From contig SZXW01000010.1 in assembly GCA_005862285.1 (NCBI GenBank), positions 248,001-312,000 of the forward strand: a DNA stretch of 64,000 nucleotides. Reading direction: 5' to 3'. The notes under the pieces are model-generated. The model was not told the DNA's origin. It did no database searches and saw only the letters and a program-made list of their open reading frames with translations. The position numbers and the translations under genes were made by a program. The stretch is from Chlorobium sp. GTDB lineage: Bacteria; Bacteroidota; Chlorobiia; Chlorobiales; Chlorobiaceae. Positions 1 through 64,000 of the stretch are shown piece after piece (position 1 is the first letter of the stretch; each line of letters opens with the position of its first letter).

Positions 1-790
1 TTTCCTTTTCCTGCAGTGCCCTGAGCAGTTTTGGCTGCAGCTCGGGCAGCAGTTCGCCGATCTCGTCGAGAAAAAGCGTTCCACCCTCGGCCAGCTGGAA
101 TTTGCCGGCCTTGTCCTTCAGAGCCCCTGTAAACGCCCCCTTTGCATATCCGAAAAGTTCGCTTTCGATGAGCTCGCGGGGGATGGCCGAACAGTTTATG
201 GCTACAAAAGGAGCATTCCTGCGTGAGCTCTGAGCATGGATCGCGCGGGCGACCAGCTCCTTGCCTGTGCCGGATTCTCCGGTTATCAGCACGGCTGCTT
301 CCGTATCCGCCACCTTGTTTATCACATCGAAAACCTTCTGCATCTCGTTCGACGTCCCGATCATGTTGCGAAAGCCGGCTTTTTCATCAAGCTGGCTTTT
401 GAGCCGACGGTTCTCCTCGATCACACCGGAATACTGAAGTGCCTTGCTTACCGTCAGTTTCAGGGAGTCCCTGCTGAACGGCTTCTGGATGTAGTCATAT
501 GCTCCGGCTTTCATGGCTTCCACGGCTCTGTCGACCTCTCCGAATGCCGTGATGATGATGACCAGTGTTTCCGGGGATCGCTGCCTGATATGCCGGAGAA
601 CATCAAGCCCATCGATACCAGGCATTTTCATGTCGGTAATCACGAGGGCTGGCATCAGTTGATCGAACATGCCCAGTCCTTTTTCACCTGAAGCGGCGAC
701 CGATACCTCGTAACCTTCCTGCTGGAGATTGTATTCCATGACCCTGCGCAGCGAAGGATCGTCGTCGATGACAAGAATTCTTTGTTTCAT
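1..790 (-). CDS. Sigma-54-dependent response regulator (NtrC family), truncated at window start
   Basis: Reverse strand starts ATGAAACAAAGAATTCTTGTCATCGACGACGAT ([11 protein letters not shown] receiver start) and continues into an AAA+ sigma-54 activator domain; no stop before the window edge. Confidence 0.88.
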
Positions 791-794
791 GCCG

Positions 795-1907
795 TTACTG
801 TTTGGTCTTTTCCGAAACCGGAAGCCTGATGATGACGGTCGTGCCCTTCCCCTTCAGGCTTTCTATTGCAATGGTGCCGTTGTGGCTTTCGATAATTTTT
901 TTCGTGATGGAAAGACCAAGACCTGTCCCATCCGGTTTCGTGGTGAAGAACGGTACGAAAAGCCGGTCCAGATTCCCGAGATCGATACCGGGGCCACTGT
1001 CATGAATGCGGATGCTCAAGCTTACACTGTCGGAAGCATCGACAGCAATGGAAACGCTGCTTCCCGCCGGTGCCGCCTGAAGCGCGTTCAGGATAATGTT
1101 CAGAAAAGCCTGGCGCAGTTTTTCGCTGTCAGCCATGATCGGAACCTGCTTGCCGGTTGGTTCGAGAACTATTTCCACATGATGATTTCTCGCATCGTTT
1201 GTCAGGAGGGTTGCAATGGTTTCAAGCTCTTCCATGACATTGCAGGGCTGCATGTCGGAAGGCCGGGGACGAACCATCTGCAGGAACTCGCTGACAACCC
1301 GGTTCAGGCGCTCGGTCTCCCTGATCTGGATATCGATGAACTCATGTTTCGGGTTATCCGGCGGGTAATCATCCCTGAGTATTTCAGCCGTCCCCCTGAT
1401 GGAACCGAGCGGGTTCCGCACTTCGTGGGCCAGCACGGCAGCAAGCTCGACCATGGTTGAAAGTTTCTCGGCCCTTCTAAGCTGCTCTTCGATCGCCATG
1501 ATCCTTTCAGACTGCGCCTTGAGTTTGCTGTACGATATTTCAAGGCCTTCGGCGGTTTTTTTCAGCTCGGCCGTGCGTTCCTTTTCAAGCTGGGATAAAA
1601 AACCGGTCAGGCCTCCGACGATATTGAAAAGCAGTATTTCGAGATATTTCCCTGTTTCCATGGAGAAATCGCCGCCCCACTGGTAGAGAATGTGAGGTGC
1701 ATACACGATACTGACGATGACTGAGCAGAACAATCCTCCGCGCAGGCCGAACCAGAGTGCGGAAAGGATGATCGGGATATAGTAGAGGCGCTGAAAAATG
1801 TCATGGAGATAGGAAGCGTGAAGCGGCGTGAAATAATGGAACATGCTGATACCGGTTACGGCAACCGTTAAAATCAGGAGCCTTGTATAATCCGGCTTTC
1901 CAATCAT
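795..1907 (-). CDS. Membrane sensor histidine kinase (NtrB/ZraS-like)
   Basis: H-box [20 protein letters not shown]-box NALQAAP, G-boxes DSGPGIDL / GTGLGLSI; N-terminal TM segments; adjacent to the sigma-54 regulator. Confidence 0.9.
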
Positions 1908-2111
1908 TTCATTACAGCATGATGTTGAACCGCTTTCAGGAGCATAAACTATCTGAAGAGATTATAAAATTCAGAAAAAATAAAGATCGCTTCGAATAAG
2001 TTGGAAGCATCACTCATCCGGTGATCCTCACGATATGCATGTGACGTGATTTATTTATATTTTATATGCAAAATAAAGCTGTTATCAAAAACCATGTAAA
2101 AGGAGACGGTC

Positions 2112-2363
2112 ATGTCTATAGAGCAGGCAAAAGCTTGTATCGAAAAAATGAAATTCGACAAGGTTTTCCGGGAATATATCTTGTCGATTGAAGATACCGA
2201 AGCCCGGATGCGGGCAATCCACGATGCCGGTTTTTCCATAACAATGGAGGAAATCCGGGAAGCGTCCCGTGAGATGGACCATTACGGCGACATTTCCGGC
2301 AGCGGGATGGACCTTGACAACAACCCTTCAGGGGCATCATGCTACTGTTTTCTCCTTGGGTAA
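2112..2363 (+). CDS. Nif11-like leader RiPP precursor peptide (83 aa), C-terminus PSGASCYCFLLG
   Basis: N-terminus MSIEQAKACIEKMKFDKVFREYILSIEDTEARMRAIHDAGFSITMEEIREA is Nif11-like; RBS AAAAGGAGA; short Cys-containing tail; next to rSAM maturase and NHLM exporters. Confidence 0.85.
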   Translation: MSIEQAKACIEKMKFDKVFREYILSIEDTEARMRAIHDAGFSITMEEIREASREMDHYGDISGSGMDLDNNPSGASCYCFLLG

Positions 2364-2487
2364 ACCGGGGCGTTATCATCATTACTATTGAAAAACGGCA
2401 GAGAGATATGTCAGGAACTCCTTAAATGTGCAAGACTGACGTACAGCCCGGCAGCACCGTGGGCAAATCTTTTCTTTTCCGGAATTG

Positions 2488-3963
2488 TCACGATATCGGC
2501 ACACATGCCCCAGCATAGGAACCCTGTTTTGCAATCGGGTTACCGACCCCCCTGTGGCGGTGTTGTTCAGGGTGCACCAGGCGATACCCTTGCTTCATAT
2601 CAGGCACTTCCTTCTTTCCCAGCAGGGCATCACAGATTTCCTTCGTTCGCCTTTGATCGAGATATGATTCAAGATCCTGTAGAAGCGAGTACCTGACAGG
2701 AGAGCAGCATTCGAGCCCTTCCTCGCCGAACTGTTTCATTCTCATTCTTTTATTGACGCATCCTCCTCCACAGACCGGAAAACAGGAACATTCCATACAC
2801 GTTTTATCATTGAAAGGATCTGCAACGGTAGCGTACCGGGCAACGATATCCTTATTCCTGACCGCCTCCTCGTCATAGACAGAACCGATAACCATCTTGC
2901 CGTTCCCAACATCTTCCAGGCACTTGTACATTTCTCCTCTTGGTCCGATCACATAACCGAAACGGGAAGTTGCGGTGCAGGTATTCACGGCTCCGCTCTG
3001 CGGGAAATTTCCTCCATGTGGAACAATCCCGCTGGTTTTATATCCGTCAAACAAAAAATCCTTCCATTCGCTTACACTCAAACCGGAATGAGAACCATAA
3101 GGATGAGAAAGAGGAATGGTAAGGTAACCGGGACGGACTACAAGATTTTTACCGGCATACCGTTCCAGCAACTCTTTTCTCAATCCGGCAAATTCATCAC
3201 GGTTATATTTGTCTACATTCACCCGGATTGCAACCCGGCCATTCCAGTTGGAGTTCATCAGCATATCGATATTGTCGAGAATATTTCTGTAGGTCGGACC
3301 GCCGCCTGTCAGCATCCTTCTGCTGTTGTGGGTCGCTTCGCTGCCATCGAGTGTAATCTGTATTGTGGTGATTTTCAGGTTTGCAAGTTCATCGATCCAC
3401 TTCCCGTCAAGCAGGTAGGCATTGGTAATGAGACCGGCATTGTCGAAATCAGGGTAAAGCTCCCGGAACCTTGCGGTAAGGCCCGTGACAACCTCGAAAG
3501 CAAGCGTAGGTTCACCTCCATACCAGTTAACCGTAAGGCTCTTTGCCTCCTTATGCTTTTTTATGAAGGAAATCAGAGCGTCCATTGTATTTTCGCTCAT
3601 TATCTCCGGATCGCTCTGGCTATGCTCGAAGCAATAGGAGCAACAAAAATTGCAAGAGAGTGTCGGGCAGATGGTAAGCCCGAGCGTTGATGTATTGAAA
3701 CAGGCTGCATTGCGGTCATATTGAAGTTGCATCAATTGCAACAGTTCATCGTCCCTCTGTGCAAGGAAACCATGTTCTTCAAGAAATGCCGGAAATTCGG
3801 AATCCTTTTGAGGTTCAAAGCATTCACGACCATCACGAAGCCCGGCTGCTGTTTCGTAATGTTCTTTGTCGAGCTCCAGCATAAATCCTGACAGCGCATT
3901 GTAAAGAAAGAAGCCTGACTTTTCAGAATGGAAAAGGGTATTGTAAAAGGACCAGGGTTTCAT
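2488..3963 (-). CDS. Radical SAM/SPASM peptide maturase (nif11-class)
   Basis: CNFCCSYC (CX3CX2C) motif; SPASM-type Cys-rich C-terminus CMECSCFPVCGGGCVNKRM; start chosen at MKPWSFYN (ORF extends to 4020). Confidence 0.88.
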   Translation of the reverse strand: MKPWSFYNTLFHSEKSGFFLYNALSGFMLELDKEHYETAAGLRDGRECFEPQKDSEFPAFLEEHGFLAQRDDELLQLMQLQYDRNAACFNTSTLGLTICPTLSCNFCCSYCFEHSQSDPEIMSENTMDALISFIKKHKEAKSLTVNWYGGEPTLAFEVVTGLTARFRELYPDFDNAGLITNAYLLDGKWIDELANLKITTIQITLDGSEATHNSRRMLTGGGPTYRNILDNIDMLMNSNWNGRVAIRVNVDKYNRDEFAGLRKELLERYAGKNLVVRPGYLTIPLSHPYGSHSGLSVSEWKDFLFDGYKTSGIVPHGGNFPQSGAVNTCTATSRFGYVIGPRGEMYKCLEDVGNGKMVIGSVYDEEAVRNKDIVARYATVADPFNDKTCMECSCFPVCGGGCVNKRMRMKQFGEEGLECCSPVRYSLLQDLESYLDQRRTKEICDALLGKKEVPDMKQGYRLVHPEQHRHRGVGNPIAKQGSYAGACVPIS

Positions 3964-4127
3964 CTGTTTGAATATCAGCAGGTTATATGTTTTATATTGG
4001 AAATATATAGCCATTAACAATAAATTAAACGTTAAAAGGACTGCGATAACTTGCGTTTTTTATAGCAGGGACATATAAACCCTGTTTTTTGCAGCCAGTT
4101 TCCAATCTCTGTTTCAAACATTCCTTC

Positions 4128-5246
4128 ATGGCCATCGAGTTCAGAAAGGAAGCTCTCAAAAAGCTCAGTTCCCCTGATGATCTTGACCGTCTGATCCCGG
4201 TTACGGACCGGCGTGGCTGGATAGCGCTTCTTTCAGCCGCAATTTTCATCCTGGCAATGACTGCCTGGCTCATTTGGGGCAAAATTGATACGACAGTCGA
4301 GGGACAAGGTATTACCATGGGTGCCGAGACCGTACAATCGATTTCATCCCGTTCAGCAGGTACCGTTACCGATTTCAATCTCAAGGATGGACAGACGGTT
4401 CAGGAAGGTGAAATTCTCGGTATCATCGAACAGCCTGAACTGAAACATGAATTTCATTCCGCGTTCTCGACCTATGAGTTTCAGCTCTCTCATCAGGCAG
4501 AGAAACGTTCATTTCTGAAAAGGCAAATTGCACTGATGGAGCTTAAGGCTGCAAGAGTTCATGAGCAACCCGGGAAACCCACGTTGAATAACAGAACCCG
4601 GGCTTCGACCGAACAATCGATCATGGAGCTCAAAAACAGCCTTTACAAACTTGACAACGACCTTGCCGACGCAGAAAGAAACCTTGAAAAATCAAGGGAG
4701 AATTATAAATGGCGTTCAACTGTCATTTCTCCTGTAACCGGAATGGTGACAGAAATCAAAGTTACAAATGGACAACCGGTTTCCCCCGGTATTGAACTGC
4801 TTCAGGTTGAACCTTTCATAAACAACAAGTCCGGTGACATAAAACTTGACCTGTACATCGCTTCGGGAAATGCGAAAAAAATCAGGAAAGGTATGGAAGC
4901 ATATATTGCGCCCTCGATCGTAAAACCTGAGGAATATGGGTATATCGTCGGAAAAGTGCTTTATATAAGCGAATACCCGGTTTCCGCACAATCCATTGCT
5001 GCAGAAATAAGAAACGAGGAGCTTGCCCGTAAATTCGCCCTTTCAAGCCCCCCCTACAAAGTGACTGTCAAACTCCTCAGGGACCGTTCCAACAGCAGCG
5101 GTTTCAGGTGGACTTCCGGCAGAGATCCCCGGACAACCATCTCATCCGGTATTCTCTGTACGGGAAAGATTGTGGTCGAAGAACAGTCTCCAATCGAACT
5201 GATAATTCCGATGATGAAAAATACTCTGTTTCCCGATTTCATGTAA
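4128..5246 (+). CDS. HlyD-family membrane fusion protein (NHLM bacteriocin secretion type)
   Basis: Single N-terminal TM, biotinyl-lipoyl-like segments (VQSISSRSAGTVTDFNLKDGQTVQEGEILGII), directly upstream of peptidase ABC exporter. Confidence 0.87.
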   Translation: MAIEFRKEALKKLSSPDDLDRLIPVTDRRGWIALLSAAIFILAMTAWLIWGKIDTTVEGQGITMGAETVQSISSRSAGTVTDFNLKDGQTVQEGEILGIIEQPELKHEFHSAFSTYEFQLSHQAEKRSFLKRQIALMELKAARVHEQPGKPTLNNRTRASTEQSIMELKNSLYKLDNDLADAERNLEKSRENYKWRSTVISPVTGMVTEIKVTNGQPVSPGIELLQVEPFINNKSGDIKLDLYIASGNAKKIRKGMEAYIAPSIVKPEEYGYIVGKVLYISEYPVSAQSIAAEIRNEELARKFALSSPPYKVTVKLLRDRSNSSGFRWTSGRDPRTTISSGILCTGKIVVEEQSPIELIIPMMKNTLFPDFM

Positions 5247-5357
5247 CGACGATATTTCCAACAGTTTTCTCTTATCTGCATGTTCACGAAAGAGCCGATA
5301 AATTATGAAGAACTCAACTGAAATACTTTTCAACAGTTACGACAGAGGAATACAAGC

Positions 5358-7535
5358 ATGAGCTTCATGCTCTTTCCTTCCGAAAAACTCTGGGATGAAG
5401 CCAGGATCAAAACACCGACCATCCTCCAGATGGAAGCTGTCGAGTGCGGAGCCGCCTCGCTGGGAATGGTTCTTGCCTGGTTCGGATGTCATGTCCCGCT
5501 GGAGAAGCTCCGGGCCGAATGTGGAGTAACCCGTGACGGCAGCAAGGCAAGCAGCCTGATCAAAGCTGCCGGAAAATACGGCCTAGAAGCAAAAGGATGC
5601 AGGCTGGACCTTGACGATCTCCACAGAAAGAAACTTCCCATGATCCTGTTCTGGAACATGTACCATTTCGTCGTGCTCGAGGGCTTCAGGAAAGGATACT
5701 ATTACATCAACGATCCTGCATCGGGCCAGAGAAAAATCACATTGAATGAGTTCAGCGACTCATTTTCCGGAATTGCCATTACATTCGAGCCAACTGCCGA
5801 TTTCAAAAAGGGAGGACGTCCATTCAGCCTCCTGAAAGCTTTACAGAAAAGGGTGTCGGGAATGGAAAAGGCAATTACCTTCATCATTCTTGCTACAGTC
5901 CTGCTTGTACTTCCCGGACTGGTAGTTCCTTCATTTCTGAGAATATTCATCGATTACGTCCTTGTAAAAAGAATGACCGACTGGATCAGACCGCTCTTGC
6001 TGGGCATGCTTCTGACAGCTCTTTTTCAGGGTTTCATGACATGGCTGCAGCAGTATTACATACTCAGGGCCGAAACAAAACTTGCGCTTGCATCGTCCGC
6101 AAAATTCTTCAACCATGTCTTCGCCATGCCGATGCGGTTTTTCACCATGCGTCAGGCTGGGGAAATTGCCAATCGGGTGCAGTTGAACGATCAGGTTGCG
6201 TCACTGCTGGCAGGCGAACTCTCTTCAAAATCCCTCAATGTGCTCCTGATCTTTTTTTATGCTCTCCTTATGCTCAGGTATGATGCCATCCTCACTGCCG
6301 GAGCTATAGTGATAGCTGGTCTGAATGCTGCCGCGCTTTTCTATGCATCGAGAAAACGCATTATCCTTAGCCGGAAATTCCTGCATGACAATGGAAAGCT
6401 TATGGGTACGACCTATTACGGTATCAGGACTATCGAAAGCCTTAAAGCATCGGGAGGTGAACAGGATTATTTTTCCAGATGGACTGGACTTTTCGCCAAT
6501 ATGGTAAACGGACGCCAGCAGCTTCAGATCGCAACCGTTTTTCTTCTCGCTCTTCCCCCGTTCCTTCAGTCGCTTGGAAACATAGCCATTCTAACCGTCG
6601 GGGGGTTGCGTGTCATGGAAGGAAACCTGACAATAGGCATGCTTGTCGCCTTCCAGAGCCTCCTGCTCTCATTCCTTGCCCCGGTCAACCAGATGGTATC
6701 CCTCGGACAGAAACTTCAGGACACTCAGGCCTGCCTGCAAAGGCTGGACGATGTAATGGAGAACGAGAGCAAGCTCTCGGCTGACCATATGGAAAGTGGC
6801 AAAGAGTTCGAAAAACTGACGGGCGATATCGAGTTGAGAAACATTACTTTCGGCTATAATCCTCTTGAACCGCCACTTATAGAAAATTTCTCCCTGAAGC
6901 TCAGGCCTGGAGAACGGATTGCTCTTGTAGGAAGCTCGGGTTCGGGCAAATCCACAATTGCAAAACTTGTAGCCGGACTTTATGAGCCCTGGAGCGGTGA
7001 AGTGCTTTTCGACAATAACCGGAGAAAAGATATTCCTCGTAATCAGCTGGCTTCATCAATAAGTATGGTTGATCAGGAAATCACTCTTTTTGAAGGAACG
7101 ATAGCGGAAAACATCGCCATGTGGGATATGACACTCCAGCATGATGAGATAACCCGGGCGGCTATGGATGCCGCAATCCATGATGTGATCATTGCGAGAA
7201 CTGGTGGATATCAGTCGGATCTGAGCGAAGGAGGCAGGAATTTCAGCGGCGGTCAGCGCCAGAGGATCGAAATTGCCCGGGCACTCTCATATAACCCTTC
7301 CATACTGATCCTCGACGAAGCGACAAGCGCCCTGGACCCGACGACGGAAAAAATAATCGATATGAATATTCGAAGGAGGTCGTGTTCCTGCCTGATCATA
7401 GCCCACAGGCTCAGCACAATCCGTGACTGCGACGAAATTATCGTTCTTGAAGGCGGAAAGGTCATTGAACGGGGTACCCATACCGCTCTGATGAAAGCCG
7501 GAGGTACATATGCCGGACTGATCGCAAAAGGATAG
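5358..7535 (+). CDS. NHLM-type peptidase-containing ABC exporter (C39 peptidase/permease/ATPase)
   Basis: C39 motif QMEAVECGAASLGMVLAWFG; TM region; Walker A GSSGSGKST; FSGGQRQR; LDEATSALD. Confidence 0.93.
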   Translation: MSFMLFPSEKLWDEARIKTPTILQMEAVECGAASLGMVLAWFGCHVPLEKLRAECGVTRDGSKASSLIKAAGKYGLEAKGCRLDLDDLHRKKLPMILFWNMYHFVVLEGFRKGYYYINDPASGQRKITLNEFSDSFSGIAITFEPTADFKKGGRPFSLLKALQKRVSGMEKAITFIILATVLLVLPGLVVPSFLRIFIDYVLVKRMTDWIRPLLLGMLLTALFQGFMTWLQQYYILRAETKLALASSAKFFNHVFAMPMRFFTMRQAGEIANRVQLNDQVASLLAGELSSKSLNVLLIFFYALLMLRYDAILTAGAIVIAGLNAAALFYASRKRIILSRKFLHDNGKLMGTTYYGIRTIESLKASGGEQDYFSRWTGLFANMVNGRQQLQIATVFLLALPPFLQSLGNIAILTVGGLRVMEGNLTIGMLVAFQSLLLSFLAPVNQMVSLGQKLQDTQACLQRLDDVMENESKLSADHMESGKEFEKLTGDIELRNITFGYNPLEPPLIENFSLKLRPGERIALVGSSGSGKSTIAKLVAGLYEPWSGEVLFDNNRRKDIPRNQLASSISMVDQEITLFEGTIAENIAMWDMTLQHDEITRAAMDAAIHDVIIARTGGYQSDLSEGGRNFSGGQRQRIEIARALSYNPSILILDEATSALDPTTEKIIDMNIRRRSCSCLIIAHRLSTIRDCDEIIVLEGGKVIERGTHTALMKAGGTYAGLIAKG

Positions 7536-7537
7536 AT

Positions 7538-9772
7538 TTGCCCATGGAAACCGGAACAGAACATCTGAATAAACAGACGGCAGGAAAAAATTCAGGAAAG
7601 CGCTTTGCCGAAAAATCTCTTTTCCGGGAGGAAAGTTACCAAAAAGCTCTCGAAAGCCTGGCAGGTATCCTTGAAAAAGACAAAACAGGGTCCTTTCCGT
7701 TATATTCCGATCCTCTCCTTGCCGCATGCGTCCTGGTAGGAAATGCCACCGATATCGTCATCAGTGCGCCGCCTCAGGAAACGGACCCTTTCCTTGAGGA
7801 TCCCCTTCAGTTGATCTGCCGGCATTCAGGTATCCGGATAAGGAAAGTAAATCTTTCAAAAGACGGTCCGTGGTGGAAACAGGAGAACGGGCCGCTTCTT
7901 GCCTACCGGGGTCCCTGCCGGAATCCTGTCGCCCTCATTCCTGGCCGCAAAGGGTACATGATGATCGATCCTCAAACCAGAGAGACATTCATTGTTGATG
8001 CTGACCTGCAAAGTGAAGTTGATACAGAAACCGCCTGGGCTTTCTACAGGCCATTCCTGGACAGGGTACTGAACCTTCGGGAAATCCTCCGCTTCGGTAT
8101 TTCCGGAAGCAGATCCGATATCGGCAGCACTATCCTGCTCGGTATGGCAGGAGCATTGATCGGCCTGTTGACTCCGGTAATGACCGGTATTCTCTTCGAT
8201 ACGATCATTCTCCAGTCATCAAGAGAACAACTGCTTCCCTTTGCAATAATCCTTGCCGCCAGTGTGACAGCTGCCTGCGGATTCGATCTTGCAAGGCAGA
8301 TATTGGTAACGAGAGTGCAATCCCGCCTGGATATAAAACTCCAACCGGCATTCATAGACCGCCTGCTCAATCTCCCCAGCATCTTTTTCAGAAATTTTTC
8401 CGCAGGAGACCTTGCTAACCGGATCCTCGGCATTTCCAGGATCCGGGAGACCCTGAGCAGTGCAGTTATGTCCGCTCTTCTCGGCATGCTGTTCGGTTTC
8501 CTGAATTTTTTCCTGCTGTTTTTTTACAGCTGGAAGCTCGCACTTGTTGCAGCTGCTCTTACAGGTCTGCTTATCGGTATTACCGTTCTGACAAGTTACC
8601 GGCAACTGCGGTTCAAAAAGCTCCTGTTTGAAACCCAGGGAAGTATCTCCGGGCTCCTGGGCAATCTCCTGACCGGAATTGCCAAAATAAGGATTACCGG
8701 CACGGAAAAGCATGCATTTGTACAATGGGCCGGAAAATTCAGAAAGGAACGTGACCTGACCCTGCAGGCAGGAGTTCTCAAGAACATTCTTGATGTAACT
8801 GCAGCTTCATTTCCGGTTATAACCATGGCATTCATCATTTTTACTGCCGGAAGCCTGTTAACCGGAGAATATCTCACATGCGGCTCGTTCATTGCTTTCA
8901 TGACTGCTTATACGACCTTTCAGACAGCCCTTCTGCAATCGACGCTGACCATCATCGCAAGCCTCGACATCATTCCCCTCTACGAACGCATCAAACCGGT
9001 GCTCGATACCCTTCCCGAAACGACCCAGACCAGGACACAGCCTGGAAAACTGACAGGGAAGATAGAATTGCAAAGCGTCAATTTCAGTTATTCCACAGAA
9101 GGTCCCCAGGTACTTCACGATATTGAACTGAATGCGGAACCAGGAGAGTTCATTGCAATAGTCGGCAGCTCAGGTTCGGGAAAATCAACCATGATGAGAC
9201 TTCTTCTCGGCTTCGAACAACCTGATTCCGGCACTGTATTCTACGATGGCATCGACCTCGCAACCCTGAATGTGCAGGCGGTACGCCGTCAGATCGGCGT
9301 CGTTATTCAGAATGCGCAGTTGCAGCCGGGTTTCATCCTGAACACTATTGTCGGCTCTTCGGCACTGACAGTCGAAGATGCCTGGGAAGCGGCTAAATTG
9401 GCGGGTATTGACGAGGATATCCGAAAAATGCCAATGGGCATGTATACCATCATCAGCGAGGGAAGCGAAACCATATCGGGAGGACAGAAACAACGCCTTC
9501 TGATTGCAGGAGCACTCGTTCGAAAACCCGGAATGATTTTTTTCGACGAAGCAACAAGCGCTCTTGACAACCATACCCAGGAGATAATCAGCAGAAGCCT
9601 GGAAGAACTCAAGGTCACCAGGGTCGTTATCGCCCACAGGCTCAGCACCATCCGCAAGGCGGACAGGATCTACTGCCTCGATGAGGGCCGGATTGTCCAG
9701 CAGGGCACCTATGAAGAACTTATGTCTCAGGAAGGACTTTTCAGGGAACTCGCCAACCGGCAGATTGCATGA
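7538..9772 (+). CDS. NHLM-type ABC exporter permease/ATPase with atypical N-terminal domain
   Basis: Six-TM region; Walker A GSSGSGKST; ISGGQKQR; FDEATSALD; 2 bp after the preceding gene. Confidence 0.9.
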   Translation: MPMETGTEHLNKQTAGKNSGKRFAEKSLFREESYQKALESLAGILEKDKTGSFPLYSDPLLAACVLVGNATDIVISAPPQETDPFLEDPLQLICRHSGIRIRKVNLSKDGPWWKQENGPLLAYRGPCRNPVALIPGRKGYMMIDPQTRETFIVDADLQSEVDTETAWAFYRPFLDRVLNLREILRFGISGSRSDIGSTILLGMAGALIGLLTPVMTGILFDTIILQSSREQLLPFAIILAASVTAACGFDLARQILVTRVQSRLDIKLQPAFIDRLLNLPSIFFRNFSAGDLANRILGISRIRETLSSAVMSALLGMLFGFLNFFLLFFYSWKLALVAAALTGLLIGITVLTSYRQLRFKKLLFETQGSISGLLGNLLTGIAKIRITGTEKHAFVQWAGKFRKERDLTLQAGVLKNILDVTAASFPVITMAFIIFTAGSLLTGEYLTCGSFIAFMTAYTTFQTALLQSTLTIIASLDIIPLYERIKPVLDTLPETTQTRTQPGKLTGKIELQSVNFSYSTEGPQVLHDIELNAEPGEFIAIVGSSGSGKSTMMRLLLGFEQPDSGTVFYDGIDLATLNVQAVRRQIGVVIQNAQLQPGFILNTIVGSSALTVEDAWEAAKLAGIDEDIRKMPMGMYTIISEGSETISGGQKQRLLIAGALVRKPGMIFFDEATSALDNHTQEIISRSLEELKVTRVVIAHRLSTIRKADRIYCLDEGRIVQQGTYEELMSQEGLFRELANRQIA

Positions 9773-9823
9773 TGCATCCAACCGGAAGTACCGCTTTGTT
9801 AAACCAGGAAAAAGTAAAAAGAC

Positions 9824-10789
9824 ATGAAGAAACCAGTTATAAGAAAACTCCCCCTCATTCCTCTCTCGATCATATCCGGAGTGCTGCTTCTTTCGCTCGT
9901 CATATCCTGGATGCTGCTGTCCCAGCATGCGATCAACACTACCCGGAATCTTGTGAACCTCAACATGCTTCACATCGCAAGTGAAATCAGACAGAACGAC
10001 CAGACACTCTATACCCTCAGGCTCGAATCGGATGCGCAGTCCATTGCCAAAGCCCATGCCTTCGCGTTCATGATCCAGCAGAACCCTGCCATTATACACG
10101 ATGAACAGAAACTGGAAGAAATCCGCAAGCTCCTCGATGTCGATGAACTTCACGTCAGTGACAAGAACGGCATTCTTGTCGGAAGCACCATTCACAGTTA
10201 TATCGGTTACAAATACGCTTCCGATCCGCAATCCAAACCGTTCCTGCTTGCTATCTACTACAAGGATTTCAAACTTGCCCAGAAACCGATGCCGAAGGGT
10301 ATTGAAAAGGGAGAAATGTTTCAGTACACCGGTGTAGCCCGTCTTGACGAACCCGGTATCGTGCAGATCGGTTACAAACCGGAAAGGCTTTACCGGGCCC
10401 TTGCCGCCGCAGATATCGGAAAAGTCGCCAATGGCTACAGAATAAGACAGACGGGAACAATCATCGTCACTGATCTTGACGGCAAGGTACTGAGCAGTAC
10501 AGACGGCGGCAACATAGGAAAAAACGTAACTGCTTTCGGGTTTTCAGACAAGGCATTCAGAGGTTACGAAGGATCGTTCTTTGAAAACATTGGCGGCAAA
10601 AAATCACTTTTCATCTACAGGATCTATGACGATTACATGGTTATCGGTTCTCTGGGTATCGATGAGATCTATCAGCGCAGAAATCAGTCCATGCTGGTCC
10701 AGATTATTTCGAGCATCTTCGTATTCGTACTGATGGCCTTTTTTCTTTCGAGAAATGACAAATCCGGAACAGGAAACACTGCCATTTGA
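9824..10789 (+). CDS. Membrane sensor protein (Cache-like extracytoplasmic domain between two TMs), no cytoplasmic output domain
   Basis: TM1 IPLSIISGVLLLSLVISWMLL; TM2 IISSIFVFVLMAFFL; ends 15 aa after TM2. Confidence 0.65.
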   Translation: MKKPVIRKLPLIPLSIISGVLLLSLVISWMLLSQHAINTTRNLVNLNMLHIASEIRQNDQTLYTLRLESDAQSIAKAHAFAFMIQQNPAIIHDEQKLEEIRKLLDVDELHVSDKNGILVGSTIHSYIGYKYASDPQSKPFLLAIYYKDFKLAQKPMPKGIEKGEMFQYTGVARLDEPGIVQIGYKPERLYRALAAADIGKVANGYRIRQTGTIIVTDLDGKVLSSTDGGNIGKNVTAFGFSDKAFRGYEGSFFENIGGKKSLFIYRIYDDYMVIGSLGIDEIYQRRNQSMLVQIISSIFVFVLMAFFLSRNDKSGTGNTAI

Positions 10790-10912
10790 GCATTACGGAT
10801 TCCCCCTTCAATCCGGCCCTGAAACGGAAACCTTATTGCGAAACTGTTGTGACATGGTTATCGGACTGGACGGCGGCAGCGTCATGGATGCAGTGAAGGT
10901 AATAAAAAAGGT
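10755..10912 (+). pseudogene. Possible remnant of an iron-containing alcohol dehydrogenase
   Basis: Segment CDMVIGLDGGSVMDAVKVIKKV resembles the Fe-ADH GGGSVxDxxK motif but the rest of the family is absent. Confidence 0.35.
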
Positions 10913-10945
10913 CTTCATACCGGTATTTTCCATACATCGAAGCAT

Positions 10946-11710
10946 TTATTCCACGATTCCCGCCCTCAGGTTCAGAGGCCATGAAACGGTTTTGACTTCC
11001 TTCGGGTTTCCCCAGGCCTGCCTGAGTTCCGCATCCATCATCGCAAGAATATCGATACCGGTCTTGGAGCGCATCTGACCGATTGCCGACCAGGTTGACA
11101 GGTAACCGAGAAAACGATCCAGCTCCCAGTTCGTTTTCATCCTGAATTCCGGAACGGCTATCTCCCTCAAAGGAAAAGAGAGGGAACGGTAACCGTCATC
11201 GACATGCCTGCGTTCACGAGGCCAGTATGGGGCAAGAATATCGCAATAGAGATGCAGCAGCAGTTCATCGACATTTTCATCAACCGTCACGAGCCCGTAA
11301 GAAATTGCAGCAAATACAGCATCCTGCGTTGCTACACGCCTGATTTCCGGATAGAAGCGGCCGATGTCGAACCAGTGCAGCGACTGGGCAGCAACGATGA
11401 GATCAACGCTGTTGCCATAAAGTCCCGTTTCTTCAGCCGCCGATACTTTATAGGTCACTTTTGCATCCCTGACGGCACTTGCTATCTGTGATTTGCTCGG
11501 ATCGACGGCGTATACTCTTTTAAAATGCGCTGCCAATCCGATCGAAGCCTGACCCGTACCGCAACCGCAATCGAGAGCAACATCGTGCTTCGGAGCAATC
11601 CCGGCAAGCCATTTGAAGAGCTCCCGGGGATAAACCGGCCTGAATTCCCTGTACGATTGCGATACATTGGAAAAGTAATCCTTGTATGAACGTTTCATAT
11701 CGACATCCAT
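10946..11710 (-). CDS. Class I SAM-dependent methyltransferase
   Basis: Motif VALDCGCGTGQASIGLA and downstream methyltransferase-like segments; start approximate. Confidence 0.82.
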   Translation of the reverse strand: MDVDMKRSYKDYFSNVSQSYREFRPVYPRELFKWLAGIAPKHDVALDCGCGTGQASIGLAAHFKRVYAVDPSKSQIASAVRDAKVTYKVSAAEETGLYGNSVDLIVAAQSLHWFDIGRFYPEIRRVATQDAVFAAISYGLVTVDENVDELLLHLYCDILAPYWPRERRHVDDGYRSLSFPLREIAVPEFRMKTNWELDRFLGYLSTWSAIGQMRSKTGIDILAMMDAELRQAWGNPKEVKTVSWPLNLRAGIVE

Positions 11711-11919
11711 GCCGAAAGTATTCATGATTGTAATGATATGATTATAAACAAACTGCTGAACATGCTTCCGGCTTTTATCAATCAGGCGATCAAAGGTATC
11801 AGTCCGGCTTGGCACATATTGTCATTCCGGGACCGAAGCAGTCGAACAAAGGATCCATAACCCTTTTTTATGTCGCCTGAAAGGAGCTTCGGGTTGTCCG
11901 GTCGAGTTGTTCGAAAGTG

Positions 11920-12048
11920 TCAATATTCGATCCGGACCGGTTCTTTTTGTTTTTCCGGTGTTCGAAGCAATACGATCAGACCGCATCCGAACAGCATAAA
12001 GATTGTTGACACCAATGTTATCAGGGCATTTTTCATATTCATGTTCAT
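11920..12048 (-). CDS. Small single-TM membrane protein (42 aa), not in supplied ORF track
   Basis: Manual translation MNMNMKNALITLVSTIFMLFGCGLIVLLRTPEKQKEPVRIEY*, preceded by GGAGAGG. Confidence 0.45.
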   Translation of the reverse strand: MNMNMKNALITLVSTIFMLFGCGLIVLLRTPEKQKEPVRIEY

Positions 12049-12177
12049 CCTCTCCTTCTATCCACGGTTTTGATTTTCTCACTCCAGACTGCATGTCGAT
12101 GCATCGTTACTCACTCCTTTTGTATTCTGCAAGGAAAAAAAATGATATGCACATTCATCTGACGGTCACTTCCCGTC

Positions 12178-12684
12178 CTAAAACCAGAACATGTCCTCCG
12201 TCCGGCTCTCTTCCGGCTGTCCGTCCGTTTCATCATTGGCTGCAGCTTCCTCATGAAGCGTCTTTATGAGCAGAACAGGACAATCAGCATTCCGCAGCAC
12301 TGTTTCCGCGGTACTGCCCATAAGCAGATAGGGTATGCCGGTCTCGCCATGGGAACCTATCGCTATCGTATCGGCCTTGCTGCTTTTCGCAAATGCAATG
12401 ATGGCATCGGCAGGCGAATTATAGCCGTCGAGCCCCTGAATATCGAGATGATAATTACAGTCAAAGCTGTTCAGTATTTGTATATATCTCGAAAAAAGCC
12501 TGTACAGATTTTTCTTCCCTGAATCATCGCAATCCGCCGGATTACGGTTACAAACGTAAACAAGCTGCAAGTCGGCATCTTTTGAATAATACCGGCCGAT
12601 ATGCTTCAGGGTCATCTCGGATGGACCTGAAAAATCGACGGGACAAAGGATGATTTTCCTCACTTGTGAATCTTTCTTTTCCAT
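12178..12684 (-). CDS. Universal stress protein (UspA family)
   Basis: IILCPVDFSGPSE start; ATP-binding loop IGSHGETGIPYLLMGSTAETVLRNADCPVLLIK. Confidence 0.9.
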   Translation of the reverse strand: MEKKDSQVRKIILCPVDFSGPSEMTLKHIGRYYSKDADLQLVYVCNRNPADCDDSGKKNLYRLFSRYIQILNSFDCNYHLDIQGLDGYNSPADAIIAFAKSSKADTIAIGSHGETGIPYLLMGSTAETVLRNADCPVLLIKTLHEEAAANDETDGQPEESRTEDMFWF

Positions 12685-12999
12685 AACAGAAGAGATTTTT
12701 AATTGTTATTGATCCAGTATATCACCTGCTGCATGTCTCAAGGCAAATGCATCGCATCTCCCAAGCGTAATAAAGAGAGTCGATACGGATGGAGAATCTG
12801 CTGAACAAGCTGTTCCGAAAAAAAGAAAAACCTGGAACAGAAGCCGAATGATGGAAAAATGTCCTGATTTCATACAGTCTCTGTTTGACATCCATATCTC
12901 AAAAATCATGCCATAACACAAAAGAATTCAAAAATAGCTATAACAGTCAGCTTTAAAACCATTTAACGAACCGCAAACAATGCATGTTGTGATTAATAT

Positions 13000-13048
13000 T
13001 TCTGAATATTCAGATATTTCTGTACTATTATCTTCTGAATAATCAGAA
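13000..13048. promoter_or_regulatory. Two tandem palindromic operators (TTCTGA-N4-TCAGAt and TTCTGA-N4-TCAGAA) just upstream of the activator gene
   Basis: TTCTGAATATTCAGAT at 13000-13015; TTCTGAATAATCAGAA at 13033-13048; centres 33 bp apart. Confidence 0.7.
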
Positions 13049-13055
13049 TTCTATC

Positions 13056-15167
13056 ATGCAGAAATACAAGCTGTCAGAATCGCGCCAGCTGCTGAAATAT
13101 ATCAGCGATGCCATAGGAACCATCCGGGATCCGGGAGAGCTCTTCAGAACCGTTATCAACCGGCTGCGCCTGATGTTCTATTTCGATTCCGCAGCAATCA
13201 TCACCCTGAACACGGAAGGAAGGAACCTCGAAATCTTTTTCGACACTTCGAGGATCGAACTTCCTCAATGGCTGCAGGATCAGAAAGAGCTTATCGCTGA
13301 AGCACTTATTGAAAACAATCTCGAGAATCAGGAGGTTCAGGCGCTGAGCATGGAAAATCCTCCTTACGGGGCAAGTGAAAACAGCCGCAGGGTCCTGCAG
13401 GTTTTCCAGGAACACGGAATACGTCAGATCATTCTTTCACCTTTGAGACCTGGAGGAAGACTTATCGGTTTTCTGACGTTCATTTCAAGAGACCGGAGGG
13501 AATGGACACAGACAAGAAAAGACCTGCTTTCGGATATTTCCCTCCCGATTGCCATGTCCGTCAGCTATGCGCTCGCCTATGAGGAACTGAGGCTGAAGGA
13601 AGTCGAAACATCCCTGCAGCTTGCAATAAACAACCTCCTTCTGACCATCAAGGACAGGCACAGCATGATGCTGGCCGTCTGCGAACAGATTGCAAAGCTT
13701 TTTTCGTACACCTTCATGGCAATCCGGGTGATCGGCCATAACGGAACATATCTTGTATCCGACAACTACAAGTGCGATTCAGGCAGCCGTTTCATGCACT
13801 TTTCACCTCTCGAATATCTCGATACCGAGTTTGAAAGCAAGTATTTCGGCGTGGAAGGTTATGAACTGATTTCGAAATCCGGTATGTACTCTTCTGACCA
13901 GTTCGACAACCTGTCGAAAGAGTATAAAATCATCGAACTGGTAAAGGAAAGGTACCGGATCTGTTCCCTGATCTCGATACCGCTCTGGAATCATTACGGC
14001 AGCAAGGCCGGGTTGTTCCTCGCGGCAACAGACCGGGCGTTCGATCCGGAGGATATGGAAACAATCAAGCTCATCGTGCCCCAGCTCTCCCTTGCGCTGC
14101 AGAACTGCCTGGCGTTCGAAGAGATCGATTCACTTCGCAGGAAACTCGAAGGCGAAAAAACATACCTGATCGAAGAAATCCGGGCAACGCACAATTTTGA
14201 AGAGATCATCGGCAACAGCGAAGCGCTCGTATCCGTCCTGCAGAAAGTCCGGCTTGTCGCCCCGACCGATGCTACCGTTCTCATGCAGAGCGAAACAGGA
14301 ACAGGCAAGGAGCTCATTGCCCGGGCTATCCATAACCTTTCACCAAGGAAAGACAGGGTCCTTGTCAAAGTGAATTGCGCCGCTCTGCCGGCATCGCTCA
14401 TCGAATCAGAACTGTTCGGCCATGAAAAAGGAAGTTTTACCGGGGCTGTAGATCGCAGGATCGGCAAATTCGAACTCGCGGACGGCGGGACCATTTTTCT
14501 CGATGAAATCGGCGAATTGCCGCTCGAAATGCAGGCAAAACTGCTGAGAGTTCTGCAGGAACGGGAACTTGAACGTATCGGCGGGCGTAAGGAAATACCG
14601 GTCAACGTCAGGGTAATCGCAGCGACAAACAGAAAACTCGAAACAGAAGTTGCCGAGGGACGGTTCCGCGAAGACCTTTTTTTCAGGCTCAATGTCTTTC
14701 CCCTGTTCCTTCCCCCGCTGAGGGAAAGGCGCAGCGACATTCCCCTGCTCGCCATCCATTTTGCCGGGAAATATGCACGTGAGTTCGGACGCCCGATGCC
14801 TTCGATCCGGGAATCGGACATGAGGGAACTTTGCTCAAGGCAGTGGAAGGGAAATATCAGGGAGCTGGCTCATTGCATCGAACAGGCCGTGATCATGTCG
14901 GAAGGAGAGACTCTCGACTTTTCCGGCATCCTGACCTCGAAAGCTCCGGCCAGGGAGATGCACTCCGCTCAGGGCAGACTGATAACGCTGCCGGAACTCG
15001 AGAAGGAACAGAAACAGAAAGAGCTTGAGATCATTCTTGCTGCGCTCGACCAGTCCAAAGGAAGGGTAAGCGGTAAAAGAGGAGCAGCCGAAATACTCGA
15101 TATCAACCCGAAAACGCTCTTTTCGCGTATCGATGCGCTCGGAATAAAAAAACACTACCTTCCATAA
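13056..15167 (+). CDS. FhlA-like sigma-54 activator (two GAF-like regions, AAA+, Fis HTH)
   Basis: SETGTGKELIARAIHNLS, GSFTGA loop, [23 protein letters not shown]-terminal Fis-type HTH KRGAAEILDINPKTLFSRI. Confidence 0.9.
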   Translation: MQKYKLSESRQLLKYISDAIGTIRDPGELFRTVINRLRLMFYFDSAAIITLNTEGRNLEIFFDTSRIELPQWLQDQKELIAEALIENNLENQEVQALSMENPPYGASENSRRVLQVFQEHGIRQIILSPLRPGGRLIGFLTFISRDRREWTQTRKDLLSDISLPIAMSVSYALAYEELRLKEVETSLQLAINNLLLTIKDRHSMMLAVCEQIAKLFSYTFMAIRVIGHNGTYLVSDNYKCDSGSRFMHFSPLEYLDTEFESKYFGVEGYELISKSGMYSSDQFDNLSKEYKIIELVKERYRICSLISIPLWNHYGSKAGLFLAATDRAFDPEDMETIKLIVPQLSLALQNCLAFEEIDSLRRKLEGEKTYLIEEIRATHNFEEIIGNSEALVSVLQKVRLVAPTDATVLMQSETGTGKELIARAIHNLSPRKDRVLVKVNCAALPASLIESELFGHEKGSFTGAVDRRIGKFELADGGTIFLDEIGELPLEMQAKLLRVLQERELERIGGRKEIPVNVRVIAATNRKLETEVAEGRFREDLFFRLNVFPLFLPPLRERRSDIPLLAIHFAGKYAREFGRPMPSIRESDMRELCSRQWKGNIRELAHCIEQAVIMSEGETLDFSGILTSKAPAREMHSAQGRLITLPELEKEQKQKELEIILAALDQSKGRVSGKRGAAEILDINPKTLFSRIDALGIKKHYLP

Positions 15168-15390
15168 ATCTGTTCATCTCTGCTTCCGGCAGCATCGATA
15201 GCAATAGCCTTTTTTTGCTAAATTGATTCCGTTGCTCTGATGAGCGTACAGCTATTGAAGTATCAGCGGCAAATCTGTGCAGATGGACCTGCAGGGAGAT
15301 GATATAACAGCACAACCCCCAATCACCCGGGTGTATCTGAAAAAAGAAACCAGGGATACAATCAGTCAACATTTTAACAGGAGCCGGATT

Positions 15391-15846
15391 ATGTTCAAGG
15401 AATTCAAAGAGTTTGCCATGAAAGGCAACGTGATCGACATGGCCGTCGGCATCATTATCGGCGGTGCTTTCGGATCGGTTGTGAACACGCTGGTTTCCCA
15501 GGTCATGATGCCTCCCCTTGGAGCACTGATCGGAGGAATAGATTTTTCGAACCTCTATATCCTTCTGCGGGATGGAACGAAGGCAGCAGGCCCGTACTCA
15601 TCTCTGGCCGATGCCCATGCCGCCGGTGCGGTAACGATCGGCTACGGGCTTTTCCTCAATTCCCTCATCAGCTTCCTGATCATGGCTTTCGCCGTTTTCC
15701 TTCTTGTCAAAGGGATCAATACGCTGCGAAGGGAAAAACCGGCACCTCCGCCCTCTCCGACAACCAGAGAGTGCCCCTACTGCTTTACCGCCGTGCCGCT
15801 CAAAGCCACCCGCTGCCCGGCATGCACATCGGAAATCGGGAAGTAA
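15391..15846 (+). CDS. mscL: Large-conductance mechanosensitive channel MscL with C-terminal zinc-ribbon-like tail
   Basis: [44 protein letters not shown]; tail [24 protein letters not shown]. Confidence 0.95.
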
Positions 15847-16059
15847 TTTTTGTATTGCGGCTCAATTCCTGTTTGATGCAGAATCAGAACATGTGACAAA
15901 TGCCGGAGTACAAACTCATCATCTGACCTTTTTCAAGGTAGATAAAATACCATGTTTACGGGATTTCATATCCGGAACCCAAAAGTGATCTTCAGGTTAA
16001 TGCCTGGTGAACGTGAAAATCCATCTGGCAACCCGGAATGCGTTTCTTAAAACAGGAAG

Positions 16060-16521
16060 ATGCTGATCTTGTCACATACACTGACCAAAAAAGCGCTCAG
16101 AAAAGCAATTATCCACTCAGAGTTACTGACTCAAGGTTTACTGCTGATTGTCTGGTTACTCTTTACTGTCAACGCCTTCGCAGCCTCCGGAGAAGTCAAC
16201 GGGCTGAATCTTGCAAGCGTCAAAGAGATCTATGACAGCAAATCAGCCTGTTTTGTCGACGCACGTTCAGAGTATTCATATTATCAATCTCACATCAAAG
16301 GTGCCCGTTCTCTTTCGGACAGCAGGTTTGAGGAACAGTTTCCCGAATTCAGGCAAAAAATATCGACAGAGACCCCCATCGTAGTCTACTGCATCAGCCC
16401 CAGATGCAGCAAAGCCGAACATGTAGCTGAAAAACTGAAAAAAAACGGGTACCGGGACGTCAGAGTCTTCACCGGAGGTTTACTTGAATGGTCTGCTGCC
16501 GGCTACCCTCTTGAACAATGA
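16060..16521 (+). CDS. Membrane-anchored rhodanese-domain protein
   Basis: N-terminal hydrophobic segment; FVDARSEYSYYQSHIKGARSL; active-site region VVYCISPRCSKAEHVA. Confidence 0.85.
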   Translation: MLILSHTLTKKALRKAIIHSELLTQGLLLIVWLLFTVNAFAASGEVNGLNLASVKEIYDSKSACFVDARSEYSYYQSHIKGARSLSDSRFEEQFPEFRQKISTETPIVVYCISPRCSKAEHVAEKLKKNGYRDVRVFTGGLLEWSAAGYPLEQ

Positions 16522-16576
16522 TCCTCAGCATCCATTCATTCCTTGAGGTCATATTTCCAGCCAATCTCAAACAGAT

Positions 16577-17056
16577 ATGTCACTTCTGACTGGATTGCAC
16601 ATTCCCTCTCCGGTGCTGACAACACTCAGGATTGTGATGGGTATGATCTTTATCGCATCAGGCTTTGAGAAAATCATCGATCTGAAATTTTTCGAACTGA
16701 TCATTGCTGAATATCAGATCGTTCCGCCAGCCCTCATCCCTGCCGCCGCCCTCTCACTATCCCTGATTGAACTGTTATGCGGTATTATGCTTGTCATGAA
16801 TCTTTTCTCCCGAAGCAATGCGTTTGTACTGTCAATCATTACAGCGCTTTTCATTGCCGGGATGGTAAACAACCTCACAAGGGATATCGAACACGAATGC
16901 GGCTGTTTTGAATTCCTGGGCCAATGGTTTGGACTGAAAGAGGAAATCGGCATCGGGGCTATCATAAGAGACCTCGTTTTCTTCATGCTGTTACTGCTGG
17001 TCGGACTTGCCGGCTCAGACAGGATACCCTGGAAGAAACCGGTTGAACCGGCCTGA
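16577..17056 (+). CDS. DoxX/MauE-family membrane protein
   Basis: Four hydrophobic segments; GFEKIIDLKFFELIIAEYQIVP; acidic/Cys motif DIEHECGCFEFLG. Confidence 0.75.
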   Translation: MSLLTGLHIPSPVLTTLRIVMGMIFIASGFEKIIDLKFFELIIAEYQIVPPALIPAAALSLSLIELLCGIMLVMNLFSRSNAFVLSIITALFIAGMVNNLTRDIEHECGCFEFLGQWFGLKEEIGIGAIIRDLVFFMLLLLVGLAGSDRIPWKKPVEPA

Positions 17057-17133
17057 TCAACTACCCCTCGGCATGCTACGGGGTATGAATTCATCTTGCA
17101 TTGCTACTTTCACGAAGCAGAGCTTCGGGGAAT
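17056..17133. repeat. Dispersed double-hairpin intergenic repeat, copy 1
   Basis: ATCAACTACCCC..GGGGTATGAATTCAT..TTTCACGAAGCAGAGCTTCGGGGAAT; second copy at 53669-53745. Confidence 0.75.
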
Positions 17134-17258
17134 CTACCCGAAGAGATTCAAGGAATTGACAATATCAGACTGGCTTTATACAAAGGCCGGTGCCTGTCTG
17201 AATCCAAAGAAAACTTCCCCCCTCGAATAACCTGTGAAAACCAGACTGAGTAATGCAT

Positions 17259-17918
17259 TCAGATATAATATTCAATTGAATCTATCAATCCTGACTTGAC
17301 GGCAACCGCTATCAGTTGTTTTTGATCTGTAACACCAAGCTTTCGAAATACTTTTTTCAGTTGCCTATCGACAGCGGCAGATGTTGTTTTTTTCTTAATG
17401 GCTATCTCATTGAGCGATACCTCCCTGGAAAGCGCTTGTATCAGATCAATTTCCGAAGACGTCAGTAAAAGGGACTCGACAGTATGCTGCTTGTCCGTTT
17501 TCAGCAGCAGGTCAAGCAATTCGGGTGAATAATGTTTTTTCTCTTTCAGCGCAGCCTTGACAGCCCGAAGTATTTCATCCCGATCATCTGACTTCATGGC
17601 AATGTTGCTGATGCCTGCACCGTCAAGCTCTTTCAACCGGGATTTGCTGACCGAGCCCGTCAAAACAAGAACAGCGGTTTCAGGATGAGATCGTTTCAAG
17701 GCTGTCAATTCTTTAGTTGAGCCGTTAAAGAAATTGGTATGATCGGTGATGACCAGTGAAACAGTTTTTTTCTGAAGCAGATCTTCCAGCGTTTCCCGGC
17801 TTTGCGCCACAAACACCCTGTATCCTGCCGATGTCAGCATTGCTTTCAAAGCAACGGTAATCAGAAACTGGATATCGGCAATAACCAGAACTTCCTTATA
17901 TGTTTTTCTTTTCCTCAT
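17259..17918 (-). CDS. LuxR/NarL-type response regulator
   Basis: N-terminal receiver-like domain, C-terminal LuxR-type HTH (LTSSEIDLIQALSREVSLNEIAIKKKTTSAAVDRQLKKVFRKLGV). Confidence 0.82.
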   Translation of the reverse strand: MRKRKTYKEVLVIADIQFLITVALKAMLTSAGYRVFVAQSRETLEDLLQKKTVSLVITDHTNFFNGSTKELTALKRSHPETAVLVLTGSVSKSRLKELDGAGISNIAMKSDDRDEILRAVKAALKEKKHYSPELLDLLLKTDKQHTVESLLLTSSEIDLIQALSREVSLNEIAIKKKTTSAAVDRQLKKVFRKLGVTDQKQLIAVAVKSGLIDSIEYYI

Positions 17919-18085
17919 TATCGCAAATCATCACTGCTTTGTAACACTCACATACCTACAATAATCATCTTTACGACAGCGTCTCCGGGCATCATGCGCT
18001 CCGGCCTTTTGATCACTCGATTTCAATATCTCCCATGATTTACTCCCCAGGTCTGATAAGCATGTGCAGGATCATAGAGCCAGTC

Positions 18086-20133
18086 TTATGCTTTCAGTTT
18101 GGCAAGCACTGATTCAACCTTCTTCAGGGCGCCTGTAGCCAATTCGTTTACACGTGATGGCTTTTGCTGGAAACGGGTCCCGGAAATTCTTGGCTTGACG
18201 ATCGGAAAAACATTTTCTTTCCTGTCAAAAAGCCCGAAAAATTCCACAAGTTTCACCGGATTTCCTTTGATCGCGAGAGATCCATCTGACACCGCACCGG
18301 GTATGGAAATCTCCCTGAAAAGAATGGCTCGAAACGTTTCCTGGGTAAGTTTCAGTGAAACATCCGGTTTGTCCGAGCTGAATCCTGCGAGATGATTGAG
18401 CGTCGACCGTTCCAGTGTCAGAAGGTGCTCCTGCTGCAGATCGCTGAAATACCAGTTTATGACAATCTTTTTGCCTTCAGCTTTCCTGCTGTTCAGGCTG
18501 ACGGCAAGTGCATCAAACAGGTTGGCGGCATTCAATCTGTGATTAATGCTTGAACTCAGGTTAAGCCGAAGCTCACCAACTCCTTTACGCAATTCATGAG
18601 CACCCTGCAGGTATGCATTCCTCCATGTTGCGGATTCTGACTGGTATCCGAGCTGTTCGAAAGCCGAAGCAAGAAGGAGTTCCGCTTCACGGTTCTCCTG
18701 TTCGGCCAAAACAGTTTTTGACAACACCTCTGCAACCCAACGATATTCACCGTTTTCATAATCTTCTCTCGCCTTTTTCAGTACACTGTCACTTCCTCCG
18801 GCATACTCGACCCACTTTTTTGCTGAATCTGACGGGGGAGCGGGTCAAGATTCGCCGGGTTTCCGTCATACCAGCCAAGATACCGCTGGTAGACTGCCTT
18901 GATATTGTGTTTCACGCTTCCATAAAGTCCCCTGACGGACCACTCTTGCTCAAGTTCTGAAGGCAACGTCAGAATCTCGGCTATTTCAGGTGCTGTATAT
19001 CCCTGATTAGCCTGCCTGAGAGTCTGGTCATGGATATATTTGTAAATGTCACGCTGTTTGCCGAGATAGTCCAGGATAGAGGCATTGCCCCATACAGGCC
19101 AGTGATGCTGGGCGAAAACGACTTCCGCCTCCCGGCCGAAACGTTCCAGTGCCAAATTGAGATATTCCGACCATGCCTTGGCATCCCTGACCTTGGCTCC
19201 GCGGAGCGGAAGGAGGTTATGCAGGGTATGGGTTGCATTTTCCGCAAGGTTCAGGGCTTTCCATTGTGGCAGGTAGAAATGCAGTTCTGCAGGCGCTTCG
19301 CTCTCAGGTGTTAACTGAAAGACAATTTCGATACCGTCAAAAACATGTGTCTCGATTTTCTGGCTGATCTCCTGTGTGGGGGGCAGGAGACTGATCGTTC
19401 CTGATCTCGATACCTTGCCGAGGCCGGCATCGATTGTCGATCTCACACCAGCAGGAAGCTGCTGTCCAAACTGGTAGAGGGATCGCCGGGCCATTGCCGG
19501 ACCGGCCAGAACATTTTCGCTGACCGTCTCATTGAGGAATCCTGCAGGAGCTATAATTCGGACCGAACCGGAATGGACCTCCTCTTCAGAAACAATTCCG
19601 AGCACTCCACCAAAATGGTCAACATGGCTGTGTGTGTATATAACCGTTGTAACCGGTTTTCGAGGCCGGTAACGAAAGTAGAGATCGATGGCTGCAGAAG
19701 CTGCTTCTACTGTTGTCAGTGGATCAACAACGATCAGGCCTTCATCGCCTTCGATAAATGTAATATTGGCAATATCGAAGCCCCGGACCTGATATATCCT
19801 TTCCGTTACCTGAAACAGGCCATTGATCCTGTTCAGGCGGGCCTGACGCCATAAAGACGGATGAACGCTGTCAGGTGCGGTTTCATCATCGAGAAAATCA
19901 TAATCATTCAGATTGACAACTTCGGTACCGTCACTTTTTTGGATGATACCGTCATGAATTGTGCCGATAAATCCCCTGGTTGCAAGATCGAAATCCCGTG
20001 TATCGGAAAAAGGAAGTCTCGAAAGCCACTGCCTGTTTGCTGCTTTAGTGGCCTGAGTTGCCGGTTTAGATGAAATATCTGCATCTTCTGCCGACTGATA
20101 ATTTTTGTTCCTGTTCTGCTGTAATGTGCTCAT
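18086..20133 (-). pseudogene. Alkyl sulfatase (SdsA1/BDS1-like), interrupted by a -1 frameshift at an A6 run
   Basis: ORF 18778-20133 has metallo-beta-lactamase motif THSHVDHFGG; the C-terminal part continues in ORF 18086-18727; after the A6 run the other frame reads KWVEYAGGSDSVLKKAREDYENGEYRWVAEVLSKTVLAEQENREAELLLASAFEQLGYQSES. Confidence 0.88.
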
Positions 20134-20851
20134 AATTATTCCTGCTGCTTAGAGAAACCTGACCTTTAACTGTTCCTGAACTACCTGATGCGGATTCTGC
20201 AAGTCAATATATGCAACGACCCTTTTGCCTGTACAAAAAATACCCCGAATATACCGCAATGACGGTACAGATATCAGCGATAAGGTTTCAAGAACCGACC
20301 AGCTGAGCCATTGAAATACTTGCTGTTCGATTCGGAATGGAGAGAAGCTTTAACGTTTTTTCTGTTAGCCTGCTTCAAGAAAAGCCGAAGGTCCTGCTTC
20401 TCGACGCATCGGATCATGAGCCGAAGATGTGGTTCAAATGCCCGAATGATAACGCTTATCCCCAAACCGGTATGAGGCTCGTCATTGATTTAATATGGCA
20501 GCTGTATGATCTGTGAAGGGTTCGAAAAACTTTTACAATGGGAATTTCGCTTGTTTTCGGTTTCAGCCGGGCTATCCTGACCGAACTGTATGCCCGAACT
20601 CCGGTATTTGTTGAGGCAGTAATCACAAAACCTCTCTCGACGACGACACTGTTCGCGAATAAAATCCGTTTATCGAAATCTCTTGCTGAAAAATATTCGA
20701 CAGTTATTCATTGATTTCGAATGCTTCATACCTCAGTAAAACTGATGTTTCTTCTGAAAGCAATATTCTACATTTTTGTAGCAAATAAAACTCAATATCT
20801 TCTACAGACTGTATAGTCGCCCTACTTCCGGCCGGAATAGACCGCGAAACT

Positions 20852-21502
20852 TTAATTCTGGTACCAGCAGTTCACCTCCCTGAACCCGGCTTCCCGTAAA
20901 AAGCCGAGCTGATCTTCGAGAGTGCCCATCCTGTCGGCTTTCATCCTTTCTTCAGCGGCTGCAAAATCAGCTTCGCTGATCCCGCTTTCCTGTACCTGCC
21001 TGACCCAGGTCTCACGGTAGATACGGTCGATCGGTTCAGTTGCTCCTTTTACCTGATCGGCGTTGATGAACATCCCTTCCGGACCGAGAACACTGTAGAC
21101 TGACCTGAAGAGTTCCGCTTTCCGTTCATCTTCGAGATGATGGATCGAAAGCGCAGAAACGACAAGATCGAATGAACCCTGCAGTTCCGCTGAATAATCC
21201 TTTACAAGGAAAGAAAAACGGCTGGATTGCCCGGCAAAGCGTTCACGGGCTTTCATGAGCATATCGCCCGAAATGTCCACCAGGGTAAAACATGCACGGG
21301 GAAATCGTTCGGAGATCAGCATCGACAGGAGCCCGGTGCCTGCTCCAAGGTCAAGCACGCTGAAAGCCTGATCCGCTCTGAAGGAAACAAGTTCGGCAGC
21401 TGTCCTGTAAAACTCTTCGAAACAGGGAATAAGCTGCCGCCTGTTCTCGTCATACCTCTCTACCGAGCGGTCAAAAAGCTCTTTCACTGAATCCGACTGC
21501 AT
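20852..21502 (-). CDS. Class I SAM-dependent methyltransferase
   Basis: Motif SVLDLGAGTGLLSMLI; divergent from nifH. Confidence 0.87.
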   Translation of the reverse strand: MQSDSVKELFDRSVERYDENRRQLIPCFEEFYRTAAELVSFRADQAFSVLDLGAGTGLLSMLISERFPRACFTLVDISGDMLMKARERFAGQSSRFSFLVKDYSAELQGSFDLVVSALSIHHLEDERKAELFRSVYSVLGPEGMFINADQVKGATEPIDRIYRETWVRQVQESGISEADFAAAEERMKADRMGTLEDQLGFLREAGFREVNCWYQN

Positions 21503-21602
21503 GGCAACTCCTTCGAAAATAATGAATTGATAGATGGCTGCAGCAGATTACCGATAATGCCTTTAAAAGAAAAGTCCCGGCCATACAAACATGCAACATT
21601 TC

Positions 21603-21644
21603 CTACAAAAATGTATCCGAGAGACAGTTTCTACATTTTTGTAA
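21603..21644. promoter_or_regulatory. Tandem TACA-N4-TGTA palindromes in the methyltransferase/nifH divergent region
   Basis: CTACAAAAATGTAT at 21603-21616; CTACATTTTTGTAA at 21631-21644; related CTACATTTTTGTAG at 20768-20781. Confidence 0.65.
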
Positions 21645-21800
21645 TCTTTAAGACCCTTTTTCCGCGCCATCTGAAAGATCAAAACCTCCCTTCCCCTGAA
21701 AAAAATAAACCTTCCATGAAACCGCAAATCCTTTGTTCACGGACGTCTCCCGACCGCTGTGCATTCCTCTTCATTTTTTATTCCGGAAAACTTCTCTCTC

Positions 21801-21816
21801 TGGCACGCATCTTGCT
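21801..21816 (+). promoter_or_regulatory. Sigma-54 (-24/-12) promoter of the nif operon
   Basis: TGGCACGCATCTTGCT matches consensus TGGCACG-N4-TTGCW; 88 nt before the nifH ATG. Confidence 0.92.
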
Positions 21817-21891
21817 TATTAAAAGCATAACTATTCAGGATTTTAAAAAACATTGCCTGAATATTTTATAACAACAACATTGATAACCTAA

Positions 21892-22728
<837 letters not shown>

Positions 22729-22749
22729 AAAAAAACGGAGCACACAAAC

Positions 22750-23106
22750 ATGTTAATGATCAGAACAATCGTCAGACCGGAAAAAGTATATGAAGTCATG
22801 CAGGGTCTGCTCGATGCAGGCTATCCGGCAGTAACGAAAATTCCAGTTGTCGGCCGCGGCAAGCAGCGCGGACTCCGCGTCGGAGATGTGGTGTATGATG
22901 AAATCCCCAAGGAGATGCTGATTGTCGTTGTGCCGGATACCGACAAGGATTTCGTTATACGCGCCATCCTCGAGAATGCTAAGTCCGGCCCTGACGGCAA
23001 ATTCGGTGACGGCAAGATCTTTGTTTCAGCCGTTGAAGAGGTTTATACCATCAGCACGGGTGAACTGGAAACCGAACCGCTGCTTGCAGCATCGAAGGAG
23101 GCCTGA
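22750..23106 (+). CDS. nifI1: PII-family nitrogenase regulator NifI1
   Basis: PII-like protein directly after nifH; GDGKIFVSAVEEVYTISTGE. Confidence 0.93.
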   Translation: MLMIRTIVRPEKVYEVMQGLLDAGYPAVTKIPVVGRGKQRGLRVGDVVYDEIPKEMLIVVVPDTDKDFVIRAILENAKSGPDGKFGDGKIFVSAVEEVYTISTGELETEPLLAASKEA

Positions 23107-23484
23107 ATGAAAGAAATCATTTCAGTTATCAGGATCAACAAGGTGAACGAAACGAAAAAGGCGCTCGTCGATGCAGGCATCCCGGCATTCACAGCCACCG
23201 GAAGAGTTATGGGGCGCGGAAAGGGACAGGTTCACTATGACATTCTCAGAGGCGCGGAAGCAGGCCATCCCGAAGCGATCGCCCAGCTTGGCAACGCACC
23301 GAGGCTTGTAGCGAAGAGAATCCTGACCGTGGTTGTCCCTGACGATCTGTGCAAAACAGCAATTGACATCATCATCAAGACAAACCAGACAGGCAAACCC
23401 GGTGACGGCAAGATTTTTGTAACGCCGATCCTGGAAACCGTAAGGGTAAGAACCGGAGAACAGGGACAAGCCGCGCTGAATTAA
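23107..23484 (+). CDS. nifI2: PII-family nitrogenase regulator NifI2
   Basis: Second PII-like protein; GDGKIFVTPILETVRVRTGE. Confidence 0.93.
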   Translation: MKEIISVIRINKVNETKKALVDAGIPAFTATGRVMGRGKGQVHYDILRGAEAGHPEAIAQLGNAPRLVAKRILTVVVPDDLCKTAIDIIIKTNQTGKPGDGKIFVTPILETVRVRTGEQGQAALN

Positions 23485-23521
23485 TAAAAACAATTTTCAA
23501 GGTGTAAACGGAGAGAGTTAC

Positions 23522-25153
23522 ATGGAGGCGAACATACATTTTCCAGATCCTGCCCTTATCAAGGAGGAGCTGATAAACAAATACCCGGCCAAGGTTGCCA
23601 AAAAGCGCAGCAAATCGATCGTTATCAACGACCCGGAAACTATCCCTGAAGTTCAGGCGAACGTCCGTACCGTTCCGGGCATCATAACACAGAGGGGTTG
23701 TTCATACGCAGGATGTAAAGGCGTGGTCCTCGGACCCACCAGAGACATCGTCAATATCACCCACGGCCCGATCGGCTGCAGCTTTTACAGCTGGCTGACG
23801 CGCCGTAACCAGACGAGACCGGAAAGTCCCGAACATGAAAACTTCATCACCTACTGTTTCTCGACCGACATGCAGGAAGAGAACGTGGTGTTCGGTGGTG
23901 AGAAAAAACTGAAAGTGGCGATCCAGGAAGCATACGACCTCTTCCACCCGAAAGCCATCGCGATCTTCTCGACCTGCCCGGTCGGACTTATCGGAGACGA
24001 CGTCCATGCCGCAGCAAAGGAAATGAAGGAGAAGCTCGGGGACTGCAACGTGTTCGGGTTCAGCTGTGAAGGCTATCGCGGCGTAAGCCAGTCGGCCGGC
24101 CACCATATCGCCAACAACGGCGTGTTCAAGCACATGGTGGGACGCAACAGCAAGCCGGCAGAAGGAAAATTCAAGATCAACCTGCTCGGCGAATACAATA
24201 TCGGCGGTGACGCTTTCGAAATCGAGCGCATCTTCGAGAAATGCGGACTTAATCTGGTAGCCTCGTTCAGCGGCAACTCGACCGTCGGACAGATCGAGAA
24301 TGCACATATGGCAGACCTCAACGTCATCCTGTGCCACCGTTCGATCAATTACATGGGCGATATGATGGAAACGAAATACGGTATCCCGTGGATGAAGGTC
24401 AATTTCGTAGGTGCAGAATCGAGCGCGAAATCCCTTCGCAAGATCGCCGAATACTTCGATGATGCCGAACTGAGGGCCAGGATCGAGGAGGTAATCGCCG
24501 AAGAGATGCCGAAAGTGCAGGCTGTCATCGACGAGATCCGTCCGCGGACCGAGGGCAAAACCGCCATGCTTTTTGTCGGCGGCTCACGTGCCCACCACTA
24601 CCAGGACCTCTTCAACGAACTGGGTATGACGACAATCGCTGCCGGTTACGAGTTCGCTCACCGCGACGACTATGAAGGAAGGCAGGTACTGCCGAGCATC
24701 AAGATCGATGCCGACAGCAAGAATATCGAGGAGCTCAAGGTAACGGCCGACCCGGAACTTTACAGCCCGAGAAAAAGCGAAGCCGAGCTTGAGGCGCTCA
24801 AGGAGAAGGGTCTCGAAATCAACGGTTATGAGGGAATGATGAAACAGATGCAAAGGAAATCACTGGTAATTGACGACGTCAGTCATTACGAGTCGGAAAA
24901 GCTCATCGAACTCTACAAACCGGACATCTTCTGTGCAGGCATCAAGGAAAAGTATGTGGTCCAGAAAATGGGCGTGCCGCTCAAGCAGCTGCACAGCTAT
25001 GACTACGGCGGACCGTATACAGGCTTTGAAGGTGCGGTGAATTTCTACAAGGATATCGATCGTATGGTCAACAACCCGGTATGGAAGCTCATCAAGGCCC
25101 CGTGGGAAAAAGCGGAAACAGAATCGCTGGAAGCCAGCTACGTCACTCAGTAA
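23522..25153 (+). CDS. nifD: Nitrogenase MoFe protein alpha chain
   Basis: RGCSYAGCKGVVLGPTRDIVNITHGPIGCSFYSW; position in nifHI1I2DK order. Confidence 0.97.
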   Translation: MEANIHFPDPALIKEELINKYPAKVAKKRSKSIVINDPETIPEVQANVRTVPGIITQRGCSYAGCKGVVLGPTRDIVNITHGPIGCSFYSWLTRRNQTRPESPEHENFITYCFSTDMQEENVVFGGEKKLKVAIQEAYDLFHPKAIAIFSTCPVGLIGDDVHAAAKEMKEKLGDCNVFGFSCEGYRGVSQSAGHHIANNGVFKHMVGRNSKPAEGKFKINLLGEYNIGGDAFEIERIFEKCGLNLVASFSGNSTVGQIENAHMADLNVILCHRSINYMGDMMETKYGIPWMKVNFVGAESSAKSLRKIAEYFDDAELRARIEEVIAEEMPKVQAVIDEIRPRTEGKTAMLFVGGSRAHHYQDLFNELGMTTIAAGYEFAHRDDYEGRQVLPSIKIDADSKNIEELKVTADPELYSPRKSEAELEALKEKGLEINGYEGMMKQMQRKSLVIDDVSHYESEKLIELYKPDIFCAGIKEKYVVQKMGVPLKQLHSYDYGGPYTGFEGAVNFYKDIDRMVNNPVWKLIKAPWEKAETESLEASYVTQ

Positions 25154-25174
25154 CGATAAGGAGATTACAGTATC

Positions 25175-26554
25175 ATGTTATTAAGACACACTACAAAAGA
25201 AGTTAAAGAGCGCGAAGGGCTGACGATCAATCCGGCGAAAACCTGCCAGCCGATCGGAGCAATGTACGCCGCGCTGGGCATCCACGGATGCCTGCCTCAC
25301 AGCCACGGGTCCCAGGGATGCTGCTCATACCACCGCAGCACCCTGACCAGGCACTACAAGGAGCCTGTCATGTCCGCCACCAGTTCGTTCACCGAAGGCG
25401 CTTCGGTGTTCGGAGGCCAGGCGAACCTGCTCCAGGCTATCGAAACGATTTTCGCGGTCTACGATCCGGAAATCATCGCCGTACACTCGACCTGCCTGTC
25501 GGAAACCATCGGCGACGACTTGCAGCAGATCACCAAGAAAGCCAGCGACGACGGAAAGATCCCCCAGGGAAAGCGAGTGATCTATGCCAGCACCCCGAGC
25601 TTTGTCGGCTCGCACATCACCGGATATGCGAACATGGTGACCGGCATGGCCGAACAGTTTGCAGTATCGACCGGCGAGAAAAAGAACCAGGTCAACGTCA
25701 TTGCGGGCTGGATGGAACCTTCGGATATGCGCGAGATCAAGCGCTATGCAAAAGATCTCGGGGCCAATATCGTGCTGTTCCCGGACACTTCGGACGTGCT
25801 CGATGCACCCCAGACCGGAAAGCATGAGTTCTACCCGAAAGGCGGCACAACCGCTGAAGAGCTGAAAAGCACGGGTGACAGCAAGTTTTCACTTGCCCTC
25901 GGCTGCATAAGCGCCGAACCGGCCGCAATCGCGCTCGACAAGAAGTGCAAGGTACCGTTCGAAACGCTCGACATGCCGATCGGCCTCAGTGCTACCGACC
26001 GCTTCATCATGTCGCTCAGCAAGGCTGCAGGCGTAAAGGTGCCAGCCGAGATCACCAGCGAGCGGGGCCGCCTTGTGGACGTCATTGCAGACATGGAGCA
26101 GTATTTCCACGGAAAGAAGGTCGCGCTCTTCGGAGATCCCGATCAGCTGATCCCTCTCGTCGAGTTCCTGCTCGACCTGAACATGAAGCCTGTGCACATC
26201 GTCAGCGGCACACCGGGACAGCGGTTCGAAAAACGTATGAAGGAGGTTCTCGAAAGGGCACCGTATGCGAATTTCAAAAACGGCCTGAGCGCCGACATGT
26301 TCCTTCTCCACCAGTGGATCAAGAACGAACCGGTCGATCTGCTCATCGGAAACACGTATGGCAAGTACATCGCCCGCGACGAGGATATACCGTTCATCAG
26401 GTTCGGGTTCCCGATCCTCGACCGTATCGGCCACAGCTATTTCCCGAGTGTCGGGTACAGCGGAGGACTGAGGCTGGTCGAAAAGATCCTCGGAGCTCTG
26501 CTGGACCGGCAGGACCGCGATGCACCGGAAGAGAAATTCGAACTGGTCATGTGA
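25175..26554 (+). CDS. nifK: Nitrogenase MoFe protein beta chain
   Basis: TCQPIGAMYAALGIHGCLPHSHGSQGCCSYHRSTLTRHYKEPV. Confidence 0.97.
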   Translation: MLLRHTTKEVKEREGLTINPAKTCQPIGAMYAALGIHGCLPHSHGSQGCCSYHRSTLTRHYKEPVMSATSSFTEGASVFGGQANLLQAIETIFAVYDPEIIAVHSTCLSETIGDDLQQITKKASDDGKIPQGKRVIYASTPSFVGSHITGYANMVTGMAEQFAVSTGEKKNQVNVIAGWMEPSDMREIKRYAKDLGANIVLFPDTSDVLDAPQTGKHEFYPKGGTTAEELKSTGDSKFSLALGCISAEPAAIALDKKCKVPFETLDMPIGLSATDRFIMSLSKAAGVKVPAEITSERGRLVDVIADMEQYFHGKKVALFGDPDQLIPLVEFLLDLNMKPVHIVSGTPGQRFEKRMKEVLERAPYANFKNGLSADMFLLHQWIKNEPVDLLIGNTYGKYIARDEDIPFIRFGFPILDRIGHSYFPSVGYSGGLRLVEKILGALLDRQDRDAPEEKFELVM

Positions 26555-26592
26555 TGCATCAACAAGGAACAAAGTAGTAATCGTATTGCAAT

Positions 26593-26618
26593 CCGGAAGC
26601 TTCCGGCAATCCTGCCGG
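26593..26618 (+). other. Overlapping, mutually exclusive inverted repeats between nifK and nifE
   Basis: CCGGAAGCTTCCGG (26593-26606) and CCGGCA-ATCC-TGCCGG (26603-26618) share CCGG; no T-run follows. Confidence 0.6.
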
Positions 26619-26643
26619 AGGCGACCGTAAATGGGTAAAAGCT

Positions 26644-28011
26644 ATGGACACGCAGAACATCAGCCTTCTCGAAGGCAGGGAAAAACAGGTTTACGAAAAG
26701 AAAAACGGCCAGACAGAGGTCGATATCGCATGCGATACAACGAGCCTTTCAGGTTCCGTAAGCCAGCGAGCCTGCGTCTTCTGCGGTTCACGGGTAGTGC
26801 TCTACCCTGTAGCTGACGCCATTCACATCGTGCATGGCCCGATCGGATGTGCGGCTTATACGTGGGATATCCGCGGTGCAGTTTCCTCAGGCCCTGAACT
26901 GCACAGGTTGAGCTTTTCAACCGACCTCAGGGAAATGGACGTGATTTACGGCGGCGAAAAGAAACTGTACCGTTCGCTCATCGAACTGATCGACCAGTAC
27001 AAACCAAATGCGGCATTCATTTATTCGACCTGCATCATCGGCGTGATCGGCGACGATATCGATGCGGTCTGCAGAAAAGTTGAAAAGGAAAAAGGGATTC
27101 CGGTCATGCCGGTGCATTCCGAAGGGTTCAAGGGCACCAAGAAAGACGGCTACAAAGCCGCGTGCACTGCCCTCATGAAACTCATCGGTACCGGTTCGAC
27201 CGAAGGGATCAGCAAATTCAGCATCAACATTCTCGGCGAGTTCAACCTCGCAGGGGAAGCCTGGATCATCCGGGAATATTACGAAAAGATGGGCATCCAG
27301 GTCGTAGCCACCATGACCGGCGACGGCAGGATAGACGCCATCAGGCGTTCGCACGGCGCATCGCTGAACGTGGTGCAGTGCTCGGGATCGATGACCAGCC
27401 TCGCCAAGGAGATGGAGGAAAAGTACGGTATCCCGTATATCCGGGTATCATACTTCGGGTTCGAGGATATGTCGAAATCGCTTTACGATGTTGCGCAGTA
27501 CTTCGGCGAAAGTCCGGAAATCATGGAAAAAGCCAAGGAGATTGTCCATGACGAGATCCGGCACTACTACCCGGAGATGCAGAAATTCAAGAAAGCGCTG
27601 ACTGGCAAAAAGGCGGCGATCTATGTGGGAGGGGCTTTCAAGACATTCTCGCTTATCAAGGCCTTGCGCACTATAGGCATGTCAGTTGTCCTCGCCGGAT
27701 CGCAGACGGGAAACAAGGATGACTACCGACGCCTGAAGGAGATGTGCGAGGAAGGGACCGTGATCGTTGACGATTCCAACCCGGTGGAACTTTCCAAGTT
27801 CATCCTGGAAAAAGGTGCCGACCTTCTCATCGGCGGCGTCAAGGAACGCCCGATAGCCTTCAAGCTCGGCGTCGGTTTCTGCGACCACAACCATGAGCGG
27901 AAAATACCGCTTGCCGGATTTATAGGTATGTACAATTTCGCAAAAGAGGTTTATGAATCGGTGATGAGCCCCGTATGGCAGTTCGCTCCGAGAAAAGGAG
28001 GTATAAAATGA
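26644..28011 (+). CDS. nifE: Nitrogenase FeMo-cofactor scaffold protein NifE
   Basis: RACVFCGSRVVLYPVADAIHIVHGPIGCAAYTWDIRG. Confidence 0.96.
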   Translation: MDTQNISLLEGREKQVYEKKNGQTEVDIACDTTSLSGSVSQRACVFCGSRVVLYPVADAIHIVHGPIGCAAYTWDIRGAVSSGPELHRLSFSTDLREMDVIYGGEKKLYRSLIELIDQYKPNAAFIYSTCIIGVIGDDIDAVCRKVEKEKGIPVMPVHSEGFKGTKKDGYKAACTALMKLIGTGSTEGISKFSINILGEFNLAGEAWIIREYYEKMGIQVVATMTGDGRIDAIRRSHGASLNVVQCSGSMTSLAKEMEEKYGIPYIRVSYFGFEDMSKSLYDVAQYFGESPEIMEKAKEIVHDEIRHYYPEMQKFKKALTGKKAAIYVGGAFKTFSLIKALRTIGMSVVLAGSQTGNKDDYRRLKEMCEEGTVIVDDSNPVELSKFILEKGADLLIGGVKERPIAFKLGVGFCDHNHERKIPLAGFIGMYNFAKEVYESVMSPVWQFAPRKGGIK

Positions 28012-29369
28012 TGCAGACAGCAACAGCAAAAACGGCAACGCAGAACGCCTGCAGGCTCTGCAACCCTCTGGGCGCCTGCCTGGCATTCAGGGGCATAGAA
28101 AAATGCGTGCCGTTCCTGCACGGCTCCCAGGGATGTGCGACCTATATCCGGCGTTACCTGATCAGCCATTACAAGGAGCCGATCGATATCGCTTCGTCGA
28201 ACTTCAACGAGGAAACCGCCGTCTTCGGCGGCAGCCACAACCTTAAGGTCGGCCTGAAAAACGTGACGAAACAGTACAAGCCGGAGGTTATCGGCATCGC
28301 GACGACCTGCCTGTCGGAAACGATCGGCGAGGATGTACCGATGATCCTGAGGGAGTATGTCGCGGCTTTCGGCAGCGATGCTCCCATGCCGGAGATGATA
28401 TTCGCTTCCACGCCAAGCTATCAGGGCAGTCATATCGACGGTTTCCATGCGGCCGTGCGCGCAGCAGTGAAAACGTTTGCCGAAGGCGGGGCTGAAAAGC
28501 ACCTTGTCAATATATTCCCGGGCATGATTTCACCGGCTGACATCCGTTATCTGAAGGAAATACTTACAGCTTTCGATCTGCCTTATGTCCTGCTGCCCGA
28601 CTATTCACAGACCCTCGACGGAGGACCGTGGGGAGAGTACCACCGGATACCTCCGGGAGGCACCCCGAGAAGCGCCATAACCTTTACCGGCAGCGCGGCG
28701 GCAAGCATCGAGTTCGGCTCGACGCTCGAAGCATCGAAATCCGCGGGAGGATACCTCGAAGAACAGTTCGATGTTCCCCGCCTCAATTTGGCCATGCCGA
28801 TCGGGATCAGGGAAACAGACCGTTTCTTCGATCTGCTCGAAAAACTGACAGAGAAACCGACGCCAGAGAAGTATCAGGATGAACGCAGAAGACTTGTCGA
28901 TGCCTATGCCGACGGACATAAATATGTCTTCGGGAAAAAAGCGATCCTTTACGGTGAAGAAGACCTGGTTATCTCCATGGCCTCCTTCCTGCACGAAATC
29001 GGTGTAGTGCCGGTACTGTGTGCTTCCGGAGGAAAAAGCGGCCTCATGAGGGAACGGCTTGAAGAGCTGATTCCCGATATGGATGAAAACGGCATCACCG
29101 TCCGCGACGGAGTCGATTTCGTGGATATCGAAAACGAATCGGCTGTGCTCCAGCCCGACCTGCTCATCGGCAACAGCAAAGGCTTCACGATGTCGAAGAA
29201 AAGTCAGCTGCCTCTTGTCCGTATCGGCTTTCCGATCCATGACCGGTTCGGCGGACAACGCTTGCACCATCTTGGATACCGTGGAACACAGGAACTGTTT
29301 GACCGGATCGTCAACACGGTCATCGAACAACGTCAGAACGCTTCGCCAATCGGCTACACCTATATGTAA
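28008..29369 (+). CDS. nifN: Nitrogenase FeMo-cofactor scaffold protein NifN
   Basis: NACRLCNPLGACLAFRGIEKCVPFLHGSQGCATYIRRYLISHYKEPIDIASS; ATGA overlap with nifE. Confidence 0.95.
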   Translation: MMQTATAKTATQNACRLCNPLGACLAFRGIEKCVPFLHGSQGCATYIRRYLISHYKEPIDIASSNFNEETAVFGGSHNLKVGLKNVTKQYKPEVIGIATTCLSETIGEDVPMILREYVAAFGSDAPMPEMIFASTPSYQGSHIDGFHAAVRAAVKTFAEGGAEKHLVNIFPGMISPADIRYLKEILTAFDLPYVLLPDYSQTLDGGPWGEYHRIPPGGTPRSAITFTGSAAASIEFGSTLEASKSAGGYLEEQFDVPRLNLAMPIGIRETDRFFDLLEKLTEKPTPEKYQDERRRLVDAYADGHKYVFGKKAILYGEEDLVISMASFLHEIGVVPVLCASGGKSGLMRERLEELIPDMDENGITVRDGVDFVDIENESAVLQPDLLIGNSKGFTMSKKSQLPLVRIGFPIHDRFGGQRLHHLGYRGTQELFDRIVNTVIEQRQNASPIGYTYM

Positions 29370-29381
29370 GGAAGAACCATC

Positions 29382-30656
29382 ATGACAATCAACATTAAAA
29401 ACCACCCTTGTTTCAACGATACGTCGAGGCACAAGTTCGGACGCATTCATCTTCCTGTGGCGCCCAAGTGTAACATTCAGTGCAACTATTGCAGCCGCAA
29501 GTTCGACTGCATGAATGAAAACAGACCCGGGGTCACCAGCAAGGTACTCTCGCCGAAGCAGGCGCTCTACTATCTCGATCAGGCATTGCAGCTGTCCCCC
29601 AACATCGCAGTGGTGGGCATCGCCGGGCCCGGGGATCCGTTCGCCAATCCGGACGAAACCATGGAGACATTACGGCTCGTCAGGGAAAAATACCCGGAGA
29701 TGCTCCTCTGCGTTGCAACCAACGGCCTCGATGTGCTGCCCTATATCGATGAGCTGGCCGATCTGCAGGTGAGCCATGTAACGCTCACGATCAACGCCAT
29801 CGACCCGAAAATCGGTGCGGAGATCTATGCGTGGGTACGATACAAGAAACGCATGTACCGTGAGCTGGAAGGGGCACAGCTCCTGCTCGAGAACCAGCTT
29901 GCCGCCCTGCAGAAGCTCAAGCGGCTCGGAGTCACAGCAAAGGTCAATTCGATCATCATCCCGGGCATCAACGATACGCATGTGATCGAAGTCGCCCGGC
30001 AGGTATCGGCGCTGGGAGCCGATATTCTCAACTGCCTGCCTTATTACAACACGACGGAAACCGTGTTCGAGAACATTGCGGAACCCGACCCGGTCATGGT
30101 GCTGGAAATACAGGAAGAGGCCGGAAAGCTCTTGCCCCAGATGAAGCACTGTGCCCGCTGCCGTGCCGATGCGGTCGGCATTATCGGCGAGCTCAACAGC
30201 CCGGAAATGACAGAGAAAATGGCTGAAGCCTCTCTCCTGCCGAAAAATCCGGGAGACAACCGCCCGTTCATCGCCGTGGCAAGCATCGAGGGGGTTCTCG
30301 TGAACCAGCACCTCGGCGAAGCCGAACGGTTCCTCGTCTATGCGCTCGACAAGGAGAGGCGGAGCTGCTCGCTCGTCGATTCCCGTATTGCACCTCCTCC
30401 GGGAGGGGGAAGAGACCGCTGGGAAGCCCTGGCGCATACACTTTCGGATTGCCGGGCTCTGCTCGTCAACAGCGCCGGTGACTCGCCGAAAACCGTGCTC
30501 AACACACACGGCATTGAAGTCATGTCGCTCGAGGGTGTGATCGAGGAAGCGGTTTATGGTGTGTTTACAGGGCAGAACCTGAAACATCTCATGAAAAGCA
30601 GCCAGATCCATGCCTGCAAGTCCGGATGTTCCGGAACCGGCAACGGATGCGACTGA
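29382..30656 (+). CDS. nifB: Radical SAM NifB with fused NifX-like C-terminal domain
   Basis: HLPVAPKCNIQCNYCSRKFDCMNENRPGV; C-terminal IAVASIEGVLVNQHLGEAERFLVY. Confidence 0.97.
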   Translation: MTINIKNHPCFNDTSRHKFGRIHLPVAPKCNIQCNYCSRKFDCMNENRPGVTSKVLSPKQALYYLDQALQLSPNIAVVGIAGPGDPFANPDETMETLRLVREKYPEMLLCVATNGLDVLPYIDELADLQVSHVTLTINAIDPKIGAEIYAWVRYKKRMYRELEGAQLLLENQLAALQKLKRLGVTAKVNSIIIPGINDTHVIEVARQVSALGADILNCLPYYNTTETVFENIAEPDPVMVLEIQEEAGKLLPQMKHCARCRADAVGIIGELNSPEMTEKMAEASLLPKNPGDNRPFIAVASIEGVLVNQHLGEAERFLVYALDKERRSCSLVDSRIAPPPGGGRDRWEALAHTLSDCRALLVNSAGDSPKTVLNTHGIEVMSLEGVIEEAVYGVFTGQNLKHLMKSSQIHACKSGCSGTGNGCD

Positions 30657-30664
30657 TTGAACTT

Positions 30665-30711
30665 GATCCGACTGATCAGTCCGATCGGTCGGATCGGTCC
30701 GATCTTTTTTT
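30665..30711 (+). terminator. 9-nt tandem repeat (GATCNGTCN-like) forming a GC-rich hairpin followed by T7, between nifB and the ferredoxin gene
   Basis: GATCCGACT GATCAGTCC GATCGGTCG GATCGGTCC GATC TTTTTTT. Confidence 0.65.
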
Positions 30712-30730
30712 AATAACCAACACAACAATC

Positions 30731-31039
30731 ATGGACAAACCGAAACACCACATCTTCGTCTGCGCAAGCTTCAGGGCACAGGGAACCCCGCAGGGCATCT
30801 GCCATAAAAAAGAGGCGCTTGGCCTGATACCATATATCGAAAGCGAACTGTCCGATCGCGGCATGAGCGACGTCGCCGTATCGGCCACAGGATGCCTGAA
30901 CCTCTGTGAAAAAGGCCCTGTGCTGGTCGTCTATCCCGAGAACTTCTGGTACGGAGAGATCGACAGCACCGACAAGATCGACGAGATTCTCGATGCGCTC
31001 GAAGAAGGCGAAGCCTGTGAGGACCACCTGATCAATTAA
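30731..31039 (+). CDS. Thioredoxin-like [2Fe-2S] ferredoxin
   Basis: HIFVCASFRAQGTPQGICHKK ... VSATGCLNLCEKGPVLVVYPENFWYGEI. Confidence 0.9.
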   Translation: MDKPKHHIFVCASFRAQGTPQGICHKKEALGLIPYIESELSDRGMSDVAVSATGCLNLCEKGPVLVVYPENFWYGEIDSTDKIDEILDALEEGEACEDHLIN

Positions 31040-31097
31040 CTGACGCAAGGGGCTTTTTCTGATACTCGCCTGGGAAAAGCTCCTTTTCTTGCGCCAT

Positions 31098-31121
31098 CGT
31101 TATATATTTCATAACATAACG
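31098..31121. promoter_or_regulatory. ModE-type operator 1
   Basis: CGTTATAT-ATTTCATA-ACATAACG. Confidence 0.8.
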
Positions 31122-31241
31122 TGAACATGAGGCTCAACAGAAAAACATCGGAACAGAAAACATTTATCTAAATAAAACACAAATCGTAACTGAAGGATAT
31201 ATGACCACAGGATATAGTATTTCCGGCATTTTTTTATCCAA

Positions 31242-31265
31242 CGTTATATAGCAATAAACATAACG
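31242..31265. promoter_or_regulatory. ModE-type operator 2
   Basis: CGTTATAT-AGCAATAA-ACATAACG, half-sites identical to operator 1, 20 nt before the TonB receptor ATG. Confidence 0.8.
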
Positions 31266-31284
31266 AAGCACAACACACACGATC

Positions 31285-33279
31285 ATGAAAAAAGCAGTAC
31301 TCCTTGTCTTCCTCCTTGCATGTCCCGAGATTCAGGCCATGGCGGCAACTCAGCAGGATACGCAGGAAACCTCGGCGAAAGTCTTCACCGCCGGAGAAAT
31401 TACCGTTTCAGGAAAAAAAAAATATGCGAACGAAAAAGTCACATCGGACGATATGGAAAAGCTCGATAAAAAAACCATCACCCAGGCAGTGAACCTGCTT
31501 CCAGGTGTCAACATCAGCAATGCAGGCGGAAGAAACGAAGGAATGATCTATGTCAGAGGTTTCGACATGAGACAGGTGCCGCTCTACCTGGATGGCATAC
31601 CGCAATACGTGCCCTATGACGGTTATGTGGACCCGAACCGCTTCCTCACTTTTGACCTTTCGGAGGTAACCGTTTCCAAAGGGTATTCTTCGGTTCTTTT
31701 CGGACCGAATACACTTGGCGGTACTATCAACATCGTTACCCGCAAGCCTGAAAAACCTTTCGAAGCATCGTTGAAAGGCGGAATCGCAACGGGAAACGAG
31801 GGTGTTTCAACTGAGTTCGGCAGTTTGAAAATCGGATCAAATCTCGGAAAATGGTATATCCAGGGCACGCTTTCAGCGATCAACACGGATTTCTGGCCGC
31901 TATCGGTATCATTTACGCCTTCGACGGTCAACGAAGACGGCGGAAAAAGAGACAACTCACAGTATCAGGATGTCAGCGGAGGAATCAAGATCGGATATAC
32001 ACCTAACGAAACCGACGAATACACCATTGCCTACAACGGTATCACATCCAGCAAGGGAGTTCCTGTCTATACCGGTTCCAACAATCCGGCAGCAAATGCA
32101 AGGTTCTGGAAATACCGCGACTGGGACAAGGCAAGCTTCTACTATATCGGAAAAACTTCCCTGGGAGGTGAAACATACCTGAAAACAAGGGCATACTGCG
32201 ACCTCTATTACAATGTCCTGGACGCATATGACGACGCCACCTACAAAACCCAGCTCAAATCGTCATCGTTCACAAGCGTTTATGACGACAAAACCTGCGG
32301 AGCGTCCGTGGAGCTGGGAACGGGACTCTTCAAGAACAACACGCTGAAAGCCGCTCTTCATGAAAAGTACGACATGCACAGGGAATACAATGTGGGCCAG
32401 CAAGCAAAGGAGTTCGAAGACAACACCATTTCGGTTGCGACCGAGGATTCCTGGGCTGCTTCCCGAAATCTCACGGTCATCGCTGGCGCAAGGCATGATT
32501 TCCGGAAAACCATCAAGGCTGAAGATCTGGTAAGCAATGTCATCACCTCTTTCCCGCTCAACGACAACGAGGCGACAAACTATCAGCTTGCTCTGAACGG
32601 ACATATCGGCAATAACCAGGAACTCACCGGGTATGTTGCAAGAACCACGAGATTTCCGACACTTAAGGACCGCTATTCGTACAGGCTCGGTAAAGCGATA
32701 CCCAACCCGGCCCTCGCTCCTGAACAGAGCTGGAACTACGGTCTGGATTATTCTGTCAAACCGCTTCAGGAACTCAAACTTACAACATCTGTTTTCCAGA
32801 GCAGCGTTTCAGATGTCATCCAGCGCGTCGATAATGTCAGCGGCACCAGATACCAGTTCCAGAACACAGGAACAGCCACTTTCACCGGTTTCGAATGTTC
32901 GGCTGACTGGAAGCCGGCTTCATGGTTCAGGGGATTTGCAGGATACAGTTATATCGAAAGGGAAAACAAGAGCAATCCTGCAATCTATTTCACCGATGTA
33001 CCGAAGCATAAAGTAAACAGCTACCTGCAGTTCCTTTACAGCAGAAACACCTGGATACTCGTTGAAACCGAATTCGATTCACAGCGTTACAGCACAAGTG
33101 ACGGGAAATACACTGCGGGAGGGTACGGTCTTGTCAACCTGAGGGCAAATGCAGCGCTTTCCGGTTCATTCTCGGCTCAGTTCGCTGTTGAAAACCTGTT
33201 CGACCGCAATTATGCGGTTTCTGAAGGGTATCCGGAACCGGGCCGGCAGTTCGTTCTTTCGGTTACCTGTTCTATGTAG
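31285..33279 (+). CDS. TonB-dependent outer membrane receptor, predicted molybdenum-related
   Basis: Signal peptide; plug motif LLPGVNISNAGGRNEGMIYVRGFDMRQVPLYLDGIPQYVPYDG; C-terminal NLFDRNYAVSEGYPEPGRQFVLSVTCSM. Confidence 0.92.
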   Translation: MKKAVLLVFLLACPEIQAMAATQQDTQETSAKVFTAGEITVSGKKKYANEKVTSDDMEKLDKKTITQAVNLLPGVNISNAGGRNEGMIYVRGFDMRQVPLYLDGIPQYVPYDGYVDPNRFLTFDLSEVTVSKGYSSVLFGPNTLGGTINIVTRKPEKPFEASLKGGIATGNEGVSTEFGSLKIGSNLGKWYIQGTLSAINTDFWPLSVSFTPSTVNEDGGKRDNSQYQDVSGGIKIGYTPNETDEYTIAYNGITSSKGVPVYTGSNNPAANARFWKYRDWDKASFYYIGKTSLGGETYLKTRAYCDLYYNVLDAYDDATYKTQLKSSSFTSVYDDKTCGASVELGTGLFKNNTLKAALHEKYDMHREYNVGQQAKEFEDNTISVATEDSWAASRNLTVIAGARHDFRKTIKAEDLVSNVITSFPLNDNEATNYQLALNGHIGNNQELTGYVARTTRFPTLKDRYSYRLGKAIPNPALAPEQSWNYGLDYSVKPLQELKLTTSVFQSSVSDVIQRVDNVSGTRYQFQNTGTATFTGFECSADWKPASWFRGFAGYSYIERENKSNPAIYFTDVPKHKVNSYLQFLYSRNTWILVETEFDSQRYSTSDGKYTAGGYGLVNLRANAALSGSFSAQFAVENLFDRNYAVSEGYPEPGRQFVLSVTCSM

Positions 33280-33294
33280 CATTCCAATAACCGG

Positions 33295-33337
33295 TTCAGC
33301 CGGAATGGAGCCTTGAAAAAACTCTTTTCCGGCTGAA
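33295..33337 (+). other. Long-stem inverted repeat between TonB receptor and downstream gene
   Basis: TTCAGCCGGAA ... TTCCGGCTGAA, perfect 11-bp stem, no T-run. Confidence 0.6.
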
Positions 33338-33368
33338 GATTCACAATCTCTAACAAGGATTAAAAACC

Positions 33369-33935
33369 ATGAAAAAAGTCAACTTATCCAGCACTCAACT
33401 GTTCATCGCGATTCTTGCCCTGCTGTTTACAGCTGCACCGGCGATGGCTAAAACGAAAAACGACGTTTCGGAAATTGTTTCCGTAACCGGTCTTGTCGAG
33501 AAGCCGTTTACCATCACGCCTTTGAGCGTGAAAACCATGCATGCCGTTGAACGTGAAAACAGTGCGATAGTCTGCGGTTCAGGTGAGACCCGGAAGACGC
33601 TGAAAACATACAAAGGCGTTCTGCTTCGTGATATTCTCGATTCAGCGAAAGTTGTCATGTCAAATCCCCATCAGCGCGGCGAATTTGCCGTACTCGTTCG
33701 ATCTACGGACAACTACAATGTGCTGTTTTCCTACAACGAACTGTACTATGGCTCCGCGGGAGACAATACCTTCCTGATCTTCGAGGAAAACGGCAAACCC
33801 ATCGACAAGGACGGGTTTTTCGTGGTTTTCTGCTCCAACGACAAGCTGACTGGTCCGCGCCATGTCAAATGGGTGAACAATATCGAGGTCATAAAAGTCG
33901 ATGCCGGCATCCCGGCAGTGAACTGTAAAAAATAA
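33369..33935 (+). CDS. Small exported protein resembling a sulfite-oxidase-fold molybdopterin-binding domain
   Basis: Signal peptide ending AAPAMA; VTGLVEKPFTITPLSVKTM, AIVCGSGETRKTLKTYKGVLLRDILDSAKV. Confidence 0.65.
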   Translation: MKKVNLSSTQLFIAILALLFTAAPAMAKTKNDVSEIVSVTGLVEKPFTITPLSVKTMHAVERENSAIVCGSGETRKTLKTYKGVLLRDILDSAKVVMSNPHQRGEFAVLVRSTDNYNVLFSYNELYYGSAGDNTFLIFEENGKPIDKDGFFVVFCSNDKLTGPRHVKWVNNIEVIKVDAGIPAVNCKK

Positions 33936-34254
33936 ACCGGCATAACGAGTTTTATGCAATCATGTTTTCTCCGCAGTAACCTGTTCTTTCTTTGTTACAC
34001 CTTCCCGGCGTTTCTCCGGCGCCGGGACTTTAAATGAATCAGTAAGAACTACCGGTATTTCTATTTGCTCACGAACAACATAAACACGATCACCCCATGG
34101 CGTTTCTTCGGGAGCTGCCTGAATTCCCCAGGGCTGAAAGGATCGGATGGCTTCTCGCCGTTATGCAGGTTCACAGAACAGCCTCAGGACATACTTCGCA
34201 ACGTAAAGGCTTTTATAGGTGTCTCTCCTGGATGCAGATGGCAGAGTGACAAGC

Positions 34255-34575
34255 TCAATCCTCATTCATCAGGATCACCGGGCTTTGTCTGGCAATGTTT
34301 CTCTGCAGATTAAAACTGATAATATCCTCTCCCAAAGCTTCTTCCAGTTCGGAAATCGTCTTCAGGGAAGGATTGGCATCGCCTGACAAAATCCGGCTGA
34401 TATAAGACTCTTTCTTCCCGATTTTTTCGGCAAGTTCTCACTGGGTCATCCCCGTTGATTTCAGTACCTCTGCAACAGCAGCAGCAAACCCAACCTGTCT
34501 ATTAACACACCTCCTTGTAATCGGAGGAATGCTCTCAACAAGCTTCTGAAAAGGCAATATCGACACAACTATTTA
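34255..34575 (-). pseudogene. XRE-family HTH (HigA-like antitoxin) gene with internal stop
   Basis: Manual translation RQVGFAAAVAEVLKSTGMTQ*ELAEKIGKKESYISRILSGDANPSLKTISELEEALGEDIISF; stop codon at 34437-34439. Confidence 0.8.
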
Positions 34576-34858
34576 TCTGTATAGAATTAAGAGAACCTCG
34601 CAACACCCCTGTAATGCGATCGACATGAATCCTGCCGGTAGCAATCCTGCACATGATGGCCTTGTGCACTATCTGTAAATCCTTTACCGAACTATGCAAA
34701 TGAGGATCCTGGCTGATACGTCTTTATTCAAATCCATTCAACCCCAGCCCTCATGTCTTCATCGAACGCATACAGGTAAGCGGGTGTTTTTTGCATGTTT
34801 TTCTGTCCAGGCAAATTCATCACAGTCTTAACATCCGCTCCGTACTGACCGTCAGCTT

Positions 34859-34970
34859 CTACAGATAATCAGCCCAGGTCTGCATCATGCGACGCCGAAC
34901 ATTGAGATGCTTCGTTCTATTGTAAGCAATTTCCAATTTGGAAGGATAAAATCGCCGATGTGGCGGGTAT
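34859..34970 (-). pseudogene. Tyrosine recombinase (integrase) C-terminal remnant
   Basis: Manual translation YPPHRRFYPSKLEIAYNRTKHLNVRRRMMQTWADYL*, typical of integrase C-termini (AYNR..RRxMMQxWADYLD). Confidence 0.65.
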
Positions 34971-35027
34971 CTTTGATATTTGCTGCCCAACTCTGGCATC
35001 ACTCTCCATGACAGTGCCATCCAGTAG

Positions 35028-35625
35028 AACTCCATACAACTCTTGACGGATATTCGTCTCTTTCAATCAAAAATTACTGAAGGAATTTAATCATTGTTTT
35101 ATTATGTTACTTTATTATCCAAAGTTCTTTTTAAAAAAGGAAAACATCCCCCCCTCCAGGAAGTCAAGGCTGTGGCTTCTACGACCGATTATTTGTTTGA
35201 CAATAAATTCAATTCAACTGTTTTCAATACACCGAAGCAACCATTTACCACAGGCAAACTATGGCATCGAAAAAATGGACTCCAAACGATTTGAAAGATA
35301 ATATCTATACCCTGGGCTATTGGATGACGGATTCTTATGATGGAGCCAACGATCTTCTTTGCAGGACTTACTTGCGCGTTACTCCTGAAACTCCGGCAAT
35401 CGAAATATTCAAAACGTTCAGAGATGGTTACTTCGACAGCTTTATCAATGGGAAAATATCTTGCATTCCGAAGCCATCTTCAAAATCGATCGAGCACATG
35501 GCGGAGGAATTGATTAAACAGGATGCTGATTTGAAATTGACAGTGCTCCTGAGTGAGATTGCCAAGCTCGAGACTGCAGCAATATCGAAGATAATAGGAA
35601 GGTCTGTTGATCGCATAAATTCATG
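35028..35625 (+). repeat. Diverged long direct repeat, copy A (contains intact sigma-like gene)
   Basis: Shares CGGATATTCGTCTC, TCCAGGAAGTCAAGGCTGT, AGCAACCATTTACC, CTCCTGAAACTCCGGCAATCGAAA, GGCGGAGGAATTGATTAAA with copy B. Confidence 0.85.
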
Positions 35626-35728
35626 GATACTGTCAGACAGGGCCTGGCTTGTTGGCGAAACTCTTTCATCAAATGGCCACAGTAATCGGAGAATGTTACT
35701 GAAGAATATAAAGATTCATAAAAATTAG
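35261..35728 (+). CDS. Divergent ECF sigma-factor-like protein
   Basis: NIYTLGYWMTDSYDGANDLLCRTYLRVTPETPAIEIFKTFRDGYFDSF parallels sigma region 2 of the ECF at 58432; IAKLETAAISKIIGRSVDRINSWILSDRAWL parallels region 4. Confidence 0.55.
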   Translation: MASKKWTPNDLKDNIYTLGYWMTDSYDGANDLLCRTYLRVTPETPAIEIFKTFRDGYFDSFINGKISCIPKPSSKSIEHMAEELIKQDADLKLTVLLSEIAKLETAAISKIIGRSVDRINSWILSDRAWLVGETLSSNGHSNRRMLLKNIKIHKN

Positions 35729-35833
35729 CTCCAGAAGCAGGGGATAATGATTGGAACTGAAGATGGAAAAGCGGGAACAGGTTGGATTGAACTTGTTAAA
35801 AAATATCGCTCGAACATCAAATAATAAAAAACC

Positions 35834-36793
35834 ATGGCGAATCCTGAACATTTGATGATCATCGAGGAGGGTGTGGCGGCCTGGAATAGCTGGAGGCAGG
35901 ATAATCCCGAGGTTATCCCTGATCTCAGCAGAGCCGATCTCAACAGAGCCAATCTCCAGCAAGCCAACCTCAAAGGGGCCGACCTTCAGGAAGTCAATCT
36001 CCGAGGAGCCTTTCTCGAAGGAGCCAACCTCAAGGAAGGAAATCTGCGTGGAGCTGATTTCCGTCAAGCCTACATCCAGGAAGCAAACCTGGAAGGGGCC
36101 AACCTCAAGGAAGCCAATTTCCGTGGAGCCTTTCTCCATGAAGCCAATTTCAGCAACACGATAGCTGGCTATACTGCATTTATAGAGGTTGATCTAAGTA
36201 CTGTAAAAGGTCTTGAAACCGTAATACATGTTTTGCCATCGAGTATAGGTATAGATACCCTCTACGAATCGAAAGGAGACATTCCCAAAGTATTTCTTTT
36301 TGGGTGCGGTGTACCGGATCAGATGATCGAGTACGCCAGGTCACTGACAGAAAGCCCTATAAGATTCTATTCCTGTTTTATCAGTTACAGCTATTTGGAC
36401 GAGGAGTTTGCAAAGCACTTATGGGAAGGACTGCAGGCCAACTGCGTCCGGTGTTGGTACGCTCCGCATGACATGAAGATCAATGATAAAATCCTGCCGG
36501 TGATTGATGACATGATCCGTGTGCATGACAAGCTGTTGCTGATTCTCTCCAAGCACTCGGTTCATAGTGATTGGGTTGAGCATGAGGTCAAGCAAGCCCT
36601 GGTCATCGAGAAGGAGCGTAAAGAGAGCATATTGTTTCCGGTACGGTTAGATGAGGCAGTCATGGATAGTGATGCTGATTGGGTCGCCAATATCAAGAAA
36701 AAACGGCATATCGGGAATTTCACCCGGTGGAAAGATCATGATGCTTATTCAGCATCGTTCGAGCAGCTTCTGCTGGATTTAGAGGCGGGGTAG
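35834..36793 (+). CDS. Pentapeptide-repeat protein with C-terminal TIR domain
   Basis: A(D/N)LxxANL repeats, then FYSCFISYSYLDEEFAKHLWEGLQ...CWYAPHDMK...LLLILSKHSVHSDWVEHEVKQAL. Confidence 0.88.
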   Translation: MANPEHLMIIEEGVAAWNSWRQDNPEVIPDLSRADLNRANLQQANLKGADLQEVNLRGAFLEGANLKEGNLRGADFRQAYIQEANLEGANLKEANFRGAFLHEANFSNTIAGYTAFIEVDLSTVKGLETVIHVLPSSIGIDTLYESKGDIPKVFLFGCGVPDQMIEYARSLTESPIRFYSCFISYSYLDEEFAKHLWEGLQANCVRCWYAPHDMKINDKILPVIDDMIRVHDKLLLILSKHSVHSDWVEHEVKQALVIEKERKESILFPVRLDEAVMDSDADWVANIKKKRHIGNFTRWKDHDAYSASFEQLLLDLEAG

Positions 36794-36980
36794 TCTTCTT
36801 CTTTTGTATATCCGAAATGCTGAGGGTTCGGAGAACCCTCTCGCAGCAATACGGTCAATATACGTTAAACGGACAGATCAAAGACTATACCGGACATTTG
36901 GATAGGGGAACTTTCCTCTTAGATTCTTATGCCGGGCATTGAGAATATTTTTTTCAACTGCATGATTTCAGGCCCCTTAT

Positions 36981-38495
36981 TCATCTCGCCAGATCAGTGA
37001 TGTCCTGAACCATCCCCAAAATATGAGTAGCTTCTCCGTGATTATCATATTGAATGAATGCTGATGCCCATATCCTGCGCTTTTCACCGTCAGCTTTCAT
37101 GATTTGGCATTCGAGCACAAAATCTTTGTTTTTTGAGATCGTTTCGGCCACATATTTTTTGACTCTCTCACGATCTTCATCAACAACGTGTTTAATAAAT
37201 GTATCAAAAGACCATTCAGAATCGAGGGTCTCATAGCCGAAAATTCGGGCATGCTCAAGCGTTCTGATAACCGAGTAGTCCTTGATGTTCGTCTGGAACC
37301 AGCCGATGTGTAATTTTTCAAGTGCCAGATAAACATGTTCTCGTGTGATAACAACATCTTCTTCGAGATGCTTCTGATCGGTTATATCGATTGCAATCCC
37401 GCAATACCGGCTAGCCTCTCCATTACTGTCAAAGACCGGTTTCCCGTTAACAAGGATCCAATGAGTTGAACCATCCGGATAAACAACGCGATATTCAATA
37501 TTTATGTCTGCCATCAGTTCAATAGCTGCATCCAATGCTCCAACGACCAGCTCCCTGTCTTCGGGATGGACGGATGTTTCCCAGAGCTGAAAAGATGGAT
37601 GCAGTCCCGGTACTTTTTCGATTCCGAAAAGTCCCCATATTTTGTTTGACCACAGTGCGTCACCTGTCTTGACATTCCAGTCCCAGAGTCCTGTATTACC
37701 GGATTCCATCGCCATGACCATCCATTTTCTATGCCCGATCAACCGCGTTTCGTCATATTTTCGGTCATTGATATCAATACAGACAACGACAAGATAATGA
37801 CGATTATCGATGACTGCTCTTTGGGCATGGATGCTGAACCAGTCGTACCTTTTTTGATTATTATGGGTATGCATTCTTGCTTCTTCAGCCTCAACGTAAC
37901 CGGAATCAAAAAGATCGGTCAACATCTCTTTTATATGCGATCGATCCTCGTTAAAGATGAGATTGAAAAAATTGTTGTTTTTTATTTGTTCGTTGTAGTC
38001 ACCAAAGAGTTCAAGAGCATAATCATTACAGGTGTGTACAAGGCACTCTTCGTCCAGGACAAAAACGGATCCGGGAATGGCGTTGAGAAGCGCTTTGTAG
38101 ACACGATCAGTTTTCCTTGCCTTTTTCTCTGCAGCGACCTGGGCTGTAATATCGTGAACAACAATCAAAAGGCGGGTGGTATTGCCTTCCGGAGTTTTTA
38201 TGGGATAGAGTGAGTTTCTGAAGATATGACCTTTTGATTCATCATCGAAAATGACATGCTCTCCCGTGGAGATGACACGATCAACCATTGCTTTTCGGCT
38301 GACCGAAAGTTCAGGATCATGATATACGCTTGATATGAGCTTAAATACGTTCATACCGTGAACATCCACGTGTTCGCTGAAAAATCTGTTAATGAAAACC
38401 GTATTGGCTTCGAGGATAGTGCCTTCAGAATCAATAATAAACGCAGGTTCAGAGAAATCCTTGAACAGAAAAAAATCATTACTACCCAATGACAT
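36981..38495 (-). CDS. Multi-PAS sensory protein lacking a recognisable output domain
   Basis: Four PAS/PAC-like units (several ending D-I-[TN]-D); ends MVQDITDLAR*. Confidence 0.8.
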   Translation of the reverse strand: MSLGSNDFFLFKDFSEPAFIIDSEGTILEANTVFINRFFSEHVDVHGMNVFKLISSVYHDPELSVSRKAMVDRVISTGEHVIFDDESKGHIFRNSLYPIKTPEGNTTRLLIVVHDITAQVAAEKKARKTDRVYKALLNAIPGSVFVLDEECLVHTCNDYALELFGDYNEQIKNNNFFNLIFNEDRSHIKEMLTDLFDSGYVEAEEARMHTHNNQKRYDWFSIHAQRAVIDNRHYLVVVCIDINDRKYDETRLIGHRKWMVMAMESGNTGLWDWNVKTGDALWSNKIWGLFGIEKVPGLHPSFQLWETSVHPEDRELVVGALDAAIELMADINIEYRVVYPDGSTHWILVNGKPVFDSNGEASRYCGIAIDITDQKHLEEDVVITREHVYLALEKLHIGWFQTNIKDYSVIRTLEHARIFGYETLDSEWSFDTFIKHVVDEDRERVKKYVAETISKNKDFVLECQIMKADGEKRRIWASAFIQYDNHGEATHILGMVQDITDLAR

Positions 38496-38758
38496 AGTGA
38501 GTCAGGAATTGATTATGAGATACGACTTATATCTGTGATTGAAAACTTAAATAGACCTGTTTTTCTGTTAGTTCCAGTAAAAATAAACTTTTCGATTCTC
38601 TTTGATTTCATCAACCCCCATTTATACCTTTCTCTTGCACCTATGCAAAGATGCCTGTTCGTTTATTTTACGTATTCCAGATAAAACAAAGACAGTTGGA
38701 GAACATTATAACTGCCCTTGTTTTTGGGCGGAAGGTGGTTGGCATGTCCTCATCAATC

Positions 38759-39295
38759 GAACTCTATAAAACTCTCAACGGATATTCGTCTCTTTTCAAT
38801 CAAAGATTTTGGAAAAAATATAAATAATTTTTTACTAAACCACTTTGATAAACAAAGCTGCTTTAAAAGTAAAAAAATACACACACATCCTCCAGGAAGT
38901 CAAGGCTGTAGCCTCTCGGAGTTTTCATTGGACAATAGTTTCATTACAGCAGCTATCAAAACCAAGGAGCAACCATTTACCGCAGGTAAAGCTATGGCAT
39001 GATATTTATACCCGGGCCTATTGGATGACATATTCTAAGGATGGGGCCGACCACCTTTTTTCCAGGACTTACACGAATGTCACTCCTGAAACTCCGGCAA
39101 TCGAAAATTTCCAAACGTTCAGAAATTGTTATCACCGCAACAGTCGTTTGAATCGATCGGGCACATGGCGGAGGAATTGATTAAATAGGATGCTGATTTG
39201 AAATTGTCAGTGCTTTTGAATGAGCAAGCGAAGCTCAAGCCTGCAACGATATCGAAGATAAACGGAAGGTCTGTTGATACCTATATTTCATGGAA
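38759..39295 (+). repeat. Diverged long direct repeat, copy B (decayed sigma-like pseudogene)
   Basis: Reads DIYTRAYWMTYSKDGADHLFSRTYTNVTPETPAIENFQTFRNCY, then shifted/deleted relative to copy A. Confidence 0.85.
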
Positions 39296-39496
39296 TTTTT
39301 ATCACTATTACTTTGTTATTTAAAGCACTGGATGAGTGACCAGTTTCTACCGGATGATAAAGGGTGTTGACTGATATCAGCACTCTTTATTTTTTTCCTA
39401 AATCTCGCATGCAGAAAAGCGTTGCTGATCGACAGATATACCGATAATTGGCGGATTTGGCAAAACTGCACTGGACAATAAAAGACAGCACAAATA

Positions 39497-39526
39497 CGAA
39501 AACCCCTGATTTCTCAGGGGTTTTCG
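39497..39526 (-). terminator. Rho-independent-type terminator of ssrA
   Basis: CGAAAACCCCTGA-TTTC-TCAGGGGTTTTCG, perfect 13-bp stem downstream of the tmRNA. Confidence 0.8.
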
Positions 39527-39559
39527 GGCTTCTTCAGAATCTGTCAGAGGTCTTGTCAG

Positions 39560-39958
39560 TGGAGATGGCGGGAGTCGAACCCGCGTCCAGAACATTGCTC
39601 TATAAAGCTACCACACTCATCTCAGGTGTTCGGTGTTTCGCGAAACGGAACTACACCTGTAAAGGCCGTTTCACTATCCCTGTGTTTACCCTTCCCCTTT
39701 CCAGGGAAAAAGAAGAAGGAGCCTACTTGCGCGAACCGAAGCTCAAGCGCGGGTTATGCCATCCGCCGGATTCAGAGTAAGCGCATCCCCCGGACGGACG
39801 ATGGCTGGTGAATTAACTTTTGCTAATCAGGCAGCCATTGCATACGAATGATCGTCTGCATGTAATAGGTACATAGACTTCTTTAACGAGTCCATCCATG
39901 CTGAAACTCGGAGTGCAACTCCATATCACACCTGCCCTGTCGAAAGCCTGTCATCCCC
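39560..39958 (-). ncRNA. ssrA: tmRNA, tag peptide (A)ADDHSYAMAA
   Basis: 5' GGGGATGACAGGCTTTCGACAGGG; tag ORF GCAGACGATCATTCGTATGCAATGGCTGCCTGA; 3' GGACGCGGGTTCGACTCCCGCCATCTCCA; acceptor stem pairs GGGGAUG/CAUCUCC; CCA not encoded. Confidence 0.96.
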
Positions 39959-40074
39959 ATATTTACAAAGAACACCAAAGACTGAACGCAGTGGTATATA
40001 TCATTTTTCAACCAATAGAACAACAACATCTCCACCCTTTTGATTCCCGGGCGGAGATATATTATCAAAAACGG

Positions 40075-40638
40075 TCAGTTCAGTCCGGGAAGTTCGGGAG
40101 AATTCGCGACAATCTGGTACTCTCCGCCTTTAGAACGGACAGAACGGCTCCACATTCTTTCATACGCATCGCTGAAAACGATCTCCTTCGTGGCTTCCGC
40201 AGTATACCAGGCACCCTCTTCGAACTCTGTTTCGAGCTGCCCGGCAGTCCAGCCGGCATAGCCGAGGAAAAACCGGACATCGGACGACTGAATCACACCG
40301 GTATTGATAAGAAAGCTCAGCTGATCCTTGTCGCCTCCCCAGAACAGGCCGGGAAGAATTTCAAAAGAACCGTCTATCACATCCCCCCTTGTATGGAGAA
40401 AGTGCACGCTGTCGACCTGCACCGGGCCTCCCATGTGCAGGACTTCATCTATGTCCTCAAACCCGGCTATGGCTTCGCAGACTTTGAATTCCATCGGGCG
40501 GTTCAAAATAAAACCGAGAGATCCTTTTTCATTATGCTCACACATGATCAGGACCGTCCGCTTGAAATTCGATTCAAGAAGATTGGCTGAAGCAAGCAGG
40601 AGTTTTCCGGCTTCGAGTTTTTCAAATTCGTTGACCAT
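40075..40638 (-). CDS. YqgE/AlgH family protein
   Basis: GKLLLASANLLESNFKRTVLIMCEHNEKGSLGFILNRPMEFKV; FLGYAGWTAGQLETEFEEGAWY. Confidence 0.93.
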   Translation of the reverse strand: MVNEFEKLEAGKLLLASANLLESNFKRTVLIMCEHNEKGSLGFILNRPMEFKVCEAIAGFEDIDEVLHMGGPVQVDSVHFLHTRGDVIDGSFEILPGLFWGGDKDQLSFLINTGVIQSSDVRFFLGYAGWTAGQLETEFEEGAWYTAEATKEIVFSDAYERMWSRSVRSKGGEYQIVANSPELPGLN

Positions 40639-40647
40639 TCGATTTGT

Positions 40648-41124
40648 TCAGGTTTTTTTCTGAAGATAATCGAGCACCTCCTCAGCATGCTGGGCCGGCT
40701 TCACTTTCGGCCAGACTTTTTCAATCACTCCCTGTTCATCGATAAGGTAAGTGACGCGGTTGGTGCCCATGTATTCACGTCCCATAAATTTCTTGAGACC
40801 CCACACTCCGTAAGCTTCTACAATGCTTTTTTCCGTATCAGCCACCAGCCTGAACGGGAGCTGGAACTTGTCGGCAAACTTCCTGTGCTTTCCTTCGTCA
40901 TCAACACTCACGCCAAGGACATCAACCCCTGATATGCTGAATTTAGGCAAATTATCGCGAAAAGCACAAGCTTCGGCCGTACATCCCGGAGTATCGTCCT
41001 TCGGATAGAAATAAAGCAGTACCTTCTTCCCGCGGTACTCTTCAAGGGAAACCGTCTTGCCATCCTGGTCCTTTGCCGTAAATGAAGGTGCCGGAACGCC
41101 TGCTTCAAGTAATTTTGCTGTCAT
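40648..41124 (-). CDS. bcp: Thioredoxin-dependent peroxiredoxin (BCP family)
   Basis: VLLYFYPKDDTPGCTAEACAFRDNL. Confidence 0.94.
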   Translation of the reverse strand: MTAKLLEAGVPAPSFTAKDQDGKTVSLEEYRGKKVLLYFYPKDDTPGCTAEACAFRDNLPKFSISGVDVLGVSVDDEGKHRKFADKFQLPFRLVADTEKSIVEAYGVWGLKKFMGREYMGTNRVTYLIDEQGVIEKVWPKVKPAQHAEEVLDYLQKKT

Positions 41125-41200
41125 GAATGAAACTTATTTCAATTATTGATATGTTTTCCCTTGTAAATGAAACGCTTTTACTAAAAGTTTCTTGCACGGG

Positions 41201-41725
41201 ATGAAACGTTACCTTTTTTGTCCGGTTTGTGGAAATACCCTTGAACAGGGTTTTGTAGACGGGCGCGACCGGATGTTCTGCCCTTCCTGCTCATGGGTGC
41301 ATTACATCAATCCCCTGCCTGTCGCCGTTGCGTATGCGGTCAACAGGAACGACGATCTGCTGCTGGTCAGGCGGGCTCACGAACCTGCATTCAACGAATG
41401 GGCGCTTCCTGGCGGATTCCTCGAAGCGGGCGAAGAACCTCATGAGGGCTGCCTGCGGGAGCTGCACGAAGAGACTTCGCTGCGAGGCGAAATCGACGGC
41501 CTGATCGGGGTTTACCACCGTGAAGTCGAAATGTACGGATCGCTGCTCGTTATCGCCTACAAGGTTATCGTGGATGATGCATCCATCGCGATCAACCACG
41601 AACTCTTCGAAGCTGGATTCTACGCCCCTCAACAGAGGCCTGAAGTACGCATTCCACTCCATCGCAAAATCATCAGCGATGCCGCCCTGTCAGGATTTCT
41701 GTCGAACGGACAGAGGGGTTCATGA
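41201..41725 (+). CDS. NUDIX hydrolase with N-terminal zinc ribbon
   Basis: CPVCGNTLEQG...CPSCSW; Nudix box GGFLEAGEEPHEGCLRELHEETSL. Confidence 0.9.
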   Translation: MKRYLFCPVCGNTLEQGFVDGRDRMFCPSCSWVHYINPLPVAVAYAVNRNDDLLLVRRAHEPAFNEWALPGGFLEAGEEPHEGCLRELHEETSLRGEIDGLIGVYHREVEMYGSLLVIAYKVIVDDASIAINHELFEAGFYAPQQRPEVRIPLHRKIISDAALSGFLSNGQRGS

Positions 41726-41785
41726 TCAGCCGGATAACATTAACATGCAAATAGATCCACCGGCAGAACTACCGGCGGAAACAGT

Positions 41786-42508
41786 CTACTGCCCCGTCAG
41801 TCGCCGGTTGAAATCGGTAATGAGTTCATCGAGAACAAACAGGTCCGTGCAGGCATGATGCATCTTTACTGAAAGAGGCATCATCAGCCGGCCACTGTCG
41901 GAATAACGCTGCCCGAAATAGAAAAAGCTCTGTCCCTGCATCTGTGAAGGACGCCAGTGCAGCGTCAAGCCTGTGAACCTCAGGTTGGGCAGGTTGCCGA
42001 TGAAATGTGCGAAATTGAAAACCTCTGTGGAATTTTCAGGTTCTCCGTCCGGCCTGCGAGCGATTGCAAGTTTTTCGAGATATAAGTCGATGAAGCTCCG
42101 GAAATCCTGCCGGTAAACATCCTCTAGCACGATTTCGCGAAAACGAGCAGGACCTCCTACAGCTACGGGAATGAAGATCGGCGGATTATGCAGCAAATAC
42201 CACTCTTCGCCGGTACGGCGAAGGTTGAATGAAGGGTGGGATTGCAGTGTCCGGGCAAGATGCCAGATGAGGTAAGCGAAAAATGTGCCCTTTCCGCCGG
42301 ATGACTTGATTGCAGTATATCTGGCAAATGCTTCCGTAATATCAAGCTGCAGCGTCACATCCAGATAGGGGTTCTGCAGTTCAGGGCCGGAAAAGAAATC
42401 AAGTGAAAAGCTCAGCCAGCTCCCGAGCCTCGCCGGATCAACCCGTTCAGGCATGTATCGTTCAGGGGGAATGATCATATGTCGAGTTAAGCAGTTGAGG
42501 GCGCTCAA
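41786..42508 (-). CDS. Chloramphenicol acetyltransferase-like (CatA family) protein
   Basis: HHACTD (HHxxxD) catalytic-type motif; overall CatA-like layout. Confidence 0.75.
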   Translation of the reverse strand: MSALNCLTRHMIIPPERYMPERVDPARLGSWLSFSLDFFSGPELQNPYLDVTLQLDITEAFARYTAIKSSGGKGTFFAYLIWHLARTLQSHPSFNLRRTGEEWYLLHNPPIFIPVAVGGPARFREIVLEDVYRQDFRSFIDLYLEKLAIARRPDGEPENSTEVFNFAHFIGNLPNLRFTGLTLHWRPSQMQGQSFFYFGQRYSDSGRLMMPLSVKMHHACTDLFVLDELITDFNRRLTGQ

Positions 42509-42516
42509 GGATACTG

Positions 42517-43461
42517 CTATCCCTTTTCAACAGCCGTATTGTGACGCAGATTCCTGATATCCCGTAAGGGCGGCGCACCAAAGAGACGGCTGTACTCCCT
42601 GCTGAACTGGGACGGGCTTTCGTAACCCACCCTCAGCGCCGCGGTCGCCGCATCGAGATGCTCTGAAAACATGAGCCGCTTCGCTTCCTGAAGACGCAGC
42701 CACTTCTGGAACTGCAACGGAGTCATGGCAGTCAAAGCACGGAAATGGTGATGGAAGCTCGAAATGCTCATCATGGCATATGCTGCAAGTTCTTCAACCC
42801 GGAACTGTCGTTTATAATTATCTCTAAGCCATTCGACAGCCTTTGCAATCTGATTGCTCTGGCTTCCGGCCTCGATGATCTGCCGAATCCGCAAACCCTG
42901 TTCACCGACAAGCAGGCGGTAATAGATTTCACGCTTTACGAGGGGTGCAAGGATCGGAATTCCCTCCGGTTCATCAAACAGATCAATCAAACGGTGGAAA
43001 GCATCGAGTAACGGCAGCGATACTGAACCTACCGCCATGCCCCGGCCGGATCCGCTTTCCTTAGACAACGGAAGGTTATCATCTATGATCAATTGCGCAA
43101 TCTCCTGAATATTGAAGCGCAGCGTTATGCCCAGATAGGGTTTTTCATCACTTGCCCGGTTAACCTGCGCAACAACCGGCAGGTCGATAGAGGTTACAAG
43201 AAAATGATTTTCATCATACCTGTAGATATCATCGCCAAGCATGACCGTTTTGGCTCCCTGCGCAATTAGGCAGATACTCGGCCCGTGAAGATAGCTTGCC
43301 GGTTCGGAAGGGGCGTTCCTTCGGAACAGTGACAATTCAGGTATAGCGGAGGGCGACAAACTGCCTCTCGCAGTCAATCGTGCAATCTTTTCAGCAAGGA
43401 GCATCAGGTTTTTCCCGTTTCCGCCGGATTTACTCAAACCAATATCTTCTCTCTCATGCAT
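42517..43461 (-). CDS. AraC-family transcriptional regulator
   Basis: N-terminal AraC_N-like domain; C-terminal double HTH ...LRVGYESPSQFSREYSRLFGAPPLRDIRNL; start chosen at MHERED. Confidence 0.9.
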   Translation of the reverse strand: MHEREDIGLSKSGGNGKNLMLLAEKIARLTARGSLSPSAIPELSLFRRNAPSEPASYLHGPSICLIAQGAKTVMLGDDIYRYDENHFLVTSIDLPVVAQVNRASDEKPYLGITLRFNIQEIAQLIIDDNLPLSKESGSGRGMAVGSVSLPLLDAFHRLIDLFDEPEGIPILAPLVKREIYYRLLVGEQGLRIRQIIEAGSQSNQIAKAVEWLRDNYKRQFRVEELAAYAMMSISSFHHHFRALTAMTPLQFQKWLRLQEAKRLMFSEHLDAATAALRVGYESPSQFSREYSRLFGAPPLRDIRNLRHNTAVEKG

Positions 43462-43685
43462 GATTATATTTCCTGTTTCTGCTTCACTGACAATATCATC
43501 AAGAATTGGCAAGATACAACACTTTCCAGGAACATATAGAGAATCAGGCAAGAATTTAACAGGATCAATCTACCAGTGTCCGTACTATCGCAGGTAAATT
43601 GACAAGCATGAGAGGGAAAATTCTTATCTCAGATATGCAAAAAACTTCAGATCAGGATCAACAAGCACAAACGAGGAAAACATAA

Positions 43686-44834
43686 ATGAATAACTTCACC
43701 TTTTTCAACCCGACCAGGATCGAGTTTGGTACCGGCAAAGAGCAACTGATCGGTCAGGTTCTGGCCGACCATGGAGTAAAAAAGATTCTGTTTTGCTATG
43801 GCAGTGACCGTATCAAGCGGGATGGCCTGTTTACGACTGTCACAAAGAGTCTTAATGAACATGGTATTCAATTCGTCGAATGCGGCGGAATTGTCAGCAA
43901 TCCCGTCATCTCCAAGGTTCGCGAAGCCATTGCAATGGCCCGTGAGCATCAGGTCAATGCTGTTCTGAGCGTGGGTGGAGGTTCAGTCCTTGACAGTGCC
44001 AAGTCGATTGCCGCAGGCACTCTCTACCAGGGTGACGTGTGGGATTTGTTCAACGGTAAAGGAAAAATAAATGCGGCGCTGCCCGTATTCGATATCCTGA
44101 CGCTGGCAGCCGCCGGCAGCGAAATGAACAGCGGTGCGGTGGTGACCAACGAAGAAACCAGAGAGAAGTTTGCCATCGGCTCAGCGCACACCTTCCCGAA
44201 GGTTTCTATCGTGAATCCTGTCCTGATGCAGACAGTAACGCGAGATTATCTGGTGTATTCCGCAGCAGACATCATTGCCCACTCGATCGAAGGCTACTTC
44301 ACCGCCAGGGTGCAGCCGAAATTTCACTCGCGAATGGCTGAAGCCATTATCAACACGGTGATTGAAACGACTGAGACCCTGCTGAAAAACCCTATGGATT
44401 ACGACGCCCGTGCCGAGTTCGCCTGGGCCTCCACCCAGGCATTGAATGGCCTGATCTACGCCGGTACAGGCGGTTTCAGCTATCCCAATCACATGATCGA
44501 GCATTCATTGTCGGCCCTCTTCAATGTACCGCACGGTGCCGGCCTGTCGGTGATCATTCCCGCCTGGATGAAGTGGTATCACGGTCGTAAACCTGAACAA
44601 TTCCAGCGTTTTGCTAAATACATCTTCGGTGTTGATACCCCCGAGCAAGGTATCACCGCGTTGGAAAAGTGGTTCGACAAGATTGGCACCCCCACACGCC
44701 TGTCACAACTTGGAATTACCGAGGATGATTTGCCGGCAACAATCGAAAACATCCTCGGCAACGCCCGGTGGTTCGGCATTGCCGACATATACGAGCTGAA
44801 TGTCGTCACCGCCATCCTGCAGAACGCCCTGTAG
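43686..44834 (+). CDS. Iron-containing alcohol dehydrogenase (YqhD-like)
   Basis: VLSVGGGSVLDSAKSIAAG; metal-binding His motifs; divergent AraC regulator. Confidence 0.92.
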   Translation: MNNFTFFNPTRIEFGTGKEQLIGQVLADHGVKKILFCYGSDRIKRDGLFTTVTKSLNEHGIQFVECGGIVSNPVISKVREAIAMAREHQVNAVLSVGGGSVLDSAKSIAAGTLYQGDVWDLFNGKGKINAALPVFDILTLAAAGSEMNSGAVVTNEETREKFAIGSAHTFPKVSIVNPVLMQTVTRDYLVYSAADIIAHSIEGYFTARVQPKFHSRMAEAIINTVIETTETLLKNPMDYDARAEFAWASTQALNGLIYAGTGGFSYPNHMIEHSLSALFNVPHGAGLSVIIPAWMKWYHGRKPEQFQRFAKYIFGVDTPEQGITALEKWFDKIGTPTRLSQLGITEDDLPATIENILGNARWFGIADIYELNVVTAILQNAL

Positions 44835-44901
44835 TGGCTCACATCAGGAATGGCAAGTGCTCAACGTCACGGTCATCACTATTGTTGAAAGGACAATCAC
44901 C

Positions 44902-45980
<1,079 letters not shown>

Positions 45981-46046
45981 TCTTCATCACAAACAGCTTG
46001 AACTCCTCGGCGATAAAATGAGTGAGAGCAAGAAAATCATTTAACC

Positions 46047-46601
46047 ATGCCCATGAACAGCATCAGTAAGTCGGTACTCGTACTATCCTCGAGCCCCAGA
46101 AAAGGAGGGAACTCGGATACCCTGTGCGACCAGTTTGTATCAGGAGCCATGGAAGCCGGACATCATACGGAAAAAATATTCCTGAGAGACAAAACCATCA
46201 GTTACTGCACAGGTTGCGGGAGCTGTTTCAGCAGAAACAAAAGCTGCCCGCAAAAAGACGACATGTCAGAAATCCTGGAAAAGATGATCGATGCGGATGT
46301 CATTGTAATGGCGACGCCCGTTTACTTCTATACCATGTGCGGACAGATGAAAACCTGTATCGACAGGACCTGTGCCCGTTACACCGAGATCAGCGGCAAG
46401 GAGTTCTTCTTTATCGTAACCGCTGCGGTCGAAAGCACGCAGGCAATACAGAGAACCATCGAAGAGTTCAGGGGATTCACCTCATGCCTCGACAACCCAA
46501 CGGAAAAAGGGATTATCTACGGCACCGGCGCATGGAATATAGGGGATATCAAAAACAGCAGGGCAATGAAAACTGCTTACGATATGGGAAAATCCGTTTA
46601 G
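46047..46601 (+). CDS. Flavodoxin-fold NAD(P)H-dependent oxidoreductase
   Basis: VLVLSSSPRKGGNSDTLCDQFVSGA; CTGCGSC; ATPVYFYTMCGQMKTCIDRT. Confidence 0.88.
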   Translation: MPMNSISKSVLVLSSSPRKGGNSDTLCDQFVSGAMEAGHHTEKIFLRDKTISYCTGCGSCFSRNKSCPQKDDMSEILEKMIDADVIVMATPVYFYTMCGQMKTCIDRTCARYTEISGKEFFFIVTAAVESTQAIQRTIEEFRGFTSCLDNPTEKGIIYGTGAWNIGDIKNSRAMKTAYDMGKSV

Positions 46602-46637
46602 CGATGAACCTGCATAACATTAGAGAAAGCATATCGT

Positions 46638-48443
46638 CTAAATCGCCTGCCGCTTTTCAACTCTTTCTTGCTTTTCAGACGCCACGGGAAGGATAACGCT
46701 GAATACCGAACCCTGGTTCAGGCGGGAGCGGACAGTGATATTTCCTCGGTGGGCAAGGACGATGTGCTTCACGATCGAGAGCCCGAGCCCGGTCCCTCCC
46801 GATTTGCGTGAACGGGCTTTGTCGACCCGGTAAAAGCGCTCGAAAATGCGGTCGAGGTCCTGCGTCGAGATGCCGATCCCGTTGTCCTCCACATCGAGAT
46901 GCACGCTATCACCGCTTCTGAAGGCCGAAATCCTGATTTTTCCGTTCCGGTCGTCCACATATTTGATGGCATTGTCGAGCAGATTGCGAACAATAATATC
47001 GAGATATTCCTCATCGGCAAACACCGGCGGAAGATCTTCAGGGATCGTAACATCCAGACGGATCTGCTTTTGTTCAATCTGACGCCGGAGAAGTTCGACC
47101 GATCTGTTGACCGCGTTTGCAATTGATACCGGTTTGAAGTGGTATTCAATACGCCCCGATTCGATCTTCGACAGATCAAGCACATCATTTACAAGGGCTT
47201 CCAGCTGTTCGCTCTCCTGCAGGATGATCTGCAGAAAGGCCGTTGCATACTCCGGATCGCTGATGGCACCTTCGAGCAATGTTTCAGTGTATCCCTTGAT
47301 GCTGCTGAGCGGTGTGCGCAGTTCATGGGAAACACTCGAAACGAAATCCCTGCGCATGCGTTCGAGATTGCGCAGTCTGGTGATATCGTTGAGCACGAAC
47401 ACCATGCCCTGAAATTTTTCATCTTTTGTGATGGGCATGGTACTGACCTGCATGATGCGCGCTCCCTTGTCGGTCAGGAGGGAAAACTCTTCCTTCAGCA
47501 GTATCGACCTTTCGGCATGGACTTTTTCCAGCAGTTCACGGAGCTCCCTGTCACCGAGGTTCTTCAACGGCCTCGATTTGAGCATCGCGCCTTCGATCCG
47601 GAATTTCCGTGATGCTGCGGGATTGACAAGAATGATGTCCCCATTGGTATCGGTCACGATCACCGCTTCGCGGATACCGGAAAAAGCCGCCCGGTACCAC
47701 TCTCCGCTGAACCGCATCCGGTTGATCTCATCGCTGAGATAGTTTATTGCCCGGGCTATCCTCCCGGTTTCCTCCCCGTGATCGACTGCGGCGCTGCCGC
47801 TGAAATCACCGCGCACTCTTTTTTCCGCCGTTTCCGCCAGGTCCCTTAGAGGGCGCCTGAAGAATACTGCAAGCAGGGTACCCGCAAGAATGGAAAAAAT
47901 CAGCAAGAAGATCAAAGCCCGTTCCAGGTCATCCTCGATGCCGCTGCCGAATATACCGATCTGGTAAAGCGGTTTCGCGAAACGCATGACGGCATAAGGG
48001 TGTCCCTTGCCAAGCGGAACCGCCAGATAAAGCATCTTCTCCCTGACTGTCCGGCTGTATCGCGAATCTTCTCCGAACCCTTTTTCAAGCGCACTCCGGA
48101 ATTCAGGACGGTCCGCGTGGTTTTCGGCAAGATGCAGTTTTTCTAACGGGAGGGATGAATCGCCGATAATCCGCCCTCCGGTATCGATGAAAGTAACCCT
48201 GACATCGAGCATCTGACCTATTTTACGGGCCTGCCCGGCGGGAAAAGCTGGATCATCCCATTCGGAGGGCTTTTCAGACAGCAATTCCGCATTGAACAGA
48301 AGATCGCGGTGAAGTTCCTCGCGGACTAGGGCATGGATACGCTCCTTCACCTGCAGACCGAATACAAGCAGGCTTGCAAATACGGATATGAAAATAACCG
48401 AACCGGTTATGGCGCCTAACCTCAACGAAGCTTTAACCTGCAT
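46638..48443 (-). CDS. PhoR-type sensor histidine kinase
   Basis: HAMP and PAS-like regions; [40 protein letters not shown]. Confidence 0.9.
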   Translation of the reverse strand: MQVKASLRLGAITGSVIFISVFASLLVFGLQVKERIHALVREELHRDLLFNAELLSEKPSEWDDPAFPAGQARKIGQMLDVRVTFIDTGGRIIGDSSLPLEKLHLAENHADRPEFRSALEKGFGEDSRYSRTVREKMLYLAVPLGKGHPYAVMRFAKPLYQIGIFGSGIEDDLERALIFLLIFSILAGTLLAVFFRRPLRDLAETAEKRVRGDFSGSAAVDHGEETGRIARAINYLSDEINRMRFSGEWYRAAFSGIREAVIVTDTNGDIILVNPAASRKFRIEGAMLKSRPLKNLGDRELRELLEKVHAERSILLKEEFSLLTDKGARIMQVSTMPITKDEKFQGMVFVLNDITRLRNLERMRRDFVSSVSHELRTPLSSIKGYTETLLEGAISDPEYATAFLQIILQESEQLEALVNDVLDLSKIESGRIEYHFKPVSIANAVNRSVELLRRQIEQKQIRLDVTIPEDLPPVFADEEYLDIIVRNLLDNAIKYVDDRNGKIRISAFRSGDSVHLDVEDNGIGISTQDLDRIFERFYRVDKARSRKSGGTGLGLSIVKHIVLAHRGNITVRSRLNQGSVFSVILPVASEKQERVEKRQAI

Positions 48444-48447
48444 GGTT

Positions 48448-49143
48448 TCAGCTCCCGTTTTCCTCGAGCTTGTAGCCGTATCCCCGGACCGTTCTGATCA
48501 TGCGCCCGGTCCCGCCGAGTTTCTCACGCAGCCTCGTGATATGCGTATCGATGGTCCTGGTATTGATGCTACGGTCGATATCCCAGACGTCGCTCAAGAG
48601 CGATTCGCGCGACTGGGCCTCCCCTTTCCTTTTCAGGAGCGCCGCCAGCAGCTTGAACTCCATCATGGTGAGCACCAGTTCATTTCCGTCGAGCGACGCG
48701 GTATGGCGTGACATATCGATTTCGAGAGCTCCAGCTCTGAGAATATCGGCCACTCTTCCGCCATGGCGCCTGTCACGCTTGAGGATCGCGCGGATTCTCA
48801 AGGTCAGTTCACGAGGGCTGAAAGGTTTGACGACATAGTCGTCGATGCCGAGCTCGAAGCCGAGGATCCTGTCGATCTCCTCTCCCTTTGCCGTGAGCAT
48901 GATGATTGGTATATCCCGGTAAAGCTGATGCTGCCTTATTTTCCGGCAAACTTCGAAACCGTCGATGCCGGGCAGCATGATATCGAGCAGAACTATATCG
49001 ATGCTTTTCTGTGAAAGGTCTTGAAGCGCAACCTCTCCGCTGCTGTAGAGATGACAGTGAAAACCTGCTTTTTCAAGATTGTAAACCAGAAGGGTTCCAA
49101 GGTTCTGGTCATCCTCGACTATGAGAATAACTGGTTCAGTCAC
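48448..49143 (-). CDS. PhoB-type winged-helix response regulator
   Basis: IVEDDQNLGTLL; DIVLLDIMLPGIDGFEVCRKIR; C-terminal winged helix RTIDTHITRLREKLG. Confidence 0.92.
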   Translation of the reverse strand: MTEPVILIVEDDQNLGTLLVYNLEKAGFHCHLYSSGEVALQDLSQKSIDIVLLDIMLPGIDGFEVCRKIRQHQLYRDIPIIMLTAKGEEIDRILGFELGIDDYVVKPFSPRELTLRIRAILKRDRRHGGRVADILRAGALEIDMSRHTASLDGNELVLTMMEFKLLAALLKRKGEAQSRESLLSDVWDIDRSINTRTIDTHITRLREKLGGTGRMIRTVRGYGYKLEENGS

Positions 49144-49263
49144 GTTTTCGCCGTTTTTGTTTCTCTCTCATGTTGTTTTCGCATCCCTTTTTCAATATAC
49201 GGTCTTTCCGTCTGCGCTCTTCGTTCTCATCAACATTGGACACAAGTGAATCCCTCCCCCGGT

Positions 49264-50232
49264 TTATTGTCCGGCCTTCCAGCACGCCGCCTCGTGCCCG
49301 GACTCATATTCAAGAAGATCCGGCTGGTCGCGGCGGCACCGGTCATCCGCAAGCGGGCACCTGCCGGCAAACCTGCACCCCTCCGGCAGGTTCACGGCAC
49401 TCGGCACGTTGCCTTCGATGGCGTGAAGCCGCTCCTTGGGAGCACCGAGCCTGGGAATGGATTTCATAAGGCCCCGCGTATAGGGGTGGAGCGGATTGCT
49501 GAAAATCTGCCTGACAGCCCCTTTTTCCACAACTCTCGATGCGTACATGACAAGAACCTGCTCGCAAAGTTCCGCTACAACACCAAAGTCATGCGTGATG
49601 AGCATCACGCTCATACCGGTGTCGGACTTGAGTTTTCCGATAAGGTCGAGGATCTGCGCCTGCACGGTCACGTCGAGTGCTGTTGTAGGTTCGTCGGCGA
49701 TCAGAAGTGAAGGATTGCAGGAAAGCGCCATGGCGATCATGACTCGCTGCCGCATTCCGCCCGAAAGTTCATGGGGATACGAGGAAAATCGATCCGCAGG
49801 GTTGGGAATGCCGACAAGGTGCAGCAGTTCGATCGAACGTTTCTTCGCCTCTTCGTGGTTTATATCCCGGTGAATGAGGATCTGTTCCATAATCTGGCTG
49901 CCGCAGTTGAAGACCGGATTGAGCGAGCTCATGGGTTCCTGGAAGATCATGGCGATCTCGTCACCTCTCAGTTTGCGCATCTGCTCTTCGGATAGTTTCA
50001 GGAGATCGGTTCCTTTCCAGAGTATCTCCCCACCGGCAAAGTAGCCTGGAGGCATGGGAACAAGCCGCATGACGGAAAGAGCGGTCACCGATTTTCCGCA
50101 ACCGGACTCTCCGACGACACCGAGCGTTGAGTTTCGTCCAAGTGAAAAGCTCACGCCGTCGACGGCTTTTGCCGTGCCATTGTCGGTCGAATAGTAGGTC
50201 CTGAGGTTTTTCAGTTCAAGAATTTTTTCCAT
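49264..50232 (-). CDS. Peptide/nickel-type ABC transporter ATP-binding protein (OppD/DppD-like)
   Basis: [55 protein letters not shown]-terminal Cys-rich oligopeptide ABC tail. Confidence 0.92.
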
Positions 50233-50285
50233 ATATACCTATCTTCCCTGCCAGCGCTGATTTAAGGTTACGTTTTGCCGGGATC

Positions 50286-53200
50286 ATGCATGAAAATATG
50301 GTTTGTAAGCTTCATATGAAAACGTTATTACATGACGGGGCAAGTAGTGCTGCAGTGACCAGAAGGAATACCCGCTTTCTTTTCGATGCCGTAACGAAGT
50401 CAGTACCCTATACCTCACTCAAACAGGCAGTCTCCTGTGTTCGCGACAGCGATGCCGGAGTGTACGAGCCGGTTGAGATTACCGGTCTGCAGGGATCGTT
50501 CAATTCGGTGCTCGTATCGATCCTGTTTAACGATCAGCCGGCACCTGTCCTGCTCCTTTGCGGCCAGAACAGCTTTGAACTCTATGAAAACGATCTCGAA
50601 GCCCTGCTTCCCGAAGGTTCGGTCTGCAATACGTCGGATGAACTTTCCCTTTCGATCCTCGCGATAACCGAAAAAAGAAAATCGGTCATCCTCTCCTTCT
50701 TCGACGACCTGAACCATACCCTCTGCTCGCCTGATGAATCGGCTGCACGTATCTTCACGCTTTCGGCAGAACAGGATGCAGGATATGAAAATCTCAAGCG
50801 TTTCCTTGCCTCGAACGGTTTCGAAGCGAGGGAATTTGTCGAGGATGAAGGAGAATTCTCCGTCAGGGGCTCGATTATAGACGTATTTCCTTTCGGGGCG
50901 ACGGAACCGCTCCGGATCGAATTTTTCGGCGATACCGTCTCATCGATACGCGTATTCGACATCAACAGCCAGCTTTCAGGCAAAACAATGCAGCAGGCCA
51001 GCCTCACCGCAGGATTTACCGAAAGCGGCGGCAATACGACTCTTTTCGATTACCTCGACCCTGCAACGATCGTCATACTCGACGACATGCAGGAATTTTC
51101 AGCGCTCGACAACCGGGACGAACTCTTCAGCAATATTTCTCGCTTCCGTTGCATCAGGGTACAGCCTTCTTCACAGTCAGCGATCAATTTCGGCTCCCTG
51201 CCGCAGAAAAAGCTCAATGCTAATTTCCGGGTTCTTGCGGCTTTGATCCAGCAGGAGGCTGCCGAAAGGAAAACTCCGGTTTTCGCGACCGGCTCGCAAC
51301 GTGAAATAAGGGAGCTGAGCGACTTTCTCGCCGACGAGATCGCCCACTCAGGAAGTTCCGTAATCCCTGAGGTTGGCTGGGTTCCGGTCAACCTGTATTC
51401 CGGGTTCATATTCGAAAACCTCGACCTGTATACCGAATCCGACATTTTCGGAAAGCTGCATGCGCACAAGGCCCACCGCAAGCGTAAAATCCGGGGCATT
51501 TCACTAAAGGACCTCCAGAAACTGAAAGTCGGTGATTACGTCGTGCATGAAGATTACGGCATCGGCATCTTCAAATCCCTCGAAACCATCACGGTAGGCA
51601 ATTCCGAACAGGAGTCCGTGCTGATCGAGTATGAGGGAGGCGACCAGCTCTATGTCAATGTCCAGAACATCAACCTGCTTTCGAAATATTCAGCGGCTGA
51701 AACTTCCAGTCCGACCCTTTCGAAACTCGGAAGCTCGAAATGGGCTTCGAAAAAGGACAAGGTCCGCAAGAAGCTGCGCGATATCGCGATCAATCTCATA
51801 AAAGTTTACGCGCAGCGCAAAATGCAGCCGGGTTTCGCATTCGGTCCCGATTCCATATTCATGCGGGAATTCGAAGCATCCTTCATCTTCGATGAAACGC
51901 CGGACCAGCTCAAGGCGATCGAAGAGGTCAAGAAAGACATGCAGTCTCCCCATCCGATGGACAGGCTGATCTGCGGAGATGCCGGGTTCGGTAAGACCGA
52001 GATCGCCATGAGGGCGGCATTCAAGGCTGTGGAATCGAAAAAACAGGTCGCCGTGCTGACGCCGACAACCATTCTCGCACACCAGCACTTCGAATCGTTT
52101 ACGAAACGGTTCGAGAACTTTCCAATATCGATTGCGGTACTGAGCCGTTTCGTCACACGCAAGGACCAGCAGGAGATCCTGAAAAAGATTGAATCCGGCA
52201 AAGTCGATATCGTGATCGGCACGCACCGGCTGGTATCGAAAGATGTTCATTTCAAGGATCTCGGCCTGCTCGTGATCGATGAAGAACAGCATTTCGGCGT
52301 CGAGGTCAAGGAGAAGCTGCGCGAGCAGTTCCCGAACGTCGACACCATGACCATGTCGGCTACACCGATACCGAGAACGCTGCAGTTCTCCATGCTGGGA
52401 GCGAGAGACCTTTCCATTGTATCGACCCCGCCGAAAAACCGACAGCCGGTCGAGACGATCATTACCGATTATGACACCTCGCTTATCCAGTCTGCGATCC
52501 GCAGGGAAATCCAGCGGGACGGCCAGGTCTTTTTCCTGCACAACAGGATATCGTCCATCGAGGAGGTCCTGGAGACCCTCAGGGAACTGGTGCCTTCGGC
52601 ACGCATCGTCTATGCGCACGGACAGCTTCCGCCAAGAGAGCTCGAAAAGATCATGATGGATTTCATGCAGAAAGAGGTCGATGTACTGATCTCCACATCG
52701 ATCATCGGATCGGGTCTCGACATCTCGAACGCGAACACCATCCTCATCAACCGGGCGGACATGTTCGGCCTGTCCGACCTCTACCAGCTCCGCGGCAGGG
52801 TCGGCAGAAGTGACAGGAAAGCCTACTGCTACCTGATCGCTCCACCGCTGCATACGCTGAAAAGAGAGGCTTTACAGCGGCTTGCCGTCATCGAAAGCTT
52901 CACCGAACTCGGTTCAGGCTTCAACATCGCCCTGCGGGATCTCGATATCCGGGGAGCGGGCAACCTGCTCGGCGCCGAGCAGTCGGGATATATTCATGAG
53001 CTCGGTTTCGACCTGTACCAGAAAATGCTCGAGGAAACCGTGGCCGAACTGAAATCCACGGAATTCAGCCACCTGTTCGATGCGGAAGCAATTACCTCCG
53101 CGGCCCTTGCGAAAAGCTGCGATCTTGTCTTTAACTTCAACGCGCTCATTCCTGACTACTACATCAGTGCAACACACGAACGGTTCGCGTTTTATGAAAA

Positions 53201-53624
53201 AATTTCAAAAGCCCCGTCCGATATCGAGTTAGATGCCCTTGCAAATGAGCTCAGGGACCGTTTCGGCACCCTGCCTGAGGAAGTTACGAACCTGCTCGCG
53301 CTCAGCAGATTCAAGCTTGCCGGTACGGCGATCGGCCTGGAAAAAATAGACCTCCAGGCGAAAACCCTCACCCTGTTCCTGCCCGACCAGCAGAACGAGC
53401 ATCTCTCGCACAGGGAATTCTACCAGTACCTCTTCACCGCTGTGCAGGAGCCCTGGATGCAGGAATATCAACCCGGGTTCCGCTTCGATAAAAAAATGAA
53501 GCTTGTCCTGAACCATCCCGGCGATTCGGAAAAAACACCGGAAATGCTGATCCTCCGCTATATCGGGTTTTTCCGTAAACTCGAAGAGGCATCGAAGGTG
53601 CAAGCGGTTCAAAATCAAGCCTGA
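50286..53624 (+). CDS. mfd: Transcription-repair coupling factor
   Basis: [90 protein letters not shown]. Confidence 0.96.
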
Positions 53625-53668
53625 CATCTTTTCATAATACATCAAGCTTTCATTTATTACTCGGACGA

Positions 53669-53745
53669 ATCAACTACCCCGCAGCAAGCAGCGGGGTATG
53701 AATTCATATGGAGATTATTCTTTCACGAAGCAAGCTTCGGGGAAT
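53669..53745. repeat. Dispersed double-hairpin intergenic repeat, copy 2
   Basis: ATCAACTACCCCGCAGCAAGCAGCGGGGTATGAATTCAT..TTTCACGAAGCAAGCTTCGGGGAAT. Confidence 0.75.
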
Positions 53746-53800
53746 TTGACCCTCAGTGATTAAAACTGTCAATCCTGGTTAGCAAAAATAGTTCCAATTT

Positions 53801-53889
53801 TGTCATTCTGAGCAAAGCGAAGAATCCATAAATTATTGCATAGTAATAAAATGGATTCTTCATTCCGCTAAGCTTCATTCAGAATGACA
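53801..53889. repeat. MITE-like palindromic repeat (TGTCATTCTGAGC..GAAGAATC family)
   Basis: Termini TGTCATTCTGA / TCAGAATGACA and internal GAAGAATCCAT / ATGGATTCTTC. Confidence 0.75.
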
Positions 53890-54039
53890 GCCCCTTTATC
53901 AGAATTTTCTTGCAACTTATCGTTGCCGGAGTAAAAAAAAGAGTGCCGTTTTTTGGCATTTCGAGCAACTTTTGCCCTGACGGCTTTGTTTCAAAAAAGA
54001 AGATTGAATTTGTCTGATTAATAACAAAACTTTACATCA

Positions 54040-54669
54040 ATGAATATCACCATCAACAATAAAGTATACGAGGCGAATGTAGGTGACAGGCTGCTGGATA
54101 TAGCCAGAAAGAACCATGCCCACATCGGGTATTTCTGCGGAGGAAACAGTATCTGCCAGACCTGTTACGTGACGGTCCTTGAAGGGGCTGATCTGCTTTC
54201 ACCACTCAGCGATTACGAAAAGGCGCTGCTGTCCGACAATCTCATACATGAAGGAACAAGAATGGCCTGCCTGACGACGATCGAAAAGCCCGGTATCATC
54301 AGGATTGTTTCAACTGTCGAAGAGGTCAAGCAGATGTTCGAAACAAACCCCGTAGAGCTTGTCGGATACGCAGGAAAAATGGGCCGTGAAGCGCTTGTAA
54401 AGTTTCCTGACACCATGCGCATTCAGGCAGGAAGAAAGTTTGACCTGCTTCAGCTGATTTCCGATGTATTGAAGGGAATCGGAGATGCACTGATACTGAT
54501 TTTCGATGCCTTCCAGCCCACGTCTTCACCTTCAGAAGGGTGCGGCTGCGGCAGCACGGCTCACAGCCCGCACACTGGTGGCCATGATACAAAGGGGACC
54601 TGCACGATGACGGACGCGCAAGGCAGGGAGAAAAAACCGATTCCGATTTCGTCGTCCATTGCCGCCTGA
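54040..54669 (+). CDS. [2Fe-2S] chlorosome-envelope-type protein (CsmI/J/X-like)
   Basis: Adrenodoxin-like [46 protein letters not shown] + MACLTT. Confidence 0.72.
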
Positions 54670-54827
54670 TTACTGCCGGCTGCATCGTTCTTTCACGCTC
54701 TCTTTTTTCAGCCGCGGCCTGTTCATTTACTGCTTTCCGGCCGCGGTTGAGGCTGCGGAAAAAAATGATTATATTGAGTAGTCTGAGAAAGCTGATGTTT
54801 GTTTATGTTCAATAAATCCATGAAACC

Positions 54828-55514
54828 ATGATCATTCATATCAATGACAGGCCCTGTGACGCGCAGGTGGGCGATCTTCTCCTGAAAGTTGCCCAGAACA
54901 ATAAAAGCCACATCGGTTATATCTGCGGCGGGAACGGCATCTGCCAGAGCTGTTTTGTTTATGTCAAGGAAGGCGCTGACTGCCTCTCCGAACCCGGAGC
55001 GGAAGAAAAAACATTCATTTCCGATAAACTGCTGCAGGAAGGAGGCCGTCTCGCCTGCCGTACCACCATCAGGAAGGAAGGTTCGATCAAGGTCATTACG
55101 AGGGCCGAAACCCTGAGAAGAATCGTGCTCGGGCTCAACGTTCCCGGCTTCATCACCTATGCCCAGACAATCGGGTACAATGTCGTCAACCAGCTTCCAG
55201 GCGGCACGGCCAATATTTTCAACCGCGTGAGGGAGGGCAGGCTGAACCCCCTTGACACGCTGAAAAAAATCGGAAGCGGGCTGGGACCGGCTTCGCTGCT
55301 GGCAATCAGCTCATTCAAGGAAACATTTCCATTCCTGCAATACCCGGCATCCCTCCTCTGCGGCGGTGCCAGGGGAGTTGTCAGTACGGCGGGAAATGCC
55401 GTCAGCATGTTGACCGGCGGCCGTCTGCAACTGCCTGGAATTTGCGGACCCTGCTGTGAATCCGGGCAAGCTTCTGCCGTTGAACCGGTGACCATTACCA
55501 TAAAACAGGTTTAG
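54828..55514 (+). CDS. [2Fe-2S] chlorosome-envelope-type protein (CsmI/J/X-like), tandem paralog
   Basis: HINDRPCDAQVGDLLLKVAQNNKSHIGYICGGNGICQSCFVYVKEGADCLS + LACRTT. Confidence 0.75.
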   Translation: MIIHINDRPCDAQVGDLLLKVAQNNKSHIGYICGGNGICQSCFVYVKEGADCLSEPGAEEKTFISDKLLQEGGRLACRTTIRKEGSIKVITRAETLRRIVLGLNVPGFITYAQTIGYNVVNQLPGGTANIFNRVREGRLNPLDTLKKIGSGLGPASLLAISSFKETFPFLQYPASLLCGGARGVVSTAGNAVSMLTGGRLQLPGICGPCCESGQASAVEPVTITIKQV

Positions 55515-55642
55515 CGCTTTTGCAGAAATAGCATAATGACAATCATGGACTCCAGATGGGGTATTCGTCTGATTTTGGAAATATCGAGTTCGAACTGGGA
55601 GCAAAAACCCTTGAACGCTGGCTGATCAAGCCTGAAAAAACC

Positions 55643-56776
55643 ATGAACATCGTTCTCGGCATTCCCAGGGAACGGGCTCAGGACGAACGTAGGGTTGCGA
55701 TTTCTCCACCGGGTGTGCAGATACTGGTTGAACATGGAATCAAAGTCATAATCGAGGATTCAGCCGGCAAATTCTGCAATTTTTCCAATATCGACTATTC
55801 GGAAGCCGGCGCAAAGATTGCCGAGAGTGCCGACGAACTATACAGTCAGGCAAATGTCATTCTGAAAGTTTCACCTCCCCAGCCGGAGGAACTCTCTCTT
55901 CTCATGAACGGACAGATGCTTATTTCAGCGGTCCATCTGGGAACGGTCAGCCAACATATGATCAGGACGTTGCTTGAAAAAAATATCACCGCTCTCGGAT
56001 TCGAGTTTATCGAAACAAGGGACGGAGAATTGCCGATCGTCAGAACGGTAAGTGAAATTGCCGGATCACTTGCCGTCCAGACCGCGGCAAAATACCTCGA
56101 AACGGGTTACGGAGGCAGCGGCATCCTGCTCGGCGGCATCGCCGGAGTTCCTCCAGCGCATGTAACGATCATCGGAGCGGGAACCGTAGGGCTCTTTGCC
56201 GCGCAGGACGCGCTCGGGCTCGGTGCGCAGGTAACCGTGATAGACAAGGAGATCAACAGGCTGAGGAGGTTCGAAGCATTTTTCAACCGCCATCTTGTCA
56301 CGGCGATTGCAAACGATCATTACATTTCACAGCTTGCAAAAATTTCAGACGTCATCATCGGTGCCCTCAGCCCCAAACAGAAGATCAGCAAACCGCTGGT
56401 GAGCGAACAGGTTGTCAAATCGATGAAACCAGGTTCCGTGATCATAGACGTATCGATCGACCAGGGCGCATGTTTCGCTACAAGCCGCCACACCTCGCAT
56501 ACCAATCCGATTTTCGTGAAACATGGCGTAACACACTACTGCGTCCCCAATATCCCTTCAGCCGTGGCAAAAACCGCATCGTTCGCACTGACGAATACTC
56601 TGCTGCCATTCCTCCTGAAACTCACGGAGCATGAAACCATTGCAGACATCCTCTGGAAAAGCCACAGCCTGAGAAAAGGCACCTATGTTTTCAAAGGGTA
56701 TGTCACCAAGAAAATTCTGTCCGAGCTAACCGATTTTCCGTTCAGGGAGATCGAAATGCTTCTTGCCGCATGCTGA
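55643..56776 (+). CDS. ald: Alanine dehydrogenase-like protein
   Basis: GIPRERAQDERRVAISPPGVQILVEHG; VTIIGAGTVGLFAAQDALGLGAQVTVID. Confidence 0.88.
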   Translation: MNIVLGIPRERAQDERRVAISPPGVQILVEHGIKVIIEDSAGKFCNFSNIDYSEAGAKIAESADELYSQANVILKVSPPQPEELSLLMNGQMLISAVHLGTVSQHMIRTLLEKNITALGFEFIETRDGELPIVRTVSEIAGSLAVQTAAKYLETGYGGSGILLGGIAGVPPAHVTIIGAGTVGLFAAQDALGLGAQVTVIDKEINRLRRFEAFFNRHLVTAIANDHYISQLAKISDVIIGALSPKQKISKPLVSEQVVKSMKPGSVIIDVSIDQGACFATSRHTSHTNPIFVKHGVTHYCVPNIPSAVAKTASFALTNTLLPFLLKLTEHETIADILWKSHSLRKGTYVFKGYVTKKILSELTDFPFREIEMLLAAC

Positions 56777-56782
56777 ACAAGC

Positions 56783-58309
56783 TCATAAAAGATATTCGAG
56801 CGGCTTTCCAAGCTTCCTTGCTACATACGAAGCACAGGAAACTCCCGAATAGGTAACGGCAATCACCCCCTGCCCGGGAAAGGTGCTGTCACCTACGGCA
56901 TACAGGTTTTTGACCGGTGTGGTATTCTGCGGTTTCTGCAGGATATTCTGACCGGGCTTGAGCAATGGACCATAGGACCCCTTGTATCGGTTCAGGTAAC
57001 GCACATGGGTCAGAGGCGATGCGAGAACCTTCAATTCGATGGCTTCTGACAACCCCGGAAGAATCCGCTCCGTCCGGGAAATGACATTTGCGGCAAGAAC
57101 TTCCTTGGCTTCAAGGTACTCCCGGCTCCCTCTCTGGTACGTCTCCCAGTCGTCCGCTTCCGCGGTAACGAACATATGGATAGTATGCTTGCCTGTCGGG
57201 GCAAGCGAGTGATCGAGCAGAGTCGGGGCGGAAAAATAAATTGTTCCTCCCGGCTGGTTATACCGTTTCCAGTCATCGACAAGAATATTATGGACATAAA
57301 AATCCTTCGGAATCACTGATGCATCGACGCCGAGAAAAAGCTGAAACCAGCTCGGGGCCCTGAGAAAGCGTGACTCGTCCATCCTGAACCGGGAATCGGT
57401 CACGAGGCGATTGAAGGTGTCCCAGACCGTGGCATTGCTGACCACTGCCCTGGCTGCATATTCTGTGCCATCAGCAAGTCTCACACCCCGCGCCTCTCCG
57501 TTTTCAAGAATAATTCCGGTAACCTCCGATAGAAACCGGATGGAACCACCGAATTTTTCGATTCCCCGGCATAATGCCTGCGGAATCACTCCCGATCCGC
57601 CTACCGGATAGTTGATCCCTCCATGATGACGGTCGGCAAGGCAGATGCCGGCATTCACGAGAGGAGTTGAAACCGCATCCTGGACAGCCCAGGAATAGGC
57701 TTCCATATCGATGAACCTGAGCAGTTCTTCATCGGCTATGTATTTCCTGGCGGTTTTGCCCATCGAACGGAATGATTTCATGGCAAGCGCTACCGTCTTC
57801 AACGGATTGTTGAATCCAACCACACCAAGGTGCACGATATCCTCGAGCGAACCTGCCGGAAGGGAGCTGAGAATATCATATACCTCTTCAAGCTCACGAT
57901 AAAATTCCGCTATCCCTTTTTTCTCATGGGGAAAACGGGCTGCAAGCGCGTCGATGAAGGCTTGCCGGTCATAACAGGCTGGTACCGAAAAACCGTTCGG
58001 CAGATGGTAATGGATCTGAACAGGGTCCGGCACCGTCTTCACCTCGATACCAAGCTGCCTGAAAATCCTGGTATGGAGATTGAGCGTTCCGCCGCGGCCG
58101 TTTTCAGCGAAGCCGTAAAAAACCGAAGCACCGGCATCGAAACGGTAACCTTCACGCTGGAAGGAAGAACAGCTTCCGCCCGGATACCGGTTCTTCTCGA
58201 AAACAAGCGTTGAAATCCCCTGCTGCTGCAGGAGTGCGGCAGTTGTAAGGCCCCCGATCCCTGAGCCGATAATGATCACATCGGCAGATCTGTCAATAAC
58301 GTCATGCAT
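56783..58309 (-). CDS. crtH: Carotenoid isomerase-type FAD oxidoreductase (CrtH/CRTISO-like)
   Basis: VIIIGSGIGGLTTAALLQQQGISTLVFEKNRYPGGSCSSF; C-terminal YAVGDSTFPGQGVIAVTYSGVSCA. Confidence 0.82.
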   Translation of the reverse strand: MHDVIDRSADVIIIGSGIGGLTTAALLQQQGISTLVFEKNRYPGGSCSSFQREGYRFDAGASVFYGFAENGRGGTLNLHTRIFRQLGIEVKTVPDPVQIHYHLPNGFSVPACYDRQAFIDALAARFPHEKKGIAEFYRELEEVYDILSSLPAGSLEDIVHLGVVGFNNPLKTVALAMKSFRSMGKTARKYIADEELLRFIDMEAYSWAVQDAVSTPLVNAGICLADRHHGGINYPVGGSGVIPQALCRGIEKFGGSIRFLSEVTGIILENGEARGVRLADGTEYAARAVVSNATVWDTFNRLVTDSRFRMDESRFLRAPSWFQLFLGVDASVIPKDFYVHNILVDDWKRYNQPGGTIYFSAPTLLDHSLAPTGKHTIHMFVTAEADDWETYQRGSREYLEAKEVLAANVISRTERILPGLSEAIELKVLASPLTHVRYLNRYKGSYGPLLKPGQNILQKPQNTTPVKNLYAVGDSTFPGQGVIAVTYSGVSCASYVARKLGKPLEYLL

Positions 58310-58431
58310 GATATTTTACTGTCCGGTAGTTCGGAAATGAATGAAAATATATTATTTAAAAAATAATTACTTTATGGTTATAGGTTACATATTGCCTTTA
58401 ACCCTCAACTGAAGCTGGAAGATTCTGTCGT

Positions 58432-59058
58432 ATGACTAAATCTGATACAAAACATCCTGTGAAAGCAGTGTCGAAAAAAGAACTTCACTCCCGTGAGGAA
58501 CTTCAGAAACAGCTGGAGTTTCAGAAAGAGGCCGTTGTCCATATCAATTCACTATACAACTATGCCCTTCATCTCACCATGAACCCGGATGACGCAGAAG
58601 ATCTTGTCCAGGAAACCTATCTGAAAGCATACAGATTTTTTAATTCTTTCGAGCGGGGAACAAACTGCAAGGCCTGGCTGTTTAAAATCCTTAAAAACAA
58701 TTATATCAACAGTTTTAGAAAAAATTCCAAAGAACCGGGTAAAGTCGATTATGATCTCATCAAAGACTTTTACCATTCGATAAAGGATACAAGAACCGAT
58801 ACGACTGAAGCTGAAGCCGATTATTTCCATACTTTGATGCATGAAGAGGTTTATATGGCCCTTCAGTCGTTACCCGAGGAGTTCAGGGAAGTTATACAGT
58901 TGTGTGATATTGAAGGATTTACCTACGAGGAAATTGCAAATATGGTAGAGAGCCCAATCGGCACGGTCAGATCGAGGTTGTATAGAGGAAGAAAGCTGCT
59001 TCGAGCACAACTTGAAAATTATGCAAAAAAATTCGGCTTCAATACCGAAACAGAGTAA
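58432..59058 (+). CDS. ECF RNA polymerase sigma factor
   Basis: [85 protein letters not shown]. Confidence 0.95.
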
Positions 59059-59089
59059 TACCATCAATTCGCATAAAATATTTTATATC

Positions 59090-59341
59090 ATGAACTGCAA
59101 CAAGACACGGGTACTCATGAGCGTTGCCATTGACGGCGAGCTGACCCTTAAAGAAGAACAGATGTTTCTTCTTCACCTCTCAGAATGTGAGGTATGCAGA
59201 ATCGAGTATGAAGACGCGAAAAAAACGAAAATGATCATCAGGGAAAAAATAGTGAGATTCAAAGCTCCCCCCTCCCTTGTATCCACGATCATGCAATTAT
59301 CCAACATCGACACCAAAGAAACCGAAGACACTCTCCTCTGA
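59090..59341 (+). CDS. Zinc-finger anti-sigma factor (zf-HC2)
   Basis: HLSECEVCRIEY (HxxxCxxC), adjacent to ECF sigma factor. Confidence 0.85.
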   Translation: MNCNKTRVLMSVAIDGELTLKEEQMFLLHLSECEVCRIEYEDAKKTKMIIREKIVRFKAPPSLVSTIMQLSNIDTKETEDTLL

Positions 59342-59482
59342 AATATGCCCCGGAATACTTTTAATAACCGGCTTTTAAATAACTTTTCCGGTTTGAATTG
59401 TATGAATTTATGGCTATATAACTAATATATCCTTAATGGAATATTTGTATAAAACAGGCATAATACACGGAGCTGCAACAGG

Positions 59483-59878
59483 TTGGTTATGAACAAGATC
59501 ATTACGATCACAGAAGAAGAGGTCAATAAATGGAATCTCAATACGCCGGATGAAATGCTCGAAGAGGTTTCGAACCGATTCAAGCTGCTTTCCGAACCGA
59601 TGCGGCTTAAGATTCTGAGGGTTCTATGTGAAAAGGAACATACGGTTCAGGAAATCGTTAAAAAGGTCAATGCCAGCCAGGCCAACATTTCCAAACATCT
59701 GGCACTGATGCATGACAACGGCGTTGTGAACCGCAGGAAAGCCGGCCTGAAATGTTATTACCGGATAGCGGATGAAAGCATTGTCTACGCCTGCTATCTC
59801 ATTTCGAAAAGCGTAGTTGAAAATCTCCAGGACCGTCTAAGCTGGGTCCAGAAAATCAATGCGAATATTGCAACCTGA
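59483..59878 (+). CDS. ArsR-family winged-helix regulator
   Basis: [59 protein letters not shown]. Confidence 0.9.
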
Positions 59879-60028
59879 GCACCCCATCCTTCAGTTTTCT
59901 CACCCGCTCTCCTTCCTTGATTGCAGAAACTACATCATCCTGCTCCACCTTTTACCACTTGTTGACCCTGGATAGAAAATCATGTTCCAATGTTGTCTGA
60001 CAGTATTAACAATCCCCCGTCAATAAAT

Positions 60029-60112
60029 ATGACATTTTTGCGCTTTTTATGTCATTTATGACACCTGTTTTATTCTGAACAGGAAATAAATCGGTTTGGC
60101 ATGGTTTTTGAT
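60029..60112 (+). promoter_or_regulatory. Candidate hsp20 control region: TGTCAT/ATGACA palindromes plus sigma-54-like element
   Basis: ATGACAT (60029-60035), TGTCATTTATGACA (60050-60063), TGGCATGGTTTTTGAT (60097-60112). Confidence 0.4.
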
Positions 60113-60183
60113 TGATTAATGGCAGAGAGAGAACATCTCTATCAATTTTTATCAAAAAGGCACATTTTAAAAAGGAGAAAATC

Positions 60184-60582
60184 ATGCTTGTAAAATTATC
60201 AAAAGATCCTCTCAAGCTGTTTGATGATATCTGGTCAGGTGCGCAAATGCCGGCAACTCCGGCATTCAAAGTCGACATTTCCGAGGATGAAAAGTCTTTC
60301 CATATCGATGCCGAACTACCGGGTATAACCAAAGAAAATATTGCACTCAATATCGAGGATGATATGCTGACCATAAAAGCAGAGAGAAAGCAGGAAACGG
60401 AAGAAACAAGGAAGAACTATCACCGGATTGAAAGAACATACGGAAACTTTTCACGGAGCTTCAATCTTGGGGAAATCATCGATCAGGAGCATATAACCGC
60501 AGATTTCGACAATGGTGTGCTTCACGTAAGCCTTCCGAAAGCCGTACCGGTGAAAAAGACAAAAGAAATAGCCATCAGTTAA
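60184..60582 (+). CDS. Hsp20/alpha-crystallin family small heat shock protein
   Basis: [42 protein letters not shown]. Confidence 0.94.
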
Positions 60583-60656
60583 GTTAACCATAAATCCGGG
60601 TTCACATCACAGATGGAGAACCCGGAATTTATATATCACAAGAGAGGAAATTCATT

Positions 60657-62570
60657 ATGGGTAAAATTATCGGCATCGATCTCGGCACCACGAACTCCTG
60701 TGTTGCGGTCATGCAGGGCACTCAACCAACAGTTATTGAAAACTCTGAAGGCAGCCGCACTACTCCGTCCATCATCGGATTAACCAAAACAGGAGACCGT
60801 CTGGTTGGACAAGCCGCAAAAAGACAGGCTATCACCAACCCGAGAAACACTATTTTTTCGATCAAAAGATTCATGGGACGCAAATACGACGAGGTTCCGA
60901 ATGAAAAAAAGATTGCCCCTTACGAAGTCGTCAACGAAAACGGCGAGGCAAGGGTGAAAATCAACGACAAAGTCTACTCGCCTCAGGAAATCTCGGCGAT
61001 GGTTCTTCAGAAAATGAAACAGACCGCAGAGGATTTCCTTGGTGAAAAAGTCAGCGAAGCGGTCATTACCGTACCTGCATACTTCAACGATGCCCAGAGG
61101 CAGGCGACCAAGGATGCTGGACGTATCGCAGGCCTTGACGTCAAGCGAATCATCAACGAACCTACCGCTGCAGCTCTTGCATACGGGCTCGACCGCAAAC
61201 GGGAGAATGAAAAGGTAGCGGTGTTCGACCTTGGAGGCGGCACGTTCGATATCTCCATTCTCGAGCTCGGCGACGGCGTTTTTGAAGTGAAGTCCACCGA
61301 CGGCGACACCCATCTCGGTGGCGACGACTTCGACCAGAAAATCATCGATTTTCTGGCAGACGAATTCAAAAAACAGGAAGGAATAGACCTCCGGAATGAC
61401 CCGATTGCGCTGCAGCGTCTTAAAGAAGCTGCTGAAAAAGCAAAAATCGAGCTCTCATCGAGAACCGACACTGAAATCAACCTCCCGTTCATCACCGCGA
61501 CACAGGAAGGTCCGAAACACCTTGTCATCAACCTTACCCGTGCGAAATTCGAAGCGATTTCTGCCGACCTGTTCGACAAACTGCTCGACCCATGCCACCG
61601 CGCGGTCAAGAATTCCAAACTCGAACTGAAGGATATCGACGAGGTCGTACTGGTCGGCGGTTCGACACGAATTCCGAAAGTCCAGTCTCTCGTAAAAGAA
61701 TTTTTCGGAAAGGAACCGAATAAAAGCGTCAACCCGGACGAGGTTGTCGCAATTGGAGCAGCTATCCAGGGCGGCGTTCTGAAAGGCGATGTTACCGACG
61801 TGCTTCTGCTTGACGTCACTCCGCTCTCTCTGGGCATCGAAACCCTTGGCGGCGTTATGACGAAGCTTATCGATGCGAACACCACCATTCCGACAAGAAA
61901 ACAGGAAGTATTCTCGACAGCGGCAGATAACCAGACTTCTGTTGAAGTCCATGTCCTGCAGGGTGAGCGTCCGATGGCCCGTGATAACAAAACGCTCGGA
62001 AGGTTCCATCTCGGCGACATTCCTCCTGCACCGAGGGGAATACCGCAGATCGAGGTCATCTTTGATATCGATTCCAACGGCATCCTCAATGTATCGGCAA
62101 AAGACAAGGCCACCGGAAAGGAACAAAGCATCAGAATCGAGGCAAGCAGCAAGCTCAGCGATGCTGAAGTCGAAAAAATGAAGCAGGATGCAAAGATGCA
62201 TGCCGATGAAGACAAGAAGAAAAAGGATGAGATCGACACCCGGAACACTGCGGATTCTCTGATTTTCAGCACCGAAAAACAGCTGAAGGAGCTGGCCGAT
62301 AAAATTCCTTCAGACAGAAAGGTATCTCTTGAAGGTGCTCTTGAAAAGCTCAAGGAAGCATACAAAAACGGCACCATCGAATCGATCAGGGATGCCATGG
62401 ACCAGCTCAACAAGGAGTGGAACGACATTGCTTCGCAGCTCTATCAGTCGCAGGGAGCCGGAGAACCGCATACCAACCCGGGAGCCTCATCCGGCGGAAC
62501 CACGAGCGGCAGCGGAGACGGTGAAGTCCAGAATGCCGAGTACGAAGTAATCGATGGCAACAATAAATAA
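60657..62570 (+). CDS. dnaK: Molecular chaperone DnaK
   Basis: [48 protein letters not shown]-like end YEVIDGNNK. Confidence 0.99.
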
Positions 62571-62596
62571 TCTCGATACAAAAGTTGAAATGTCTC

Positions 62597-62620
62597 AAAG
62601 GGATTCGCACGAATCCCTTT
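62597..62620 (+). terminator. Hairpin downstream of dnaK
   Basis: AAAGGGATTCG-CA-CGAATCCCTTT perfect 11-bp inverted repeat. Confidence 0.75.
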
Positions 62621-62707
62621 GTTATTTATACTTGTTTTGGTAACTTACAAATTATAAAAGGCAGAACACCCGTTCGTTTTTATTTGCAAATTTTAACCCT
62701 GCAAACG

Positions 62708-63142
62708 ATGCGACCACAGCTCAGCCGTCCGGACACCGCAATGAATCAGGTCAGAGTAAGCACTTCAGGACCCTGGTCAGGCAACGCCGTACACAAAGCC
62801 CAGAAATATTTTATCACTTCCGCAAAACGGGACAGAAGCGGAAAGCTTCAACTTGAAATCAGCCCCGCATCCGGTCGCCGCACACTCCTACCGACAAAGG
62901 GAATGATCGACAAGGTTATTTCCGGGGAAATCGAACTTTATGTTCTGACGACTCAACCGGATATAGGAATTAATCTGCAACAGAAAGTGCTTGATAATGA
63001 AAACCGTTATGTTATCGATTTCGATAAACGCGGTGTCAAATGGACGATGAGAGATATCCCCATTTTCTACGATACCCTGCACCGTCAGCTTTCTGTTGAA
63101 ATAGACCGGAAAACGTATACACTTGACGAATTTTTCAAATAA
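62708..63142 (+). CDS. Conserved hypothetical protein
   Basis: ORF starting near [19 protein letters not shown], good coding character; bounded by terminators. Confidence 0.6.
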
Positions 63143-63196
63143 TACCGGAGCCTTTCCATCCCGGAATTTTTGAAAAAAGATTTGAAAAACACAAAG

Positions 63197-63238
63197 AGGC
63201 TGTCTCATTATCTGATTATGAGGCAGCCTTCTTTTTTT
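63197..63238 (+). terminator. Rho-independent terminator
   Basis: AGGCTGTCTCAT-TATCTGATT-ATGAGGCAGCCT followed by a T-rich run. Confidence 0.85.
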
Positions 63239-63319
63239 CCCCTTTTCTGAAATATTCAGTAAGTATTCGGCTTTGTTCAACAAACGGTAACCTGCTCTCC
63301 ACTGCTGCAGTCTAAATAG

Positions 63320-63348
63320 AAAAGGGCACCTTTTCAGGGAGCCCTTTT
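63320..63348 (-). terminator. Hairpin terminator for the convergent tetratricopeptide gene
   Basis: AAAAGGGC...GCCCTTTT. Confidence 0.65.
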
Positions 63349-63435
63349 GCATTACCATCGTTCCTTTTGAAACAGCTTCGTTATGTTTCTGATTGATCTG
63401 CGATTCCTGTTTTGAATTCGCTGGATAATCCGGTT

Positions 63436-64000
63436 TTACTGTAATTTTTTGTGTGCCAGAATCGCTTCGGAGGATTTCGGATAGAGCTTCACAATATCTT
63501 TATACCTTGCCTGAGCGTTTGTTTTGTCACCAATCATTTCAAAAGAAAGTGCCTGTTTGTAGAGCGCAGCTGGACGCTTGTTGCTTTTCTGATATTTTGC
63601 TATGACGACCTGGTACTCAAGAATGGCTTTCTCATACCATTTCTCATTGAAAAAACATTCGGCAATATCGAACTGTGCATCGTCAGCAAGCTCTGATTTC
63701 GGAAATTTCTGGATCAAAGTGCTGAAGCTTTCCCTTGCCGCCGTATAGTTTTTCCTGTTAAGCTTGTCGAGACCATCCTTGAACAATCCAGTATCACTCT
63801 GAATTTCCACAGGCTTTTTCAGTGTTTCAGCAGGTTTGGGCGCCGTTGATTGTGAAGAAGAAGGAAGCGCAGCGGAAACCTGTGTTTGCGGCGGAACCGA
63901 AGGTTTTTCTCCTAACCCGAGATACTGCTCGATTTTCTGCAATCTTGTTTCCAGTTGATCGACCTTGTGCACCAGAAGAGAATCTTCCATCCCAAGGCGT
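63436..64000 (-). CDS. Tol-Pal system CpoB/YbgF-like tetratricopeptide protein, truncated at window end
   Basis: LVHKVDQLETRLQKIEQYL coiled coil; TPR repeats DGLDKLNRKNYTAARESFSTLIQKFPKSELADDAQFDIAECFF. Confidence 0.82.
   Translation of the reverse strand, partial: RLGMEDSLLVHKVDQLETRLQKIEQYLGLGEKPSVPPQTQVSAALPSSSQSTAPKPAETLKKPVEIQSDTGLFKDGLDKLNRKNYTAARESFSTLIQKFPKSELADDAQFDIAECFFNEKWYEKAILEYQVVIAKYQKSNKRPAALYKQALSFEMIGDKTNAQARYKDIVKLYPKSSEAILAHKKLQ

What the first reader, a model, noticed from the sequence alone, without database searches (positions are those of the whole stretch)
2112..9772. Single-precursor Nif11/radical-SAM RiPP cluster with an unusual SCYCFLLG tail
Seen: an 83-aa Nif11-like precursor, an rSAM/SPASM maturase on the opposite strand, an HlyD adaptor, a C39-peptidase ABC exporter and a second NHLM-type ABC exporter. 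Known: nif11-class leaders with rSAM maturases and NHLM export are a recognised RiPP architecture. Inference: the C39 peptidase cuts after GA in PSGA|SCYCFLLG (or earlier, after SGSG), releasing an 8-aa peptide with two Cys and a hydrophobic FLLG end. rSAM/SPASM enzymes often install thioether or C-C crosslinks at such residues. I recognise no characterised product with this core.
Basis: partly seen in the sequence, partly recalled or inferred. Interest (0 to 1): 0.8.

Follow-up and report, generated by a model that had tools for sequence, protein, structure and literature searches.

The report
Nif11 peptide cluster with swappable core
A green-sulfur-bacterium relative carries a real gene cluster for making, chemically modifying and exporting a small peptide; its unusual tail is mostly not conserved in relatives, because the peptide gene and the working half of its modifying enzyme differ sharply between otherwise near-identical copies of the locus.

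Summary
The genes are as described. Precursor, rSAM/SPASM, HlyD, C39-ABC and second ABC are intact and match TIGR03798, TIGR03794, TIGR03796 and TIGR03797; the rSAM fits no named maturase family above cut-off. The rSAM starts at ATG 3963 (491 aa), and AlphaFold shows an RRE, radical-SAM barrel and SPASM, nearest the thioether enzyme CteB. A sixth gene was missed: orf321, a two-TM dCache-like protein, found in 11 of 86 Chlorobiaceae genomes, all with this exporter. The 8-aa SCYCFLLG product is unlikely: alignment and the C39 rule place the cut at DISGS|G, giving a 19-aa core. The tail is hypervariable; YCF[LV]LG recurs in one other species of 86. Cys is fourfold enriched in cores, so a Cys thioether is the best guess, untested. 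New: against the nearest relative the locus is about 95% identical except window ~1995-3660 (precursor plus rSAM catalytic/SPASM part, not the RRE), 50-74% identical, with conflicting phylogeny (AU p=0.006): core and catalytic part look exchanged as one cassette in a fixed export chassis. Exporter and orf321 persist in a species whose cassette has decayed. New variant of a known kind.

The parts
2112..2363 (+). Nif11-leader RiPP precursor, 83 aa
   Evidence: TIGR03798 6.5e-15, PF07862 over cut-off
2112..2303 (+). predicted leader, 64 aa, ending DISGS (double-Gly-like site)
   Evidence: aligned with ITGG/ISGG/VVGG ends of related leaders; C39 -4/-7/-12 rule; cleavage itself not shown
2304..2360 (+). 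predicted core GMDLDNNPSGASCYCFLLG, 19 aa
   Evidence: inference from the leader alignment; relative G071 core AQDRDNMLSMCGLSYCFVLG has the same start and tail
2337..2360 (+). SCYCFLLG tail; YCF[LV]LG shared with one other species
   Evidence: pattern search of 86 family genomes: two Nif11 matches, four matches outside Nif11 ORFs
2488..3963 (-). radical SAM/SPASM maturase, 491 aa
   Evidence: PF04055 3.7e-16, SPASM domain over cut-off, below every rSAM equivalog cut-off shown; AlphaFold pLDDT 87.8
3700..3963 (-). RRE-like leader-binding domain, residues 1-88 (three strands, three helices)
   Evidence: AlphaFold secondary structure; 92% identical to G008
3631..3654 (-). radical SAM CX3CX2C motif, residues 104-111
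   Evidence: invariant in 24 and in 39 homologues
2704..2979 (-). SPASM cysteines C329-C420 (seven)
   Evidence: invariant in 24 and 39 homologues
4128..5246 (+). HlyD-type adaptor (NHLM)
   Evidence: TIGR03794 4e-83; conserved start M[AT]IEFRKEALKKLSSPDDLDRL
5358..7535 (+). C39-peptidase ABC exporter (NHLM ABC1)
   Evidence: TIGR03796 1075 bits, PF03412 7e-36; only one over cut-off in the genome
7538..9772 (+). second NHLM ABC protein (ABC2)
   Evidence: TIGR03797 898 bits
9824..10789 (+). orf321: membrane-anchored dCache-like protein without output domain
   Evidence: in 11/86 family genomes, all with NHLM ABC2; dCache_1 in 7 of 13 members, best 5e-4
1995..3660 (.). exchanged cassette: upstream region, precursor, rSAM barrel and SPASM; differs sharply from the 95% identical relative G008
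   Evidence: nucleotide identity profile, breakpoints, AU test

Best explanation
The locus makes and exports a Nif11-leader RiPP. Likely course: the N-terminal RRE of the rSAM binds the leader; the rSAM/SPASM enzyme modifies the C-terminal core, most likely forming a Cys-based thioether cross-link at one or both Cys of SCYCFLLG; the C39 domain of ABC1 cuts after DISGS; ABC1/ABC2/HlyD export a 19-aa core (GMDLDNNPSGASCYCFLLG), with an outer-membrane channel from elsewhere. orf321 is a constant membrane accessory or sensor of the export unit. Precursor plus catalytic/SPASM part of the rSAM form one exchangeable cassette; RRE, exporter and orf321 form the fixed chassis. Shown: genes, domains, conserved order, hypervariable Cys-rich cores, sharp identity breakpoints, conflicting phylogeny. 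Inferred: cross-link chemistry, cut site, export, exchange by recombination, role of orf321.
For: Families; order in nine loci. RRE-like strands and helices in the model; closest fold and profile matches are CteB. Seven SPASM Cys, as in QhpD, CteB and Tte1186 (PMC10352776). Best sub-threshold NCBIfam matches are Cys-peptide maturases: TIGR04463, Clo7bot, CefB, PapB. Cys 6.7% of core against 1.6% of leader residues; Cys in the last three residues of 21 of 63 cores, p 0.0025 against shuffles. Where cores are similar, Cys are kept: G091/G096 four of four, G005/G066 three of three. Cut site. Cassette: HK 91, HlyD 97, ABC1 96, ABC2 95, orf321 94% aa identity to G008 but rSAM 67 and precursor 51; third-codon identity 84-91% against 51-55%; identity falls at ~1995 and recovers at ~3660; RRE part 92%, rest 63%; G008 catalytic part groups with G071/G082 (100/97), window+G008 rejected p-AU 0.006.
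Against: No mass data; SPASM enzymes also make C-C links and other changes, and the enzyme passes no maturase equivalog cut-off. 18 of 63 cores lack Cys, so either not all are substrates of this enzyme type or Cys is not the only target. The double-Gly site here is GS, and -12 is Arg. The cassette case rests mainly on one genome pair; G008 is reported at 7% contamination, though both junctions lie in one contig with intact flanks on both sides. orf321 could not be modelled (pLDDT 41).
Confidence: 0.6

Rival explanations
1. The rSAM is not a thioether synthase: it forms a C-C (cyclophane-like) link among aromatic residues (YCF) or another radical change, and Cys are kept for other reasons.
For: Aromatics are also enriched in cores, 14.6% against 5.7% in leaders; SPASM enzymes of several chemistries resemble it, including SuiB (C-C) and TigE; 18 of 63 cores lack Cys.
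Against: Nearest relative by profile and fold is CteB; nearest families act on Cys-rich peptides; where cores are similar, Cys are what is kept.
Confidence: 0.22
2. The product is the 8-aa SCYCFLLG released after PSGA, as first proposed.
For: GA is an accepted double-Gly-like dipeptide for C39 peptidases (PMC10885120).
Against: Pro, Asp and Ser at -4, -7 and -12 break the recognition rule; aligned leaders end at DISGS; the G071 core has the same D.DN start but no GA before its tail.
Confidence: 0.06
3. The main cargo of this exporter and orf321 is a set of trans-encoded Nif11 peptides (for example the pair beside a hybrid histidine kinase on contig C9), used as signals; the local precursor is an optional extra.
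For: One NHLM ABC1 but six Nif11 ORFs in the genome. G034 keeps exporter and orf321 while precursor is gone and rSAM is a remnant, and still has the kinase-linked peptide. orf321 is a dCache-like sensor-type protein.
Against: No receptor shown; the neighbouring kinase may be chance; conserved pairing of precursor and rSAM with the exporter in nine loci.
Confidence: 0.12
4. The divergent segment arose by fast evolution in place (diversifying selection), not by exchange.
For: Core and enzyme would co-evolve; G071 and G082 share a 90% identical rSAM but different cores, so cores also change without the enzyme.
Against: Third-codon positions diverge as much as the rest, junctions are abrupt, one inside a coding region, and the tree of the segment rejects window+G008.
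Confidence: 0.15

Closest known systems
Nif11/NHLP precursors with NHLM exporters (Haft, Basu and Mitchell 2010, PMC2887384)
   Same: TIGR03798 leader, TIGR03794/03796/03797 export genes; already noted next to ABC clusters, with N11P and NHLP in Chlorobium luteolum
   Different: There the maturation genes were TOMM or lanthionine types; here an rSAM/SPASM enzyme, plus orf321 and the cassette pattern
SCIFF/ranthipeptide maturases (CteB, Tte1186, PapB)
   Same: RRE, radical SAM barrel, seven-Cys SPASM, Cys-rich substrate; best fold and profile match
   Different: About 19% identity to CteB; long Nif11 leader with double-Gly-like site; no characterised product
TIGR04064 nif11-like peptide radical SAM maturase
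   Same: Named pairing of Nif11-like peptide and rSAM
   Different: 72.9 bits against a cut-off of 518.7: not a member
TIGR04463 rSAM_vs_C_rich
   Same: Best-scoring NCBIfam maturase model, 208 bits
   Different: Cut-off 525, not met

Membership tests
Nif11-leader RiPP with NHLM export | Precursor over TIGR03798 cut-off | tested here: met
   55.1 bits, cut-off 32.3
Nif11-leader RiPP with NHLM export | TIGR03794, TIGR03796 and TIGR03797 next to the precursor | tested here: met
   279.7, 1075.1 and 898.2 bits, all over cut-off
Nif11-leader RiPP with NHLM export | Double-Gly-like cut site at leader end | tested here: inconclusive
   GS in DISGS, aligned with GG in relatives; -4 Ile and -7 Tyr but -12 Arg; cleavage not assayed
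Ranthipeptide/sactipeptide (thioether) system | RRE + radical SAM CX3CX2C + SPASM maturase | tested here: met
   not specific to thioether chemistry
Ranthipeptide/sactipeptide (thioether) system | Cys thioether in the product | not testable with these tools
   needs mass spectrometry
TIGR04064 nif11 rSAM maturase | Score over curated cut-off | tested here: not met
   72.9 against 518.7
TIGR04463 rSAM_vs_C_rich | Score over curated cut-off | tested here: not met
   208.2 against 525
dCache sensor (orf321) | Cache domain over Pfam cut-off | tested here: not met
   dCache_1 in 7 of 13 members, best E 5e-4; window member only sCache_3_2 E 0.09, below cut-off

The most novel reading that the evidence does not exclude
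Green sulfur bacteria keep a fixed peptide-export chassis (RRE, NHLM exporter, dCache-like membrane protein orf321) into which core peptide plus catalytic half of the maturase are swapped as one cassette, with a junction at the RRE/radical-SAM boundary: a natural modular RiPP platform, with orf321 as a constant accessory not previously assigned to NHLM systems.
Probability: 0.4. Interest if true: 0.7.

Novelty: new variant of a known kind. Interest (0 to 1): 0.5.

Why it matters
RiPP engineers try to mix leaders, recognition domains and catalytic domains; here nature seems to have done so at a definite junction, leaving the RRE and exporter alone. That gives a direct, testable guide to which parts must stay matched. 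The constant orf321 links RiPP export to a sensor-like membrane protein and gives a handle on what these peptides of phototrophic bacteria do.

Tried and rejected
First genome-contig scan with the window rSAM found nothing; the second, with the alignment, gave mostly distant rSAMs. Viral-contig scan with orf321: none. orf321 folded alone: pLDDT 41, not used; its alignment found nothing convincing in the PDB. Tail pattern: four of six matches in 86 genomes were not in Nif11 ORFs. The histidine kinase at 795-1907 was rejected as part of the cluster: beside it in G008, not near it in G071/G082. Terminator scan of 1900-4200: none; promoter matches near chance. The idea that the UG4-type RT seen elsewhere drives variation at this locus was dropped: no such RT in this genome. 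No template-type repeat found next to the RT. Literature: no paper held names TIGR04463; none found on Nif11/rSAM in Chlorobium.

Full report
Observation. The rSAM carries CX3CX2C and a seven-Cys SPASM. It begins at ATG 3963, judged by the start MKPWSFYNTLF conserved in its relatives. The genome has 2.6 Mb in 15 contigs and 86 genomes of its family are held.

Neighbourhood. The same order (precursor, divergent rSAM, HlyD, ABC1, ABC2) occurs in G008, G071, G082, G098, G084, G011, G091 and G096. In these a sixth gene follows ABC2: orf321, with a hydrophobic stretch at each end and a middle part that resembles double Cache domains weakly (7 of 13 members, best E 5e-4). It is in 11 of 86 family genomes; all 11 are among the 22 with NHLM ABC2. 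Some relatives have a TolC-like protein between HlyD and ABC1; this locus has none.

Core and cut site. Leaders of the relatives end ITGG, ISGG or VVGG, at the place of DISGS here. C39 exporters cut after GG, GA or GS with hydrophobic residues at -4, -7 and -12 (PMC10885120). DISGS|G has Ile, Tyr, Arg; PSGA|S has Pro, Asp, Ser. So the core is most likely GMDLDNNPSGASCYCFLLG.

Conservation of the tail. Among 86 genomes YCF[LV]LG at the end of a Nif11 ORF occurs in the window and in G071 only, whose core AQDRDNMLSMCGLSYCFVLG also shares D.DN near its start. The closest locus, G008, ends GGYTYWSIC; G082, whose rSAM is 90% identical to that of G071, ends VVNIMIC. Over 63 cores, Cys makes up 6.7% (leaders 1.6%), aromatics 14.6% (leaders 5.7%), and 17 cores end in Cys. 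Similar cores in different species keep their Cys (G091/G096, G005/G066).

The enzyme. The AlphaFold model (39 sequences, pLDDT 87.8) has three strands and three helices in residues 8-88, the RRE pattern described for SkfB and CteB (PMC6231123), then the barrel and SPASM. The best PDB matches by sequence profile and by fold are CteB. Seven SPASM Cys is the count reported for QhpD, CteB and Tte1186 (PMC10352776). It passes no NCBIfam maturase cut-off; the highest scores are to Cys-peptide maturases. Thioether formation is therefore the best guess, not a result.

The cassette. Compared with G008, everything around is close: HK 91% aa, HlyD 97, ABC1 96, ABC2 95, orf321 94. The rSAM is 67% and the precursor 51%, and third codon positions drop as well, from 84-91% to 51-55%. 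The nucleotide profile falls from about 90% to 47% near 1995, in the intergenic region, and returns to 94% near 3660, at the codons of the CX3CX2C motif. Residues 1-88 of the rSAM are 92% identical and 89-467 63%. In the tree of the part after residue 103, G008 joins G071/G082 (support 100/97) and a window+G008 clade is rejected (p-AU 0.006). Exchange by homologous recombination is the simplest reading. Direction cannot be told, and most of the case is one pair of genomes, one of them 7% contaminated. In G034 exporter and orf321 are intact while no precursor is seen and the rSAM is a short remnant (MRPWSCYHTLF..., then stop). Thus the chassis can outlive the cassette.

Mechanism. See Best explanation; cross-link, cut, export and the role of orf321 are inferred. 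orf321 does not vary with the core, which speaks against a core-specific immunity protein; no other candidate immunity gene lies in the exchanged segment.

Known or new. Nif11/NHLM loci, also in Chlorobium, have been known since 2010 (PMC2887384), and thioether SPASM enzymes are known. I found no held paper on this Chlorobiaceae combination. New here: membership of orf321, the cassette pattern with its junction at the RRE boundary, and the corrected core. Verdict: new variant of a known kind, interest 0.5.

Noticed in passing
L073:10210-11175 and 11406-11920; L074:8084-9078; also G097, G074, G016, G026, G032, G006 (not in the window's genome): A UG4-like reverse transcriptase family (PADLOC RT_UG4, 217 bits) sits beside Nif11 precursors: 19 of 23 hits in 12 of 86 genomes lie within 2 kb, most within about 80-175 bp, 18 of 19 in opposite orientation, many only 3' fragments. 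Its 3' end runs into a conserved ~120-nt hairpin-rich element (6 sequences, little covariation) that ends close to the core-coding end of the precursor. UG4 RTs were reported next to fimbrial genes (PMC8934634)..
   Followed up: partly
G000:C1:436912-437127 (L219); L208-L218: Another Nif11 ORF with a near-invariant tail LWGN[RK] in at least 12 genomes, in 11 of them with an ORF bearing a GCPVGCNFC (CX3CX2C) motif next to it. A conserved Nif11/rSAM-like pair, unlike the hypervariable cores..
   Followed up: partly
G000:C9:125172-125665 (L093), L096, L097: Two Nif11 peptides with leaders close to the window's (DISGG|SWLEDIFPSTIWET, NISGG|TWMWDNMEDIFLCPPKY) lie directly beside an 874-aa hybrid histidine kinase and a 401-aa ORF; no related rSAM found in the fetched stretch; similar setting in G034, and the same peptide pair in G008..
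   Followed up: partly
G000:C14:24165-34000 (L094); L071:4290-4958; L180: Cys-rich Nif11 cores (SCCGHTCEN-type) recur in the window's genome, in G082 and in a Desulfovirgula MAG; in the window's genome a different SPASM rSAM (L094:17193-18644) lies nearby..
   Followed up: no
L112:14680-14770: Decayed rSAM remnant at the exporter locus of G034, with exporter and orf321 intact..
   Followed up: yes
L145:2339-11440: A deltaproteobacterial MAG (SURF_52) holds an array of more than ten Nif11 precursors next to a 34%-identical rSAM..
   Followed up: no
L130: A contig binned as a Methanomicrobiales archaeon carries a 45%-identical Chlorobium-type rSAM and a Nif11 precursor: likely misbinning or transfer..
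   Followed up: no
window 39557-39958 (-): tmRNA gene, ordinary.
   Followed up: no
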